Assembly: GCA_017936565.1 (NCBI GenBank)
Contig: JAGBFG010000004.1
Location: 1-61,313, forward strand
Direction of reading: 5' to 3'
Length of the DNA stretch: 61,313 bases
Source: Clostridia bacterium
GTDB lineage: Bacteria; Bacillota; Clostridia; Oscillospirales; CAG-272
Made by a program: the position numbers and the translations under genes
The notes under the pieces: generated by a model
Databases searched by the model: none
The model's input: the letters and a program-made list of their open reading frames with translations, nothing else
Told to the model about the DNA's origin: nothing
Shown here: one piece after another, positions 1 to 61,313 of the stretch
Position numbering within the stretch: the stretch's first letter is position 1
Layout: every line of letters starts with the position of its first letter

Positions 1-248
1 ACCTTGTCGGTGCTTGCCTTGTCAGGACCCTTGGTGTAGAGAATAGAGGTTCCCATGTTGGACTCCTCAGGGTCGTTGGCAGACAGGCTGACAACAAGCT
101 CAGAGCCCTTGAAATCAACGTTGTCCCAGCTTCCGTTGACACGGTCACCCGTTTGGATGTTTCCGCCGCCGCCATCGCAGGACGCCAAAACGCCGAGTGA
201 GAGAACAAGAGCCAAAAGAAGTGATAAAATACGTACTTTTCTGTTCAT
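1..248 (-). CDS. Solute-binding lipoprotein, N-terminal part only (cut by window edge)
   Basis: N-terminal 82 codons of an extracellular solute-binding lipoprotein of an ABC importer; the rest lies outside the window. The start ATG is at 248 and the translation has a lysine/arginine-rich start, a hydrophobic stretch and a lipobox cysteine, so the protein should be secreted and lipid-anchored. It is a close paralogue of the complete gene at 481-2100: the nucleotide sequence of 1-190 matches 1849-2040 with few differences. It is the downstream member of a tandem pair and has its own SigA promoter. Substrate unknown; large binding proteins of this kind usually serve sugar importers, but no permease is visible here. 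Confidence 0.8.
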   Translation of the reverse strand, partial: MNRKVRILSLLLALVLSLGVLASCDGGGGNIQTGDRVNGSWDNVDFKGSELVVSLSANDPEESNMGTSILYTKGPDKASTDK

Positions 249-256
249 GACACTTA

Positions 257-272
257 CTTTCTATGAAGAAAG
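257..272 (-). promoter_or_regulatory. Hairpin between Shine-Dalgarno and AUG, first lipoprotein gene
   Basis: Reading leftward, AAAGGTGG (273-280) is followed by CTTTCT-TCAT-AGAAAG and then exactly 8 nt before ATG. Unfolded, the Shine-Dalgarno would be 24 nt from the start, too far for normal initiation; folding the 16-nt hairpin restores an 8-nt spacing. The paralogue has the same geometry with different stem bases. Confidence 0.7.
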
Positions 273-356
273 CCACCTTTCTTAAATTTTTTGTGAAAAA
301 CAGACTGTTTCTTTCTCAAAACGCAAGCTTTGAGGGCAAGAAACTATTTGTACCTA

Positions 357-385
357 ATTATATCATTCTTTCCTTTGTTTGTCAA
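357..385 (-). promoter_or_regulatory. SigA promoter of the first lipoprotein gene
   Basis: Reading leftward: TTGACA (380-385), 17-bp spacer, TATAAT (357-362). The transcript would carry about a 100-nt leader before the ATG at 248, including an imperfect long hairpin (arms GTTTCTT...CTCAAA and TTTGAG...AAGAAAC, about 300-340). Confidence 0.85.
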
Positions 386-420
386 GAGGGAAAAGAGATT
401 AGCAAAAAGTATTTTTATGG

Positions 421-455
421 TAAAAAAGCGTGATGCTCCATAAAGAGCATCACGC
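421..455 (-). terminator. Intrinsic terminator after the complete lipoprotein gene
   Basis: Perfect 11-bp inverted repeat GCGTGATGCTC / GAGCATCACGC with a 6-nt loop, followed on the minus strand by a run of six T. It ends the gene at 481-2100 and separates it from its paralogue. Confidence 0.9.
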
Positions 456-480
456 CGACCTCGGTTAAGTTATTTTGCTT

Positions 481-2100
481 TTATTTCAGATTATTAAAGG
501 TTTCTACCAGCTTATCTAACTCCGTCTGCAAGGCGTTGACAGCCTCATCGTATTTTGCGGAGAAGTTGGTGGTGTTATCTCTGGCATCGTGGCGCATATA
601 GGTGTAGACGCTGTATCCGTACTGCTCGTTGTCTATATTCAAGCAGAAGTAGTTTACAATCAAAGACTCAAAGGGAGAGTCAATGCTCTCGTAAACCAAG
701 TCAATCATCAAGCGAACTCCGCTTTCGGATTCCTCTCCCGCTGTGTTGTACTTAACCTTCAAGGAGTTTTCGTAGTACTCATGGAGAACGTCCTTGGAGT
801 CTTCATTGATTGCCTGCATAAAGGCAGAAGCCATCGTGGGAGACTTGGCATTGATTAAAACACAACCGATTTCCGCTGTATCGTGAACCAAGGTGTGGAA
901 GCTCTCTTGATCGGTATCGTATTTGGGGAAGGGAAGAACACCGCGGTTGAAGCTGACCTCGCGCAAAGCCTTAGATTCCATTTCGCCCAAAAGCATGGTA
1001 GAGAAAATAGCACTCGCGTTGACAAACAAATCCGTCGCTTCCTTGTTGCCGTTCAGACCCGAGGTTACACCTGTATTGTATACGCCCTCTGCTCTGTAAA
1101 GCGCCTTGTATGCGGTGGCAACGTCGGAGAGAAGGGACTTGGTGGCGGGGTCTGTTCCCTGTCTGCCTACGATAACGGGCGTTCCCTTGGCTTGCTCAAC
1201 GCTCTCTCCCCCCTCGCCCTTCCATTCCACGATGGAAAGACCGGATGTATAAAGAGAAATACGCTCGGAAACGCGGTTGAGCAAAAGACCGATTCTTTCA
1301 TCGGCTACATCGGTTGTACCCTTGTTGGTGGTATCCATATGGGCTTTTCCCGACAAATAAATCAGGTCATCGTAGGTCCAGTTGTCCGAGTTATAATCAA
1401 TACGGCCTGCCGCCTCGTCATAGCTCTTCCAGTCAAGCTCCTTGGCAAAGGCTTCGTTGAACTGGTCAACGTTGACGAAAAGCACCCAAGCAAAGCGCAC
1501 AAGGTCAATGAAGTAGTCGCCTGCCAAAAGGTATTGCTTATCTGCGTCCAGGGTGACACCCTTCATATAATCCTGATACCAGCCGTCATAGGTGAAATCA
1601 AAGAAGTTTTGTACAGGCGTGCCGTCCTTGTTGGTGCCGAAATCCAAAACGTTCTTTAAGTAGCCCTGAAACATAGCACGTAAAAGCGCGTAGATGTCGT
1701 CGGAATAAACATCGGGGGGCGTGGGGTTGTTCATCTGCTTTTCAATGGCGTCGTAGGCTTCCTTTAAGGCGTCATCGGTTGTCTTGTAGTTTACGGAGAT
1801 GTTCAACATCTCGGCAACTCTGCGGTTGCGCTCGTATGCCTTCTGCTGCACCTTGTCGGTGCTTGCCTTGTCAGGACCCTTGGTGTAGAGAATAGAGGTG
1901 CCCATGTTGGATTCCTCGGGGTTGTTTGCAGACAGGCTGACAACAAGCTCAGAGCCCTTGAAATCAACGTCATCCCAGCTTCCGTTGACACGGTCACCCG
2001 TCTGGATGTTTCCGCCGCCGTCACCGCTGCAGGACGCTAAAGCGCCGAGCGAAAGAACAAGCGCCAAAAAGAGCGATAAAATGCGTGCTTTTTTGTTCAT
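481..2100 (-). CDS. ABC transporter solute-binding lipoprotein
   Basis: 539-residue extracellular binding protein. MNKKARILSL begins a type II signal peptide with lipobox LASC, Cys24 being the lipidated residue, so the mature protein is tethered to the outer membrane face. The length fits the large clostridial solute-binding proteins of carbohydrate importers; substrate cannot be read and no permease or ATPase gene adjoins it. The start at 2100 was chosen because in-frame ATGs further upstream lie in the -10 box or before the expected transcript start. A paralogue follows at 1-248, so the locus is a tandem duplication in which each copy kept its own promoter and hairpin-spaced ribosome binding site. 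Confidence 0.85.
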   Translation of the reverse strand: MNKKARILSLFLALVLSLGALASCSGDGGGNIQTGDRVNGSWDDVDFKGSELVVSLSANNPEESNMGTSILYTKGPDKASTDKVQQKAYERNRRVAEMLNISVNYKTTDDALKEAYDAIEKQMNNPTPPDVYSDDIYALLRAMFQGYLKNVLDFGTNKDGTPVQNFFDFTYDGWYQDYMKGVTLDADKQYLLAGDYFIDLVRFAWVLFVNVDQFNEAFAKELDWKSYDEAAGRIDYNSDNWTYDDLIYLSGKAHMDTTNKGTTDVADERIGLLLNRVSERISLYTSGLSIVEWKGEGGESVEQAKGTPVIVGRQGTDPATKSLLSDVATAYKALYRAEGVYNTGVTSGLNGNKEATDLFVNASAIFSTMLLGEMESKALREVSFNRGVLPFPKYDTDQESFHTLVHDTAEIGCVLINAKSPTMASAFMQAINEDSKDVLHEYYENSLKVKYNTAGEESESGVRLMIDLVYESIDSPFESLIVNYFCLNIDNEQYGYSVYTYMRHDARDNTTNFSAKYDEAVNALQTELDKLVETFNNLK

Positions 2101-2108
2101 AACACTTA

Positions 2109-2124
2109 TTTTCCGTGAGGAAAA
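2109..2124 (-). promoter_or_regulatory. Hairpin between Shine-Dalgarno and AUG, second lipoprotein gene
   Basis: Reading leftward, AAAGGAGA (from 2125) is followed by TTTTCC-TCAC-GGAAAA, then 8 nt, then ATG (2098-2100). Compared with the paralogue at 257-272, the stem bases differ on both sides so that pairing is preserved, while loop position and distances are the same. Confidence 0.7.
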
Positions 2125-2157
2125 TCTCCTTTCCTTTGTTTTCAAAACTTCAACCAT

Positions 2158-2186
2158 ATTATACATCTATATTTGACATTTGTCAA
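2158..2186 (-). promoter_or_regulatory. SigA promoter of the complete lipoprotein gene, with palindromic -35 region
   Basis: TTGACA (2181-2186), 17-bp spacer, TATAAT (2158-2163), leftward. The -35 box forms one half of the palindrome TTGACAAATGTCAA (2173-2186), which could be an operator; that part is inference. Confidence 0.85.
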
Positions 2187-2206
2187 GAGGAAATGATGTT
2201 GTACTT

Positions 2207-2252
2207 ATAAAAATAGAGCAAGAGGCAGGTAAAACCTATGCTCTTGCTCTGC
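2207..2252 (-). terminator. Terminator after the CarD-like gene
   Basis: Inverted repeat AGCAAGAG (2217-2224) / CTCTTGCT (2241-2248) with an inner AGGT/ACCT pair; on the minus strand the stem is followed by CTATTTTTAT. Confidence 0.75.
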
Positions 2253-2258
2253 TATTTC

Positions 2259-2753
2259 TTAACGGGAAAGGCACATAGCCTCAAAAACGCGCGCTTCCGC
2301 TTCTTTCATCGTCTCTGAAAAAACAACGGAAAGCTCGGTAAATAAATGGCGCTTCGCCGTTTCGCAGAAATTTCTTTCCGCGTCTGCCACGCGAGGGGCG
2401 CTTTCTTGCCTGGTCAAAAACGTCTTTATCACTCGCACCCAAGCCTCGGGCGTATATGCTTTCATGGCAAGGGCATATTCCTCCCGCAAAAGCTTTGAAG
2501 AGGGGGCAGACAAAAGCGACAGCTCGTGGGCGCTTGCCAAAAAGGCGTCTGCCTCTTGCTTGGTCATTAAATGACGGGAAAAAACCTTGTCATTGGTAAC
2601 GGGATTGAAAATCGTTTGGCGAGGCTCATTCAGCGTATGCATCACATAGTAGAGAACACCCTCGGGCGCTCCCTCAAAAGGCTCTTTTTCAATAGCGTCA
2701 ATTTCGCAAACGCCCGCCGAGCCGTAAAAAATAATATCGTGAATTTGGTACAT
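2259..2753 (-). CDS. CarD/CdnL-family transcription regulator
   Basis: 164 residues. The N-terminus (HDIIFYGSAGVCEIDAI) matches the RNA-polymerase-interacting Tudor-like domain of CarD/CdnL/TRCF proteins, which bind the beta subunit and stabilise open promoter complexes; the helical C-terminal half (about residues 60-160) fits the DNA-binding domain. Length is typical for the family. The start is set by AGGAGG five nucleotides before ATG. It is a single gene, divergent from the ABC exporter pair at 3050. Target promoters cannot be inferred from the sequence. Confidence 0.82.
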   Translation of the reverse strand: MYQIHDIIFYGSAGVCEIDAIEKEPFEGAPEGVLYYVMHTLNEPRQTIFNPVTNDKVFSRHLMTKQEADAFLASAHELSLLSAPSSKLLREEYALAMKAYTPEAWVRVIKTFLTRQESAPRVADAERNFCETAKRHLFTELSVVFSETMKEAEARVFEAMCLSR

Positions 2754-2973
2754 AGTCCCTCCTATGCCGTCCTTGCTGAACGCAGAAACGCATAACGTAT
2801 CAATAGTCTGTATTTGTACTTATATTTTACCATATTTTGTCTAAAATTGGCATAGGCAAAATGAACAAACTTTTCGGCTTATATTGTGCATTTTTTATAA
2901 AAAAATGTTCGACATTTGTCTTGGCTATTTGTCTTGCTTTTTGGGGGAAATTATTCTTTTCCCGAATATTTGA

Positions 2974-3002
2974 TTGACAAGAAAAGAGAGATATGATAGA
3001 AT
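2974..3002 (+). promoter_or_regulatory. SigA promoter of the ABC exporter operon
   Basis: TTGACA (2974-2979), 17-bp spacer, TAGAAT (2997-3002), about 48 nt upstream of the ATG at 3050. Confidence 0.85.
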
Positions 3003-3049
3003 AAATATGTTGTTATATGATAACAGTTTCTGACGGAAAGAGGAAGGAT

Positions 3050-3757
3050 ATGCTGAAAATTCAAAACCTGACAAAGCGCTACGGCGATAAGGTGGCAGTA
3101 GAGGGGCTCTCCTTGGAAATCGGCAAGGGGGAGATTTATGCCTTTATCGGTCACAACGGCGCCGGTAAAACAACGGCTATCAAGGCTTGCTGCGGCATTT
3201 TGCCCTTTGAAGAGGGAGAAATTCTCATCGATGGGCATTCCATTCAGGAAGAGCCCTTGGTGTGCAAGAAAAGCCTTGCGTATATACCCGACAATCCCGA
3301 CCTGTATGAATTTATGTCGGGGGTTGCCTATTTGAATTTTATAGCGGATATTTTTGGGGTTTCCGCTTCCCTGCGGGAAGAAAAAATCAAAGCCCTTTCG
3401 GAAAAATTCGGGCTTACCGCGGACTTGGCGCAGCCCATTTCCGCCTATTCTCACGGTATGAAGCAAAAATTGGCTATCATCGCCGCCTTTTTGCACGAGC
3501 CGAAGCTGATTATTATGGACGAGCCCTTTGTAGGACTTGATCCTAAGGCGTCCCACACGATGAAGGAAATGATGCGCGAATTTACCCAAAAGGGCGGCGC
3601 TATCTTTTTCTCCACGCACGTGTTAGAGGTGGCGGAAAGGCTTTGTGACAGGGTAGCTATTATTAAAAAGGGCAAGCTTTTGGTGTCGGGCACCATGGAA
3701 GAGGTAAAGGGAAATACATCCTTGGAAGAGGTTTTCTTGGAGCTTGCGGAGAATTGA
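3050..3757 (+). CDS. ABC transporter ATP-binding protein
   Basis: 235-residue nucleotide-binding subunit. Walker A GHNGAGKTT (34-42), a divergent signature YSHGMKQKL (133-141), Walker B LIIMDEP (153-159) and switch His190 are all present, so it should hydrolyse ATP. The start at 3050 has AGGAAGG immediately upstream; an in-frame ATG at 3017 is too close to the promoter to be likely. It overlaps no gene but ends 10 nt before the start of a large polytopic membrane protein, with which it forms an export-type ABC pair. The CcmA/YxlF-like architecture (one short ATPase plus a separate permease) fits drug, peptide or lipid export; the substrate is unknown. Confidence 0.9.
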   Translation: MLKIQNLTKRYGDKVAVEGLSLEIGKGEIYAFIGHNGAGKTTAIKACCGILPFEEGEILIDGHSIQEEPLVCKKSLAYIPDNPDLYEFMSGVAYLNFIADIFGVSASLREEKIKALSEKFGLTADLAQPISAYSHGMKQKLAIIAAFLHEPKLIIMDEPFVGLDPKASHTMKEMMREFTQKGGAIFFSTHVLEVAERLCDRVAIIKKGKLLVSGTMEEVKGNTSLEEVFLELAEN

Positions 3758-3767
3758 GGGCGGCTGT

Positions 3768-5420
3768 ATGTTGAAAACATTGATAAAAGCCCGTCTTTCT
3801 GCCTTTTGGGCGGGGCTTGGCTTTGATAAGAAAACGGGAAAAAAGAGAAGTGTTGGCAAGCTGGTTTTGTTCGGGTTTCTCTACGTTTATTTGATTGCGG
3901 TCTTTTTAGGGTTGTTCCTTGGCGCATTCTTTTTGTTGGGCACGCTGACCCTGCAAACGGAAATGGCGTGGCTGTATTTTGCTGCGGCGGGGCTTTTAGC
4001 AGTCCTGCTTGCCGTTGTCGGCACCGTCTTTGGAACGGTGACACAGCTTTACGAGGCAAAGGACAATGACCTGCTTTTGTCTATGCCCATTCCCCCCAAG
4101 TACATTTTGCTTTCGCGGCTTTTGACCTTGCTCTTGGGCAATGTGGCGTTTGAGGCGGTTGTGCTTTTGCCTGCTTTTGTGATGTATTTTGTTGTGGGGC
4201 TGCCTTTTGGAGCCATTTCCCCGTGGGGAATCCTCTCCTTGCTTGCGGGAATGCTGGTGCTTCCCTTTGTGAGCCTCACCTTTTCCTGTCTTTTCGGATG
4301 GCTTGTGGCGCAGCTTTTGCGCCGTGTCCGCCGTAAATCTTTGGTGCAAACGGTGTTTTCCTTAGCGCTTTTAGGTCTTTATTTTTACTTTTACGGAAAA
4401 ATGATGACGGGCGCTGACTCCTTGGAGAATATCAGTCTTATTCTTCACCCCTTGGCAAACGCCGTCAAGACTTATTTTTATCCCTTTTATCTGTTTGGTC
4501 TCGGTTGCGCGGGAAATGTAGGGGCAGGGCTTCTTTCCTTGCTTTTCGCCGCTATACCCGCCTTTTTGGTCTTTTGGATTCTGGCAAAGAGCTTTATTAA
4601 CATTGCCACGGCGAAAACGGCGCTGAAAAAGACAGCGTACCGCGAAAAAACAATGAAGCGCTCCTCTCCCCGACGGGCGCTTGTGAAAAACAATCTTTCC
4701 CACCTGTTTCACAGCAGCGGCTATCTTCTCAATAGCGCCATAGGGCTCTTTATGCTGCTGGTGGGCGCGGTGGCGCTGCTTGTCGGTAAGGACGCCTTCC
4801 TTTCATCCTTTTTGAGTATGGACGGTATGGAAGGCGCAGAAGAGATAACCGCTTTTTTAACGGCGGACGCCTTGGCGGCACTGCTGACGGCAATGGTTTG
4901 CTTTTTGGCTTCTATGGTGATGATTACCGCTCCTTCTATTTCTATTGAGGCAAAAACCATCTGGATTTTGCGCTCCTCTCCCTTAACGGGAAGAGATGTC
5001 TTGCTTTCCAAGGTGTACGCCTCGGAGCTTTTATCGGTGCCTGTGCTTTTGATTGTCTCGGTGGCGGTCATCGTTGTGGCGGCGCCTGTGTGGTACGTCG
5101 CTTTGGGGGTGCTTTTGCTTCCGCAGCTTTTTGCGCTGTTCGGCGCCTTGTTCGGTATGATTGTGGGAGTTGCCTTCCCTCGCTTTAACTGGAACAATGA
5201 AACGGAAGCGGTCAAGCAGGGTATGGCAGTCTTTCTCGCTATGTTCGGGATGATGGGCATTTCCGTCGCGGCTATTGGCATCGGCTTTATTCTTTCTATA
5301 CTTTTGGGGGCGGGGGCTGCGCTTTTGCTTTTGTCCTTGCTCTTCTTGGGGCTTTCCCTTTTGCTCCTTTGGATCATGCTTTCCGTGTCGGCGCGGAAAT
5401 TTGAAAAAATACAAGTTTGA
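3768..5420 (+). CDS. ABC transporter permease, polytopic membrane protein
   Basis: 550 residues with a cytoplasmic basic N-terminus (LGFDKKTGKKRS) followed by many hydrophobic helices; clusters near residues 28-80, 100-200 and 310-540 suggest about 12 membrane spans. It resembles the large permeases that pair with a single short ATPase in Bacillota. Start ATG at 3768 has GAGGG 8 nt upstream. It belongs to the operon with the ATPase just before it; the dCMP deaminase follows 16 nt later. Substrate not determinable. Confidence 0.82.
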   Translation: MLKTLIKARLSAFWAGLGFDKKTGKKRSVGKLVLFGFLYVYLIAVFLGLFLGAFFLLGTLTLQTEMAWLYFAAAGLLAVLLAVVGTVFGTVTQLYEAKDNDLLLSMPIPPKYILLSRLLTLLLGNVAFEAVVLLPAFVMYFVVGLPFGAISPWGILSLLAGMLVLPFVSLTFSCLFGWLVAQLLRRVRRKSLVQTVFSLALLGLYFYFYGKMMTGADSLENISLILHPLANAVKTYFYPFYLFGLGCAGNVGAGLLSLLFAAIPAFLVFWILAKSFINIATAKTALKKTAYREKTMKRSSPRRALVKNNLSHLFHSSGYLLNSAIGLFMLLVGAVALLVGKDAFLSSFLSMDGMEGAEEITAFLTADALAALLTAMVCFLASMVMITAPSISIEAKTIWILRSSPLTGRDVLLSKVYASELLSVPVLLIVSVAVIVVAAPVWYVALGVLLLPQLFALFGALFGMIVGVAFPRFNWNNETEAVKQGMAVFLAMFGMMGISVAAIGIGFILSILLGAGAALLLLSLLFLGLSLLLLWIMLSVSARKFEKIQV

Positions 5421-5436
5421 TAGAGAGGGTTTGACA

Positions 5437-5928
5437 ATGAAAAGAAACGAATACATTTCCTGGGATGAATATTTTATGGGTGTGGCTCTTTTAGCCGCCC
5501 AAAGAAGTAAGGACCCCAGCACTCAGGTGGGTGCTTGCATTGTAGACGAGTTTGACCGCATTCTTTCAACGGGCTATAACGGCTTCCCCTACGGCTGCTC
5601 GGATGACGAATTTCCTTGGGCAAGAGAGGGAAAGGACACCGAAACCAAATATCCCTTCGTGGTTCACGCGGAGCTGAACGCCATTCTGAACAACCGCGGC
5701 AAAAATTTGGCAGGCGCAAGAATTTACGTGGCGCTTTTCCCCTGCAACGAATGCGCCAAGGCGATTATTCAGTCGGGCATTAAAGAGGTCGTGTACCTTT
5801 CGGACAAATACGGCGAAACCCCGATGACGCAGGCTTCTAAAAGAATGCTTAAAAGCGCAGGTGTCGCTCTTCGTCAGTTAAAAACGGACCGTAAGGAGAT
5901 TACCCTGTCCTTCGAGGTGGATAAATAA
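5437..5928 (+). CDS. dCMP deaminase
   Basis: 163-residue zinc-dependent cytidine/deoxycytidylate deaminase. The zinc-site motifs are intact: HAE (His77, Glu79) and PCNEC (Cys103, Cys106). The family converts dCMP to dUMP, feeding thymidylate synthesis, and acts in the cytosol; the N-terminal SWDEYFMGVALLAAQRSKDP and the TGYNG segment are typical of ComEB-type dCMP deaminases. ATG at 5437 was selected because family homology starts there. It sits 16 nt after the ABC permease and is probably co-transcribed. Confidence 0.9.
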   Translation: MKRNEYISWDEYFMGVALLAAQRSKDPSTQVGACIVDEFDRILSTGYNGFPYGCSDDEFPWAREGKDTETKYPFVVHAELNAILNNRGKNLAGARIYVALFPCNECAKAIIQSGIKEVVYLSDKYGETPMTQASKRMLKSAGVALRQLKTDRKEITLSFEVDK

Positions 5929-6098
5929 GATACCCCAAAAAGCCTTCCTGAAAGCAAACGTTTTTTGTTCACAAAAAATTTAAAATTAAAATTTTTATTT
6001 TGAGGAGAAGGAAAAGCGAGAAAAAACGAGGAAAACGGAGCTTTTAAGAGGTATCGCATATAAAAATTAAAAAAAACAAAAAAAGTTAAAAAAACCAC

Positions 6099-6127
6099 TT
6101 GACAAAGGAAAAAGCAAGTGATATAAT
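6099..6127 (+). promoter_or_regulatory. SigA promoter of rplM-rpsI
   Basis: TTGACA (6099-6104), 17-bp spacer, TATAAT (6122-6127). The stretch 5929-6098 is very A-rich with no gene visible. The leader of about 43 nt is short and I do not see a convincing L13 autoregulatory fold. Confidence 0.92.
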
Positions 6128-6176
6128 CTTCCTCGCATGAAAGTTTGTTAGAAAAATTTGAATGGAGGAAAAAGAA

Positions 6177-6602
6177 ATGTCCACTTTTATGGCAAAGCAG
6201 GAAACCATTTCTCGTAAATGGTATGTTATTGACGCAGCAGGAAAAACTCTTGGCGAAACTGCTGTAAAAGCCGCCACCATTTTGCGCGGCAAGCACAGAC
6301 CTGAATTCACCCCTCACGTTGACTGCGGCGAGTATGTTATCATCATCAATGCGGCAAAAGCGGTGTTGACAGGCAAAAAACTTGATCAGAAGATCTACTA
6401 CCATCATTCCGGTTATATTGGGGGCTTGAAAAAGGTCACTTATCGCAAATTGATGAGCGAGCGCCCCGAATTTGCTGTTGAATTGGCAGTAAAGGGAATG
6501 CTTCCTCACAATTCTCTTGGCGCAAAGGCCTTCACTCGCTTGAAGGTATATGCCGGCGACACCCACAAGCAGCAGGCACAGCAACCTGTTGCCATCGATT
6601 GA
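6177..6602 (+). CDS. rplM: 50S ribosomal protein L13
   Basis: 141-residue L13, a structural protein of the large ribosomal subunit. Family hallmarks are visible: [13 protein letters not shown] near the N-terminus, [22 protein letters not shown], and the conserved KMLPHN-like segment ([10 protein letters not shown]). The start at 6177 is set by GGAGG 8 nt upstream. It is first in the rplM-rpsI operon, behind a consensus promoter. Confidence 0.97.
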
Positions 6603-6622
6603 GAAAACGGAGGAAAAGTAGA

Positions 6623-7024
6623 ATGTACGAGAGTGTAAAACCTTATTTCTATGGCACGGGCAGAAGAAAGAAATCTGTTGCGCGTGTTCGTTTGTATCCC
6701 GGTACCGGTTCTGTAACCATCAACGGAAAAAATATTGACGACTATTTTGGCTTGGAAACCTTGAAGCTTATCGTAATGCAACCGTTTGAAGTAACCGAAC
6801 ACGGCGGTAAGTTCGATATCGTTGCCACTGTAAAGGGTGGCGGTCTTTCCGGTCAGGCAGGCGCCATTCGTCACGGCATTTCCCGCGCTCTTTTGACCGC
6901 AGATGCTGAAACCAAACCCCTTTTGAAGAAGGCAGGCTTCTTGACTCGTGACCCTCGTATGAAGGAAAGAAAGAAGTACGGCTTGAAGGCAGCCCGTCGC
7001 GCACCTCAGTTCAGCAAGCGCTGA
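6623..7024 (+). CDS. rpsI: 30S ribosomal protein S9
   Basis: 133-residue S9. It has the [14 protein letters not shown] start, the [19 protein letters not shown] central motif and the invariant C-terminal tail ending FSKR, which reaches the decoding centre tRNA. CGGAGG precedes the ATG. It lies 20 nt after rplM and is closed by a terminator. Confidence 0.97.
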
Positions 7025-7106
7025 TTGCGTTTGCGCTGCTTGGTGGGGCAAATGCCAATACCAAGGGGCAAAAGGCTTTGGTGTATATTTCTTACCATAT
7101 GCGGAA

Positions 7107-7144
7107 AAAGGACCGTTGTGCTATGGCGCAGCGGCCCTTTCTTT
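7107..7144 (+). terminator. Terminator after rpsI
   Basis: Hairpin AAAGGACCGTTGTGC / GCGCAGCGGCCCTTT with a 3-4 nt loop, two G-U pairs and one mismatch, followed by CTTTATT. Between it and 7193 there is only the ribosome binding site of the helicase; I find no clear promoter for that operon. Confidence 0.8.
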
Positions 7145-7192
7145 ATTCTATCAAGGCTCTATTAAAGATTTTTACAAGCAGGAGGCAGGCAT

Positions 7193-10100
7193 ATGAAGTT
7201 AACCCTGGGAGAAATGTCCTTTCATTTGCAGGATGAGGACGATGGCGTTATTGACCTGCCCCTTGATTTTGAGGCGCTGGATTTAGAGGGAGAAAATCCC
7301 CCTGAGGTAGAGAGCGTCTTTGACGGCTTGGTGCTGTCCTTGAATACCTATTGCGGCGTTCGCTTGGACTATATAGCCAAGCTGACGAGAAAAAGCGAGG
7401 AAGAGGTTATCAAGGAGCTGCGGGGCAAAATCTTTGAGGATCCTATAAGCCACGAATGGCAGACGAGCGACGTCTATCTTTCAGGCAATATTTTAACCAA
7501 GCTCACGCTTGCCAAGGAGCATAACGAAAACGGGCGCTATGAAGAGAACATTCGCGCGCTTTCAAAAATTCTGCCCCCCGATATTGCCACTGATAATATA
7601 TTTATCACCCTTGGCTCTCCTTGGGTTCCCCCCGATATCATTGACGCGTTTATCGCCCACTTGATTGGTGAAAAGGCGCCTTGGGGGTATGAAACCCGCT
7701 ATAACGAAAGCACGGGTATATGGGAAATCCCCAAGAAAAACCGTTTCCGCGGCTCCAAGCACGCCGTAAAAAACCGCAATACTTACGGTACTGTCCGTTA
7801 TGAAATGCTGTATCTGTTAGAGGATACACTTAACATCAAAACCATCGCTATCTATGATGAGGTTCCTGACAGATGGAGCTTGAACTCCCGCAAGACCGTC
7901 CGTGTGCTGAACAATATGGAAACAGCAATGGCGCTGCAAAAGCAGGCGGAGCTGGTTTCCTTGTTTCAGGCGTGGGTTTGGAGTAGCACCCAGCGCAAAA
8001 AAAGGCTGAGAACCATTTATGAGGAAAGATACGGGCGTATTCGCGTCCATCATTATGACGGCTCGTTTCTGATGTTCCCCAAAATGAACCCCTCTATTCG
8101 TCTGTATCCGTATCAGAGAGATGCCGTTGCGCGCATTCTCTTTTCTCCCAATACCCTCTTGGCGCATAATGTCGGCGCGGGTAAAACCTATACGATGATT
8201 GCCGCGGGTATGGAGCTAAGGCGCATGGGCGTGGGAAAGAAAAATCTATACGTTGTTCCCAATACCTTGGTCGGACAATGGCGGGATAAGTTTATGTGTT
8301 TGTATCCTTATGCGCGTATTCTTGTGGTAGAGCCAAAGAATTTTACGCCCGCCTTGCGCTCCAAAACGCTCGCGCGCATACGCGACGAGGACTTTGACGG
8401 GATTATTATGCCGTATTCCTGCTTTGACGCCATCCCTCTTTCCTTATCTCACTATGAGGCAATGTATAAGGAAGAAATGGAAAAGCTGAACGAGGCGGAA
8501 AAAACGTATAGCTCCCCCGGCATCATCAGGCGGAAAAAGGCGGCGTTAGAAAAGGCGCTGAAAAAGAACACCGAGCAATTAAAGGGCGGCATTGCCTTTG
8601 ATGAGCTTGGCGTGAACACCCTGTTTGTCGATGAGGCGCACAACTATAAAAATATGCCCGTTGAAACCAAAATTGATATGATTTACGGTATGCGTAAGGA
8701 CGGCTCTAAGAAGTCCTACGATATGTTAGGCAAGGTCAGGGCTGTGCAAAACGCCAACGGCGGCAGGGGCGTCGTCTTTGCTACGGGAACGCCCATTACC
8801 AACTCCATTACCGACCTTTTTGTGATGCACAAATATTTGCAGAATGGCGAAATGGGGCTCCTGGGGCTCGGTCAGTTTGACTCTTGGGTCGGTATGTTCT
8901 GTGAAAAGGAGCTTGACTTTGAGGTGGACGTGGATACCAGCAAATTCCGCTTGGCAACCCGCTTTTCCAAATTTCACAACCTGACGGAGCTTACTGCCCT
9001 TTTGTCCTCTATTGCGGATTTTCACCGCTGTAATTCCGAGGAAAACGGGCTTCCCGCCTTTAAGGGCTATACCGATGAAACGATTTTGGGCACCTTGCCT
9101 TTCAGAGACTATCTTAAAGATATCTCAAAAAGAGCTGACGATATCAGGGCAAAGCGTGTTTTGCGCTCAGAGGATAATATGCTTAAAATATCCTCGGACG
9201 GCGGAAAAGCCGCCCTGGACCTTCGCTTGATAGACGAGGGGGCAGGCAACGCCTTCTCGGCAAAAATCGAAAAATGCGCCCAAAACGTTTTAATGATATA
9301 TCATATGACAAGTGACACACACGCCACTCAGCTCGTTTTTTGTGATGTGTCGACCCCTAAAAAGTCCTTCAACGCCTACGACGAAATGAAACGGCTTTTG
9401 GTACTGGGCGGTGTTCCCGAGGGGGAGATTGCCTATATTCACGAGGTGGGAGAGAGCAATGCGAAGAGAGACGTTCTCTTTGAGAGGGTCAGAGAGGGAG
9501 AGGTGCGTATTTTGCTCGGCTCAACCTTTAAGCTTGGACTTGGCGTGAACGTCCAAGACCGCTTGATTGCGGTGCATCATTTGGACGTGCCTTGGCGCCC
9601 CTCGGATATGGTGCAAAGAGAGGGTAGAATTTTGCGGCAGGGAAACCTGAACCGACAGGTTTTCATTTACCGCTATATCACCGAGGCGAGCTTTGATGCG
9701 TATTCCTGGCAAATTTTAGAAACCAAGCAGCGCTTTATCGAGGAGCTTCTGGCAGGCTCCCTTTCCGAGAGAGAGGGAGAGGACGTGGATAGCACCGCCC
9801 TCAATTATGCCGAGGTCAAGGCGCTGGCAATCGGTAATCCCTTAATCAAAAAGCGAGTTGAGGTGGCGAATGAATTGGCGCGTGTCTGCCTTTTGCGTAA
9901 GGGCTTTATGGAAGAGCGCCGCAGAATGCAACAGGAGTTAGCCGATACGCCCGCCTTGATAGAGGAAGCTAAGACCCGAGTTGCCGCGTGTGAAGAGGAT
10001 ATCGCGCGCTATGAAGAGGAAAAGAAGGAATTTTCCCCCGAAGAATGGGCAATGCTTCAAGAGCAGCTTGATAAGGCGGTGCGCGACAACCGCGGTACCA

Positions 10101-10435
10101 CTGAGGAAATTGAGGTTATGACGTATCAAGGCTTCCGCATCCTCATTCCTTCCTTTATGAGTATGTATCATTACAGCTTTGACATCATTGGAAAGGGCAA
10201 GTACCGTCTGCCCTGTAACAGCGATGAGGGACACTTGAAAAAAGTGGATGCCTTCTTGGATAACCTGAAAGATTATCGGCAAAATCTTTTGGAGCAAATC
10301 AAAAAATGGCAAGCCCAAAAGCGCGCCTTGGAAAAGGAATTGAAGAAAACGGATAATTATGGCGAAGAGATTGAGCGCTTGCAGCAAAATCTCGAAAAAA
10401 TAGATAAGGAATTGGGGATTATAGAAGATGAGTAA
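7193..10435 (+). CDS. SNF2/DEAH-type helicase, ICE-helicase family, stand-alone form
   Basis: 1080-residue superfamily 2 ATPase. Walker A NVGAGKT (about 325-331), DEAH box FVDEAHNY (about 478-484), motif III ATGTPITNS (about 528-536) and motif VI QREGRILRQG (about 807-816) are intact. The segment from about residue 120 (ALSKILPPDIATDNIFITLG) to the end follows the helicase part of the very large methylase-helicase proteins of clostridial conjugative elements, as I recall that family. Here there is no methyltransferase or other element gene. The C-terminus (about 880-1080) is largely coiled coil. CAGGAGG precedes ATG. It overlaps the MoxR gene by 8 nt, so the two are translationally coupled. 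Function unknown; nucleic-acid translocation or remodelling is inferred. Confidence 0.8.
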   Translation: MKLTLGEMSFHLQDEDDGVIDLPLDFEALDLEGENPPEVESVFDGLVLSLNTYCGVRLDYIAKLTRKSEEEVIKELRGKIFEDPISHEWQTSDVYLSGNILTKLTLAKEHNENGRYEENIRALSKILPPDIATDNIFITLGSPWVPPDIIDAFIAHLIGEKAPWGYETRYNESTGIWEIPKKNRFRGSKHAVKNRNTYGTVRYEMLYLLEDTLNIKTIAIYDEVPDRWSLNSRKTVRVLNNMETAMALQKQAELVSLFQAWVWSSTQRKKRLRTIYEERYGRIRVHHYDGSFLMFPKMNPSIRLYPYQRDAVARILFSPNTLLAHNVGAGKTYTMIAAGMELRRMGVGKKNLYVVPNTLVGQWRDKFMCLYPYARILVVEPKNFTPALRSKTLARIRDEDFDGIIMPYSCFDAIPLSLSHYEAMYKEEMEKLNEAEKTYSSPGIIRRKKAALEKALKKNTEQLKGGIAFDELGVNTLFVDEAHNYKNMPVETKIDMIYGMRKDGSKKSYDMLGKVRAVQNANGGRGVVFATGTPITNSITDLFVMHKYLQNGEMGLLGLGQFDSWVGMFCEKELDFEVDVDTSKFRLATRFSKFHNLTELTALLSSIADFHRCNSEENGLPAFKGYTDETILGTLPFRDYLKDISKRADDIRAKRVLRSEDNMLKISSDGGKAALDLRLIDEGAGNAFSAKIEKCAQNVLMIYHMTSDTHATQLVFCDVSTPKKSFNAYDEMKRLLVLGGVPEGEIAYIHEVGESNAKRDVLFERVREGEVRILLGSTFKLGLGVNVQDRLIAVHHLDVPWRPSDMVQREGRILRQGNLNRQVFIYRYITEASFDAYSWQILETKQRFIEELLAGSLSEREGEDVDSTALNYAEVKALAIGNPLIKKRVEVANELARVCLLRKGFMEERRRMQQELADTPALIEEAKTRVAACEEDIARYEEEKKEFSPEEWAMLQEQLDKAVRDNRGTTEEIEVMTYQGFRILIPSFMSMYHYSFDIIGKGKYRLPCNSDEGHLKKVDAFLDNLKDYRQNLLEQIKKWQAQKRALEKELKKTDNYGEEIERLQQNLEKIDKELGIIEDE

Positions 10436-11540
10436 TACAACAGGCAATCTTTCCGTCTTGTCGGCAGACAAGGTGGTATCACAGCTGTGTGAGGCATACA
10501 TTCCCTTGATACAAAAGGGCTTGTCCATGAAGCTTTTGCCCGCTTTTATGCTTTGGGGCCCTCCCGGTGTAGGTAAATCCCAAGCCGTAAGACAGGTCGC
10601 CTCCCGCATTGAAGAAAAAACAAGAAAAAGGGTCAAGGTGACGGACGTGCGTCTTCTCTTGTTCAACCCCATTGACTTGCGCGGTATTCCAACGGCGAAC
10701 GCCGACAAAACCCTGGCAATCTGGTTGAAGCCTCAAATTTTCGATATGGATGCCTCGCCTGACGTGGTGAACATTTTGTTTTTAGACGAGATTTCTGCCG
10801 CACCTCAATCGGTGCAGGCAGCCGCCTACCAGATTACGCTTGACAGAGTGGTAGGCGAGCATCGGCTTCCCGATAACTGTATTGTGATTGCAGCGGGAAA
10901 CCGTATCACCGATAAATCCGTGGCGTTTAAGATGCCAAAGGCGCTTGCCAACCGTCTTTGTCATTTAGAGGTGGAAAGCAATTTCGAGTCCTGGCGGCGC
11001 TGGGCAGTAAGCGCGGGCATTCACGAAAAGGTGCTCGGCTTTCTTTCCTTCCAAGCGGGTAGACTCTCGGTCTATGATACCGCCTCGGAGGATCTTGCCT
11101 TTGCAACGCCCCGTTCTTGGGAAATGGTCAGCAATCTCTTGAAGCATTCCAACGACGACCCCTCGGCTATCTATCCTTTAATTGTGGGCTGTGTTGGCGC
11201 GGGTGTGGCAACAGAGTTCAGGACCTGGTGCAAAATTTATCATACCTTGCCGAGCATTACGGATATTTTCAACGGTAAAATGCCTCCCTTGCCTACGGCA
11301 ACGGACGCGATGTATGCCTTGGTCTCCTCTATGACGGCTTATGCCAAGGAGCATCAGAAGGATATGACGCAAATCGCCCATTCTATCCGCTACGCCATCA
11401 AGATGCCAACGGACTTTTCCGTTGTCCTGTTCAAAAATTACGTTGCCTTCGGTCAAGAATTCAAGGACAAATTGATGCGCTTGCAGGAGGTGCAGGATTA
11501 TGCCAGAACAAAAGGCAAATTCCTCAACGGTGTGTTCTGA
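10428..11540 (+). CDS. MoxR-family AAA+ ATPase
   Basis: 370 residues. Walker A GPPGVGKS (44-51), Walker B ILFLDE (116-121) and sensor-1 region IVIAAGN are complete, as in MoxR/RavA-type AAA+ proteins that act as chaperones for partners carrying a von Willebrand factor A domain. The start ATG lies inside the end of the helicase gene (ATGAGTAA overlap). The next gene encodes exactly such a VWA partner and begins within this one. Complex formation with that partner is family knowledge; involvement of the helicase is inferred from gene order only. Confidence 0.88.
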   Translation: MSNTTGNLSVLSADKVVSQLCEAYIPLIQKGLSMKLLPAFMLWGPPGVGKSQAVRQVASRIEEKTRKRVKVTDVRLLLFNPIDLRGIPTANADKTLAIWLKPQIFDMDASPDVVNILFLDEISAAPQSVQAAAYQITLDRVVGEHRLPDNCIVIAAGNRITDKSVAFKMPKALANRLCHLEVESNFESWRRWAVSAGIHEKVLGFLSFQAGRLSVYDTASEDLAFATPRSWEMVSNLLKHSNDDPSAIYPLIVGCVGAGVATEFRTWCKIYHTLPSITDIFNGKMPPLPTATDAMYALVSSMTAYAKEHQKDMTQIAHSIRYAIKMPTDFSVVLFKNYVAFGQEFKDKLMRLQEVQDYARTKGKFLNGVF

Positions 11541-12936
11541 GGCTGACCAAAAGCGATATGCCATGCGGCTGATGCAGGCAAGAGCGAGGCTTTTATGGAA
11601 CAACGGCTTTTACGGGCTTCTTTTGATGCACGTCAAGTTTTCCTTGGACGTTCACTGTCAAACCGCCTATACGGACGCTGAGCGCATTGCCTTTTCTCCC
11701 ACCTTTATGGATACCTTGTCGGATGAGGAAATGGATTTTGTCCTGATGCACGAGGTTTTACATATTGCCTTGGAGCATTGCTTCCGCTCGGAGCAGTATC
11801 AAAGGGATATATTCAATATCGCCGCGGATATTGTGGTTAATTCCAATATCCTGAAATCGGGCGGAAGCATCACCCTGCGGGAATACGGGGAGCTGATGCA
11901 CTTAACGCCCAACGGGAAAGAGGGTTATCACTATTCGGTGGAAGAGGTCTACCAAATGCTGCTCAAAAACGCCAAAAAATCCCCCGCCCAAGCAGGCGGT
12001 AAGGAGGGAAGCGGCAAGGAGGAGCAAGGACAGGGCCAAGGCGGCAGCGGCAACGGGCAGGATAAAACCGACGCTAAGGACAATAACAAGGAAAAAGGGC
12101 AGGGCAACGGGAAAGATAAAAAGAAAGACCAAGATAAAGAACAGGAAAAAAACCAAGGTCAAGAGAGCGGAAAAGAGAAGGACCAAGGTCAAGGACAGCA
12201 GGGTTCTGATAATCGCGAAGACGGTGGCTTTGATGACCATACGCATTGGCAGGCAAAGTCCAAGGACGACTCCTTTTTGCAGGACGTTTGGCGCAGCTAC
12301 GTGTTAGACGCGGCAGAAGCCATCTCCAAAGCGGCAGGGGATATGCCTCTTGGGGTAGAGCGTATCATATCCGAGTGGAAGGAGCCTCAAACGGATTGGC
12401 GCACGGTGCTCAACGATTTCGTACACGAGGAAATTTCCGATTATTCCTTTTCTCCGCCTGACCGCCGTTTCCCCGATTCGCCCTTCTTTTTACCCGATTT
12501 CAACGACAAGGACAAAAGCATAGAAAACATTTTGTTCTTTGTGGACACATCGGGCTCGATATCAGAGGAAATGCTGACGGTTGCCTTCTCGGAGCTTAAA
12601 GGCGCTATCGACCAGTTCGACGGAAAATTAAAAGGCTTTTTGGGCTTCTTTGACGCCAAAGCCTACGAGCCCGTTCCCTTTGAGGACGTGGAAAGTCTTG
12701 CAAGCATTCGTCCCAAGGGGGGCGGCGGAACCTCTTTTGACGTCATTTTTGCTTACGTGAAGGAGCATATGCAGCAAGAGCCACCTGCCTGTATCGTCAT
12801 TCTGACAGACGGATATGCCACTTTCCCGCCCGAGCAAGAGGCAGGTGGCATTCCTGTTTTGTGGTTGATCAACAACGAGGAACGAACACCCCCGTGGGGA
12901 AGAGTTACCCGTATTCGACTGAAAGAAATAAAATAA
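11500..12936 (+). CDS. DUF2201-type HExxH metallopeptidase-like / VWA protein
   Basis: 478 residues in three parts. The N-terminal domain carries a zincin motif HEVLH with a further His (His84, Glu85, His88, His93), as in the putative metallopeptidase domain of DUF2201 proteins. Residues about 165-250 are a hydrophilic linker rich in Gly, Lys, Gln, Asp. The C-terminal domain has a VWA MIDAS motif DTSGS (about 349-353). Start ATG at 11500 has GGAGG 10 nt upstream and overlaps the MoxR gene by 41 nt. MoxR plus VWA/zincin is a known pairing in bacteria; whether the protease site is active here, and what it cleaves, is open. Confidence 0.85.
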   Translation: MPEQKANSSTVCSEADQKRYAMRLMQARARLLWNNGFYGLLLMHVKFSLDVHCQTAYTDAERIAFSPTFMDTLSDEEMDFVLMHEVLHIALEHCFRSEQYQRDIFNIAADIVVNSNILKSGGSITLREYGELMHLTPNGKEGYHYSVEEVYQMLLKNAKKSPAQAGGKEGSGKEEQGQGQGGSGNGQDKTDAKDNNKEKGQGNGKDKKKDQDKEQEKNQGQESGKEKDQGQGQQGSDNREDGGFDDHTHWQAKSKDDSFLQDVWRSYVLDAAEAISKAAGDMPLGVERIISEWKEPQTDWRTVLNDFVHEEISDYSFSPPDRRFPDSPFFLPDFNDKDKSIENILFFVDTSGSISEEMLTVAFSELKGAIDQFDGKLKGFLGFFDAKAYEPVPFEDVESLASIRPKGGGGTSFDVIFAYVKEHMQQEPPACIVILTDGYATFPPEQEAGGIPVLWLINNEERTPPWGRVTRIRLKEIK

Positions 12937-12941
12937 AAGAA

Positions 12942-12986
12942 AAATCTGCAATCGGTGGAGAAATCCCTGCCGTTGCAGATTTTTTT
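12942..12986 (+). terminator. Terminator of the helicase-MoxR-VWA operon
   Basis: AAATCTGCAA (12942-12951) pairs with TTGCAGATTT (12973-12982), followed by T's. It lies between convergent genes and may also serve the minus strand. Confidence 0.85.
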
Positions 12987-13019
12987 GCAAACAAATATTT
13001 GCTTTTGTAAATGCTCGGA

Positions 13020-13370
13020 TTATTTCTTGTCCTTGGGGTCAAGATAGACACCCGCAGTCAAGGAAATCAAAAGGTCTATATCGTCAGGCTGCACCTTTGC
13101 CATATGCGCGCTGCGGCAAGAGGAAACCTCACCGCACCTTTCACAGCGATGGTAAATAACAAAGCCCTTTTTTGCGTTAGGCTCCGCGCGGAAGGGACGC
13201 AACAGACCAAGGCAATCGCAAGCGCGATCCCCCGGGTTTTTATCAATATGGAGAGAATACAGACAAAAAGGGCAATGGTTACGGGATGTATAGCCGAGCG
13301 GCAAAACCTCTTTACCGCAATGGGCGCAAATAAAGCCGTTGTCATTCTTTTGAAACATGGGAGTATCCAT
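13020..13370 (-). CDS. RNHCP domain zinc-ribbon protein
   Basis: 116 residues with the eponymous motif SRNHCPFC (about 29-36). Paired cysteines CAHC, HCPFC, ACDC and CERC suggest two zinc ribbons. The family has no established biochemical role that I know of. AAAGG lies 8 nt before the ATG. It follows mnmE by 35 nt in the same direction and is probably the last gene of the rpmH-to-mnmE transcription unit. Confidence 0.85.
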   Translation of the reverse strand: MDTPMFQKNDNGFICAHCGKEVLPLGYTSRNHCPFCLYSLHIDKNPGDRACDCLGLLRPFRAEPNAKKGFVIYHRCERCGEVSSCRSAHMAKVQPDDIDLLISLTAGVYLDPKDKK

Positions 13371-13405
13371 CGCTATATCCTTTCTGTTCTTTTTTTGGGT
13401 GGGAC

Positions 13406-14791
13406 TTATTTACCAACGCAGAATTTGGAGAAAATGCCCGACACAATATCCTCGCTGACAGCGCGCCCGTCGGTTTCCGCCAAGGCGACCGCCGCCGCTT
13501 CCAGCTCGCAAAGAGCAGCGTCCTCCGCGAAGCCCGCGGCAAGCCCTCTTTTTGCGTTTTGCATCATTTCCTTTGCCCTTTCAAGCGCGGCAAATTGGCG
13601 CGCGGTAAAGACGATGGCGTCTTCCCCTATTTGCAAGCTCCCGTCTGTGAAAAGGGCGTCTACACAGGCGCAAAGGGCATCTGTGTCCCCCTTTTTGGCG
13701 CTGATGGGAAGGATGTGGGCAAAGCCCTCGCCCAAACGGGAAGCATCCCAAAGGGCAGGTAAATCGCTCTTGTTCAACAGGGCAATTTTTACCGCCTTCG
13801 TTTTCTTGGCAAAGGCAAGCATTGCCTCATCCTCTTCGTCAAAGGGCGAGGATGTGTCGAACAGCATCAGTATCAGCTCGGCGCTTCGGGCGGCGTCCTT
13901 GGCTTTTTCCACCCCTATTTTTTCAACGGGATTGTCCGTTTCTCTTACCCCTGCCGTGTCTGCCAGGCGCAAAAGCACCCGACCAAGAGAGAGGGAAACT
14001 TCAAGTATATCTCTTGTCGTTCCCGCGTATTCGGTGACGATAGCCGCATCTTTCCCTGCCAAGAGGTTGTAAAGAGAGCTTTTTCCCGTGTTCGGCTTGC
14101 CTAAAAGCACGGTGTAAATTCCCTCGGCAACGGCGCGCCCCGTTTTGTAGCTGTGGCAAAGCCTTTCGGTCTTTTCCATAAGCTCTTCAAGAGAAGAGAG
14201 GATTTCCTCGCGAGAAAGCTCCGCTAAGTCCTCATCGGGATAGTCAACCTTGGCATAAACCGCGGAAAGCAAGGACGAAATTCCCTCATAAAGAGAAGCC
14301 AACGCCAACGAAAGATGGGAGCGGGAGTCCTGCTGAAAGAGCTTGATTTGCTCGCGGTTCTGCGCGTCCAAAAGCTCCGCGATGGCCTCAGCCTCCGTCA
14401 GATTGATTTTTCCCGCCAAGAAAGCCCGACGGGTAAATTCACCCTTTTGCGCGGGCCTTGCTCCTTTGCTGTAAAGCGCCTCTAAAATGGTGCGGCAAAT
14501 GAGCATACTGCCGTGACAGGCAATTTCCACAGTATCCTCACCCGTATAGGAATGGGGCGCGCGGAACACCGTTAACAGCACGTCATCCACAGGCTCTCCC
14601 TGATAATAAAAATTGCCATATACGGCAAGACGGGAAGGAAAGAGTGAAATGTCCTTTTCATTTTTGGCGCGAAAGCAAGCGCCCGCTATCTCGATTGCCT
14701 CCTCACCGCAAAGGCGGATAAGGGCAACCCCACCCTTGCCGGGTGGGGTTGAAAGCGCGGCAACCGTATCTTGAAACGGCTGTCTTGTCAT
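13406..14791 (-). CDS. mnmE: tRNA modification GTPase MnmE (TrmE)
   Basis: 461 residues. MnmE, with MnmG, installs the carboxymethylaminomethyl group on U34 of certain tRNAs. N-terminal tetrahydrofolate-binding domain (DTVAALSTPPGKGGVALIRLCG), inserted G domain with GKPNTGKS (about 225-232), DTAG and NKSD, and the C-terminal helical domain ending in CVGK, equivalent to the catalytic C-(I/V)-GK. ATGA overlap with the stop of jag shows translational coupling. Confidence 0.97.
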   Translation of the reverse strand: MTRQPFQDTVAALSTPPGKGGVALIRLCGEEAIEIAGACFRAKNEKDISLFPSRLAVYGNFYYQGEPVDDVLLTVFRAPHSYTGEDTVEIACHGSMLICRTILEALYSKGARPAQKGEFTRRAFLAGKINLTEAEAIAELLDAQNREQIKLFQQDSRSHLSLALASLYEGISSLLSAVYAKVDYPDEDLAELSREEILSSLEELMEKTERLCHSYKTGRAVAEGIYTVLLGKPNTGKSSLYNLLAGKDAAIVTEYAGTTRDILEVSLSLGRVLLRLADTAGVRETDNPVEKIGVEKAKDAARSAELILMLFDTSSPFDEEDEAMLAFAKKTKAVKIALLNKSDLPALWDASRLGEGFAHILPISAKKGDTDALCACVDALFTDGSLQIGEDAIVFTARQFAALERAKEMMQNAKRGLAAGFAEDAALCELEAAAVALAETDGRAVSEDIVSGIFSKFCVGK

Positions 14792-15762
14792 ACTGTTTCC
14801 GTTTCTGTGGTGTCTTTATCTTCCACAACGTCTTCGGCCACGGTGACGGGCGCCTGCTCGGCTTCCGTCAAAACGGTATTGGGAGTTTCTTGCTCTTCTT
14901 CCGTCAGGTAAATGACAATTTTACGGTTGTTGTCTGCTCCAATGGAATTGGTGCTGACGCCCGCAATGCCTTGTACCTCGGAATGAATGATGCGGCGCTC
15001 ATACGCGCTCATAGGCTCAAGCATAACGTTGCGACGCGTGCGCAGCGCCTTAGCAGCCATTTTTCTCGCCAAAGCGCGCAGAGTTTCCTCTCTCTTGGCG
15101 CGATAGCCTTCAATATCAATGGTGACGCGGCGGCGGTTGCGCTCACCGTTTGCGTTCTTTTTGGTGCTGGCAAGGTTAGCCAGGTACTGCAAGGAGTCAA
15201 GCGCTTCGCCGTGATGCCCGATGAGCATAGCAGCGTCCTCTCCCGCAATCACAATGCGGCGGGAATTGTCCTCGCAATGATAGAGAGAAACCTCGGCATT
15301 GATGCCCAAGTTCTGTACCAAAAGCTTTACGAAGTCGAAGGAAAGGTCCTCGCCCTCAGAAACGGTGACAAGCTCCATTTTAAGCTCTGCCTCAGGAATA
15401 ACGGCTTCTCTTGGCTTTGCGCTCTCCTTGGGAGCAACAAAATCACGAGGGGGCTGCATACCGTCGCTTCTGCGGTTTCTTCCTCTGCGGTTTCTGTTTC
15501 TGCTTCTTTCGCCGCCCGCTCTCTCGTGCGAGGGCTTCTTGTCCTCAGCGGTGTTGGAGCCTTGAGCCTTGGGCTCTTCATCGGGGGTTTCAATCCAAGC
15601 CTTTACCTTGGTAGGACGGGCGCCGATGCCGAAAATGCCCTTGCTGCCCAAGTCCACAATTTCATATCCAATATCTTCCAGCGAGGAAACGCCAAATGCC
15701 GCAATCGCATTGTTGACGGCTTCTTCCGCGTCCTTTCCCGCAATAATAATCTCTTTTCTCAT
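14788..15762 (-). CDS. jag: Jag / KhpB RNA-binding protein
   Basis: 324 residues. Jag_N domain at the start (MRKEIIIAGKDAEEAVNNAI), an acidic/basic low-complexity linker (about 80-130), then KH (containing GHHGEALDSLQYL) and R3H (RMMLEPMSAYERRIIHSEVQ-like) RNA-binding domains. In Bacillota this protein works with KhpA on cell-wall elongation and division. The C-terminal acidic tail is long. It lies between yidC and mnmE, the usual order. Confidence 0.93.
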   Translation of the reverse strand: MRKEIIIAGKDAEEAVNNAIAAFGVSSLEDIGYEIVDLGSKGIFGIGARPTKVKAWIETPDEEPKAQGSNTAEDKKPSHERAGGERSRNRNRRGRNRRSDGMQPPRDFVAPKESAKPREAVIPEAELKMELVTVSEGEDLSFDFVKLLVQNLGINAEVSLYHCEDNSRRIVIAGEDAAMLIGHHGEALDSLQYLANLASTKKNANGERNRRRVTIDIEGYRAKREETLRALARKMAAKALRTRRNVMLEPMSAYERRIIHSEVQGIAGVSTNSIGADNNRKIVIYLTEEEQETPNTVLTEAEQAPVTVAEDVVEDKDTTETETV

Positions 15763-15786
15763 ATCTTATAGCCTTTCTTTACGGTG

Positions 15787-16929
15787 TTATTTCTTTTTCT
15801 TGCCTTTACCCGAGGATTTGCTTGCGGGCTTTTTGGCGGGGGTGGGTCTGTAATATTCTCCGTCAAACTTGGATTGGATAACGGGCAGAGAATCCACGTC
15901 GTAATCATCGTCCTCGTCATCGATATGATGCAAGGATTTCTCGCTGACACGGTCCTCAAATTGAGCGGGATTTCTCTTGGCGCGTTCTCTGGCTTCCTTT
16001 TCCAAAAGCTTCAACTCCTCATCCGTATACTTGGGAAGAGGCATAATGAGGTTCAAAACGTACTGACGCCCGATACCGATAACGGAGTTGTATATCCAGT
16101 AAACACCCAAAGCGGCAGGAAGGGAAAATGAAATGAACAAGGACATCGCGGGCATCATAATATCCATAATGATGTTGGACGTCTTGTTGTCCTGCGTCTG
16201 TGCCGGCTGGGGCACGTTGCCCATCATTTTACGGGACAGCTTCATCGACAGGAAGGATGCCACAAAGGTCAGAATAGGAATGATGATAAGCCAAGAAATA
16301 TGGACGATGCTGGGGGTTGCCGTCAAGTCCAAGCCAAACAAGGAGAAATTCAATTCCTGCATTGCCGCAACTGTCTCGGAAGCAATGTCGGGAATGGTGT
16401 GTCCTGCGGCTGTCAGCTGACGGAAATGAGAAAGAATGTCAACCTCGGTGGACTTATCGGTTAAGGCGCCAAGCGCAAGGGAAGAGCCCTCGCCCAAGCC
16501 TGCAATAACCGTGTTAATGCCGTTTTTCAGACCTGTTATCACGTCGCTTGTGAAGTTGGTGATATAGGTCAAGGGCATATACACAATGCGGTACAAAATC
16601 ATAATCAAGGGAAGCTGAATGAGCATAGGCAGGCAACCGGAGAGAGGGGAAAAGCCCGCCTCTTGCTGCAAAGCCATAATTTCCTGCTGCTTCTTTTCCT
16701 GCGTTTTTCTGTCGTTTCTTCCCGCATACTTCTTCTCAATGGCATAAATCTGAGGACGAAGCTTGGCAGAGCCGATTTGTGTTTTTTGCTGTTTGATGGA
16801 TAAGGGGAACAGCACAAGGTTTAAGACGATGGTAAAAAACAAAAGCGCAACGGCATAGCTGCCTGTCCAGTTATAAAAAACACGGATGAGCGCTCCAAAG
16901 GGCCATCGGATATAATCCCAAATAGTCAT
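15787..16929 (-). CDS. yidC: Membrane protein insertase YidC/Oxa1
   Basis: 380 residues. Short Gram-positive-type YidC without the large periplasmic domain: N-terminal helix, conserved cytoplasmic loop (LRPQIYAIEKKYAGRNDRKTQ), the segment GFSPLSGCLPMLIQLPLI with the polar groove region, and a basic C-terminal tail rich in Lys that can bind ribosomes. It inserts membrane proteins alone or with Sec. An in-frame TAA just upstream fixes the start at 16929, although the Shine-Dalgarno lies 27 nt away with a hairpin in between. Confidence 0.95.
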   Translation of the reverse strand: MTIWDYIRWPFGALIRVFYNWTGSYAVALLFFTIVLNLVLFPLSIKQQKTQIGSAKLRPQIYAIEKKYAGRNDRKTQEKKQQEIMALQQEAGFSPLSGCLPMLIQLPLIMILYRIVYMPLTYITNFTSDVITGLKNGINTVIAGLGEGSSLALGALTDKSTEVDILSHFRQLTAAGHTIPDIASETVAAMQELNFSLFGLDLTATPSIVHISWLIIIPILTFVASFLSMKLSRKMMGNVPQPAQTQDNKTSNIIMDIMMPAMSLFISFSLPAALGVYWIYNSVIGIGRQYVLNLIMPLPKYTDEELKLLEKEARERAKRNPAQFEDRVSEKSLHHIDDEDDDYDVDSLPVIQSKFDGEYYRPTPAKKPASKSSGKGKKKK

Positions 16930-16940
16930 TTTTTAGAACC

Positions 16941-16954
16941 ACGCAAAAATGCGT
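16941..16954 (-). promoter_or_regulatory. Hairpin between Shine-Dalgarno and AUG of yidC
   Basis: Leftward: AAAGG (16957-16961), TT, then ACGCA-TTTT-TGCGT, then 11 nt to ATG. The 27-nt gap becomes 13 nt when the hairpin folds. This parallels the two lipoprotein leaders at 257-272 and 2109-2124. Confidence 0.55.
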
Positions 16955-16969
16955 AACCTTTCTTCTGTT

Positions 16970-17254
16970 TTATTTTTTTTCGCCGTGGGGTGAAGTTTCG
17001 CCCGAATTCTTGTTAAAAGGGTCAATTTTCTTCCATTTGACACCGTAAGGGACGGGGTCATACCCTGCCTTAAAAAAGGGATTACAGCGCAAAATGCGCC
17101 AAACGGTTAAGAAAAAAGCCGCAAAAAAGCCACGATTTTGAAACGCCTCAAGGGCGTAGGCAGAACAGGTCGGCGTAAACCTGCAACAAGGCGGTTTTAG
17201 GGGCGAAATACGAGCTCGGTAAAACCGAATAAGAGAAAGAATGATTCGCTTCAT
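16970..17254 (-). CDS. yidD: Membrane protein insertion efficiency factor YidD
   Basis: 94 residues. Conserved [19 protein letters not shown] with the three family cysteines, followed by a [10 protein letters not shown] and RILRCNPF block. YidD is a small membrane-associated protein that aids YidC. The start overlaps the end of rnpA by 4 nt (coupled), and yidC follows. Confidence 0.95.
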
Positions 17255-17628
17255 TTCGTAAGCAAGCGCAAGCGCGAAAGCGCTTCCTCCAAGCTGTGCG
17301 CCAATAAGGTTGAGGTAGCACCGGTTGCTTTTTCACGGGCGGCAATCACAATTAAAAAGCCCGTTTTGACGGAGTGAAGGGCATCTACCGCACGATATGC
17401 CTCGCGCATAATGCGCTTCACGCGGTTGCGCACCACAGCACCGCCCAATTTCTTTGTGGCGGTAAGACCGATGCGATTGATTTTTTCCTTACGGGGATTG
17501 GCACGGCGCAGTGCCTCCGCCGTGTAATCGGGCAAGACGTAAACAGCAAGATATTCCGTTACCGCCCGTTTTCCTTTTGAATATGCCTTCGCATATAAAT
17601 GATTTTCGCAAATGGCGTGAAATTTCAT
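17251..17628 (-). CDS. rnpA: Ribonuclease P protein component
   Basis: 125-residue protein subunit of RNase P, which with its RNA matures the 5' end of tRNAs. The RNR-like signature [13 protein letters not shown] is present, preceded by [16 protein letters not shown] at 17628 was chosen because AAAGG sits 9 nt upstream and homology starts nearby. It follows rpmH by 148 nt, a wider gap than usual. Confidence 0.93.
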
Positions 17629-17776
17629 AACGTAAAGCCTTTCACATGGCGTTATAAGAGCGCCCGATAATGAAAAAACTCCGATAAAGCACGCACTGTG
17701 GTTATCGGAGCATTTCAATCGGTACGCAGTGCGGAAAGGCGCGCTGCCTTCCCTAGCTACATCCGACTCATCGGAC

Positions 17777-17911
17777 TCAATAGGTAAGGCGTGCTCTTCC
17801 TTTGGCGCGTCTTCTTTTCAGAACTTTTCTGCCGTTAGCAGTTGCCATTCTTTTTCTGAAACCGTGTTCCTTTTTTCTCTGTCTCTTCTTAGGTTGATAG
17901 GTTCTTTTCAT
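17777..17911 (-). CDS. rpmH: 50S ribosomal protein L34
   Basis: 44 residues, [20 protein letters not shown] at the start and a C-terminal [12 protein letters not shown], an unmistakable L34. AAGGAGGT is 8 nt before the ATG; stop TGA at 17777-17779. First gene of the rpmH-rnpA-yidD-yidC-jag-mnmE transcription unit. In many Bacillota dnaA and the origin lie just upstream; here the neighbour is the polyamine transporter. Confidence 0.97.
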
Positions 17912-18003
17912 GACAGAATACCTCCTTGTTTTTTTCAGCGGTGATATCGTGATATGGCGGCGCGCTGTACGCCACCCTAAGCATATCCAATAAAGGCTTA
18001 TAA

Positions 18004-18032
18004 ATTATAGCAGAAATAAAATTATTTGTCAA
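18004..18032 (-). promoter_or_regulatory. SigA promoter of the rpmH cluster
   Basis: Leftward TTGACA (18027-18032), 17-bp spacer, TATAAT (18004-18009), about 90 nt before rpmH. Confidence 0.92.
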
Positions 18033-18077
18033 GGGTTTTGTTCAAAAAAACGCAAATAAAATGAAAAAAGCGGGCGA

Positions 18078-18108
18078 AAAAAGCAGGCGGCGCAAAAAAC
18101 GCCGCCTG
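18078..18108 (-). terminator. Terminator of the potABCD operon
   Basis: CAGGCGGCG (18084-18092) / CGCCGCCTG (18100-18108), with CTTTTTTC following on the minus strand. Confidence 0.88.
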
Positions 18109-18119
18109 AACCAACAATA

Positions 18120-19424
18120 TTATTTTTGGGTATAGCTCTTTTCTCTTGCTCTCTTACGCAAGAAGGAAGAAAGCCACCAAGCGAAAAGAAGCGCGAGAAT
18201 GACGATATCCGTTACGATAATCCAAGGCTCAATGGAGCTTTCAATTTTGATTTCAGCCCAAAGAGAATTGGTGTAATCGAGCAGATTTCCGTTTTCCTCG
18301 GTGTTGGAGATAGCGTGGAAGAACGAGCGCTTGTTTTCAGCGTTAATATCCTTCAAATCGGTGTAGTCATCAACCACTAAGCTCTTGCTGTACAAAATAT
18401 CCAAGGACTCCTCGTGCCAGTCAAGCATATATTCTTGGTATTCCTCGCTTTCCGTCACCAAGGTGTTCGGGCAGGAATAGCCAAGATATTCAGCGTTCGC
18501 CAAGGCAGGCTCCTCAGAGAGCATAAAGTTGATGTATTCCATCGCGGCATCCACCTGACGCGCGCAGGTAGGAACACACATGGCATCCACGAAAATGTTG
18601 GTGCCTTCCTTGGGCGTGTAAAAGGCGAGAGAGTCGTTGGAGTCGTACATAGTGAGAAAGTCACCCGCGTAATAGGGCGCAATCCAAGCGGAGCCCGAAA
18701 TCATCTTGTTGAAGATTTCGTCCATTACGTAGGCTTGCACTAAGGGCTTTTGTTGTTTGAGAAGCTCTGTTGCCTCTGCCCACTTGGTGTGGTCAGTGGT
18801 GTTGACGCTGTATCCCAAACGGTAAAGGGCGGTGGCAAGCGCGTCACGCGAGTTGTTAAACTGCAAAATCTTGCCGCTGTACTTTTCATTCCAAAGCAAA
18901 TCCCAAGAGCCGATGTCCTCTTCGTCCACGTAGTCGGTGTTATAAATGATACCCACCGTGCCGTAGGTGTAGGGGACGGTGTATTTTCCCTCGGGGTCGT
19001 AGGTGTTAAAGTCGGTGCGGAATTCCTCGGCAATATACTCATAGTTGGTGATTTTGGAGAAGTCAAGCTCTAAAAGCAGGTTCTCGCTTATCATCTTTTC
19101 AATCATATATTCGGAAGGAACAATCACGTCAAAGGAGCCGCTTCCGCTGGCAATTTTATTGTACATATCCTCGTTTGAGGGATATGTGGAATAGTTTACC
19201 TCAATCCTGTACCCGTATTTTTCCGCAAGCTGCTCGTTGAAGTATTCTTCAAATAACGCGTTAACGTCAGGAAGGTCATACGAGCCGTCCGAGATATACT
19301 GCCCCCAGTTGTATACGTGAAGGGTGCGAGTGGGCAGCTCTTCCTCAGAGCAGGAAGAAAAGGCAAGTAAGCAGGAAGCCAACAAGAGAAGCACAAGGCA
19401 GAGTGAAAAAAATCTTTTTTTCAT
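18120..19424 (-). CDS. potD: Polyamine-binding lipoprotein PotD with C-terminal membrane helix
   Basis: 434 residues. Lipobox FSSC gives a lipidated Cys25; TLHVYNWGQYISDG is the typical start of the PotD fold, which captures spermidine or putrescine for the PotABC importer. Compared with ordinary PotD (about 350 residues) there is an added C-terminal part, ending in a hydrophobic helix WIIVTDIVILALLFAWW (about 397-413) and a basic tail. It would therefore be held at both ends. Last gene of the operon; 4-nt overlap with potC. Confidence 0.9.
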   Translation of the reverse strand: MKKRFFSLCLVLLLLASCLLAFSSCSEEELPTRTLHVYNWGQYISDGSYDLPDVNALFEEYFNEQLAEKYGYRIEVNYSTYPSNEDMYNKIASGSGSFDVIVPSEYMIEKMISENLLLELDFSKITNYEYIAEEFRTDFNTYDPEGKYTVPYTYGTVGIIYNTDYVDEEDIGSWDLLWNEKYSGKILQFNNSRDALATALYRLGYSVNTTDHTKWAEATELLKQQKPLVQAYVMDEIFNKMISGSAWIAPYYAGDFLTMYDSNDSLAFYTPKEGTNIFVDAMCVPTCARQVDAAMEYINFMLSEEPALANAEYLGYSCPNTLVTESEEYQEYMLDWHEESLDILYSKSLVVDDYTDLKDINAENKRSFFHAISNTEENGNLLDYTNSLWAEIKIESSIEPWIIVTDIVILALLFAWWLSSFLRKRAREKSYTQK

Positions 19425-20236
19425 TTCTTTGCCCTCGCTTTCCTTCTTTCGTCGCGGTTGGAAGCCAGATTAGACAGCACCAAAAGCAGCAGAATTGTAA
19501 TAACAATCAAGGTGAACAGGGCATAAATATCAGGCTTGACGGGCTTCTTGGTGTAGTTGTAAATCAAAACGGGAAGCGTCTTGAAATTGTCGCCGCCGTT
19601 GAAAAGAGAGATGACAAAATCGTCAAGCGACAGGGTAAACGCCATAATAAAGCCGGAAATAACCCCGGGTAAAATGTTGGGAAGCTCCACAAGGAAAAAG
19701 GATTTCCAAGGAGGGCAGCCAAGGTCCTGCGCCGCCTCGGGCAAAAACTTGTCCATCTGGCGCAGCTTAGGCATAACTGAAAGAATGACGTAGGGCAGGT
19801 TGAAGGTCACGTGCGCGATAAGAAGGGTGAAAAAGCCGAGATTGACCTCAACATTTCCCAAAATGTTTTTGCTGATAAAGACGAAGAGCAGCATCATAGA
19901 AATACCCGTGACGATTTCAGGGTTCATCATAGGAATTTTGGTTATGGCGTTGACGGAGCTTTTCATCCATTTTTTCTGCATCCGTGCAAGCCCAACAGCC
20001 GCCATCGTTCCGATAACGGTGGCAAGCAGTCCCGAGGAAAGCGCTAAAAGCAGACTGTTTTTGAGCGCCTCAAACAGCTCGGGCTTTTCAAAAAGCGCGC
20101 TGTACCAGCGCAAAGACACCCCTTCCATAACAGAGGTGCTATCTCCTGCGTTGAAGGAAAAAACAGCGATAACGACAATAGGGGCATACAAAAGGAAATA
20201 GATAATCCCGATATACAGCTTAGAGACAATTTTCAC
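19421..20236 (-). CDS. potC: Polyamine ABC transporter permease PotC
   Basis: 271 residues, about six membrane helices; N-terminal YIGIIYFLLYAPIVVIAVFSF and the cytoplasmic EAA loop (EAAQDLGCPPWKSFFLVELP) that docks on PotA. Second inner-membrane channel subunit. Overlaps both potB and potD by 4 nt. Confidence 0.93.
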   Translation of the reverse strand: MKIVSKLYIGIIYFLLYAPIVVIAVFSFNAGDSTSVMEGVSLRWYSALFEKPELFEALKNSLLLALSSGLLATVIGTMAAVGLARMQKKWMKSSVNAITKIPMMNPEIVTGISMMLLFVFISKNILGNVEVNLGFFTLLIAHVTFNLPYVILSVMPKLRQMDKFLPEAAQDLGCPPWKSFFLVELPNILPGVISGFIMAFTLSLDDFVISLFNGGDNFKTLPVLIYNYTKKPVKPDIYALFTLIVITILLLLVLSNLASNRDERRKARAKK

Positions 20237-21048
20237 GGTAGCATCCCTCCCTCTGCGTCCTCGTCGGCAAACTTGTTCATAATTGCCATAGAGAGAAGAA
20301 TAAGCACCATCATTACAAGGGAAATGGCAGCGCCGACGTTATAGGTGTCGGGATTGGCGAATTGACGCTCAATGGTGTCGCCCAAAAGCTCAAATGTGCC
20401 CCCACCCAGCTTTTGAGAAATATAGAAGGTGCTGATAGAGGGAACGAAAACCATCGTCACGCCCGAAACGATGCCCGAGCGCGTCAAGGGCAAAACCACG
20501 CGAAGCAATACCTCAAAATGATTGCAGCCAAGGTCGCTTGCCGCTTCCAGAACGCGCTTGTCCATTTTGGACATCACGGTATAGATGGGCAAAATCATAT
20601 AGGGCAAAAAGTCATAAACCATACCGAAAATAACAGCGCCCTTGGTGCCGACAATGTGCAAATTCGTGCCAAGCAGGGTGTTGATAAGCCCCCCATCGTC
20701 TAAAATTGCCATCATAGAAAAGGTACGGATAAGAAGGTTTATCCACATAGGCACAAGCGCCGCCATCAGAAGCAGCGGTTGGCGCGAGGGCTTGGCGCGG
20801 GAAATGAAATACGCCATAGGATAGCCGATTAAAATGCAAATGATGGTCGCTATCAGCGAAAGGCTGATAGAGAGGAAAAAGGTTCCGCCATATTCAGGCA
20901 AGGCGGCGATATTACTAAGCGTAAAAGCGCCGTTGGGGTCGGTCAAGGCGTAATACAGCACGAAAAGCAGGGGCGCGACGATAAACATCACGCTCCAAAC
21001 AATATGGGGCGCGGCGGCGGCACGGGAGAAAAAGGATTTAGCTTTCAT
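20233..21048 (-). CDS. potB: Polyamine ABC transporter permease PotB
   Basis: 271 residues with six predicted helices and an EAA loop [23 protein letters not shown] at 21048 (MKAKSFFSR) is preferred to an in-frame ATG at 21132, which would lie deep inside potA; the chosen start overlaps the end of potA by 11 nt, consistent with coupled translation. Confidence 0.93.
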
Positions 21049-22180
21049 CGCTTCCCGCTGCCTCCTCTGTTTCGTCAATGTCGGGATTGGACAGCTCGTC
21101 CATTTCGGCAGAGAAGGTAGAATAGTCGCCAAACTGTCCCGAAAACTCGGACTTTTTCATAATATGAATGGCGTCAGGCTCTATGTAAAGCCCGATTTCC
21201 GCTTGGGGTGCTACGTAGTCGGTTGTCTGAATCATCCATTTGAAGCCGTCAATATCTACGATAATCTCCCAGTGAACGCCCTTGAAGGTCACCGAGGTTA
21301 CTGTGCAGCGCAGCATACCATTTTCGGGAAGCACCACGTCCACGTCCTCGGGTCTGACGACAACGTCAACAGGCTCATTTTTGGAAAAGCCACCGTCAAC
21401 GCATTCAAAAACATGCCCCGCAAAATGTACGCGGCGGTCAGAAAGCATAACGCCGTCCAAAATGTTGGATTCGCCGATAAAGTCTGCCACAAAAGCGTTT
21501 TGAGGCTCGTTATAAATGTCGGTAGGTGTACCTATCTGTTGAATTTTTCCGTTTTGCATGACCACAACGGTGTCAGACATAGAGAGGGCTTCCTCTTGGT
21601 CATGGGTGACGTAAATAAAGGTAATACCCGTCGCCTGCTGGATTTTTTTAAGCTCAGCCTGCATGTCCTTGCGGAGCTTCAAATCCAAAGCGCCCAAGGG
21701 CTCGTCCAACAAAAGAACACGGGGCTTGTTGATAAGGGCGCGGGCAATGGCAACGCGCTGTTGCTGACCTCCCGAAAGAAGATTGACGTTTTTCTTTTCA
21801 AAGCCCTTCAAGGAAACGAGCGCCAGCATTTCCTTGACGCGCTCGGTCACCTCATCATTCGGCACCTTTGCCAAACGAAGACCGAAAGCAATATTTTCAA
21901 AAACATTCAAATGCGGGAACAAAGCGTATTTCTGGAAAACGGTATTCACGTTTCTCTTGTAGGGGGGAAGGTCGCTTATTTCCTGCCCGTCAAAGAAAAT
22001 TTGCCCCTCGTCAGCCGTTTCAAAGCCGCCGATGAGTCGCAGAGTTGTCGTTTTACCGCATCCGGAAGGACCAAGTAAGGTTACAAATTCCTTATCTTTG
22101 ATTTCCAAGGTGATGTTGTCCAATACCGTTTCGCCGTCAAAAGACTTGGAAACACCGCGCAATTCAATGATTTTGTTCAT
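21038..22180 (-). CDS. potA: Polyamine ABC transporter ATPase PotA
   Basis: 380 residues. Walker [10 protein letters not shown] (37-45), signature [15 protein letters not shown] (about 135-149), Walker [12 protein letters not shown], and a C-terminal TOBE-type domain ([11 protein letters not shown]). Energises uptake of spermidine/putrescine. First gene of potABCD. Its Shine-Dalgarno AAAGGAG is 17 nt from the ATG; an in-frame ATT at 22190-22192 lies at 6 nt, so initiation four codons earlier at a rare start is possible but not favoured. Confidence 0.93.
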
Positions 22181-22262
22181 TTCTTTCTCAATGACTACTC
22201 CTTTGGTATAAAAAATACTGTTATTGGCGCCCGAAAAGCAAGAGCACTATATAACGATATGG

Positions 22263-22291
22263 ATTATAACAAAAACCTACAAAAAATGCAA
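22263..22291 (-). promoter_or_regulatory. Promoter of potABCD
   Basis: Leftward TTGCAT (22286-22291), 17 bp, TATAAT (22263-22268), about 85 nt before potA. Confidence 0.7.
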
Positions 22292-22370
22292 TATATTTTA
22301 CAAAAAAAAATGATTTTTTTTTAGAAGTTTTGAGAATTTTCATTGTCTTTTCAGGATTTGAAACGCTTTA

Positions 22371-22415
22371 TCTCTTGAAATCTCTTAAAATCTCTTAAAA
22401 ACTCTCGAAATCTCT
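22371..22415. repeat. Short 10-bp tandem repeat
   Basis: Consecutive 10-mers TCTCTTGAAA, TCTCTTAAAA, TCTCTTAAAA, ACTCTCGAAA, then TCTCTC. The repeat spans the last codons and the region just past the stop of the M50 protease gene. Confidence 0.7.
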
Positions 22416-23060
22416 CTTTTTTTCAAAATCGTCACAAACGTATTCCCAGAAGAAAAAAATGGAAAAAAACACCCCGTACAGTCCAATTCCGCCAAAATAA
22501 AACAAAAAGCAGGAAAAGAAGAAGAAAAAAGACAAAAAAAAGACGGAAAAAAAGCGCCCCACCCTTTCTGCCTTCTCTTTGGGCAGGATCCCTCGAAGAA
22601 AAAGAGAAAAAAGTCTGCCGCCATCGGTTTCGCAAAATGGCAGAAGATTAAAAAGGGCAGCCAGAAGATGCACCGCCCCATACAGACGTAAAAAATCTCC
22701 CAGAGCAAAGGAAGAAGCGAAAAAGAGAAGCCCCGCCGCTAAAAGATTGGCTAAGGGCCCACCCAAGCAAACAAAGGCTTCCTTGGCGGGAGAAAGAAGG
22801 GAAGCGGTATATAGACGCAAGCCGAAGGGCGCAAGGCGCAAATGGGGATGGGCACTATGGCACAAATGAAAGCATAGCAAATGCCCGCCCTCGTGAAGCA
22901 AAACGGCAGACGCCCCCAAAAAAAGCATAAAAGGGGGCTCTGCCGCCACAGCAGCCAAAAGCGGAACAAAAAGCAAAAGCAAGGGGGCTTTTTCCCTTTG
23001 AGAAGCAAAAAGGGCGCCTTTGCCCCTTTTTCGTTCCTTGTTCGTTTTTATGTTTTTCAT
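22395..23060 (-). CDS. Site-2 protease family (M50) membrane metalloprotease, SpoIVFB-like
   Basis: 221 residues, about six membrane helices. HEGGH at 56-60 supplies two zinc His and the catalytic Glu; NLLPFCETDGG (138-148) supplies the third ligand Asp146. Such proteases cut transmembrane or pro-sigma substrates within the membrane; SpoIVFB activates pro-SigK in the mother cell. Its start overlaps the stop of a 90-residue one-helix membrane protein (ATGA), resembling a SpoIVFA-SpoIVFB pair. The last codons are made by a 10-bp tandem repeat. Assignment as the SpoIVFB orthologue is inference. Confidence 0.75.
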   Translation of the reverse strand: MKNIKTNKERKRGKGALFASQREKAPLLLLFVPLLAAVAAEPPFMLFLGASAVLLHEGGHLLCFHLCHSAHPHLRLAPFGLRLYTASLLSPAKEAFVCLGGPLANLLAAGLLFFASSFALGDFLRLYGAVHLLAALFNLLPFCETDGGRLFSLFLRGILPKEKAERVGRFFSVFFLSFFFFFSCFLFYFGGIGLYGVFFSIFFFWEYVCDDFEKKRDFESF

Positions 23061-23329
23061 TTGTCAAGCCCCAAAAACACCGCCAGCGCCCCCTCGCCCT
23101 CCGTTAAATCCTCAATAAAGGAAGCGGCGCGGTAAAGCTCGCTTTTGATGTGCGGCTCTTGGTATAAAAAATAGGAAAAAAGTGCAAAAGCGCCTGCCAA
23201 AGCGCCACAAAGCAAGGGCAAAAGCAGGGTCCTTTTTGCGCCTTTTTTCCTTGGCTTTTCTTCTCTTTGCCAGTCAATGATGGCAGAAAGCAATTCCTCT
23301 TCCTCTGTGTGTCGGTTGTCTTTTCCCAT
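23057..23329 (-). CDS. Small single-pass membrane protein, partner of the M50 protease
   Basis: 90 residues: charged N-terminal region (about 1-30), one transmembrane helix (about 34-53), and a short extracytoplasmic tail (EPHIKSELYRAASFIEDLTEG). No family recognised. Position directly upstream of, and coupled to, a SpoIVFB-like protease suggests a reduced SpoIVFA-like regulator lacking the LytM domain. ACTATATG at 23371-23378 reads leftward as CATATAGT, a match to the SigE -10 pattern, but I see no firm -35. Confidence 0.6.
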   Translation of the reverse strand: MGKDNRHTEEEELLSAIIDWQREEKPRKKGAKRTLLLPLLCGALAGAFALFSYFLYQEPHIKSELYRAASFIEDLTEGEGALAVFLGLDK

Positions 23330-23398
23330 ACGCCCTCTCCCTTCTGCTCAATCTCATATGCCTTCTCTTTACTATATGCAGCGCGGGATTAAAAAATG

Positions 23399-23435
23399 AA
23401 AAAAGGGGGCTGCATCACTGTTCGTGAAGCACGCC
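23399..23435 (-). terminator. Terminator after the biotin-ligase-like gene
   Basis: GGGGC...GCCCC hairpin with inner TTCAC/GTGA pairing and CTTTTTTC downstream on the minus strand. Confidence 0.65.
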
Positions 23436-23455
23436 CCATAAGCTATATTCACTTT

Positions 23456-24223
23456 TTACAGCAGCTGTGTTTCAGAGGAAATCACAGCGGTTTGCTCTTT
23501 CCTGAGCCCCAAAACAAGTCGCCCTGCCGTGTCAATGCTCTTGGCGCGCCCAAGCCGTCTTTTTCCGTCCACCCGCGCCCAAAGCAGCCTTCCTACGGTT
23601 ACAGAGCGATGGCGGTACTCTTCAAGCAAAGCAGAACGGGAAGCCATAGGATTTTCATACATACCGTAAAAATCCCGTAAATACGTCTGTGCAACACGGT
23701 CCGCGGTGCTGATGTTGCGGTTGGTGAAAACGCTCGTGACAATGTCCTCGAGCTTAGCGGGGAAATGGGATTGTTGGAGCGAAATCACCGTCTTAATGAT
23801 GAGATGCTCCAAATAGCCCGTGGAAAACAAATGGCTCTCCGCGGAAATTTCCGCAATTTTCTTGCGCCCCGAAACCACCGTGGCAGGCCACGCAATACCG
23901 AGCTTGTAATCGGAATGAGATTCAATAGCGTGACAGGCGGCAATGGTCGCTATCATATTAAAATGCACGTTTTGCGCGGTCATCATCGTGGGGCGCAAAA
24001 AGGTATACATATGAAGGCGCATTTCCTTGGAAGAAGAGTGAACGGCGGCATCCTCTTCCGAGAAATTGGAAATAACGGTATATCCGTCGGTTAAGCCCCC
24101 GCGGTTGATTAAGGTGCGGATTTCGTCAGCAGGAGAGGTGTCAATGCGGTTGTCAATCAAGAGCACGCGTCCCTCAGGAGATTGCACGGAAGTCAATCCC
24201 GCTTCAAAGCGCCGCTTTGCCAT
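23456..24223 (-). CDS. Biotin-protein-ligase-like protein with degenerate active-site motifs
   Basis: 255 residues that thread onto BirA/BPL: an N-terminal strand with IDTSPADEIRTL where BirA has the D-S-T-N motif, GIAWPATVVSGRKKIAEISAE where BirA has KWPND...GRKLAGIL, and a C-terminal SH3-like part (TVGRLLWARVDGKRRLGRAKSID). The ATP/biotin loop GRGRxGR is absent, replaced by a stretch AAVHSSSKEM, and WPND reads WPAT. It may therefore not ligate biotin; a lipoate ligase-like or non-catalytic role is open. GGAGG precedes the ATG. It follows proS by 44 nt. Confidence 0.6.
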   Translation of the reverse strand: MAKRRFEAGLTSVQSPEGRVLLIDNRIDTSPADEIRTLINRGGLTDGYTVISNFSEEDAAVHSSSKEMRLHMYTFLRPTMMTAQNVHFNMIATIAACHAIESHSDYKLGIAWPATVVSGRKKIAEISAESHLFSTGYLEHLIIKTVISLQQSHFPAKLEDIVTSVFTNRNISTADRVAQTYLRDFYGMYENPMASRSALLEEYRHRSVTVGRLLWARVDGKRRLGRAKSIDTAGRLVLGLRKEQTAVISSETQLL

Positions 24224-24267
24224 AACGAAAATCCTCCTTTCCTATCGCGGTTCGGTTGTAGAGTGCT

Positions 24268-25707
24268 TTAATACGCCTTTCCCCAATAAACCAGGTGCTT
24301 TGCCTTTTTGCCGCAGCAAACGCAGGTGTCGCTGATGGGCTCTTGGTCGTCGAAGGGGATACAGCGAGAGGAAACGTCCGCTTTTTCCTTCAATTCCAGC
24401 TCGCAGTCAAGCTCTCCGCACCACATAGCGCGGATGTAACCGCTTTCCTTGGCGGCGATTTCTTGGAGCGTGGCAAGGTCAGTCGCGGTAAAGGTGCGCT
24501 TGGCGCGGTTGGCGGATGCCTTTTCATAAAGCGCCTTGGTCAGCGCGTCAAGCTCTGCCAAAACTCTTTCCTCCAAGCCATCCAAGGAAACAAATTGCTT
24601 CTCGTGGTTGTCACGGCGAACCAAAACGCATTGGCGGCTTTCAATATCGCGAGGACCTATCTCAATGCGAACAGGTACGCCCTTCATTTCATATTCGGCA
24701 AACTTCCATCCGGGAGAGTTGTCGCTGTCGTCAATCTTGACGCGACAAACAGAGGAAAGACGATCCTTCAACGCCTCTGCCGCTTCAAGAACGCCCTCCT
24801 TGTGCTGCTGCACAGGAACAATGACCACTTGAATGGGGGCAACAGCCGAGGGAAGCACCAAGCCTCTGTCATCGCCGTGCGTCATAATGATACCGCCGAT
24901 AATACGGGTGGAAACGCCCCAAGAGGTCTGGTGGCAGTATTTCAAGGTATTGTCCTTGTCTAAATACTGAATATCAAAGGCGCGGGCAAATCCGTCGCCA
25001 AAGTTGTGGGACGTGCCGCCCTGCAACGCCTTTCCGTCGTGCATCAGGGCCTCTACCGTGTAGGTCGCCTTAGCGCCCGCGAATTTTTCCTTATCCGTTT
25101 TTTGACCGCGCAAAACAGGCATACCCAGATCCTGTTCAAAGAAGGTGGCGTACACGTTCAGCATACGAATGGTCTCTTCCTCTGCCTCTTTTGCGGTTGC
25201 GTGCATCGTGTGCCCCTCTTGCCATAAAAACTCGCGGCTGCGCAGGAAGGGACGGGTGGTCTTTTCCCAACGCACGACACTGCACCATTGGTTGTAGAGC
25301 TTGGGCAAGTCGCGGTAGGAGCGGATGATGTTCTTATAATGCTCGCAGAAAAGGGTCTCGGACGTGGGGCGCACACAAAGCCGCTCCGTCAGCCGCTCGC
25401 TGCCGCCCATGGTAATCCAGGCTACCTCGGGCGCGAAGCCCTCAACGTGCTCCTTTTCCTTGTTGAGCAAGGACTCGGGAATGAACATAGGCATATATAC
25501 GTTTTCATGCCCCAGCTCCTTAAATCTTCCGTCTAAAATTCTTTGGATGTTTTCCCAGATGGCATACCCGTAAGGACGGATGATCATGCAGCCCTTGACG
25601 CTGGAATAGTCAATTAAGTCTGCTTTTTTTACAATGTCTGTGTACCATTTCGCAAAATCCTCTTCCATAGAGGTGATTTGTTCAACTGCTTTTTTTTCGT
25701 TAGCCAT
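24268..25707 (-). CDS. proS: Prolyl-tRNA synthetase (archaeal/eukaryotic type)
   Basis: 479 residues. Class II synthetase of the short ProRS form (type 3), charging tRNA-Pro. Visible are motif 2 ([20 protein letters not shown]), the TGTS-like [11 protein letters not shown] segment, motif 3 ([13 protein letters not shown]), the anticodon-binding domain and the C-terminal zinc-like domain ending with WGKAY. In-frame codons upstream of 25707 run through the promoter, so [10 protein letters not shown] is the start. Confidence 0.95.
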
Positions 25708-25767
25708 GATAAAGCCTTTCTTTTGCGCTTTATGGGGCGCTGCGTAATCAAATTTTATAACTATAAT

Positions 25768-25797
25768 ATTATAGCACCAAGGGGAGCGTTTTGTCAA
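25768..25797 (-). promoter_or_regulatory. SigA promoter of proS
   Basis: Leftward TTGACA (25792-25797), 18 bp, TATAAT (25768-25773). The -35 box overlaps the stop codon of the upstream gene. No T-box leader fits in the 54 nt before the ATG. Confidence 0.85.
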
Positions 25798-26729
25798 GAT
25801 TGGATTTCTTGAAAAACAGCGCTTTTATCGACAGGGAAAGCATATTCTCTGAAAGCTTCTCTCCTTGCCCTGGCGCTCTTTGGAAAACGACTTTCCTTTT
25901 TTGCGTCTAAGAGCCCTATCTCCCACCCCTTTCGGTGTAAGAGCCGAATGTCCTTCTTCACGCGCTTGTCCTTGCAAAGAGAAAGAAGCCAAGGAAAAGG
26001 CGCAAGACGGTAAAGCCCGTCCGAGGGAACCTCGGGTGCGGAAAAGGGAATACATAAGACAAACCGAAACAGCAAAAATTCCGCGGGGCTGATGTCTGCT
26101 GCCAAGGCGAAAAAGGGAAAAGAGGAAAGGTCACACGAGGGCTTTCCTATATCAAAGCCCTCGTCCGTTTTCCAAAGGGGAAAGGTGAAAATCCCCGAAG
26201 CCTTGCACCCTTGTAACGCCTCTTTGTAAGGCAAAAGAGAGGGTAGCAGGGCAGAGGTACGCCAAAAGGCTGGCTTTCCAGAGGGAAGAAGAACAGGGGC
26301 TTCTGCATAGCAAAAGGAGCCCTCGCCCTCTTCGTCCAAAAGGGCAACCAAAAAGCCGAAGGGCGCCTCTTCCCTTTGCTTAAAGCAGGGGAGTGATGGC
26401 GATAAATGAAAGGGTAAAATAAAATGCAAAGAAAGATCCTCTTCCCATTCCCGCAAAAAAGTGGCGTAATCTGCCGTGGCGGGCAGGAGTAAAACCCGCT
26501 TGCCAAGGCTCTCCTTTACGTTCTCCAATATATGTAGACAAAGCGACGGCTTTGCGATGTCAAAGGAAGCGGACGGGATACCCCTTGCGCATTTTGCCGT
26601 GCGAAAGAGCGGGGGAAGCGCCCTGTCTAACACAAAGGGGCGAATGCCGTATTCCGTATAGAAGCAACGGCAGGCGGCGTAGCTGCCCAAGCTTGCCCCT
26701 AAAATTAAAACGGAAATGTCCTCTTTCAA
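25794..26729 (-). CDS. Hypothetical protein with a pre-ATP-grasp-like N-terminus
   Basis: 311 residues from a TTG at 26729 (AAAGG 9 nt upstream); an ATG at 26807 would overlap trmL by 47 nt. The first 100 residues ([27 protein letters not shown] and [11 protein letters not shown]) look like the N-terminal domain of ATP-grasp carboxylate-amine ligases. The expected ATP-grasp lysine and C-terminal metal motif (N-P-R or similar) are not evident in the remainder, which is rich in Phe, Leu and Pro. It could be a degenerate enzyme. No function is assigned. Located 31 nt after trmL, likely the same transcript. Confidence 0.45.
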
Positions 26730-26760
26730 TTCTTCGTTTCCTTTCCTTCGGCGCTTGCGC

Positions 26761-27258
26761 TTACCAAGCAAAGCTGGTAGGCGTGCCTGTTTCTTCGAGC
26801 CCCTCAAAGCCCTTTTGCCTTAACACCTCATATACGGCAACGGCAGCGGAATTGGATAAATTCAAGCTGCGCAAGTGAGGGAGCATAGGAATGCGCACCG
26901 CCCTGTCGGGATTTTTTTGTAAAAGCTCCTCGGGAAGTCCGCGGGTTTCTCTGCCAAACATCAGGAAAACCCTCTCGGGATAGGTAATTTCCGTGTAGGC
27001 ACGGGGCGCCTTCGTGCTGAAATAATAAATGGCTTCGCTCCCGTTTTTTTCAAAAAATTCCGCTTCGTTTTCATAATACGTGATGTCTAACAAATGCCAG
27101 TAATCAAGCCCTGCACGCTTTAACTTCTTGTCGTCAATCTCAAAGCCCAAGGGCTTGATTAAATGCAACGCAGCGCCCGTGGCGGCGCAGGTGCGGGCGA
27201 TGTTGCCCGTGTTCTGGGGAATTTCGGGACAATGCAATACAATGTTGATGTTTTTCAT
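26761..27258 (-). CDS. trmL: tRNA (cytidine/uridine-34-2'-O)-methyltransferase TrmL
   Basis: 165 residues, SPOUT-class. INIVLHCPEIPQNTGNIART at the start, MFGRETRGLPEELL (about 95-120) and IPMLPHLRSLNLSNSAAVAVYE form the trefoil-knot SAM site. It methylates the wobble ribose of certain leucine tRNAs. The ATG at 27258 has its only Shine-Dalgarno (AAAGGAAG) about 20 nt away, unusually far, with no strong hairpin between. Confidence 0.93.
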   Translation of the reverse strand: MKNINIVLHCPEIPQNTGNIARTCAATGAALHLIKPLGFEIDDKKLKRAGLDYWHLLDITYYENEAEFFEKNGSEAIYYFSTKAPRAYTEITYPERVFLMFGRETRGLPEELLQKNPDRAVRIPMLPHLRSLNLSNSAAVAVYEVLRQKGFEGLEETGTPTSFAW

Positions 27259-27329
27259 ATAAAAAGATGAGCCAAGACTTCCTTTCTTTGTTTCCGTTGC
27301 TTTGAAAAGACGCAACCGTCTATATCAAT

Positions 27330-27357
27330 ATTGTAACCGATATTTTCGGTTTGTCAA
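27330..27357 (-). promoter_or_regulatory. Promoter of trmL with palindromic spacer
   Basis: Leftward TTGACA (27352-27357), 16 bp, TACAAT (27330-27335). The spacer contains ACCGA-N5-TCGGT, a possible operator. Confidence 0.7.
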
Positions 27358-27361
27358 GCAG

Positions 27362-27404
27362 AAAGAGGAAACAAATCGGTTTATAGCCGAAAAGCTTCCT
27401 CTTT
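27362..27404. other. Long imperfect hairpin between trmL promoter and hairpin array
   Basis: AAAGAGGAA (27362-27370) pairs with TTCCTCTTT (27396-27404), with an inner TCGG/CCGA stem (27376-27379, 27387-27390). It could end transcription through the array from the right; poly-T is weak on both strands. Confidence 0.45.
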
Positions 27405-27422
27405 TCCTGTTGGTTTAATGAA

Positions 27423-27565
27423 ATCGTTGCACGGCAACGATGGAATCTTCACTTCGTTCAGATGAAGTCCAAGGACAAACCCTTGGAGGAAATCAAATCC
27501 GTCCAAGCTTAACCCTGCGAAGCAGGATTTCATCGCGAAAGCGATTTCATCCGTCAGAGACGGAT
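27423..27565. repeat. Mini-hairpin array A, hairpins separated by ATTTCAT-like spacers
   Basis: At least six consecutive short hairpins: ATCGTTGC-ACG-GCAACGAT (27423-27441), CTTCA...TGAAG (27447-27467), CCAAGG...CCTTGG (27469-27486), CCTGC-GAA-GCAGG (27514-27526), ATCGC-GAAA-GCGAT (27532-27545), TCCGTC-AGA-GACGGA (27550-27564). The last three are separated by ATTTCAT-type spacers. AAATCCGTC at 27495-27503 can also pair with GACGGATTT at 27559-27567. Lies downstream of the aminotransferase gene on its transcript. No coding function is credible. Confidence 0.75.
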
Positions 27566-27628
27566 TTGACTGCGTGTTTTCTGTCAAGGATAACACGCTG
27601 AGGTCTTTCGCCTCTTTTTGTACGAAAA

Positions 27629-28912
27629 TTATGCCTCAAGCAGCTTTTCAAGCGCCGCCAAGCGAACCGCTACCGTCAAAACCTTCATTGCCTTCGTCAA
27701 GTCCTCAACCGAAGGATAGGAGGGCGCTAAGCGCAGGTTTTTGTCGTGAGGGTCCTTCCCGTAGGGGAAGGTGGCGCCTGCCTTTGTCAGCGCAACGCCC
27801 GCATCCTTGCAAAGCGCATATACCCTTTGGGCGCAGCCGTCAAGCACGTCAAGCGATACGAAGTAGCCGCCCTTCGGCTCGTTCCAGGTGGCAATGCCTG
27901 TATCACCCAAGTCCGCCTTCAAGGTGTCCAACACCACAGAGAAGCGCTGACGCAAAATAGAGGCGTGCTTCTTCATTAAGTCGTAAACATCGCTTGTGTG
28001 CGTGAAAAATTCCAAATGGCGCAGCTGATTTAATTTGTCGTGCCCAATGGTTTGGGTGTTCCAGATGGGAATAATCTGGTCTAAATTATGTTGGCTCATT
28101 GCCATCATTGCAACGCCTGAGCCCGGGAAGGTGATTTTAGAGGAAGAGGTAAAGAACATCACGCGGTCCTCGTTCCCAACAGCATATGCCTCAGGGAAAA
28201 TATCAAGCAGCTTGTCGCTCTCTTCGCCCAAATCGTGAATCATATAGGCGTTGTCCCAATAGATGCGGAAATCGGGGGCGGCTGTTTCCATACGGACAAG
28301 GCGGCGCACCACCTCATCGGAATAGGTAATGCCCGTGGGGTTGGAATATTTCGGCACACACCAGATGCCCTTAACGGATGCGTCCTCTCTTGCGTACCGC
28401 TCCACTATGTCCATATCGGGTCCTTCCGCGGTCATAGGAATGGCAATCATATGAATGCCAAGAGATTCGCAAATGGCAAAATGACGGTCATACCCGGGAG
28501 AGGGGCAAAGGAAGGTTACCCTTTCTTCCTTGCTCCAAGGGCGGAGCGAGCCGTAAACACCGTATAGCATAGCCCTTGCCACAGAGTCATACATCAGATT
28601 CAAGCTGGAATTGCCACCGACAATTATTTGCTCGGCGGGAATGCCCGTCAGCTCGGACCAGAAACGGCGCATTTCGGGAGTGCCAAGCCCAAGCCCGTAG
28701 TTGCGGCAGTCAAAGCCCGACTCCGTAATGCAGTCCTTTTCAGAAAGACGCGAGTGACTGAGCATAGGCATAGAAAGCTCTAATTGCTCCGCGCACGGCT
28801 TGCCGCGGGACAGGTCTAAATTCAGCCCCAAGGCAACAATCCCGTCATATTCCTTTTGTAAAAGAGCGCGCTCCTTTTCCAGCGACTCCTGTGTTGCGTT
28901 TACATAATTCAT
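27629..28912 (-). CDS. Aspartate aminotransferase-like PLP enzyme (MocR-type class I subgroup)
   Basis: 427 residues. Fold-type I aminotransferase of the AspAT subgroup typified by Corynebacterium AspB: LNLDLSRGKPCAEQLELS near the start, PKYSNPTGITYSDEVV for cofactor contacts, and the PLP-lysine in FFTSSSKITFPGSG (about residue 255). It would interconvert aspartate/oxaloacetate with glutamate/2-oxoglutarate. GGAGA precedes the ATG. Single gene with its own promoter; hairpin array A follows the stop. Confidence 0.88.
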   Translation of the reverse strand: MNYVNATQESLEKERALLQKEYDGIVALGLNLDLSRGKPCAEQLELSMPMLSHSRLSEKDCITESGFDCRNYGLGLGTPEMRRFWSELTGIPAEQIIVGGNSSLNLMYDSVARAMLYGVYGSLRPWSKEERVTFLCPSPGYDRHFAICESLGIHMIAIPMTAEGPDMDIVERYAREDASVKGIWCVPKYSNPTGITYSDEVVRRLVRMETAAPDFRIYWDNAYMIHDLGEESDKLLDIFPEAYAVGNEDRVMFFTSSSKITFPGSGVAMMAMSQHNLDQIIPIWNTQTIGHDKLNQLRHLEFFTHTSDVYDLMKKHASILRQRFSVVLDTLKADLGDTGIATWNEPKGGYFVSLDVLDGCAQRVYALCKDAGVALTKAGATFPYGKDPHDKNLRLAPSYPSVEDLTKAMKVLTVAVRLAALEKLLEA

Positions 28913-29018
28913 AATATCTCCTTACCGCCGCCTTTTACGGCGAAAAGCATCATTGGCAGAAACGCCGATTTTGCAATTTTTGAAAAGCGAAATTTCACTT
29001 TTAATAATATTGTATTAC

Positions 29019-29047
29019 ATTATACAACATTATGCGAATAAAATCAA
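29019..29047 (-). promoter_or_regulatory. SigA promoter of the aminotransferase gene
   Basis: Leftward TTGATT (29042-29047), 17 bp, TATAAT (29019-29024). Confidence 0.75.
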
Positions 29048-29061
29048 GAGTTTCTGCTATA

Positions 29062-29126
29062 TTTTTTGCATATTTTCAAAAACCACAAGAAAAAATGAAA
29101 TTCGAGGAAGAAAAATATGCAAAAAG
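29062..29126. other. Spaced inverted repeat in the divergent aminotransferase/mgtE intergenic region
   Basis: TTGCATATTTTC and GAAAAATATGCAA form inverted arms about 35 bp apart between the two divergent promoters (28913-29229 otherwise A/T rich without a gene). It could be a regulator site or chance in AT-rich DNA. Confidence 0.35.
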
Positions 29127-29146
29127 CAGAAAAAACAAGTCCCCAC

Positions 29147-29175
29147 TTGACGAAGAAGGAATGTTGTGCTATACT
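29147..29175 (+). promoter_or_regulatory. SigA promoter of the mgtE leader
   Basis: TTGACG (29147-29152), 17 bp, TATACT (29170-29175). The transcript has about 175 nt before the mgtE ATG. Confidence 0.85.
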
Positions 29176-29229
29176 AAAACTGCTTTTATAGCAAGAATAC
29201 AAGAATAATGGAAGAAAGGAACGGTAAAA

Positions 29230-29310
29230 ATGGATTACGCAGACAGTAAATGCGACGATAGCGGTAATGGCCGATTATGGCAGGCATTTTTGCCGTGTCC
29301 GACCGTATAA
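29230..29310 (+). CDS. Putative leader peptide of mgtE (26 residues, Asp-rich start)
   Basis: ATG at 29230 has AAAGGAA 8 nt upstream; stop TAA at 29308-29310, 47 nt before the mgtE ATG. The peptide begins MDYADSKCDDSGN and ends in a segment with two prolines (LPCPTV). It is the first reading frame in the transcript. I find no M-box riboswitch here. Asp/Pro-rich leader peptides sense low Mg2+ upstream of Salmonella mgtA; this one could act alike, but that is inference. The CNNM/CorC gene has a similar leader (41994-42083). Confidence 0.55.
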   Translation: MDYADSKCDDSGNGRLWQAFLPCPTV

Positions 29311-29357
29311 TTGCCGCGCGCATTTGCCTCTTTATTATCCACGGAGGAGGTATTGCT

Positions 29358-30758
29358 ATGGCAGAAGAAACAAAAGAAATACAAGAGCTTGAAGAAAGAG
29401 ATCTGGCAGAAGAGGTCTTAACGCTTCTCAAAGAAAAAAGGTTTTCGGCGCTTCGTGAGATGATAGCCATGCTGCCCTCGGCAGACATCGGCGTTTTGTT
29501 CTCGGAAATTCCCACGGAGTATCACCGCCTTTTTTATCGCCTGCTTCCCAAGGAGTATGCGGCGGAAATCTTTGTGGAAATGGATTATGATGCCCAAGAA
29601 AGTCTGATTTCTTCCTTTTCCGACGGCGAATTGCAGGAAATTCTCAACGAGCTGTTTTTGGATGATACAGCAGATATCATCGAAGAAATGCCCGCGGGTG
29701 TCGTGGCGCGTATACTGAAAAACTCCTCTCCTGAGGCGCGCCGTGACTTAAATATGCTTTTGCGCTATCCCCGTGACAGCGCGGGCAGCATTATGACCAC
29801 CGAGTTTGTGGCGCTGAAAAAGAATATGACGGTGGACCAGGCGTTTCGCATCATTCGTCAGGTCGCCATTGATAAGGAAACGATTTACACCTGCTACATC
29901 ACGGATGAAAACCGCCGTCTTATCGGCGTTATTTCCGCCAAAACCCTGCTGATTTCCCCCTTGGACGCGGTTCTGGGGGATATTATGGATGACCGTGTCA
30001 TTTTTGTTCAAACACATACCGACAGGGAAGAGGCGGCGCGTAAATTTAATAAATACGACTTTCTGGCGTTGCCTGTGGTGGACAACGAGGAGCGCTTGGT
30101 CGGTATCATTACGGTTGACGACGCTATTGACGTTATCCAAGAGGAGCAAGAAGAGGACTTCTCCATTATGGCGGCTATCACCCCCGCGGAAACCTCTTAT
30201 GTCAAGTCCTCGGTGTGGAGTCTTTGGTCGGCGCGCATCCCTTGGCTTTTGATTTTAACGCTGACTGCCACCTTCACGGGAATGATTATTACGGGCTTTG
30301 AAAACGCCTTGAAGGTGTGTGTCGCCTTAACTGCCTTTATCCCGATGCTGATGGGAACAGGCGGTAATGCGGGCAGCCAAGCCTCAACTACCATTGTTCG
30401 CGGTCTTTCCTTGGGCGAAATTGAAACGGCGGATATATGGCACGTTCTCTGGAAGGAGCTGCGGGTTTCCCTGCTTTGCGCGGTATCCTTGGCAGCTGTC
30501 ACCTTTGGAAAGGTGATGCTGATTGACCGCCTTCTTTTGAACAACCCCGATGTTACCCTGTCCGTTGCTGCCGTGGTAGCGGCGACGCTTGCCTTAACCG
30601 TGGTCTGCGCCAAGCTTCTTGGCTGCTCCTTGCCACTTTTGGCAAAGAAAATAGGGCTTGACCCTGCGGTGATGGCAAACCCCTTTATCACCACCGTGGT
30701 GGATACGGTATCCCTGCTGTTATATTTCTTAATTGCGAAAAGCCTTTTGGGCATTTGA
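29358..30758 (+). CDS. mgtE: Magnesium transporter MgtE
   Basis: 466 residues. N-terminal superhelical MgtE_N domain (LEERDLAEEVLTLLKEKRF onward), two CBS domains (about 130-260) that gate the pore by binding Mg2+, and a C-terminal five-helix membrane domain with the pore segment MGTGGNAGSQASTT. It imports Mg2+ at the plasma membrane. GGAGGAGG lies 7-8 nt before ATG 29358. Preceded by a leader with a short reading frame; an LRR protein follows after 50 nt. Confidence 0.96.
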   Translation: MAEETKEIQELEERDLAEEVLTLLKEKRFSALREMIAMLPSADIGVLFSEIPTEYHRLFYRLLPKEYAAEIFVEMDYDAQESLISSFSDGELQEILNELFLDDTADIIEEMPAGVVARILKNSSPEARRDLNMLLRYPRDSAGSIMTTEFVALKKNMTVDQAFRIIRQVAIDKETIYTCYITDENRRLIGVISAKTLLISPLDAVLGDIMDDRVIFVQTHTDREEAARKFNKYDFLALPVVDNEERLVGIITVDDAIDVIQEEQEEDFSIMAAITPAETSYVKSSVWSLWSARIPWLLILTLTATFTGMIITGFENALKVCVALTAFIPMLMGTGGNAGSQASTTIVRGLSLGEIETADIWHVLWKELRVSLLCAVSLAAVTFGKVMLIDRLLLNNPDVTLSVAAVVAATLALTVVCAKLLGCSLPLLAKKIGLDPAVMANPFITTVVDTVSLLLYFLIAKSLLGI

Positions 30759-30808
30759 CGGCAATTTGAATCAGTACGAAATTTTTTCTACAAGAAAAGG
30801 GCAATGAT

Positions 30809-31774
30809 ATGGCAAACGAAGCAAACTATAAGTTAGATATCCGAAATGGCGTCCTTTTGTCCTGCAACGTCATAGACACGAAGAACGGCAAGGTAGTCAC
30901 CGTTCCCGACGGTGTTACCGCCATCGGCGAGCGCGCCTTCTGGCACTGCATCGAGATACACGGCATCGTTCTTCCCGATAGCGTAAGGCGCATTGGCGCA
31001 GAGGCATTCGGTCTTTGTTGTGGCTTACGGTGGATAAAGCTGCCGCCCGTTGTGGACGAGGATTTTGCCCCCTCTTCCGTCTTTTACGGTTGTGACCGTT
31101 TGGAAGAGGTTGTATATCCCGAGGGCTTGAAGGGCGCAGGATCGTTTGGCGGTTATGACGGCTATCCCTTTAATCTGAAACGAATGGTTCTGCCTCGAAG
31201 CTTGACTTCCTTTTGTTATCGCGCCGAGGTAGGCTTGAGTAGCTTCGCCGTTATCGTGTATAAGGGGACGAGAAAGAAATGGGAAGGCATCGTGTCAAAG
31301 TATTCCAAGCACACTTGCCCCGTTATCTGTACGGAGCTAGACGGGACCGAGGAAAAAACGCCCCTTGAGCGATTTATCATAGAAGATGGCGTTTTAGAAG
31401 GCTTTAAGAAAAAGTATTCCCGCCGTGACCGCAAGGACGGCGAGGACTCAACGGTTTGGATTCCCGACGGCGTAAAAACCGTTGCGGACTTCGGCCCGAC
31501 GAACCTTGGCATTTACCGCATTATCCTCTCCGAAGGGGTAAGCTGTGTGAAAAAGAATGCTTTTAGGCGCCTTGATAACCTTGAAGAGCTTTTCTTGCCA
31601 AGCACGCTGACTGAAATAGAAGAAGACCCGACGTGGCTCTGCCCGAGATTGCGTCAGGTCACCTATAACGGAACGAAGGAAATGTGGAGGAAGCTTGACG
31701 AGGTAACAAGCCCCTTCTCCCACTCTGTCAAAATCATCTGCACCGACGGCGAATACGAAAGAACCGCCAAATAA
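30809..31774 (+). CDS. Leucine-rich-repeat protein (LRR_5/BspA type), cytoplasmic
   Basis: 321 residues with repeats of the BspA type: VPDGVTAIGERAFWHC, LPDSVRRIGAEAFGLC, and towards the end LPSTLTEIEEDPTWLC. There is no signal peptide or membrane anchor, so it is probably cytosolic, unlike most BspA-like proteins. Such repeats serve as binding scaffolds; the ligand is unknown. Follows mgtE by 50 nt and is closed by a strong terminator. Confidence 0.75.
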   Translation: MANEANYKLDIRNGVLLSCNVIDTKNGKVVTVPDGVTAIGERAFWHCIEIHGIVLPDSVRRIGAEAFGLCCGLRWIKLPPVVDEDFAPSSVFYGCDRLEEVVYPEGLKGAGSFGGYDGYPFNLKRMVLPRSLTSFCYRAEVGLSSFAVIVYKGTRKKWEGIVSKYSKHTCPVICTELDGTEEKTPLERFIIEDGVLEGFKKKYSRRDRKDGEDSTVWIPDGVKTVADFGPTNLGIYRIILSEGVSCVKKNAFRRLDNLEELFLPSTLTEIEEDPTWLCPRLRQVTYNGTKEMWRKLDEVTSPFSHSVKIICTDGEYERTAK

Positions 31775-31808
31775 AAAGCACCGTAATTGCAAATACGGCG
31801 CCTGCCAA

Positions 31809-31845
31809 AAGGGCGAAGAATGGTACCATTCTTCGCCCTTTTTAT
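31809..31845 (+). terminator. Strong terminator after the LRR gene
   Basis: Perfect 15-bp stem AAGGGCGAAGAATGG / CCATTCTTCGCCCTT, 2-nt turn, then TTTAT. Confidence 0.92.
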
Positions 31846-31890
31846 GTTGAATGAAGCGTGCCGCGAAATGACGGCTTTTCCATCTCCAAT

Positions 31891-31990
31891 GTCCGCAGAC
31901 ATTTCACTCGCCGTAGGCGAATTTCACGCGCGGAGCGTATTTCACAAATCCCGCAAGGGATTTATTTCATTGCGTGCGCTTTCAGCGCAA
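31891..31990. repeat. Mini-hairpin array B, hairpins separated by ATTTCAC
   Basis: GTC-CGCA-GAC (31891-31900), ATTTCAC, TCGCC-GTA-GGCGA (31908-31920), ATTTCAC, ACGC-GCGGA-GCGT (31926-31938), ATTTCAC, AAATCCC-GCAA-GGGATTT (31946-31963), ATTTCA, TGCGCT-TTC-AGCGCA (31975-31989). The stems differ from one another; only the spacers are conserved. It begins 5 nt after the yebC stop on the yebC transcript. Confidence 0.85.
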
Positions 31991-31995
31991 CGCCA

Positions 31996-32715
31996 TCAGC
32001 TTTCCCAGTTGTGATATACGTTGGTAACGTCGTCGTTGTCGTCCAAGAGGTCCAAGAGCTTTTCCATATTCTCGGCGGTTTCCTCGTCAAGCGACACGTA
32101 AGTGGAAGGAACCTTCGTTACCTCAGCCCCTGCCAAGGTATAGCCGGCGCCCCGCAAGGACTCAGCAACTGCCTCTAAATCGTCGGGCTCGGTGTAAATT
32201 TCATACACGTTGTCCTCGCTCTTGAAGTCGGCAGCGCCCGCTTCCAAGGCGGCTTCCATCAAAGCATCCTCGTCTACTTCCTCGTCCTCATCGTCAATGG
32301 TGATAAGTCCCATATCCTGAAACATAAAGGCAACACAGCCCGAAACGCCCATATTACCGCCGCACTTGTCAAAATAATGGCGCACGTCGCCCGCGGTACG
32401 GTTGCGGGAGTCGGTTGCGGTCTGCACGATAACGGCAACGCCGCCGGGACCGTAGCCCTCGTAGGTGATTTCCTCGTAAATGACGTCGGTGTCCTTGTAC
32501 TTTTTGATGGCGCGCTCAATGTTGTCGTTGGGAACGTTGAGCGATTTTGCTTTGCTGATAAGCTCTCTTAATTTGCTGTTGGAAACAGGGTTAGGACCGC
32601 CCGCGCGAATGGCTACCGCCATTTCCTTTCCGATTTTGGTAAAAACCTTGGCTCTTGCCGCGTCGGTTTTTCCTTTTTTTCTCTTAATGTTGTTCCATTT
32701 GCTATGTCCTGACAT
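31996..32715 (-). CDS. YebC/TACO1-family regulatory protein
   Basis: 239 residues with the family start MSGHSKWNNIKRKKGKTDA and RGTVAD-like segments (TDSRNRTAGDVRHYFDKCGG). Members act as transcription regulators or, as shown for relatives, help ribosomes through proline stretches. AAAGG 8 nt before ATG. Third of the leftward group cmk-like, argS, yebC. Confidence 0.93.
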   Translation of the reverse strand: MSGHSKWNNIKRKKGKTDAARAKVFTKIGKEMAVAIRAGGPNPVSNSKLRELISKAKSLNVPNDNIERAIKKYKDTDVIYEEITYEGYGPGGVAVIVQTATDSRNRTAGDVRHYFDKCGGNMGVSGCVAFMFQDMGLITIDDEDEEVDEDALMEAALEAGAADFKSEDNVYEIYTEPDDLEAVAESLRGAGYTLAGAEVTKVPSTYVSLDEETAENMEKLLDLLDDNDDVTNVYHNWES

Positions 32716-32763
32716 AAGACAATCCTTTCTTCCATCTATATAATCAAAATTTTTTGAGCGGAA

Positions 32764-34470
32764 TTAAATTTTGCTCGGCGTGGGCATGCAAATCAAATGC
32801 AAAGCCGTACCCAAAACAGTCTTGACCGCCTTGGTCAGCGCCAAGCGGTTTCCTCTTACCGTCTTGTCCTCTGCCGAAAGAATCTGGCAGTCGTGATAAA
32901 AACGGTTAAAGGCGGCGCAAAGGTCCAAAATATAACGGGTGATAACGGAAGGCTCGCTTTCCGCCAAGGCAGAGGCGATTTTTTCAGGGAACACCGCAAG
33001 CACACGCGCCAAAGCCGCCTCTTCCTCGGTTACCGCTGTCATAGAGCAGGACGGGATTTCGTCCGCCGCTTTTTCCAAAAGGGAAGAGCAACGGGCATAG
33101 GTATATTGCGCGTAGGGGCCTGTGTTTCCGTCAAAGGAGAGCGCGTCTTCAAGCATAAAGTTGATGTCGCGCATACGGTTGTTGGAAAGATAGTAGAAAA
33201 TAATCGCGCCAACGCCAACCTCTTCTGCCGTCTTTTCATCGGCAGAGGAATGCTTTTGCGCCATAATACCCTTGACCTTCTCAATGGCTTGGGCAAACAG
33301 GTCCTTCAAAAGAATGACGTTGCCCGTACGTGTTGCGAGCTTCTCGCCGTTGATGCTCACCGTTCCATAGGGCACGTGAAGCAGCTTGTCATAAAAATCA
33401 TAGCCCATCAGCTCCACAACCTTGAACCATTGCGCGAAATGCAAGCATTGACCGGCAGAGGTCACGTAAATGCACTTGTCAAAATCGTAGGTTTCCTTGC
33501 GGTAGACGGCAGCGGCAATGTCACGGGTGGGGTAAAGGGTAGAGCCGTCACGCTTCAAAATCAGGCAGGGCGGCATATTCCATTCCTCTAAATTGACAAC
33601 GGAAGCGCCGTCATCGATGGTTAAGAGCCCCATTTCCTTCATCTTTTTAATTTGAGGGGGCATCAGATCCGTATAAAAGCTTTCGCCGTTGTAGCTGTCA
33701 AATGCAATATTCAGCATACGGTAGGTCTTTTGATATTCGCGTAAAGAAATGTTGACAAACCAACGCCAGAGAGCCAGATTTTCCTCGTCGTGCGCTTCAA
33801 GCTTGGTAAATTCCGCTCTTGCCTCATCGTTCAGGGCGGGGTCCTTTTCGGCTTCCTCGTGGAACTTCACGTAAAGGCGTACAAGCTCGTCAATTTCCTT
33901 TTCTTCCACCTCGTCGCGTGAGCCCCATTTTCGATAGGCGACAATCAGCTTACCAAACTGCGTGCCCCAGTCGCCAAGATGGTTAATGCCCACGCACTTG
34001 TAGCCCACAAACTCGTGTAAAAGGCGCAAGGAGTGCCCGATGACTGTCGTGCCCAAGTGCCCGATGTGAAAGGGCTTGGCAACGTTGGGAGAGGAATAGT
34101 CAAGAACCACCGTTTTGCCCTCGCCCTCACGGGATGAGCCGTAGCCCTCGCCCTCTTCCAAAACCGTGTTTACGATGCGGCTTGTAAAGGCGGCGGTGTT
34201 CATTTTGAAGTTGAGGTAGCCGTTCAGCGCCGAAACCTCGGAAAAGGCGTCGGATGTGATGGCTCCCGCTAACTGCTCCGCAATTTGAACGGGAGAGCGG
34301 CGCAGCGTGCGGCTCAGCTTGAAGCAGGGCAGCGCCAAGTCGCCCATCTTGGTTTCGGGGGGATATTCAAGTAATTCAAAAACCTCGTCAACAGATAAGG
34401 ATAAAGGCGCGAAAAGGGAAGAAACGGCAGCGCAAATAGCCTTTGCTGCTTGCTTTTTCAGTTGTTGCAT
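32764..34470 (-). CDS. argS: Arginyl-tRNA synthetase
   Basis: 568 residues. Class I synthetase: N-terminal Add1 domain, HIGH motif as HIGHL in SSPNVAKPFHIGHLG, a modified KMSKS loop EKLATRTGN, and the C-terminal DALR anticodon-binding domain ending PTPSKI. ATG at 34470 is used because TGGAGAT lies just before it; an ATG five codons earlier contains that Shine-Dalgarno. A GCCGC-CAAT-GCGGC hairpin (34486-34499) lies just upstream. Confidence 0.96.
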   Translation of the reverse strand: MQQLKKQAAKAICAAVSSLFAPLSLSVDEVFELLEYPPETKMGDLALPCFKLSRTLRRSPVQIAEQLAGAITSDAFSEVSALNGYLNFKMNTAAFTSRIVNTVLEEGEGYGSSREGEGKTVVLDYSSPNVAKPFHIGHLGTTVIGHSLRLLHEFVGYKCVGINHLGDWGTQFGKLIVAYRKWGSRDEVEEKEIDELVRLYVKFHEEAEKDPALNDEARAEFTKLEAHDEENLALWRWFVNISLREYQKTYRMLNIAFDSYNGESFYTDLMPPQIKKMKEMGLLTIDDGASVVNLEEWNMPPCLILKRDGSTLYPTRDIAAAVYRKETYDFDKCIYVTSAGQCLHFAQWFKVVELMGYDFYDKLLHVPYGTVSINGEKLATRTGNVILLKDLFAQAIEKVKGIMAQKHSSADEKTAEEVGVGAIIFYYLSNNRMRDINFMLEDALSFDGNTGPYAQYTYARCSSLLEKAADEIPSCSMTAVTEEEAALARVLAVFPEKIASALAESEPSVITRYILDLCAAFNRFYHDCQILSAEDKTVRGNRLALTKAVKTVLGTALHLICMPTPSKI

Positions 34471-34527
34471 AAAAATCTCCATTCTGCCGCCAATGCGGCG
34501 CGTATACTCATATAAGGGTCTGTTCGA

Positions 34528-35373
34528 TTAAAAAAGGGAGTCCTTCATGGAAACGAAGGTGCCGCTTGGCTTTTTATCGACAACGGAAAGAACCGTCGGC
34601 ACAAGAGGAACAAGCGAAAGCTCGTATGCCAAAGCAATCTCGGCATTTTCTGTTATATAAATGTCGCCGTCGTATTCCACCGCGGTAACCGTGCCGATGT
34701 CCTCTCCCTCGTCAAGCCAAGCGGAGAGCTTGGAAACCCTTGCCATATCTGCCGCATCATCGCTATACAAAAAGCGGCGGGGACAGATATAGGCATAGCG
34801 GCGGGAGTGGTCCTCTTGCCAATCGGCAAAGCAGGACAAAATGCAAGCCGCCACGTCCTCAGGAGAAGCGTAGGTGGAGTCCACCACCAGAGAATAGTTG
34901 GATAAGTCCTTGCAGTTGACACCGTATTTCTCCCGATAGCGCTTTGTTTCGCTTGCCTTTCGGGTTTTGATGTTCCTGGCGCATTCCTCAATCGATTGCG
35001 CCTTTTCCTCGGCGCGCTTAGCCGACAAAATGCGTCGGGCAGACTCTTGAAGCTCGGTGGTCATATACACGCGAAAGGTGTCCTTTACGAAGTGCCAAGC
35101 CATACGGGAATCGATAACCATAGCCTTGTCCACGTCCGAGAGGGCAACAAGCCCATCGTCAATCACCTTGTCAAATTCGGGATGGGTTTCCATATAGGTG
35201 TTCATCTCAATCACCGAAAAGCCGTGCTCCGCGGCAAAACGGCGGCAGATGACCCCTGTGGAATAATACTCGGCATTCAGCCGCTTGATGAGGATCTCGG
35301 AAACGGTGCTTTTTCCGCTTCCCAAATCTCCCGCCAAGGAAATCTTATTTGTTGTAAGCTTCTGCTCGCTCAT
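34528..35373 (-). CDS. Cytidylate-kinase-like protein fused to a ParB/sulfiredoxin-like domain
   Basis: 281 residues. The N-terminal two thirds is a P-loop kinase of the short archaeal Cmk type (GDLGSGKST, about 18-26; STGVICRRFA; MVIDSRMAWHFV). The C-terminal 90 residues (ICPRRFLYSDDAADMARVSKL, then AVEYDGDIYITENAEIALAY) follow the ParB/sulfiredoxin fold, though the DGHHR-like catalytic motif reads ENAEI. The kinase may phosphorylate CMP or another small substrate; the fusion is unusual to me. Has its own promoter and precedes argS by 57 nt. Confidence 0.65.
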   Translation of the reverse strand: MSEQKLTTNKISLAGDLGSGKSTVSEILIKRLNAEYYSTGVICRRFAAEHGFSVIEMNTYMETHPEFDKVIDDGLVALSDVDKAMVIDSRMAWHFVKDTFRVYMTTELQESARRILSAKRAEEKAQSIEECARNIKTRKASETKRYREKYGVNCKDLSNYSLVVDSTYASPEDVAACILSCFADWQEDHSRRYAYICPRRFLYSDDAADMARVSKLSAWLDEGEDIGTVTAVEYDGDIYITENAEIALAYELSLVPLVPTVLSVVDKKPSGTFVSMKDSLF

Positions 35374-35450
35374 AAAGCATCTCCATTCTAACGCCCAAGT
35401 GGCGCGCATGTTTATAAAAAGAAAAGAATTGATTTATCTTATATTTTATT

Positions 35451-35479
35451 ATTTTACCGCAAATTCCGCTTTCTGTCAA
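35451..35479 (-). promoter_or_regulatory. SigA promoter of the kinase-argS-yebC group
   Basis: Leftward TTGACA (35474-35479), 17 bp, TAAAAT (35451-35456). Confidence 0.8.
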
Positions 35480-35571
35480 CACCAAAATAGCACTTTTTGC
35501 TTCCCTTGACAGAGAAAAATTTACGAAAAAAGATGTTTTTGCATTTTTTTTAGAAAAATACAAAAAAGTTA

Positions 35572-35600
35572 TAGACAAAAGGGAAGAAAAGAGGTATTAT
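35572..35600 (+). promoter_or_regulatory. Promoter of the mtnN-like gene
   Basis: TAGACA (35572-35577), 17 bp, TATTAT (35595-35600), 60 nt before the ATG. Confidence 0.7.
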
Positions 35601-35660
35601 AAAAATGCAGAATGTAAAATACAAAATACAAAATAAGGAATGATTTGGAAGGGAAAACAT

Positions 35661-36344
35661 ATGAAAATAGGAATTATCGCTGCTATGGAAATAGAGGCAG
35701 CTTTGCTGTCCTCGCACCTGCTTGGCGGCACAACGGAAAAAATCAGCGGCATATCCTTTATAGAGGGAAAATGGAATAAGACGGATGTTGTCCTTGCCGT
35801 TTGCAGCGAGGGAAAGGTCAACGCCGCCCTTTGCGCCGAAGCGATGATTTTACGTTATTCTCCCGATTTAATACTCAACACGGGTGTCGCGGGCGCGTTG
35901 TCCGAAACCCTGCGCGTGCCCAACATTGCTATCGCAACCGCCGTTGCTCAGCACGATATGGATATCTCGCCCTTGGGATATAACAAGGGGGACGTGCTTA
36001 TCCATAATAAAGTACACACGCTTTTTGAAACAAACAAAGCTATGGCAGAAGCGCTTTTCGCCGTCTGTCAGGAAGAGGGGGTCTATGCGGAAAAGGGCGT
36101 CATTGTATCGGGCGACGTCTTCGTCGCCGACCCTGTCAAAAAAGAAGAGCTGAAAGCGCGCTATGGCGCCATTGCCTGCGAAATGGAAGGCGGCGCTATC
36201 GGTCACGTTTGCTATGTCAATAACATCCCCTTTGCCGTCTTGCGCGCCATCTCCGACACCGCTGACGATGGCACCGCCTACGATCCCGCGCGCGCCGCCG
36301 TCATCTCGGAAAAAATCGTAGAAAAAACCTTGGCAACGCTATGA
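35661..36344 (+). CDS. mtnN: 5'-methylthioadenosine/S-adenosylhomocysteine nucleosidase
   Basis: 227 residues. MKIGIIAAMEIEAALL with the catalytic acid Glu, LILNTGVAGAL, GDVFVADP, CEMEGGAIGHV (substrate-binding Met-Glu) and AISDTADDGT with the catalytic Asp. It hydrolyses MTA and SAH to adenine and a thio-sugar, clearing by-products of SAM metabolism. GGAAGGG before the ATG. Overlaps the Smr gene by 4 nt. Confidence 0.94.
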   Translation: MKIGIIAAMEIEAALLSSHLLGGTTEKISGISFIEGKWNKTDVVLAVCSEGKVNAALCAEAMILRYSPDLILNTGVAGALSETLRVPNIAIATAVAQHDMDISPLGYNKGDVLIHNKVHTLFETNKAMAEALFAVCQEEGVYAEKGVIVSGDVFVADPVKKEELKARYGAIACEMEGGAIGHVCYVNNIPFAVLRAISDTADDGTAYDPARAAVISEKIVEKTLATL

Positions 36345-36676
36345 AATACACAGAAATCAATATTAAACAGGGTATGCCGATGGTAGCGGATGCAATGAGA
36401 TATTTGCAAGCCGCTATCACGAAATTGAAGAAAGATAAATACGAGTGTGTGCTCATTATACACGGCTACGGAAGCACGGGCAAGGGTGGCGCTATATGCG
36501 AAAAAGCGCGTCAATGGCTAAAAGCCCAAGAGCGAAACGGTAAAATGAAAGCCGTGATTTTTGGGGAAGACTTCACACTTTTCAATTTTAAGGCATTGGA
36601 GTTTAAAAATAAATGTCGAGAGCTTGAAAAGCTTATGTCGGTTTGTAATAACGGTGTCACAGTGGTTGAGCTGTAA
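36341..36676 (+). CDS. Smr-domain-like protein
   Basis: 111 residues. Residues about 35-70 (CVLIIHGYGSTGKGGAICEKARQWL) resemble the Smr domain of MutS2, whose IHG motif and following Gly/Lys region bind and nick branched nucleic acids. MutS2 ATPase and core parts are absent. Start overlaps mtnN stop (ATGA), so it is coupled to it. Nuclease function not assured. Confidence 0.7.
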   Translation: MKYTEINIKQGMPMVADAMRYLQAAITKLKKDKYECVLIIHGYGSTGKGGAICEKARQWLKAQERNGKMKAVIFGEDFTLFNFKALEFKNKCRELEKLMSVCNNGVTVVEL

Positions 36677-36679
36677 CAG

Positions 36680-36716
36680 AAAAAAGAGTTTTTTGCAGAA
36701 AAAACTCTTTTTTTCA
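36680..36716 (+). terminator. Terminator after the mtnN-Smr pair
   Basis: A/T-rich stem AAAAGAGTTTTTT / AAAAAACTCTTTT around a GCAG loop, followed by T's. Confidence 0.8.
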
Positions 36717-36724
36717 TTTTTCTA

Positions 36725-36753
36725 TTGCGAAAAAGAGAAACATGTGATAGAAT
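36725..36753 (+). promoter_or_regulatory. Promoter of the ABC-F gene
   Basis: TTGCGA (36725-36730), 17 bp, TAGAAT (36748-36753). Confidence 0.65.
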
Positions 36754-36785
36754 GTACCGGTAAAAGAGGATAAGGAGAATATATT

Positions 36786-38360
36786 TTGATTGTAGTCAGT
36801 AATTTGAGCTTTCATTTCGGGGGGCAGCTGCTCTTCAAGGACGTGGATTTGCAATTTACGGGTGGCAACTGCTATGGTATTATCGGCGCCAACGGCGCAG
36901 GAAAATCCACCTTTCTCAAGCTGCTTTGCGGCGAGCTTGAGCCATCTACGGGCGGGGTTTCCATTTTGCCCGGCTCTCGCCTTTCTGTTTTGCGGCAGGA
37001 CCACTTCGCCTTTGATGCGGAAACGGTCCTTGACACCATTTTAGCGGGAAACGAACGGCTTTTCTCTATTATGAAGGAGAAGGACGCCCTTTATCAAAAG
37101 GAAGATTTCAGCGAAGAGGACGGTATCAGAGCCTCGGAATTAGAGGGCGAATTTGCCGAAATGAACGGCTGGGAGGCTGAATCGGACGCGGCAAAATTAT
37201 TGGAAGGACTTGGTCTTTCGGACGCTTTGCTGTATACCCTGATGGGAGAATTGACCGAGGCTGAAAAAATCAAGGTGCTTTTAGCCCGCGCGCTTTTTGG
37301 CAACCCCGATATTATTCTGCTTGACGAGCCTACCAACGGCTTGGATATTGACGCGGTTCTTTGGTTAGAAGACTTTTTGGCTGATTATTTTGGTACGGTT
37401 TTGGTGGTTTCTCACGACAGACACTTTCTCAACGATGTCTGCACCAATATTGTGGACATCGATTACGGAAGTATTAAAATGTATGTGGGTAACTACGAGT
37501 TCTGGTATGAATCAAGCCAGCTCATTCAGCGTATGCTGAAACAGCAAAACAAGAAGAACGAGGAGAAAATTAAGGAGCTGCAAGCCTTTATCTCTCGTTT
37601 CTCCGCCAACAAATCCAAATCCCGACAGGCGACCTCTCGCCGAAAGCTGCTTGAAAAAATTTCCATTGAGGAAATGCCCGCCTCTTCCCGCCGCTATCCC
37701 TTTATCGGCTTTGATATGGATAGGGAAGCGGGAAAGGATATTTTGCGCGTAGATGGGCTTTCCAAGGAAGGCTTTTTCAGAAACGTCACCTTTACGGTCA
37801 ACAAGGGCGATAAAATCGCCTTTTTGGGCAACGAGCTTGCCATTACCGCGCTTTTCCGCACCTTGATGGAAGAAACAGAGGCAGACAGCGGCGAATTCAA
37901 GTGGGGCGTCAGCATCACGACCTCGTATTTCCCTCACGATAACACCCCCTATTTCGCCGATTGCGAGGATAGCATCATCGATTGGATGCGCCGCTATTCC
38001 AAGGATCAGACGGAAACGTATCTGCGCGGCTTTTTGGGCAGAATGCTCTTTTCGGGGGACAGCGTGTTTAAGCCTGTTCGCGTGCTGTCGGGCGGCGAGA
38101 AGGTGCGTTGTATGTTTTCCCGTATGATGCTGTATGGCTCTAACGTGCTTTTGTTAGATCAGCCCACCGACCATCTGGATTTGGAATCCATTACCGCGGT
38201 TAACAACGGTCTTGCCGATTTTAAGGGCAACGTGCTGTTTTATACCCATGACTATGAAATGATGAACACCGTTGCCAATCGCATCATTGAAATTTTGCCC
38301 GATGGTATTCGGGATTTTGACGGAACATATGAAGAGTATCTGGCAAAAACAAACGCGTGA
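36786..38360 (+). CDS. ABC-F family ATPase (YbiT/YkpA-like) with one degenerate ATP site
   Basis: 524 residues, tandem ABC domains and no membrane helices; ABC-F proteins act on ribosomes. Domain 1 has Walker A GANGAGKST (34-42) and Walker B LLDEPTNGLD, but its signature reads LTEAEK rather than LSGGE. Domain 2 has a good signature LSGGEKVRC, but its Walker A region reads GNELAITAL without the lysine and its Walker B reads LLDQPTDHLD with Gln for the catalytic Glu. So the site built from Walker A1 plus signature 2 looks intact, the other dead. TTG start with AAGGAG 8 nt upstream. Confidence 0.88.
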   Translation: MIVVSNLSFHFGGQLLFKDVDLQFTGGNCYGIIGANGAGKSTFLKLLCGELEPSTGGVSILPGSRLSVLRQDHFAFDAETVLDTILAGNERLFSIMKEKDALYQKEDFSEEDGIRASELEGEFAEMNGWEAESDAAKLLEGLGLSDALLYTLMGELTEAEKIKVLLARALFGNPDIILLDEPTNGLDIDAVLWLEDFLADYFGTVLVVSHDRHFLNDVCTNIVDIDYGSIKMYVGNYEFWYESSQLIQRMLKQQNKKNEEKIKELQAFISRFSANKSKSRQATSRRKLLEKISIEEMPASSRRYPFIGFDMDREAGKDILRVDGLSKEGFFRNVTFTVNKGDKIAFLGNELAITALFRTLMEETEADSGEFKWGVSITTSYFPHDNTPYFADCEDSIIDWMRRYSKDQTETYLRGFLGRMLFSGDSVFKPVRVLSGGEKVRCMFSRMMLYGSNVLLLDQPTDHLDLESITAVNNGLADFKGNVLFYTHDYEMMNTVANRIIEILPDGIRDFDGTYEEYLAKTNA

Positions 38361-38409
38361 CAACACGTGACAAAGGAATACTTTATAATAGAAAGGAATG
38401 TTTTATAAA

Positions 38410-39138
38410 ATGAGCAACGAAACTTTGTGGCAGGTGATTGGCTTCAATCTTCCCCAAGAATGCTGGGAGTGGCTTGTGCGCATTTTGGTTGCCACGCTTT
38501 GTGGCGCCTTGATAGGACTTGAACGCGGCATCAGACAAAAGGAAGCCGGCATTCGTACCCATTGTATTGTGGCAATGGCGGCTGCTATATTTATGATTAT
38601 CTCCAAATACGCTTTCTTTGATCTGCATTTCACCGAAGGGGAGCTTCTGCTTGGCACAAAAGGGGCAGACCCCTCGCGTATCGCTTCCCAAGCGGTCAGC
38701 GCCGTCGGTTTTTTGGGTGCGGGCATCATTTTCAAGGGCAAGGGCGCGGTCAAGGGCTTAACCACAGCTGCGGGTATTTGGGCAACGGCTGCCATCGGTT
38801 TAAGCATTGGGGCAGGGCTGTATACCATCGGCGTCGCTTCGGCTATCCTTCTTTTGCTTGTAAACATTTGCTTGCATAGATGGCTCATCAGATTGGAATC
38901 TATGTCTACCAGCGAATTTTCCTTTTTGATGGAAGACGAGCCTGAGGTTTTGGATCACTTGCGACAGCAGCTGGATGACCGCAAAATCCAAGTACAAAGC
39001 TTGGATATCAAGAAGCAGGAAACAGGGCTTTTGCAGGTGCGTATTGTGGCGCGTATTGCCAAAAACGCGGCGCTGAATGATTTTCTGCTGTTTATCAACG
39101 ATAACCCCAGTATCCGCAATTTTACAGTACAGGTGTAG
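38410..39138 (+). CDS. MgtC/SapB-family membrane protein
   Basis: 242 residues. Four to five N-terminal helices with the family block CGALIGLERGIRQKEAGIRTH and SAVGFLGAGIIFK...GLTTAAGIWATAAIG, then a cytoplasmic ACT-like C-terminal domain (about 165-242). Family members are linked to growth at low Mg2+ and to regulation of ATP synthase in pathogens; the role here is unknown, but mgtE and a CNNM/CorC gene are near. ATG 38410 is preferred over 38398, which abuts the Shine-Dalgarno. Confidence 0.88.
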   Translation: MSNETLWQVIGFNLPQECWEWLVRILVATLCGALIGLERGIRQKEAGIRTHCIVAMAAAIFMIISKYAFFDLHFTEGELLLGTKGADPSRIASQAVSAVGFLGAGIIFKGKGAVKGLTTAAGIWATAAIGLSIGAGLYTIGVASAILLLLVNICLHRWLIRLESMSTSEFSFLMEDEPEVLDHLRQQLDDRKIQVQSLDIKKQETGLLQVRIVARIAKNAALNDFLLFINDNPSIRNFTVQV

Positions 39139-39157
39139 GAAAACACCGAAAAAAACA

Positions 39158-39197
39158 AAAAGCGCTTGCGTCCAATAGCGACACAAGCGCTTCTTTA
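39158..39197 (+). terminator. Terminator between convergent MgtC-family and GH39 genes
   Basis: AAGCGCTTG / CAAGCGCTT stem (39160-39168, 39184-39192) followed by CTTTATT; may work for both strands. Confidence 0.75.
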
Positions 39198-39203
39198 TTG
39201 CTT

Positions 39204-40559
39204 TTATGCAATGGGAGAAATTTTAATCAGTACGGTGGAATAAATGGGAAGGGAAAGATAGAGGGCAAAGTCCTTGGCGGTGAAGATTTCTTCCGCAACC
39301 AAGGTCTTGGAATGATCGCCGTCGAGCAGATACCGTTCCACCTTGATCTTGCCAGAATGGGGGATGTTATTGCACTCTATTTTCACGTTTTGAACGGGGG
39401 CCTCGTCATCGTCCTTGTAGTAGGAAAGGAAAACGGCGCTTTCTTCGCCATTTGTGGCGGCGCAGGAGTAAAGTCCGTTTTCGTGGTCCTGCTTTGAGGG
39501 AACGTGTGTGCCGTGAGCCGCAATATCCTTGAACATCAGATAGGTGTAATAGGTCTTTAAGGGTTCAAGGGTTGTGGAGTCAAACAGTCCGTTCATTCCG
39601 CTCGGACGTGCGTCATAGTACATCAGCATATCCAAGGGCGACGCCTGCCCGACGCACATAGCAGAAGCCGCAAAGGAAGAGCCCTTCAAGCCCTTTTCAG
39701 AGGCAAGAGAATATTTCCAATCCTCTCCTGCCCATCCTCTGATATAGTTCCATTCGTTCAAAACGGTTTCCTTGTCAGCGGCGCCGTGCTCCGTAAAGAA
39801 GCGCTTGGCTTCATAAATGGTGGCTTCAAAATCCTGCATGGTCTTCCCATACCAATGGTAAGAATAAAAGTCGGCGGGAAGGTTGCGTCTTAAAATGTCG
39901 GCATATATTTTTCTCGAATGCTCTGCCCACATAGAAGCCATCGCGGGACCCCCTATCTTCAAATGGGGGAATTTTTCTTTCAGGTGGCGAAGCACAACCT
40001 CGAAGAAGTTGGGAAACTCCATCTCATCTCCCTGCCAGCAGGGATTGCTTCCGTCGCCGTTGTGGCAGTCGGGCTCGTTCCAGATTTCCCAATAGGTGAT
40101 GTCATAATGAAAGCCGTCAGCCCATCCTTCTGTGTAGTGGCGGATGATATGCTCGCAAATTCTTGCCCACTTTTCATAGTCCTTGGGGGGATAGGTGCCG
40201 TATTTTTCACCGTGCTCAATGCCTGCGCCCAGACGGTAAAAGGTTTTTGTTCCCGCATCGTGAATGTTCCTCAAATATGTATCGGTGGAACGGAAGGAGT
40301 AAGAAGCGGGGGCGTTCTCGTCTGCCTCGAAATTGCGGAAAATGCGGTGAACGTCTACGGTGAATTCACCGCCGTATCCGCTGTAAAAGGCGGAGTCGTG
40401 CGTGCGCGCAAAGGGAAACGCCGCTTCCGCATAGGTAGCGAAATTGCCCGCGTTTTTGCGAACGGCAGAGCCGGCGGGGCCGTTATTTACCGCATTCATA
40501 GGCTTTATTTTTTCACCGCTTTGGGCAAAATCAAAGGAAACAGGAATAGCGCTTGTCAT
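39204..40559 (-). CDS. GH39-like glycoside hydrolase (beta-xylosidase type)
   Basis: 451 residues, clan A TIM barrel. WEIWNEPD carries the acid/base Glu162 and VLNEWNYI the nucleophile Glu269, the GH39 arrangement. No signal peptide, so it would act on imported oligosaccharides. Substrate could be xylo-oligosaccharides or other glycosides. Begins 14 nt after the CNNM/CorC gene in the same direction, although no functional link is evident. Confidence 0.8.
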   Translation of the reverse strand: MTSAIPVSFDFAQSGEKIKPMNAVNNGPAGSAVRKNAGNFATYAEAAFPFARTHDSAFYSGYGGEFTVDVHRIFRNFEADENAPASYSFRSTDTYLRNIHDAGTKTFYRLGAGIEHGEKYGTYPPKDYEKWARICEHIIRHYTEGWADGFHYDITYWEIWNEPDCHNGDGSNPCWQGDEMEFPNFFEVVLRHLKEKFPHLKIGGPAMASMWAEHSRKIYADILRRNLPADFYSYHWYGKTMQDFEATIYEAKRFFTEHGAADKETVLNEWNYIRGWAGEDWKYSLASEKGLKGSSFAASAMCVGQASPLDMLMYYDARPSGMNGLFDSTTLEPLKTYYTYLMFKDIAAHGTHVPSKQDHENGLYSCAATNGEESAVFLSYYKDDDEAPVQNVKIECNNIPHSGKIKVERYLLDGDHSKTLVAEEIFTAKDFALYLSLPIYSTVLIKISPIA

Positions 40560-40573
40560 AATGGCACCTCGTT

Positions 40574-41875
40574 TTAATCTTCTTCGGATTTTTTGAACAG
40601 ACGAAAATGCTTATCTTCTTCCGCTTCCTCGTCCTTTTCTTCGGGAAGAATGGTAATTTGCGCCTTGGCTACACGCCGCTCATCTGTTAAAAGCAATGTC
40701 ACAGAGAGGTTTCCGTCCACAAAGCTGTCGCCTTCACTTGGCAAGGTTCCCAGCTTCTCCATAACCCAACCGGTCACGGTATTGTCCTCGTCGCTTTCAA
40801 TGCCGAAGGTTTCGCAAAATTCGTTCCAGTTGACGCCGCCGTCGACGCGGTATGTGTTTTCGTCAATTTTAGTGATGGTTTCTACAACCTCATCGTGTTC
40901 ATCCCAAATTTCACCAACAAGCTCTTCCAAAATGTCTTCCATCGTGACAATGCCGAGTGTGCCGCCATAATTGTCGCCTATAACGGCAATGTGGGATTGG
41001 CTCTTTTGAAGCATACGGAGAAGAACGCTGATTTTCATAGACTTGGGAACGAAAACAGGCTCAGTCATAATTTCTTCCAAGGGCAAGGGGGAAACACCCG
41101 TACCCGTATAGAAATCCTTTTGGTGAATGACGCCCACAATCGTGTCAATGCTTTCCTTGTATACCAGAATACGGGAATAGCGGGTGTCTGTAAAGACGGA
41201 AGCAACCTCTTCCTTGGTCGCTTCAACAGAAACCGCTTCAAGCTCAACGCGAGGGGTCAGAATGCTCTCAACATCAAGGTCGGTAAATTCCAAGGCGTTA
41301 TGCAAGAGCTTGCCCTCTTCCTCGTCGATGCCGCCCTCTTCCGTCACCTCTTCTACCAAGACCAGCAATTCGTCTTGTGTGAGAGTGCGGCTCTCGTTGC
41401 TTTTGAAAACAAGGGAAAGCAGCTTCTTCCAAAGCGAGAAAAACGCCACAAAGGGAAAAAGCAAAATCATAAAGAAGCGGATGAAGGGCGTTGCAATGAT
41501 GGCAAAGCGCTCGGGCGACTCCTTGGCAATGGTTTTGGGCGAGATTTCACCGAAAATCAAAACCACCACCGTCATCACAACGGTAGAAAGCGTAGTTCCG
41601 AGACCTTCCTCAAATTGCAACAACTGCACGAACAAAATGGTGGCCAAAGAAGCAGAGGCAATATTGACAATGTTATTGTCAATCAAAATGGTAGACAAAA
41701 GGCGGTCGTATTTTTCAGACAGAGCCAAAGCGCGCTCCGCTCCGTGAGAGCCCTTTTCCGCCATCGTCTTCAAACGGGTTTTGTTCAGCGACGAAAAGGC
41801 GGTTTCCGACGCCGAAAAAAATGCTGAAAAGAAAACAAGCAGCACGATGATAAGTACTGTGCTCGGGATAGACAT
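40574..41875 (-). CDS. CNNM/CorC-family (HlyC/CorC) transporter-associated protein
   Basis: 433 residues. N-terminal CNNM membrane domain (SIPSTVLIIVLLVFFSAFFSASETAFSSLN, about three to four helices), a CBS-pair domain (about 195-320; LTPRVELEAVSVEATKEE), and the C-terminal CorC_HlyC domain (YRVDGGVNWNEFCETFG). Family members export Mg2+ or control its efflux. ATG 41875 has AGGAG 8 nt upstream. The 240-nt leader holds a short reading frame and a terminator, suggesting attenuation. A palindrome GCCGCCTTGGCGGC (41894-41907) lies before the Shine-Dalgarno. Confidence 0.9.
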   Translation of the reverse strand: MSIPSTVLIIVLLVFFSAFFSASETAFSSLNKTRLKTMAEKGSHGAERALALSEKYDRLLSTILIDNNIVNIASASLATILFVQLLQFEEGLGTTLSTVVMTVVVLIFGEISPKTIAKESPERFAIIATPFIRFFMILLFPFVAFFSLWKKLLSLVFKSNESRTLTQDELLVLVEEVTEEGGIDEEEGKLLHNALEFTDLDVESILTPRVELEAVSVEATKEEVASVFTDTRYSRILVYKESIDTIVGVIHQKDFYTGTGVSPLPLEEIMTEPVFVPKSMKISVLLRMLQKSQSHIAVIGDNYGGTLGIVTMEDILEELVGEIWDEHDEVVETITKIDENTYRVDGGVNWNEFCETFGIESDEDNTVTGWVMEKLGTLPSEGDSFVDGNLSVTLLLTDERRVAKAQITILPEEKDEEAEEDKHFRLFKKSEED

Positions 41876-41942
41876 AATTTTTCTCCTATATTCGCCGCCT
41901 TGGCGGCTATTGTTATACTCTTTTTTTGAAAAAGGCAAAAAC

Positions 41943-41992
41943 TGCAAAAAGGCATACCCCTCTGCCCATATACGAGCGAGGGAGATGCCTTA
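41943..41992 (-). terminator. Intrinsic terminator inside the CNNM/CorC leader (putative attenuator)
   Basis: Leftward AAGGCAT-C-TCCCTC ... GAGGGG-TATGCCTT then TTTTGCAGTTTTTGCC. The 5' arm starts 2-3 nt after the stop of the leader reading frame, so a ribosome at that stop would cover its base. It lies more than 60 nt before the structural gene, so it must be bypassed for expression. Confidence 0.75.
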
Positions 41993-41993
41993 C

Positions 41994-42083
41994 TTATGAA
42001 AGATATGCATATAAATAGACGGCCTTTGCCGAAATCAAAAACATATTCGTGTTACAATCCGTATCACTACTGTCCGCGTCCAT
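41994..42083 (-). CDS. Putative leader peptide of the CNNM/CorC gene (29 residues, Asp-rich start)
   Basis: ATG at 42083 has AAGGTGAG about 9 nt upstream and lies about 30 nt after the expected transcript start. It begins MDADSSDTDCNTN, four Asp in nine residues, and ends with an aromatic, hydrophobic YLYAYLS; stop TAA 41994-41996. A terminator follows at once. The N-terminus resembles the mgtE leader (MDYADSKCDDSGN). A Mg2+-sensing leader peptide is inferred. Confidence 0.55.
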   Translation of the reverse strand: MDADSSDTDCNTNMFLISAKAVYLYAYLS

Positions 42084-42121
42084 GTTGTGACTCTCACCTT
42101 CCTTCGATAGTATTCTATATT

Positions 42122-42150
42122 ATTATACAGGATATTCGCCGTTCTGTCAA
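42122..42150 (-). promoter_or_regulatory. SigA promoter of the CNNM/CorC leader
   Basis: Leftward TTGACA (42145-42150), 17 bp, TATAAT (42122-42127). Confidence 0.92.
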
Positions 42151-42215
42151 GAGGAAAAAGAAAAATATTACAAAACGGCGATTTCAGAATAACAATCGCG
42201 TATTAAACCCGCGTA

Positions 42216-43109
42216 TTATATTTCCTCTGCGGTAATGGTGCCGTCCTTTACAAGCAGGCGGCAAATGCGCGCGATACGCTCAGCGCCCTCTTTTCTGTCG
42301 CGCCCGTGATAAATAGCGTAATACTCGCCCTTCCACTTGATAACGCTGTGATGCCCAACGCCCTCTTCCGTTTCCGTCTGGAACAGAACGGGATTGAAAA
42401 CGCCGTCCTTGCCCGTTATCTTCTCAAAGGTGATATTGGTGAGGTCGCTTTCCGTCGTCTTTGCCACGGCGTAGCCAATATGATAGGTATCGTTCTGATA
42501 GCAGCCGCCACTATACATCAGGTAGTGATAGTCACCCTCCTTGAAATAGAAGGGACCCTCTATGGTGTGCCATTGGCGCGTCTCGCCTTCCTTATACTTG
42601 AAGATTTCTTCGTCAATGGTGGGCACTATCAGCTCACGGCAAAGATTGGCGGGCGTGTCAGGTGAGAGAAGTCTGTCAACAAACACTCTTGTGCCAATCC
42701 GTTCTCCCTCATCGTTATTCTCCGCGTAAAACAAAAACAAGCCGTTTTCGTTCTGTACCGCGTGGGAGTCGATGGAAAAGCGGTCATAGAGCTGCTTTTT
42801 GAAGGTGAACGGACCGAGCGGGCTTTTTGCTTCCGCTACCAGCATATATTCCTCAAATTCGTCCAAGGGGTTGCAGGAAACGTACATATAATAAGTATCG
42901 CCCAACCGAATGACGCTGGGCGCCCAGAATTCCACGCGGTTTTCCATAGAAAAGACGATGCCCTCGTCCTCAAACAAACCAAAAAGATCATCGCCCGAAA
43001 AAGCCTTGACCCCCAAATGCCCCGTGACGTATATGTAAAGACGCCCCTCATCCTCAAAAATAAAGGGATCTGCCTTTTCGCTGTACATATCCTCAAAGCG
43101 TAACTTCAT
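42216..43109 (-). CDS. GH43-like glycoside hydrolase
   Basis: 297 residues, five-bladed beta-propeller. ADPFIF has the general-base Asp, IDSHAVQNENGLF the pKa-modulating Asp and IEGPFYFKEGDYHYLMYSGG the general-acid Glu. GH43 enzymes cleave arabinosyl or xylosyl units. Cytosolic, since no signal peptide remains with the start at 43109 (GGAGAAGG just upstream); an apparently hydrophobic in-frame extension upstream is translated A/T-rich intergenic DNA. With the GH39 gene it hints at hemicellulose-derived sugar use. Confidence 0.82.
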   Translation of the reverse strand: MKLRFEDMYSEKADPFIFEDEGRLYIYVTGHLGVKAFSGDDLFGLFEDEGIVFSMENRVEFWAPSVIRLGDTYYMYVSCNPLDEFEEYMLVAEAKSPLGPFTFKKQLYDRFSIDSHAVQNENGLFLFYAENNDEGERIGTRVFVDRLLSPDTPANLCRELIVPTIDEEIFKYKEGETRQWHTIEGPFYFKEGDYHYLMYSGGCYQNDTYHIGYAVAKTTESDLTNITFEKITGKDGVFNPVLFQTETEEGVGHHSVIKWKGEYYAIYHGRDRKEGAERIARICRLLVKDGTITAEEI

Positions 43110-43440
43110 ACCTTCTCCATTCTGCCAAGCTGTTTTTAGCGTCTTGCAAGAAGCGCCAAGATTATGTCGCCGGCATCGTTTTTTATCAGTATAACAGAAA
43201 GAAGGAAAGAAAGCAAGAGAAAAAAAGAAAAAAACAGTAAATAATGTGCAGAAAAAAATTTTAAATAATATAAGGAAAAGAAAAAGTTTTGTTTTCTTTC
43301 GGACTGTCAAAGCCGCTGCTTGCCTCTCGCGCTCTGCGCTGTAAAGCAAAAGAGCAAGCGAAAAAATAGCACAAATTCACAAAAGAGTGCTAAAAAACAG
43401 GTGAAAAAGGCAGAAAATGCGGCAAAAATATCTAAAAATA
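43110..43440. other. A-rich intergenic region
   Basis: Low-complexity region between GH43 and the hsp20 control region. Apart from a lone CIRCE half-site GAGTGCTAA (43385-43393) I see no gene or RNA. Confidence 0.5.
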
Positions 43441-43467
43441 TTAGCACTCAAATAATTAGAGTGCTAA
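43441..43467 (+). promoter_or_regulatory. CIRCE operator (HrcA site) of hsp20
   Basis: Perfect TTAGCACTC-N9-GAGTGCTAA. HrcA encoded at 47435 should bind it, placing the small heat-shock protein in the HrcA regulon. It lies upstream of the likely core promoter. Confidence 0.95.
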
Positions 43468-43498
43468 TATTTACAGTTGCGCAAAGAAATAGACAATA

Positions 43499-43516
43499 TT
43501 TATTCACAAAAAAGTG
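43499..43516 (+). repeat. 18-bp motif shared with the hrcA promoter region
   Basis: TTTATTCACAAAAAAGTG, identical to 47308-47325. The core CAC-N6-GTG is a dyad. These are the two CIRCE-bearing control regions of the window. Confidence 0.7.
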
Positions 43517-43597
43517 TATACTAAAACCGTAAAAGAAAGCGACATCATACGGTTTTGTTGCTTCTTAATGAAAATACATAAACGGAGGAAAAACGAA

Positions 43598-44023
43598 ATG
43601 TTTGGAATGACACCGTACAAAGCTTGTTCGTCTTTTTTACATGACCCCTTTGTGGAGCTGATGGCCTTGGAAAAGCAATTGCTTGATAAAAAAAGCTTGA
43701 TTTTTCAATGGGATATTCGTAAGAAGGACAACGCCTACGTTATCGAAGCGGATTTGCCCGGCGTGAAAAAAGAGGACGTCACTCTTTCGGTTGAAGAGGA
43801 CGTTTTGACCGTTTCCGCCAAGCGTGAACGGGCAACGGCAGAGGAAGAGGAAAACGGATATGTGCGCGGCGAGCGCGCTTTTGGCTCCTTTTCTCGTCGG
43901 TTGGACGTTTCCGAGGTTGACCAAGATGGCATAACCGCGAAATTAGAAGATGGCGTTTTGACCTTGGTTTTGCCCTTGAAGATGGAAAAGGCTCCTGTTG
44001 TCAGAAAAATTGAAATTGACTGA
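43598..44023 (+). CDS. Small heat shock protein, Hsp20/alpha-crystallin
   Basis: 141 residues. Alpha-crystallin domain from about 35 to 130 (YVIEADLPGVKKEDVTLSVEEDVLTVSA ... GVLTLVLP) and a C-terminal I-x-I-like tail KIEID. Holds unfolding proteins in the cytosol until DnaK acts. Start at 43598 has GGAGG 9 nt upstream. Expression should be HrcA-repressed through the upstream CIRCE. Confidence 0.93.
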   Translation: MFGMTPYKACSSFLHDPFVELMALEKQLLDKKSLIFQWDIRKKDNAYVIEADLPGVKKEDVTLSVEEDVLTVSAKRERATAEEEENGYVRGERAFGSFSRRLDVSEVDQDGITAKLEDGVLTLVLPLKMEKAPVVRKIEID

Positions 44024-44071
44024 ACAAGAGAAATGCCGCTTTCCTATATCATTTGTACGTAATTAAAAAGC

Positions 44072-44113
44072 AAAAGGCTGTAAAATACCCTGTGTATCTT
44101 ACGGCCTTTTTCT
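44072..44113 (+). terminator. Terminator after hsp20
   Basis: AAAAGGCTGTAA / TTACGGCCTTTTT hairpin (with one G-U) followed by CTTG. Confidence 0.8.
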
Positions 44114-44141
44114 TGATAAGTGCGGTATAAGGTGGAAGAAG

Positions 44142-44237
44142 CTAAGAGCGGTGCGGTTTTTTTCTCATCTGGCGGCTGAATACCCGTCTCAATAACGGTT
44201 TGAGGAAAGCGGGGGGACGCAAGACAATGATTTTCAA
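44142..44237 (-). CDS. spoVM: Stage V sporulation protein M
   Basis: 31 residues from a TTG start with GGGAG 8 nt upstream, stop TAG. It begins MKIIVLRPPAFLKPLLRRVF, the pattern of SpoVM (MKxxxIKxPxFLxxIVRxxF in Bacillus): an N-terminal MK, a Pro near position 9, FL, then an amphipathic basic helix. SpoVM sits on the curved forespore membrane and anchors SpoIVA for coat assembly. Too short for ordinary gene finders. Placed between hsp20 and a small membrane protein gene. Confidence 0.75.
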   Translation of the reverse strand: MKIIVLRPPAFLKPLLRRVFSRQMRKKPHRS

Positions 44238-44306
44238 AAAAACACTCCCTTCTATGTAGGGTAGACCAAAGAGGCAAACGCATTAAAGGGGCGGCTTTCG
44301 GTGGCG

Positions 44307-44462
44307 TTACCTTTGCAAAAAGAAGAGTAGTCCTACCGCCACAATGACAACGGCTTCCAATACCACCAAAAAGGTTTCGGGAAGGAAAAACGAAATTAAA
44401 ACGCCAAATCCAAAGGTCAAAATCGAAATGCCCAGAATTTTACATAGGGAAGGGCTTTTCAT
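44307..44462 (-). CDS. Small two-helix membrane protein
   Basis: 51 residues: short polar start, helix about 8-25 (LGISILTFGFGVLISFFL), a PE turn and a second helix about 30-49. AAAGG 9 nt before the ATG. No known family assigned; the compact hairpin topology is common in clostridial sporulation or stress micro-proteins. Lies 69 nt before spoVM in the same direction. Confidence 0.6.
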   Translation of the reverse strand: MKSPSLCKILGISILTFGFGVLISFFLPETFLVVLEAVVIVAVGLLFFLQR

Positions 44463-44613
44463 AATATGGAACCTTTCTTTTATGGATGAAGGACGGCACA
44501 GAAGAAACAAGAGGTATGGGCGTTTGCCGCGGCCTTTGGTATCATTCTATGCAGTCCTTATGCGGAATGTGACAAAAAAGAAGAGACTTGATGAGAAAAG
44601 CGTCAATATTAAA

Positions 44614-45393
44614 TCATTGAATTTTCAGACGCGATAGGGAAAGGGCTTTATTTTGTCCCTCATCCACCTCGAACAGAACTGCGTCTGCAAAGAAAGCGCC
44701 CTCTGCCGCTTGAAAACGCGCGGGAAGGGCAGTTAAATAACGGTGAATGACCGTTTCTGCCTTAATACCCATAATGCCGCCATCAGCCCCGCACATACCC
44801 AAATCGCTGACAAAGCCCGTCCCCTTGGGTAAAATCTGCAAATCGGCGGTAGGAACATGGGTGTGCGTGCCAAAGACGGCAGCTGCCCTTCCGTCTAAAT
44901 AATGCCCCAAGGCGAGCTTTTCTCCCGTCGTTTCCGCGTGAAAATCAAGCAAGGCAATGTCGTATCGCCCCGCTTCGCGTTTAAGGACCTTGTCTATCGC
45001 TTCAAAGGGCGAGTCTGCGGGAACATCCATATGCACGCGACCCATCGCGTTGATAACCAAAACCCGATAGCCCTTTGCCTCGGCAACGGTGTATCCGACG
45101 CCGGGGGCGGCGGCGGGCAAATTAATAGGACGCAAAACACGGCTGTTGGCTTCTAACATATTGTGCAAAGCAAAGTTTTGAAGCGTATGATTGCCCCCCG
45201 TTACCACGTCCGCCCCGCTTTCTAAAAGATTCTTGGCGGTGTCAGCAGAGGGACCCATAACGAAGCCCGCGTTTTCCGCGTTAACCAAAAGAAAATCAAT
45301 CGCGTGCTCCTTGCGGATATCCCAAAGACGCGAAGCAAGCCACTCTGCCGCCGCAGGAGAGGTAATATCGCCAATGGCCATAATACGAAGCAT
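44614..45393 (-). CDS. YmdB-family metallophosphoesterase
   Basis: 259 residues. Calcineurin-like fold with metal ligands in RIMAIGDI, VNAENA, GGNHTLQN, LLDFHAETTGEK and GTHTHVPTAD; the GMCGADGGIMGI block is a family marker. Relatives hydrolyse 2',3'-cyclic nucleotides and influence sporulation and biofilm. It follows rny, the conserved order in Bacillota. Note that typical members have a DxxG at the start; here GDI. Confidence 0.9.
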   Translation of the reverse strand: MLRIMAIGDITSPAAAEWLASRLWDIRKEHAIDFLLVNAENAGFVMGPSADTAKNLLESGADVVTGGNHTLQNFALHNMLEANSRVLRPINLPAAAPGVGYTVAEAKGYRVLVINAMGRVHMDVPADSPFEAIDKVLKREAGRYDIALLDFHAETTGEKLALGHYLDGRAAAVFGTHTHVPTADLQILPKGTGFVSDLGMCGADGGIMGIKAETVIHRYLTALPARFQAAEGAFFADAVLFEVDEGQNKALSLSRLKIQ

Positions 45394-45489
45394 AATGAAA
45401 ACCTTTCTATAAATAGGAAAAGAATGTTTCTTTTAAGGAAAAGCATATTCCTGAAATGCGCGGAAAAAATAAACAGAGAAACACCCTAA

Positions 45490-45520
45490 AAAGAGGGGCT
45501 GTCCTGTTAAGACAGCCCGA
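45490..45520 (-). terminator. Terminator after rny
   Basis: GGGCTGTC-TTAACAG-GACAGCCC then CTCTTTTT on the minus strand. It lies between rny and ymdB, so ymdB relies on readthrough or another promoter. Confidence 0.8.
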
Positions 45521-45525
45521 CAGGG

Positions 45526-47067
45526 TTATTTTGCGTAATCCACGGTGCGGCTTTCCCGAATTAAATTGACTTTGATTTGACCGGGATATTCCATTTCCGC
45601 TTCAATTTTCTTTGCGATTTCGTGCGCCAGAATGGTCATTTGATCGTCGCTGATCATTTCAGGCTTCACCATAATGCGAACCTCGCGACCCGCTTGAATG
45701 GCGAAGGTCTTATCAACACCCTCGAACTCGCCTGCGATTTCTTCCAGCTTCTGCAAGCGCTTGATGTAGTTTTCCATATCCTCGCGGCGCGCGCCGGGAC
45801 GAGCGGCGGAAATAGCGTCAGCCGCTTGAATGAGGAATGCCAAGGGCGTTTTAGGCTCTACGTCGCCGTGATGCGCCTCGATGGCGTGAATGATATCCTT
45901 GCTTTCGTGATACTTTTTGGCGACCTCAACACCAAGCTGAATGTGAGAGCCCTCTGCTTCTTGGGTGAGCGCTTTGCCAATGTCGTGCAAAAGACCTGCT
46001 CTGCGCGCTTGCATACGGTCAACACCAATCTCGTCAGCCATCATGCCTGCCAAGAGGGAAACCTCAATGGAGTGGCGCAGAACGTTCTGCCCGTAGCTTG
46101 TGCGGTATTTCAGTCTGCCCAAGAGCTTCAACATTTCGGGGTTGATACCGTGAACGCCCGTCTCAAAGACTGCCTTTTCTCCTGCCTGCTTGATGGTGTT
46201 TTCCACCTCGCGACGCGCCTTTTCAACCATTTCTTCAATGCGCGCGGGATGAATACGCCCGTCCGCAATCAGCTTTTCCAGCGCAAGACGCGCGGTCTCG
46301 CGGCGGATGGGGTCAAAGCCCGAAACGGTAATCACCTCAGGTGTGTCGTCAATAATCAGCTCAACGCCAATCAACTGCTCAATGGTGCGAATGTTTCTGC
46401 CCTCGCGCCCGATAATGCGCCCCTTCATATCCTCGTTGGGAAGGGAAACGACGGAAATCGCAACCTCGCTGACGTGGTCAGCGGCGCAGCGCTGAATGGC
46501 AGAGGACAAAATTTCCTTCGCCTTCTCGGCAGATTCATCACGGAAGCGAGATTCATATTCCGCGAGCTTTTGCGCAGTTTCGTGAGAAATTTCGCTCTCC
46601 ATACGCTCCAACAGCTCAGCCTTTGCTTCCTCAGCGGAGCAATGGGAAATTTTTTCCAAGGCATCAATCTGCTTTTGCAGGGTCTCACTCGTTTTTGCGT
46701 AAAGCGCTTCTACCTCCTGCTGTTTCTTCTGCAAAACGCCCTCTTTTTGTTCAAGGGCTTCGGTTTTCGCGTCTAAGTTTTCTTCCTTTTGCGCGATTCT
46801 GCGCTCTTGGCGGGAAACTTCCTTGCGACGCTCTTTTAATTCGTTTTCGGCATCCGTTTTCATAACAAGGATTTCTTCCTTGGTGGATAACAATGCTTCT
46901 TTTTTCGTATCGGCGGCGGACTTGATGGCATCGGACAGAATCTTTTTCGCTTGTAATTGCGCGGATTCCAGCTCTTGACGGCGGCGGCGCTTAGCAATGG
47001 CGCCAACAACCAGGGCAAGAACAACACCGACTGCTGCGCCGATAAGGGCATACAACCAGTTGTTCAT
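45526..47067 (-). CDS. rny: Ribonuclease Y
   Basis: 513 residues. N-terminal membrane helix ([21 protein letters not shown]), a long coiled coil (about 35-200), a KH domain ([23 protein letters not shown]) and an HD domain with HDIGKA. Main mRNA-decay endonuclease of many Bacillota, membrane-attached. ATG at 47067 is fixed by AAGGAGG 6 nt upstream. Confidence 0.96.
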
Positions 47068-47214
47068 AAAAAACCTCCTTCTTTTTTTCTTCCTAAGGGC
47101 AGACAAGGCTGCCTTTGTCTTTATGAATAATAAACGGACGGGAAGTCCTGCAAGAAAGAAAACATATATGTCAAAAAATCCCTGCACCTCGTCCAGTATA
47201 TTACTACAATCTTT

Positions 47215-47243
47215 ATTATATAATAATTTTTCACTTCTGTCAA
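47215..47243 (-). promoter_or_regulatory. SigA promoter of rny
   Basis: Leftward TTGACA (47238-47243), 17 bp, TATAAT (47215-47220); about 140 nt of leader. Confidence 0.9.
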
Positions 47244-47307
47244 GGATTTTTTTGCAAGCAAAAAGCATTAGGAAAGCAAAAAAAGAGGGATTTTTGGAAA
47301 TTAACAT

Positions 47308-47325
47308 TTTATTCACAAAAAAGTG
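47308..47325 (+). repeat. Second copy of the 18-bp heat-shock-region motif
   Basis: TTTATTCACAAAAAAGTG, identical to 43499-43516, 11 bp upstream of the hrcA -35 box. Confidence 0.7.
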
Positions 47326-47336
47326 GAAATAAGGTA

Positions 47337-47365
47337 TTGACAATATGGGAATAAAGTGATACTCT
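47337..47365 (+). promoter_or_regulatory. SigA promoter of hrcA-grpE-dnaK-dnaJ
   Basis: TTGACA (47337-47342), 17 bp, TACTCT (47360-47365), immediately before the CIRCE. Confidence 0.85.
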
Positions 47366-47375
47366 AATAATGAAA

Positions 47376-47402
47376 TTAGCACTTGAAGTGTAAGAGTGCT
47401 AA
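47376..47402 (+). promoter_or_regulatory. CIRCE operator of the hrcA operon
   Basis: TTAGCACTT-N9-GAGTGCTAA, one mismatch from consensus in the left arm. It overlaps the expected transcript start, so HrcA represses its own operon. Confidence 0.95.
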
Positions 47403-47434
47403 AATGAAGGTGGATGAACAGGAGGGTGTGCCGT

Positions 47435-48505
47435 ATGAGCGAGCGAGAATTAAGCGAAAGAAAACGGCTTATTTTGAAAGCAATCGTGGAAGCGCACGTG
47501 TTGTACGGAGAGCCTGTCGGCTCCAAATCTCTCTTGTCAAATCAGCAATTAACCTGCTCCTCTGCTACAATACGCAATGAAATGGCAGAGCTTGAAAATA
47601 TGGGGTATCTTGAACAGCCGCATACGTCGGCAGGGCGCGTGCCAACCGAAATGGGCTATCGCTTCTATGTGGATTCATTGGTGAAGCAGTATCGGATGAC
47701 AGCCTTGGAAATCGAGCAGATCAACCGCACCTTACAGCGAAAAATCGGTGAGTTTGACCGCGTTTTAGAGGACGCCAGCCGTCTGCTCTCGCATTTTACC
47801 AATTATGCAGGCATCGCCTTCAAGCCCTCTGCCGACCAAGCGACCATTTCCCGCTTTGAATCGGCTTACCTTGACGAGCATTCCTTGGTTTTGGTTATGG
47901 TCTTTGCGGATGGAACGGTCAAAACGGGAACGGTGTATACCGAATTAACCCTCTCTCAGCAGGAGCTTTCCGCCTTTATTGACGTGTTAAACCGTCATTT
48001 GTGCGGCTTGACCAGCAGCGAAATCACCCTGCCGCGCATTGTGAATTTAGAGCGTCAGGTGGGCTTGCTGTCTGCTCTTGTGCACCCTGTTGTGACTTGT
48101 ATATATGACGCGATGAGTGAGCTTGATGAGGCGAATTTGAAGGTTGACGGTGTCAATCATCTTTTGGAATATCCCGAATATTCGGACGTAGGACAGTTCA
48201 AGGAGATGCTTGACCTGCTTGAAAACAAGGAAGACCTCTTGGGGCTTATCGCCACGGATGGCGAAGAAAAGGACTTGCAGGTCCATATCGGCTCCCACAA
48301 TTCACCGGGGCCTATGAGCAATTCTTCCTTTGTTTGTCGACTGGTGCGTCGGAATGGCAAGGTCATTGGCGCGGTTGGCGTTATCGGTCCCAGAAGACTG
48401 GACTATTCCCGCGTTATTGCCATCTTAAATCAGCTTTCTCTCGGTATTGCGGGCGCCATCGGGACAGACGAGGGTGAAAGCGGGCAAGCAGCGGACGAAA
48501 ACTGA
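47435..48505 (+). CDS. hrcA: Heat-inducible transcription repressor HrcA
   Basis: 356 residues. Winged-helix N-terminus ([29 protein letters not shown], then [30 protein letters not shown]), a central GAF-like part and the C-terminal [13 protein letters not shown] segment. Represses CIRCE genes; folding of HrcA depends on GroE, giving heat control. ATG at 47435 has GGAGG 9 nt upstream. Confidence 0.96.
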
Positions 48506-48553
48506 AACGGAATATAGATATACAGATAATAGCAGGTAAGAAAGGAACGGAAA

Positions 48554-49141
48554 ATGGACGAAAACAAGAAAGCGGAAGAAACCGCAGCTGAGCAAGCGGC
48601 TGCTATGCAAGAGGAAGAAGCCTCTGCTTCTGCCGCAGAAAAAAAGGAAGAGAAAAAAGACAAAAAGGCAGACAAGAAATATAAGGAAGAATTAGCAAAG
48701 GCAGAGGAAGAGTGCAAAAAGCTCAAAGAAGCCTTGGCTGAGGAAAAGGATAAATATTTGCGTCTTGCCGCTGAATATGACAATTACCGCCGCCGTTCTC
48801 AAAAGGAAAAGGACGGAATTTATGCGGACGCGGTTGCGGACACCGTCAAGGCGTTTTTACCCTTCTTTGATAACTTGGAGCGCGCAGGGCAGTACACCGA
48901 GGGTGACAAGGTGGCAGAGGGTCTTGCCTTAATGGCAAAGGATACCGAAAGCCTGCTTGCAAAGCTCGGTATTGAAAAATTCGGTGTCAAGGGTGAGTCC
49001 TTTGATGCCGCATGGCACAACGCCGTTATGCACGAGGAAGACGAGGCATACGGAGAAAATGAAATCATTGAGGTCTTCCAGCAAGGATACCGCCGCGGCG
49101 ACAAGGTTATCCGCTTTGCCGTTGTTAAGGTAGCCAACTAA
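48554..49141 (+). CDS. grpE: Nucleotide exchange factor GrpE
   Basis: 195 residues: an Ala/Glu/Lys-rich charged N-terminal tail, a long coiled coil (about 35-90), and the beta-domain with DNLERA...GVKGESFDAAWHNAVMHEED. Releases ADP from DnaK. AAAGGAA 8 nt before the ATG; 62 nt before dnaK. Confidence 0.95.
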   Translation: MDENKKAEETAAEQAAAMQEEEASASAAEKKEEKKDKKADKKYKEELAKAEEECKKLKEALAEEKDKYLRLAAEYDNYRRRSQKEKDGIYADAVADTVKAFLPFFDNLERAGQYTEGDKVAEGLALMAKDTESLLAKLGIEKFGVKGESFDAAWHNAVMHEEDEAYGENEIIEVFQQGYRRGDKVIRFAVVKVAN

Positions 49142-49199
49142 AAGAGCAACAAATCAAACGAAACAAACAACAAAAACTTATACATGATGGAGGAAATAA

Positions 49200-52249
<3,050 letters not shown>

Positions 52250-52255
52250 AACGCG

Positions 52256-52297
52256 AAACGGGGAAAGCTTTTTTCAAAAAGTTTCCCCGTTTTTTTG
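52256..52297 (+). terminator. Terminator of the hrcA operon
   Basis: AACGGGGAAA...TTTCCCCGTT with an inner CTTTTT/AAAAAG stem, followed by seven T. Confidence 0.9.
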
Positions 52298-52307
52298 AGC
52301 GCAAGAA

Positions 52308-52336
52308 TTGACAGATGCAAAAAAAGATGCTATAAT
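52308..52336 (+). promoter_or_regulatory. SigA promoter of the NSS transporter gene
   Basis: TTGACA (52308-52313), 17 bp, TATAAT (52331-52336). Confidence 0.93.
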
Positions 52337-52368
52337 CTTATACATCTATACAAAAAAGGAGTTTTGGC

Positions 52369-53892
52369 ATGGAGACAAGAGGAAGTTGGTCATCAAGGTT
52401 TACCTTTATATTGGCGGCGATTGGGTCCGCGGTTGGCTTGGGGTGCGCTTGGCGCTTTCCGGGGCTTGCGGCGAAGCACGGCGGCGGCTCGTTTTTGCTT
52501 GTGTTCATTATCGCGACCTTTGTTTTTGGCATTCCTCTTTTGATGATGGAAATCGCGATTGGCAGAAAAATGAAGAAGGGTGTTACCTCTTCCTTGCGCG
52601 GCATCAATAAAAAGTTTGAGTTTGTCGGGTGGGCAGCCACCTCAAACGCCTTTGTGATTGGGTGCTACTATGCCATTGTATATGCTTGGGTTATTCTGAT
52701 GGTTCTGGTGAGCTTCAAGTTTATTGGAATGACAGGAGATACCGCAGCGGCAGGAAACTTGTTTTTTAATACCATTCAAACGACGGGGACCGTTGAAAAT
52801 TACGGCATTGCCCCTTCTATGATTATTCCCTTTGTGCTTGCCTGGGCGAGTATTTTCTATTGCCTGAGAAACGGCACCGAGAGCGTTGGAAAGATTGTCA
52901 AATACACCGTATTTCTTCCCGTTATCTTCCTTGGCATCATCGCGGTAAAGGGCTTGACTATGCCCGGTGCGATGGACGGTATCCGCGCTTTGTTCGTGCC
53001 CGATTTTAACGCCCTGCGTAACCCGCAGATCTGGGTTGACGCTATCGGTCAGGTCTTTTACAGCCTGTCGGTTATGATGGCAATTATGTTTGCCTACGGC
53101 TCTTATTTGAAGGATGACTCCAATATTGCCGTGGACGGTATGATTATCGGCATCTCCAATATTTTAATCAGCGTTCTGGCGGGCGTTGCCATGTTTACCA
53201 CTATGGGCGGCGTCGGTATGCTGGGCGAAATGACCCCCTCGGGCATTTCTACCGCCTTTATCGTATATCCGCAGGCGATAGTCAGCCTGACAAGCTCGGG
53301 TATTGTGAACGCCATATTCGGCGCGCTGTTCTATCTGTGCTTGGTGGCGCTTGCCGTTGACTCGGCATTCTCCATCATTGAGGGCGTTTCTGCCGCTATT
53401 GCCGATTCCTTTCATTTGGACGCCAAAAAGACAACCAAGGTTGTCATTCTGATTATGCTGGTATGCTCCGTGTTCTTCGCGACAAGAGCAGGTCTTGCAT
53501 GGCTTGATATTGTGGATAACTGGGCGAACTCCTATAATCTTATCATCGTGGGTATTCTGCAATGTATCGCGCTCGGCTGGTTCTTCAAGCCGCAAAAGGT
53601 GTTACTTGAAATCAACCGCAATACAAGCAAGTTCAAAATGCCTGCCTGGTGGTTCGTGACCTCTGTTAAATTCATTGCTCCCTTGATTTTGTCGGCGCTT
53701 TTCGCTTGGAACATTTACGATTTGTTCGTTAAGAACAATGGCAATTACGGTGGATATCCGCAATGGGCGCTCATTGTCGGCGGTTGGCTTATCACGCTTT
53801 TGGTTATGGTCAGCGGTCTTGTGGCAAGAAGGATTATTGAAGCGAAAAAGAAAAAGGGCTTCGTAGAGGAAGAGGTCAGTTGGGAGGATTAA
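52369..53892 (+). CDS. Neurotransmitter:sodium symporter (NSS) family transporter
   Basis: 507 residues, about 11-12 helices. N-terminal RGSWSSRFTFILAAIGSAVGLG and WRFPGLAAKHGGGSFLLVF are the TM1 sodium/substrate site; the GIPLLMMEIAIG segment follows. LeuT-like, importing an amino acid with Na+. The usual NxWRFP is CAWRFP here. Substrate unknown. Single gene with own promoter and terminator. Confidence 0.93.
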   Translation: METRGSWSSRFTFILAAIGSAVGLGCAWRFPGLAAKHGGGSFLLVFIIATFVFGIPLLMMEIAIGRKMKKGVTSSLRGINKKFEFVGWAATSNAFVIGCYYAIVYAWVILMVLVSFKFIGMTGDTAAAGNLFFNTIQTTGTVENYGIAPSMIIPFVLAWASIFYCLRNGTESVGKIVKYTVFLPVIFLGIIAVKGLTMPGAMDGIRALFVPDFNALRNPQIWVDAIGQVFYSLSVMMAIMFAYGSYLKDDSNIAVDGMIIGISNILISVLAGVAMFTTMGGVGMLGEMTPSGISTAFIVYPQAIVSLTSSGIVNAIFGALFYLCLVALAVDSAFSIIEGVSAAIADSFHLDAKKTTKVVILIMLVCSVFFATRAGLAWLDIVDNWANSYNLIIVGILQCIALGWFFKPQKVLLEINRNTSKFKMPAWWFVTSVKFIAPLILSALFAWNIYDLFVKNNGNYGGYPQWALIVGGWLITLLVMVSGLVARRIIEAKKKKGFVEEEVSWED

Positions 53893-53926
53893 GCCTTCTC
53901 TATTAAACAGTTGCTTCCCCTGAAAA

Positions 53927-53957
53927 AAACGGCTGAGTCGCAGACTCAGCCGTTTTT
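53927..53957. terminator. Bidirectional terminator between NSS and SorC-type genes
   Basis: Perfect stem AAACGGCTGAGTC-GCA-GACTCAGCCGTTT with A's before and T's after. Confidence 0.9.
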
Positions 53958-53982
53958 GTATGCTTTTGTAAAGGGGATAAGG

Positions 53983-54915
53983 TTAAGATTTTTCCAATAA
54001 TTTTTCACAAACACCCATATCCAAAATGATGTCCGTTATAACGCCTGTGCTAAGCGCGCCCTTTATTGCGCAGAATTTGGAAGCGCCGCCCGCAATGGCG
54101 ACCACGCGCTTTGCCTTTGCAAATTCCGCAAGGGAAGCGTGAATCATCTCAGGACCTATATCGACAAGCTTGCCGTTTATATCAAAATAGTTGATGCAGA
54201 CGTCTCCGACAATGCTGCTTGTTATCTTCAAGGTGTCCTCACCCGGATACCTGTCTCTGACGAGCTTTTCAAGAGAGGGGTTCATACCAAGTCCGACAAT
54301 GGCGATATCAATGCTTTCCCACAGGCTATGTAGCATAGCGTAAGAAGCAGTTTTCTTGAAAAGGTCGGAGTCCTTGCTATCAGAGGGGTTGGCAGGAACG
54401 TAGGCATATTGGGTCTTGGCGGAAATTTTTTCGACAAAATTCCGGGCAAGCTCGTTGGACATAAAATAGGGCTGGGTGTGGTCCGTGGCGCCCATAAGCG
54501 GGAAGACAACGGTGTTTTCCGTTTCCCGTCTTGTGAAGGCATTGATGAAATGACATACGGTCCGTCCCCATCCAATACCGATTTTCTTGTTGCCGTTGCC
54601 AATCAGGCGGTTGATGTGCTCTGTGGCGCGGTCTGCCAAGAAAAGGCTGATAAGGTTTTCATCCATAGAGGTGTACGGCAAAACGATTGCTTCACTTAGG
54701 TTGTACATCTCCTTCAGCTTGCTCGAAAGCTCCTTGGATTCCTCTAATGGATTGTTTATCTTGATTTCAATGATGTTCTGCTTTTTTGCCTCGGCAAGCA
54801 TACTGATGACCGTCTGCCTTGAAAGGTTGAGCTTCTTCGCAATCTCCTGCTGTGTGTATTCGTATTTGTAATACAGAGTTGCCGCCTCTACCAATTTATC
54901 AATAGAATATTTCAT
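53983..54915 (-). CDS. SorC/DeoR-type sugar-responsive transcription regulator
   Basis: 310 residues. N-terminal HTH (YTQQEIAKKLNLSRQTVISMLAEAK, about 20-44) and a SorC effector domain with the sugar-phosphate site (GNGNKKIGIGWGRTV, IAIVGLGMNP, VVAIAGGASKFCAIKGAL). It is divergent from the kinase operon, whose promoter region holds palindromic and directly repeated sites, so it probably controls that operon in response to a phosphorylated sugar intermediate. Confidence 0.9.
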   Translation of the reverse strand: MKYSIDKLVEAATLYYKYEYTQQEIAKKLNLSRQTVISMLAEAKKQNIIEIKINNPLEESKELSSKLKEMYNLSEAIVLPYTSMDENLISLFLADRATEHINRLIGNGNKKIGIGWGRTVCHFINAFTRRETENTVVFPLMGATDHTQPYFMSNELARNFVEKISAKTQYAYVPANPSDSKDSDLFKKTASYAMLHSLWESIDIAIVGLGMNPSLEKLVRDRYPGEDTLKITSSIVGDVCINYFDINGKLVDIGPEMIHASLAEFAKAKRVVAIAGGASKFCAIKGALSTGVITDIILDMGVCEKLLEKS

Positions 54916-55002
54916 TGCGTTACCTCATTTTCATCGTTGTCTATAATGTATCACAAATTTTATAAACTTGCAATAGTTTTTTTGCTTTTTATTAAAAAAA
55001 CA

Positions 55003-55050
55003 TTTGTACTTTTACAAAAGTATATTTGCAAAAGTATATTGACAAAAGTA
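55003..55050. promoter_or_regulatory. Probable SorC-type operator region
   Basis: Palindrome TACTTTTACAAAAGTA (55007-55022) followed by direct copies of CAAAAGTA at 55015, 55029 and 55043, an exact 14-bp period. The third copy overlaps the -35 box, compatible with regulation of the kinase promoter. Confidence 0.7.
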
Positions 55051-55067
55051 AACAATTGGTATATAAT
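55039..55067 (+). promoter_or_regulatory. SigA promoter of the kinase operon
   Basis: TTGACA (55039-55044), 17 bp, TATAAT (55062-55067). Confidence 0.9.
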
Positions 55068-55098
55068 TAAGGTATCTTTGCGGCAAAGGAGAGTACAG

Positions 55099-56526
55099 GT
55101 GAAATACTATTTGGGTATGGATATCGGCCATACAAAAATAAAAGTGGGCTTGTTTGATAAAAACGGGAACAATATTTGCTTTTCTTCCGCTCAGACACCC
55201 TTTCATTCCAACGTAATAGAGCCCGCTGTCCTTTGGCAATGCGCCGCCCTCTGCATTAAGAAGCTCATAATGGAAAATGACATTAATAAGGACGATATCA
55301 AGGGCATTTCTTGCGCCGGCCACGGCAACGGCCTTTATCTTATCGATAAGGGCGGCAAGGTGATGGATGAGGCGTATACCGCAACCTTTGACCTGGCGCA
55401 AAAATATGTGGATACATATAAAAGCAGCCCGCGTATCGAGGAACTGTACGGCTATACCTTGCAGAAAATCTGGTCGGGTCAGCCCTTGATGATATTAAAC
55501 TATTTGAAAAACGAGCGCAAGGATATTTTCGATAAAATCGGTACTGCCTTCTTTTGCTAGGATTTCATTAACTATTGCCTGTGCGGCAATGCCTTTACCG
55601 AATATACCGATGCCGCCGCCGGCGGTGTGATGAATAATTGTCTCGGTGAATACGATGAAAGAGTCTTTGAAATTTTAGGTGTTGCAGAGGCAGGCGCGTT
55701 TTTCCCGCCTATCAGAAAAAGCACCGATATTGTCGGCTTTGTGAATGAGGAAGCCGCAAGGCAAACGGGCCTTTCCGTTGGTACGGCGGTGGTTGCAGGC
55801 TTTTTTGACGCGGCAGCGTCCTTTGTGGGAGCCGGTGTTTATGACGACGGTGCCTGCGGCGTCATTTCGGGCACTTGGGGCATTAATGCGTCCGTTCAGT
55901 CCCAAAAGCCCCAAAACCAAAAATTCCTGCAATGCGTCAATTACATAGACGGCAGCAAATATTTATACATAGAGTCAGCGCCCACATCCAGCGTCAATCT
56001 GGAATTTTTACTTCAAAACGTTTTCCCGCACATCGGCTATAAAGAGGCGGACGAAATTGTCAGCACCTTCTCGGCTGACGCGGTTGGGCTTATATATCGC
56101 CCCTATATCTATAATGCGGATAAAGGGAATGGCGCCTTCCTCAACCTGACCCACGAGGACAATTACAAAACGATGATTCGTGCGCTCTATGAGGGTGTTG
56201 CCTTCGGGCATAAGAAGCAGTTAGAGGCGCTGACGGAAAGCGGCGTTTCGATTGATAAAATCGTATTTATGGGCGGTGCGACGAATAGCGACGTCTGGTG
56301 TCAGATTTTTGCCGACGTCTTGGCATATCCCCTTTGCGTGCCCGATATTAAAAACACGGGAATGCTTGGCAACGTGATGGCGGCTGTCGTCGCCACGAGC
56401 GAGTACGCGGATATTGCCGAAGCGTGTCACGCGCTTGCCCCTCGGTATCAGACGTATCTTCCAAATACGGACAATATAAATGCTTATCAAACAAAGTACA
56501 AAAAATTTTTAACAGGGAGGGTATAG
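55099..56526 (+). pseudogene. FGGY carbohydrate kinase interrupted by one in-frame amber codon
   Basis: GTG start at 55099 with AAAGGAG 7 nt upstream. The frame reads KYYLGMDIGHTKIKVGLFD, a FGGY kinase phosphate-binding start, to FFC, then TAG (55558-55560), then continues in the same frame with DFINYCLCGNAFTEYTDAA, the normal FGGY continuation, to 56526. Without the TAG it would be about 475 residues with FMGGATNSDVWCQ for the second nucleotide-binding part. Related kinases usually have Lys there (KDYINY), so AAG to TAG is a likely single change. Either a fresh pseudogene, readthrough, or a sequencing error. It is first in the operon. Confidence 0.8.
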
Positions 56527-56529
56527 CAT

Positions 56530-57267
56530 ATGGATTACGGCTTGAAGGATAAGAGAGTCTTGGTGACAGGCTCGGCAGGAGGACTTGGAAAAACCTTGGC
56601 TAAGGTTTTCGATGAAGAGGGCGCTTATGTTATTTTGCACGGGCGCGAGGCAGAAAAGGAGCTGCTTGAGGGCGTTCTTTCGGAGCTTTCGCGCGGCGAA
56701 TATTTTATGGCTGATTTCTCCGATGAGGAATCTGTTGAAAACCTGTGGAAGCAGGTAGGAGCTGTGGATATCTTGGTAAACAACGCGGGTATCTGGCCCA
56801 CCGCTTACGTGAAGGATATGACCTCGGACCAATTCAGAAAAACGCTTGAAATCAACTTGATTGCTCCCTTTATTCTGTCCAGAAACTTTTTGAATGAGCG
56901 CATTGCGAGCGGCAAAAAGGGTAAAATCATCAATCTGGTATCGCAAGCAGCGTTCCACGGCTCAACAAGCGGACACGCGCACTACGCCGCCTCTAAGGCA
57001 GGTATGGTGGGCTTTACCGTATCTATGGCGAGAGAAGCGGCGCCCTTGGGCATCAATGTCAACGCCGTTGCCCCCGGTATGATGCGTACTCCCATGAATA
57101 AGGACGCGTTGGAGCAAAGAGAAGACGCTTATCTTGAAAGAATACCGCTCAGAAGAATTGCCGATCCCAGTGAGGTCGCATATGCGGTTGTGTATCTGGC
57201 AAGCAATAAAGCCGATTACATCACAGGGGCAACTCTTGACGTTACCGGCGGTATGTTAATGAGATGA
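56530..57267 (+). CDS. Short-chain dehydrogenase/reductase (SDR)
   Basis: 245 residues. TGSAGGLGK (about 13-21) binds NAD(P), NNAGIW, catalytic Ser in NLVSQAAFHG, YAASK with Tyr and Lys, and a typical C-terminus GATLDVTGGM. Classical oxidoreductase for a polyol, sugar or keto-sugar; substrate unknown. It starts 3 nt after the kinase frame and belongs to that operon. Confidence 0.92.
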   Translation: MDYGLKDKRVLVTGSAGGLGKTLAKVFDEEGAYVILHGREAEKELLEGVLSELSRGEYFMADFSDEESVENLWKQVGAVDILVNNAGIWPTAYVKDMTSDQFRKTLEINLIAPFILSRNFLNERIASGKKGKIINLVSQAAFHGSTSGHAHYAASKAGMVGFTVSMAREAAPLGINVNAVAPGMMRTPMNKDALEQREDAYLERIPLRRIADPSEVAYAVVYLASNKADYITGATLDVTGGMLMR

Positions 57268-57294
57268 TTATAATTTATTAAAGGAGAAAATAAA

Positions 57295-58182
57295 ATGTTT
57301 GTAACCATGAAGGAAATGCTGGCAGATGCCAGAGAAAAGAAGTACGCGATTCCCGCATTCGACGTCAGCAACTATGAGATGATCAAGTCTGTCATTGAGG
57401 TTTGCGAGGAAGAGAAGTCCCCCGCTATGTTTATGTGCTTGAAGGCAGACCTTGAAAACAAGGGCATCCATTTTCTGACCGCGCTTTTGCAGGAGGCTGC
57501 TAAGAATTACAGCGTTCCCGTTTGCGTTCACCTGGACCATGCAACCGATTTTAACGATATCAAGCAGGCTATCGACGCAGGATTTTCCTCCGTTATGTAT
57601 GACGGAAGCGTTCTTCCCTTTGAGAAAAACGCGGAAAACACCAAGATCGTCGTTGATATGGCGCACGCCAAGGGCGTGAGCGTGGAAGCAGAGCTTGGTC
57701 ACGTTTGCGATGCTATCGCAGGTACGGGCGAAGATGCTATGATGGGCAATGCCGACGCGAAGGAAGAAAACCCCGAGGACAGCCTTACCGATCCTCTCGA
57801 GGTAGAAAAGTTTGTTGACATCACCAACGTTGACGCTCTTGCCGTTGCTATCGGTACGGCGCACGGTGTATACCGTTCCACTCCTACCTTGCGTCTTGAC
57901 CGCTTGGACGAAATCAACAAAATCAGCAAAATTCCGCTCGTTCTTCACGGCGGCTCCGGAACGCCCGATGATCAGGTAAAGCAGGCGATTGCCCGCGGTA
58001 TCACGAAAATCAATATTTTCTCTGAGGTGCTCAACGGCTTGAATACAGGCTTGAAGGATAAGCTCAACAACATTCAGAATATGTCCATGTGGCCCATCTT
58101 CGTTTATGAAGAAGCCAATGCCCGTATGAGAGAGGTTATCAGAAACAAGATCAGAACCTTTGGCAGCAACGGCAGAGTTTAA
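57295..58182 (+). CDS. Class II fructose-bisphosphate aldolase-family enzyme
   Basis: 295 residues. Zinc ligands and active-site segments are visible: VHLDHATD (about 78-85), VEAELGHV, GTAHGVY (about 187-193) and LVLHGGSGTPDD. The family cleaves ketose 1-phosphates or bisphosphates to DHAP and an aldehyde. In this operon it probably splits the phosphorylated product of the FGGY kinase. AAAGGAG before the ATG. Confidence 0.9.
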   Translation: MFVTMKEMLADAREKKYAIPAFDVSNYEMIKSVIEVCEEEKSPAMFMCLKADLENKGIHFLTALLQEAAKNYSVPVCVHLDHATDFNDIKQAIDAGFSSVMYDGSVLPFEKNAENTKIVVDMAHAKGVSVEAELGHVCDAIAGTGEDAMMGNADAKEENPEDSLTDPLEVEKFVDITNVDALAVAIGTAHGVYRSTPTLRLDRLDEINKISKIPLVLHGGSGTPDDQVKQAIARGITKINIFSEVLNGLNTGLKDKLNNIQNMSMWPIFVYEEANARMREVIRNKIRTFGSNGRV

Positions 58183-58205
58183 TAGCGAGAAAGGAAGAAA
58201 AAAAG

Positions 58206-59222
58206 ATGAAACTTGTTGGAATTGGTGATTTATTTATCCCTTGCGAATACATCGAAAACGGTATCAAGAATATCGAAAACGTAGAAGTACATACGGTTGA
58301 ATGGAAATTGAAGGGCTTTGACGAGCTGCAAAACATCAACCTTCTGGTTGAGCAGGGCGGCAGAGAGGATTTTGAAGCGCCTGACTACCTGATGGAAGCT
58401 ATCAGCGATGCTGACATCATCATCACGCAGTTCTGCCCCATCACGAAGAAAATCATTGACGCTTGCAAAAACCTGAAATACATCGGTGTTCTGCGCGCAG
58501 GATACGAGAACGTAAACGTTGCGTACGCAAAAGAAAAGGGCATCAAGGTTTTCAATACCCCTGGGCGTAACGCGCACGCGGTCAGCGATTTCACCGTTGG
58601 TATGATCATCTGCGAAGCGAGAAACATCGCCCGCGGCCATCACGGTATCAAGAACGGCGAATGGATCAGAGATTATTCCAATAGCGGTATGATTCCTGAC
58701 TTGGGCGAAAGAACCGTCGGTCTTATCGGCTATGGCGAGATTGGTCGCTTGGTAGCGAAAAAGCTCAGCGGCTTCGATATGAATGTTTTGGTATACGATC
58801 CCTTCTACAAGGGCGACGATGTTAACCTCGTTTCTCTGGAAGAATTGATGAAAAACAGCGACTTCGTTTCCTTGCACGCAAGATTGACCGAGGAAAACAA
58901 GCATATGATTGGTGCGAAAGAGCTTTCTCTTATGAAGAAGACGGCATATCTTATCAACACCTCTCGCTCCGCTCTTGTTGACGAAAAAGCGCTTTATGAC
59001 GCTTTGAAGTCCAAATCCATTGCGGGCGCCGCTATTGACGTGTTTGACGTTGAGCCGCCCTCCAAGGATTATCCCTTGGTTACCCTTGACAACGTAACCT
59101 TAACTCCTCATATGGCAGGCGGAAGTAACGATGCCTTCATCAATACGCCCAAGCGCCTTATCGGAGATATGAAAAAAGCCTTTGCAGGTAATGAAAAAGA
59201 GTGCAAATTCTTGATTAAGTAA
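58206..59222 (+). CDS. D-isomer-specific 2-hydroxyacid dehydrogenase
   Basis: 338 residues. NAD site GLIGYGEIGRLVAKKL (about 174-189), catalytic Arg in NTSRSALVDE, Glu in DVFDVEPP and His in TPHMAGG. Reduces a 2-keto acid or oxidises a D-2-hydroxy acid. Last gene of the SorC-controlled operon, suggesting that an aldehyde or sugar acid arises in the pathway. Confidence 0.92.
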   Translation: MKLVGIGDLFIPCEYIENGIKNIENVEVHTVEWKLKGFDELQNINLLVEQGGREDFEAPDYLMEAISDADIIITQFCPITKKIIDACKNLKYIGVLRAGYENVNVAYAKEKGIKVFNTPGRNAHAVSDFTVGMIICEARNIARGHHGIKNGEWIRDYSNSGMIPDLGERTVGLIGYGEIGRLVAKKLSGFDMNVLVYDPFYKGDDVNLVSLEELMKNSDFVSLHARLTEENKHMIGAKELSLMKKTAYLINTSRSALVDEKALYDALKSKSIAGAAIDVFDVEPPSKDYPLVTLDNVTLTPHMAGGSNDAFINTPKRLIGDMKKAFAGNEKECKFLIK

Positions 59223-59269
59223 TGAAGAATTTAAAGCAATTTACCAAAAGGTAATTTCTCCTCAAAACG

Positions 59270-59304
59270 AAATCCCGTGTGGCGAATGCCATACGGGATT
59301 TTTA
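59270..59304 (+). terminator. Terminator of the kinase operon
   Basis: 14-bp stem AAATCCCGTGTGGC / GCCATACGGGATTT, loop GAAT, then TTTAT. Confidence 0.92.
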
Positions 59305-59468
59305 TCTTTACTTTGTATTCTGCTAATTAAAAATTAACCTATAAAATAAGGAACGCAACGCTGTTCGTGTTACATTTCTCTTGGAAGAGAGATAAGCAAA
59401 CCCATATGGGCTGAAACCCCACTTGCGTCACAATCCGCCACTGCTTGTATCTGCTTGCCCAAAAACGA

Positions 59469-59476
59469 CATATAAT
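59469..59476 (+). promoter_or_regulatory. Possible SigE/SigK -10 element before the BclA-like gene
   Basis: CATATAAT matches the mother-cell sigma -10 pattern CATAnnnT, 40 nt before the ATG. The -35 region is not convincing, so this is tentative. Confidence 0.4.
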
Positions 59477-59515
59477 GTAATGTGCTTCACCCCAATTTAC
59501 AAAGGAGGTATTTTT

Positions 59516-60250
59516 ATGAGCAGACAAAATCCATTTATGCGAAGCACAGGCAATTGTTATTGCAATAACTGTCAAAACGGTTGCCAAAGTAACTGTAATA
59601 ATCAGCAGTCTTGCTGTGATAAAGATAAAAATAAAAATCCGTGTGTGGTCTGTCCACCCGGTCCTCGAGGTGCAACAGGCCCCACGGGTCCGACAGGTCC
59701 TACGGGTGCGACAGGTGCGACAGGTCCTACGGGTGCGACAGGTGCGACAGGTCCCACGGGTGCGACAGGCCCCACGGGTCCCACAGGTGCAACAGGCGCA
59801 CAGGGACCACAAGGAGTCCCCGGTGGAGTATTGAGCTACGCTGATTTTTATGCCTTGATGCCGCCCGACAATTCGGCAACGGTAGCACCGGGTACCGACG
59901 TCAGCTTTCCGCAAAACGGTCCGATAGCCAACACAAATATAGGTCGTCTTGGTCCGTCATCCTTCAATCTCGGTCCTATAGGAGCCTATCAGATATTGTT
60001 CCAAGTCAGCGTTACCGAGGCAGGACAGCTGATTTTGACCTTGAATGGTCAGGACCTTGATTATACCGTTGCGGGTCGTGCTACGGGAACGTCCCAAATC
60101 GTTGGTATGGTTATCGTAACTACCACAGCGGTCAACTCGGTTTTGACGGTCCGTAATCCCGCTGGAAACGCAGCAGCTCTTACCATCACGCCTCTTGCCG
60201 GTGGAACTCGCCCCGTGTCCGCACATCTTGTCATCACACAGATAGGATAA
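59516..60250 (+). CDS. BclA-like collagen-repeat spore surface protein
   Basis: 244 residues. A Cys/Asn-rich N-terminal region (about 10-50), then about 18 Gly-X-Y triplets, mostly GPT and GAT (about 49-103), and a C-terminal beta-rich globular domain like the trimerising heads of BclA ([14 protein letters not shown]). Such proteins form hair-like filaments on exosporium and are O-glycosylated at the threonines. No signal peptide, as expected for mother-cell-made coat proteins. AAAGGAGG 8 nt before ATG. Confidence 0.85.
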
Positions 60251-60277
60251 TTGCTTTGACAGCAAGGTAAAAAAACA

Positions 60278-60308
60278 CCGCTGAGGGGGTTTAACTCCTC
60301 AGCGGCAA
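60278..60308 (+). terminator. Terminator after the BclA-like gene
   Basis: CCGCTGAGG / CCTCAGCGG stem with a 10-nt loop, followed by CAATTTTCTTT. Confidence 0.8.
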
Positions 60309-60346
60309 TTTTCTTTCAAGCCAAGTAGCACATCAAATTTCAGATT

Positions 60347-60868
60347 TCACTCGTCTTCGTTGATGACCTTTATTTGACAAGCCTTCATAGCTTCCAGTGC
60401 TCTTTTATGGCTCTCGGGAGTGACTCCCGCGCAACCCTTCGCGTCGACGGTCAGCGGCACCTCGGGAAAGAACGCTTTTACCAGCATTGCGTTTGAAATG
60501 ACGCAAATATCGGTACAAAGTCCAAGAAAGGTGATGCTTTCAATATTGTCTTGTGCTTTCAGTACGTCAACCAGAGCCGAAGAACCGAAGGTGGGCTTGT
60601 CAATAGCCTCTGTCAAACGCAGTGCATCAAGCTCATCTTGTATCTGCCAACCGTCTGTGCCCTTGATACAGTGCGGAACAGGTAGGTTTTTTCCTTCCTG
60701 CGTCTGCATATAGTTCTCAGAATGCGTGTCTCTTGTGAAGAGAACCTTGCCGTCAAAGCTCTCAATCACCTTCTTCACATAGGGAACAATAGCGACCGCT
60801 TCCTTCGTGCCGAGCGCTCCGTCAATAAAGTCGTTTTGCATATCTACAACAATTAAAATCTTTGACAT
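60347..60868 (-). CDS. Nicotinamidase/isochorismatase-family cysteine hydrolase
   Basis: 173 residues. The triad is visible as Asp9 (VVDMQNDF), Lys91 (DKPTFGSSAL) and Cys122 (GLCTDICV); DTHSENY would hold the metal. Nicotinamidases turn nicotinamide to nicotinate for NAD salvage, and the short single-domain length fits. Other amidase substrates are possible. GGGAGAT before the ATG at 60868. Confidence 0.85.
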   Translation of the reverse strand: MSKILIVVDMQNDFIDGALGTKEAVAIVPYVKKVIESFDGKVLFTRDTHSENYMQTQEGKNLPVPHCIKGTDGWQIQDELDALRLTEAIDKPTFGSSALVDVLKAQDNIESITFLGLCTDICVISNAMLVKAFFPEVPLTVDAKGCAGVTPESHKRALEAMKACQIKVINEDE

Positions 60869-61004
60869 AATGATCTCCCTCCGCATTTATGATTTGTAAT
60901 CCGTCTTCATCCTAAAATAAGTATATCACAAATATGTAAATTCTTCAATAATAATATTTCAAAAACGCTAAGCTCTTTTGCCATAAGGTTAGAACATAAG
61001 AAAA

Positions 61005-61032
61005 AAGCCTGCAAGGCAAAGCACGCAGGCTT
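61005..61032 (-). terminator. Terminator after the tRNA 3' fragment
   Basis: AAGCCTGC / GCAGGCTT stem; on the minus strand TTTTTT follows. It sits directly after the CCA of the 20-bp tRNA fragment. Confidence 0.8.
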
Positions 61033-61033
61033 G

Positions 61034-61053
61034 TGGCGCAGAGAGAGGGATTC
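61034..61053 (-). repeat. 20-bp copy of the tRNA-Ser 3' end (remnant or att-like site)
   Basis: TGGCGCAGAGAGAGGGATTC, identical to 61227-61246, i.e. CCA plus acceptor and T-arm 3' half. The identity stops abruptly inside the T loop. Resembles the duplicated core left when an element integrates at a tRNA 3' end; no integrase is nearby. Confidence 0.75.
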
Positions 61054-61126
61054 TTTCTTGAATTTTGCGAAGCATTTCGGATAAGATTTAATGATATGCT
61101 TTGCAAAATTTTTCGGTCACCGCTCA

Positions 61127-61152
61127 AAAACAACACACTGTGTTGTTTTTTT
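61127..61152 (+). terminator. AACAACACA hairpin with T run
   Basis: AAAACAACACA / TGTGTTGTTTT followed by TTT on the plus strand, between tRNA and its 3' fragment. An inverted pair TTTTGC(G)AAGCAT / ATGCTTTGCAAAA lies just left of it (about 61063-61117). No gene seen in 61054-61191. Confidence 0.55.
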
Positions 61153-61191
61153 CACTGCGTTCGAACCCCATTGTATTCTCACACCAAAAAC

Positions 61192-61219
61192 AAAAAGCAC
61201 CCTCAAAAGAGGATGCTTT
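61192..61219 (-). terminator. Terminator of tRNA-Ser
   Basis: AAAGCA..CCTC-AAAA-GAGG..TGCTTT stem; minus strand continues with TTTTTG. Confidence 0.75.
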
Positions 61220-61226
61220 CCGTTTA

Positions 61227-61313
61227 TGGCGCAGAGAGAGGGATTCGAACCCTCGTGTGCTTTCGCACAAACTGATTTCGAGTCAGCCCCGTTATGACCA
61301 CTTCGATATCTCT
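61227..61313 (-). tRNA. tRNA-Ser(CGA), lacking about 2 nt at the 5' end (window edge)
   Basis: Leftward: acceptor AGAGA..., anticodon stem CTGA-CTCGAAA-TCAG giving anticodon CGA, long variable arm TTTGTGCGAAAGCACAC typical of serine tRNAs, T arm GAGGG-TTCGAAT-CCCTC, acceptor 3' side TCTCTGC, discriminator G and encoded CCA (61227-61229). Pairing predicts GC as the missing first two bases. Confidence 0.95.

Follow-up and report, generated by a model that had tools for sequence, protein, structure and literature searches.

Acidic leader peptides before CNNM and mgtE genes of Clostridia as candidate translated sensors in the control of Mg2+ transporters

A short Asp-rich ORF stands between a promoter and an intrinsic terminator upstream of a CNNM/CorC gene in the 61,313-nucleotide stretch of Clostridia bacterium DNA analysed here (contig JAGBFG010000004.1, the window), and a similar ORF precedes mgtE. 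Is this layout found beyond one contig, is it tied to Mg2+ transporter genes, and how might it work? The first-pass annotation of the sequence had proposed a peptide-based Mg2+ regulon with transcription attenuation. The features of the CNNM locus are as follows:

42122..42150 (-): sigma-70 promoter of the CNNM transcript, TTGACA-17-TATAAT, matching 12/12 consensus positions
~42093..42105 (-): purine-rich Shine-Dalgarno sequence of the CNNM leader ORF, by eye (scripted score of L001, the window locus, 5/6)
41994..42083 (-): CNNM leader ORF, 29 codons and stop, MDADSSDTDCNTNMFLISAKAVYLYAYLS (start MDADSSDTDCNTN), from translation and relatives before CNNM
42045..42080 (-): codons 2-13 of the leader, acidic and small-residue segment, from composition by position in 73 leaders; putatively destabilising
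41946..41989 (-): intrinsic terminator, hairpin 41989-41951 followed by TTTTT 41950-41946, folded dG -22.3 kcal/mol
40574..41875 (-): CNNM/CorC gene (Pfam CNNM, CBS and CorC_HlyC), by homology a probable Mg2+ exporter

The consensus promoter and the 29-codon frame of the first-pass annotation are thus both present. A simple terminator scanner reported a weaker overlapping hairpin, 41965-41944, in place of 41989-41951. No Rfam family, M-box included, reached its gathering score in either window leader (CNNM or mgtE), and the top sub-threshold score was that of c-di-GMP-I on the opposite strand (17.1 bits, with 35 needed). The CNNM gene is flanked by genes at 39204-40559 (-) and 42216-43349 (-), whose translations give the impression of glycoside hydrolases.

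We collected 110 CNNM loci. Thirty came from the window's family (the best 30 of 58 places; 41/59 genomes of the family have a CNNM match), and 80 were the best of at least 524 places in named genome records, whose titles mostly refer to uncultured Clostridia, Oscillospiraceae and Lachnospiraceae, along with a few isolates. Leaders were listed automatically at 84/110 loci; 13 of these calls were removed by hand (L008, L011, L013, L016, L017, L020, L022, L023, L024, L036, L067, L089 and L095), and L067 and L088 were entered with a fitting ORF. The curated leaders therefore number 73/110, with 9/30 in the family set and 64/80 in the named-record set. Among them are the window (L001) and two or more contigs represented twice (L003/L076, L009/L102), and the first eight residues form 57 distinct strings. 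Counts over these related sequences are not independent. The other 37/110 loci, many of them remote paralogues, are without an accepted leader. The leaders start with MDSDSSD, MDGDSSDD, MDADSSED, MDSSDSSDDNGD, MDSCGSTDGGNPDN, MDDPSKRR, MDEPPR and similar strings. A terminator with dG <= -8 kcal/mol follows 62/73 of them, and under a stricter U-tract rule with dG below -8 we found terminators in 44/73, compared with 3/73 on the reverse strand. Thus, the Asp-rich leader with its attenuator layout before CNNM is real and reaches far beyond the window; the lack of conservation that the first-pass annotation had named as counter-evidence was not seen.

Furthermore, we searched for a strict micro-ORF (M[DE], at least three acidic residues in positions 2-9, and a Shine-Dalgarno sequence), a definition fixed after the leaders were seen. 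It occurred upstream of 40/93 CNNM relatives with at least 48% identity and in 0/93 of the same regions on the reverse strand; 20 approximate segment-swapping shuffles of these regions gave a mean of 2.5 and a maximum of 5. None was found in the 17 remoter CNNM loci. On the CNNM tree (quick search, no bootstrap) leader types group together, and the acid-proline type requires a minimum of three changes along branches with good support. Some leaderless CNNM proteins begin MEDPPR, MDGDSS, MDTDS, MDSDS or MDGDN (L042, L015, L012, L078 and L090), which recalls CorC of E. coli. Acidic starts of the CNNM protein itself are more frequent at leaderless than at leader-bearing loci (7/23 vs 5/73, Fisher 0.007), but a shift of the acidic stretch from leader to protein was not confirmed on phylogenetically independent pairs (median p 1).

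The tie to Mg2+ transporters was also seen in a leader-pattern search with no gene query. In 118 genomes of the family it gave 33 matches, compared with 6 for the reversed pattern, and 30 loci were examined. Nine of the 30 combine a good Shine-Dalgarno sequence with an ORF no longer than 75 aa; the next gene is CNNM in five of them (window included) and MgtE in four, and no amino-acid gene occurs among these good-site matches. Three more loci have a weaker site or longer frame, namely L122 (MgtE), L131 (remote CNNM) and L141 (a CNNM protein starting MDGDSS), and the other 18/30 have neither a good Shine-Dalgarno sequence nor a CNNM/MgtE gene. The pattern MDEPP[RS] gave five matches and five when reversed; four matches have a Shine-Dalgarno sequence by eye, and all four precede CNNM. 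In 291 class-level genomes a strict leader pattern was found in two places only, both upstream of CNNM. Meanwhile, the leader pattern was present at 0/10 CorA loci, where the weak micro-ORFs of L236 and L237 do not match it. The micro-frame search suggested by the first-pass annotation hence succeeded for CNNM (73/110) and MgtE (45/92) and failed for CorA. As for the Mg2+ regulon with attenuation that it had suggested, the leader common to two unrelated Mg2+ transporter genes and the terminator kept before CNNM speak for it, but CorA falls outside.

The leader before mgtE, which had been noted as similar in its N-terminus, is followed by a Pfam MgtE gene:

29147..29175 (+): promoter-like TTGACG-17-TATACT before the mgtE leader, by eye
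29230..29310 (+): mgtE leader ORF, 26 codons, ATG 29230, stop 29310, MDYADSKCDDSGNGRLWQAFLPCPTV, from translation
29325..29350 (+): TGCCTC and the mgtE Shine-Dalgarno sequence GGAGGAGG, possible pairing; Shine-Dalgarno pairing probability 1.00 in the local fold (L143), illustrative only
29358..30758 (+): mgtE gene (Pfam MgtE, MgtE_N and CBS)

The 92 MgtE regions comprise 90 found by MgtE similarity and two (L121, L132) found via the leader pattern, with the copies L117, L122 and L124 omitted; hence 2 of the 45 MgtE leaders entered via the pattern itself. A typical leader reads M[DE][AST]G[SN][SN]...GR. Gly-Arg or Asp-Arg occurs in 27 leaders, with Arg encoded by CGA in 24, and many have just one or two acidic residues. 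No M-box was found in 20 MgtE loci that lacked an automatic leader call, two of which (L146, L151) do carry a leader on inspection. The automatic choice of the mgtE start gave none in 4/45 and an implausible one in others, and the fold values derived from it are illustrative. For the duplex test, entries repeating the first 12 residues were removed (MgtE from 45 to 43, CNNM from 73 to 65). In MgtE leaders, early ORF RNA is more complementary to the downstream RNA than are its dinucleotide shuffles (mean z -1.16, 10/43 below -2); the window's own mgtE leader had a z of -0.1. As a group, the MgtE leaders fit a putative ORF-dependent alternative folding that would act on the mgtE ribosome-binding site or a terminator. 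A specific GGNCGA/TTGCC pairing was convincing by eye only (14/25, with a shuffle mean of 9.1 and a maximum of 14), and it was rejected.

In the 73 CNNM leaders, the fraction of small residues (S, G, A, N, T, C, P, D) is 0.79-0.99 over positions 2-11 but 0.32-0.52 over positions 14-26. Acidic residues average 3.5 in positions 2-11, and 73/73 leaders have at least two D/E there; residue 2 is a selection rule, and the leaders were chosen partly on acidity at positions 2-8, with positions 9-11 outside the selection. Both acid-rich and acid-proline starts occur, and the MDSC type has few acidic residues. The acidic segment ends at a median of residue 11, and conservation is limited to the first ~12 residues. 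The C-terminus is variable, and the whole length ranges from 13 to 65 aa with a median of 37. Since the N-terminus is kept while tail and length vary, the leaders are unlike an arrest peptide and look as expected of an effect on the short nascent chain. Furthermore, we found in them no conserved arrest motif far enough in to fill the tunnel, as in the SecM and TnaC type.

The position of the terminator is more regular than the length of the ORF. The 5' arm starts a median of 60 nt from the ATG (IQR 57-66, range 43-106, 46/62 within 50-70), and the SD of this distance is 12, compared with 32 for ORF length. In 62/62 cases the leader frame reaches a point no more than 15 nt from the 5' arm without a stop codon; the other two frames do so in 35 and 2. 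The stop codon falls before the hairpin in 5/62 leaders (including the window and L031, its nearest relative), inside it in 25/62 and beyond it in 32/62; the ORF thus runs into or through the hairpin in 57/62. The first-pass annotation had placed the terminator right after the stop. This is correct for the window, where the core stem begins 4 nt past the stop, or slightly nearer counting flanking A-U pairs, but it is not the general layout. Stem positions vary with pairing retained; the pairs were drawn from stability-chosen folds, and this is supportive only. The 11/73 leaders without a terminator at the threshold are mostly of the MDEPPR type, with 2/4 MDDPSK leaders.

The first-pass annotation had also supposed that early-aborting ribosomes and those reaching the stop would fold the terminator differently. 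For CNNM this part was not borne out. Complementarity between the early ORF and the 5' arm had a mean z of 0.17 against base-composition shuffles, with 1/62 below -2, and against dinucleotide-preserving shuffles complementarity with the downstream RNA had a mean z of -0.04, with 2/65 below -2. A trp-type attenuator was therefore rejected for the CNNM leaders, no competing antiterminator hairpin being detectable. The layout suggests instead that a ribosome beyond about codon 15 simply covers the terminator. A ribosome extends ~15 nt ahead of its P site. Thus, at about codon 15 it would begin to cover the 5' arm, just past the acidic segment.

Sequence comparison thus shows the ORF, the N-terminal constraint, the terminator, the geometry and the tie to CNNM/MgtE. 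On these grounds we consider it rather probable that translation of the CNNM leader senses early elongation, the likely cue being Mg2+, and that surviving ribosomes keep CNNM on; we infer that Mg2+ is sensed, that ribosomes drop off, and which way the control runs. Residues 2 to ~11 (acidic and small, or acidic and proline, often in rare codons) would anchor the short nascent chain poorly, so that ribosomes would tend to drop off at low Mg2+. At high Mg2+, a ribosome past about codon 15 would cover the 5' arm and leave the terminator unfolded, and RNA polymerase would then proceed into CNNM and the exporter would be on. At low Mg2+, an early-aborting ribosome would leave the terminator free and the exporter off; the outcome would be no different if the ribosome only stalled within the acidic stretch. 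The 11/73 leaders and 37/110 loci fall outside this model because the terminator or the leader is absent there, and MDEPPR-type leaders must act some other way, if at all. The race between ribosome and polymerase matters, and covering would need pausing or luck, because early terminators can be efficient and the polymerase is perhaps ahead. Ribosomes of Bacillus may lag behind RNA polymerase. For E. coli, terminators lying within the first 100 bp of coding sequence are described as potentially efficient (PMC4824070). Acid-rich starts are reported to destabilise elongating ribosomes, an effect that higher Mg2+ counters and a filled tunnel shields (PMC9718836), and acidic repeats, some with proline, are reported to be effective in roughly the first 30 residues (PMC11282234). 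In addition, corC and mgpA of Salmonella are described as induced by high Mg2+, the CorC N-terminus as destabilising, and CorB relatives as Mg2+ efflux transporters (PMC12421838).

Codon use bears on what is sensed. AGU makes up 86/140 Ser codons and CGA 17/20 Arg codons in codons 2-11 of the CNNM leaders, compared with 127/2065 and 54/987 in the matched CNNM genes. The MgtE leaders have the same preference (AGU 56/85 Ser, CGA 19/28 Arg), and 17 genes of the window use CGA for 9/320 Arg codons and AGT for 17/423 Ser codons. In the window this preference covers 42083-42051 and 29230-29262, codons 2-11 of both leaders. It counts against a peptide-only model, because such a model does not predict it. 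Slow decoding of AGU and CGA may lengthen the risky phase, and a constraint at the RNA level may be another source of the preference. The same rare codons would also suit a translated attenuator of this layout that senses a cue other than Mg2+, such as general early-elongation stress or the supply of the AGU/CGA tRNAs. We hold this unlikely: both targets are Mg2+ transporters, the good-site matches hold no amino-acid gene, and what the leaders share is acidic and small residues, beyond Ser and Arg.

It is also conceivable that the output is reversed, with ribosome stalling or release yielding CNNM at low Mg2+. A ribosome stalled near the terminator would cover it as well, and some MgtE leaders do show ORF-dependent alternative RNA pairing. 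However, the conserved segment stops at about residue 11, too early for a stalled ribosome to reach a terminator at +60, and the CNNM leaders have no antiterminator. Moreover, PMC12421838 describes CNNM relatives that serve Mg2+ efflux and whose expression is induced when Mg2+ is high. We regard the reversed output as quite improbable.

Equally doubtful is that the DNA encodes an RNA element, recognised by a protein, another RNA or a ligand, that happens to be readable as an ORF. The choice of AGU over AGC and of CGA over other Arg codons would suit such an element, as would codons 4-5, which are mostly GAC AGU. Yet synonymous codons are found spelling one peptide in different ways, quite different DNA (MDEPPR, MDDPSK) stands at the same place, the frame is open up to the terminator in all 62 cases, and Rfam gave no family at gathering score. 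A microprotein that functions as a product, for instance by binding the transporter, is very improbable: the ORF looks translated and adjoins its would-be partner, but neither sequence nor length is kept past about residue 12, and the tail often just codes for the terminator. Micro-ORFs are always present in intergenic DNA, but a chance ORF with an ordinary terminator is effectively excluded by the reverse-strand and shuffle controls, the geometry and the gene tie.

If the leader is a sensor of early elongation, the two transporter genes could be parts of one system. It is possible, and we propose it tentatively, that one kind of destabilising N-terminus written in AGU/CGA precedes both the importer MgtE and the probable exporter CNNM, with opposite wiring in the two cases, forming a Clostridia Mg2+ regulon. 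Before CNNM, surviving ribosomes would smother the terminator, and the gene would be on at high Mg2+. Before mgtE, loss of the ribosome would let the ORF RNA pair downstream and free the gene, which would be on at low Mg2+.

Ribosome destabilisation as a means of sensing Mg2+ is known in principle from enterobacteria, where it is described for MgtL, MgtQ and CorC. MgtL before mgtA has an acidic-proline EPDP start, and its transcriptional outcome is set by the loss of ribosomes when Mg2+ is low (PMC11282234). Like MgtL, the clostridial leaders are short ORFs with an acidic start before an Mg2+ transporter gene, and we liken them by layout. However, MgtL is Rho-dependent and activates an importer under low Mg2+, whereas the CNNM leader ORF overlaps an intrinsic terminator and precedes a probable exporter. 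In MgtQ of Salmonella mgtB, acidic residues 2 and 5 reduce its own translation, and alternative stem-loops free the ribosome-binding site of the transporter (PMC8092293); like MgtL, it is described as controlling an Mg2+ importer by destabilisation, which that report itself did not demonstrate. MgtQ resembles the MgtE leaders. It has 8 codons, lies within an operon and acts translationally, whereas by their layout the CNNM leaders would control transcription, and they lack an alternative stem. The CorC (YbeX) and YoaL systems of E. coli and Salmonella also involve CorC-family genes: in CorC the N-terminus is destabilising, and mgpA needs the leader peptide YoaL for its expression (PMC12421838). 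They differ in that the CorC destabiliser lies in the protein itself and the YoaL mechanism is unknown, and no intrinsic terminator is described for either in the available sections of PMC12421838.

The CNNM layout also resembles pyrL, in that the leader ORF runs in frame into an intrinsic terminator in 57/62 cases. In pyrBI, the pyrL ORF leads into an intrinsic terminator that a close-following ribosome blocks, the variable being RNA polymerase pausing on UTP. Here the targets are CNNM and MgtE with no pyrimidine-pathway gene, and the proposed variable is ribosome survival. Meanwhile, the M-box (ykoK), as the mgtE riboswitch is named, also controls mgtE from the leader, but it is an RNA sensor without an ORF. 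Bacillus mgtE is described as being under riboswitch control (PMC12288461).

We did not find the clostridial form of the leader described in the full-text literature searched (no preprints, few subscription journals). The main texts of three non-coding RNA surveys (PMC6429828, PMC8632094, PMC11109978) do not mention a CorC gene, and the sole mgtE motif that they name is from Thioalkalivibrio; the main text of a Staphylococcus aureus uORF survey mentions neither mgtE nor mpfA (PMC13009471). In the sources cited here, Mg2+ sensing by ribosome instability is described for a few enterobacterial genes; if our reading is right, it would be a common strategy in gut Clostridia, with one sensor and two outputs. 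The 73 CNNM and 45 MgtE leaders would then be a sequence-function set for ribosome destabilisers, including a candidate role of rare codons.

In addition, two other elements were observed in the window. An ABC-F type gene (ABC_tran, ABC_tran_Xtn) lies 37 nt before an MgtC gene (36786-39138, (+)). The E. coli ABC-F protein EttA is reported to act on the acidic MgtL leader (PMC11282234), and this gene may thus be linked to acidic leaders. Furthermore, a Gut-1 RNA (RF01706) was found at 31896-31972 (-), with 72.2 bits against a gathering score of 50.
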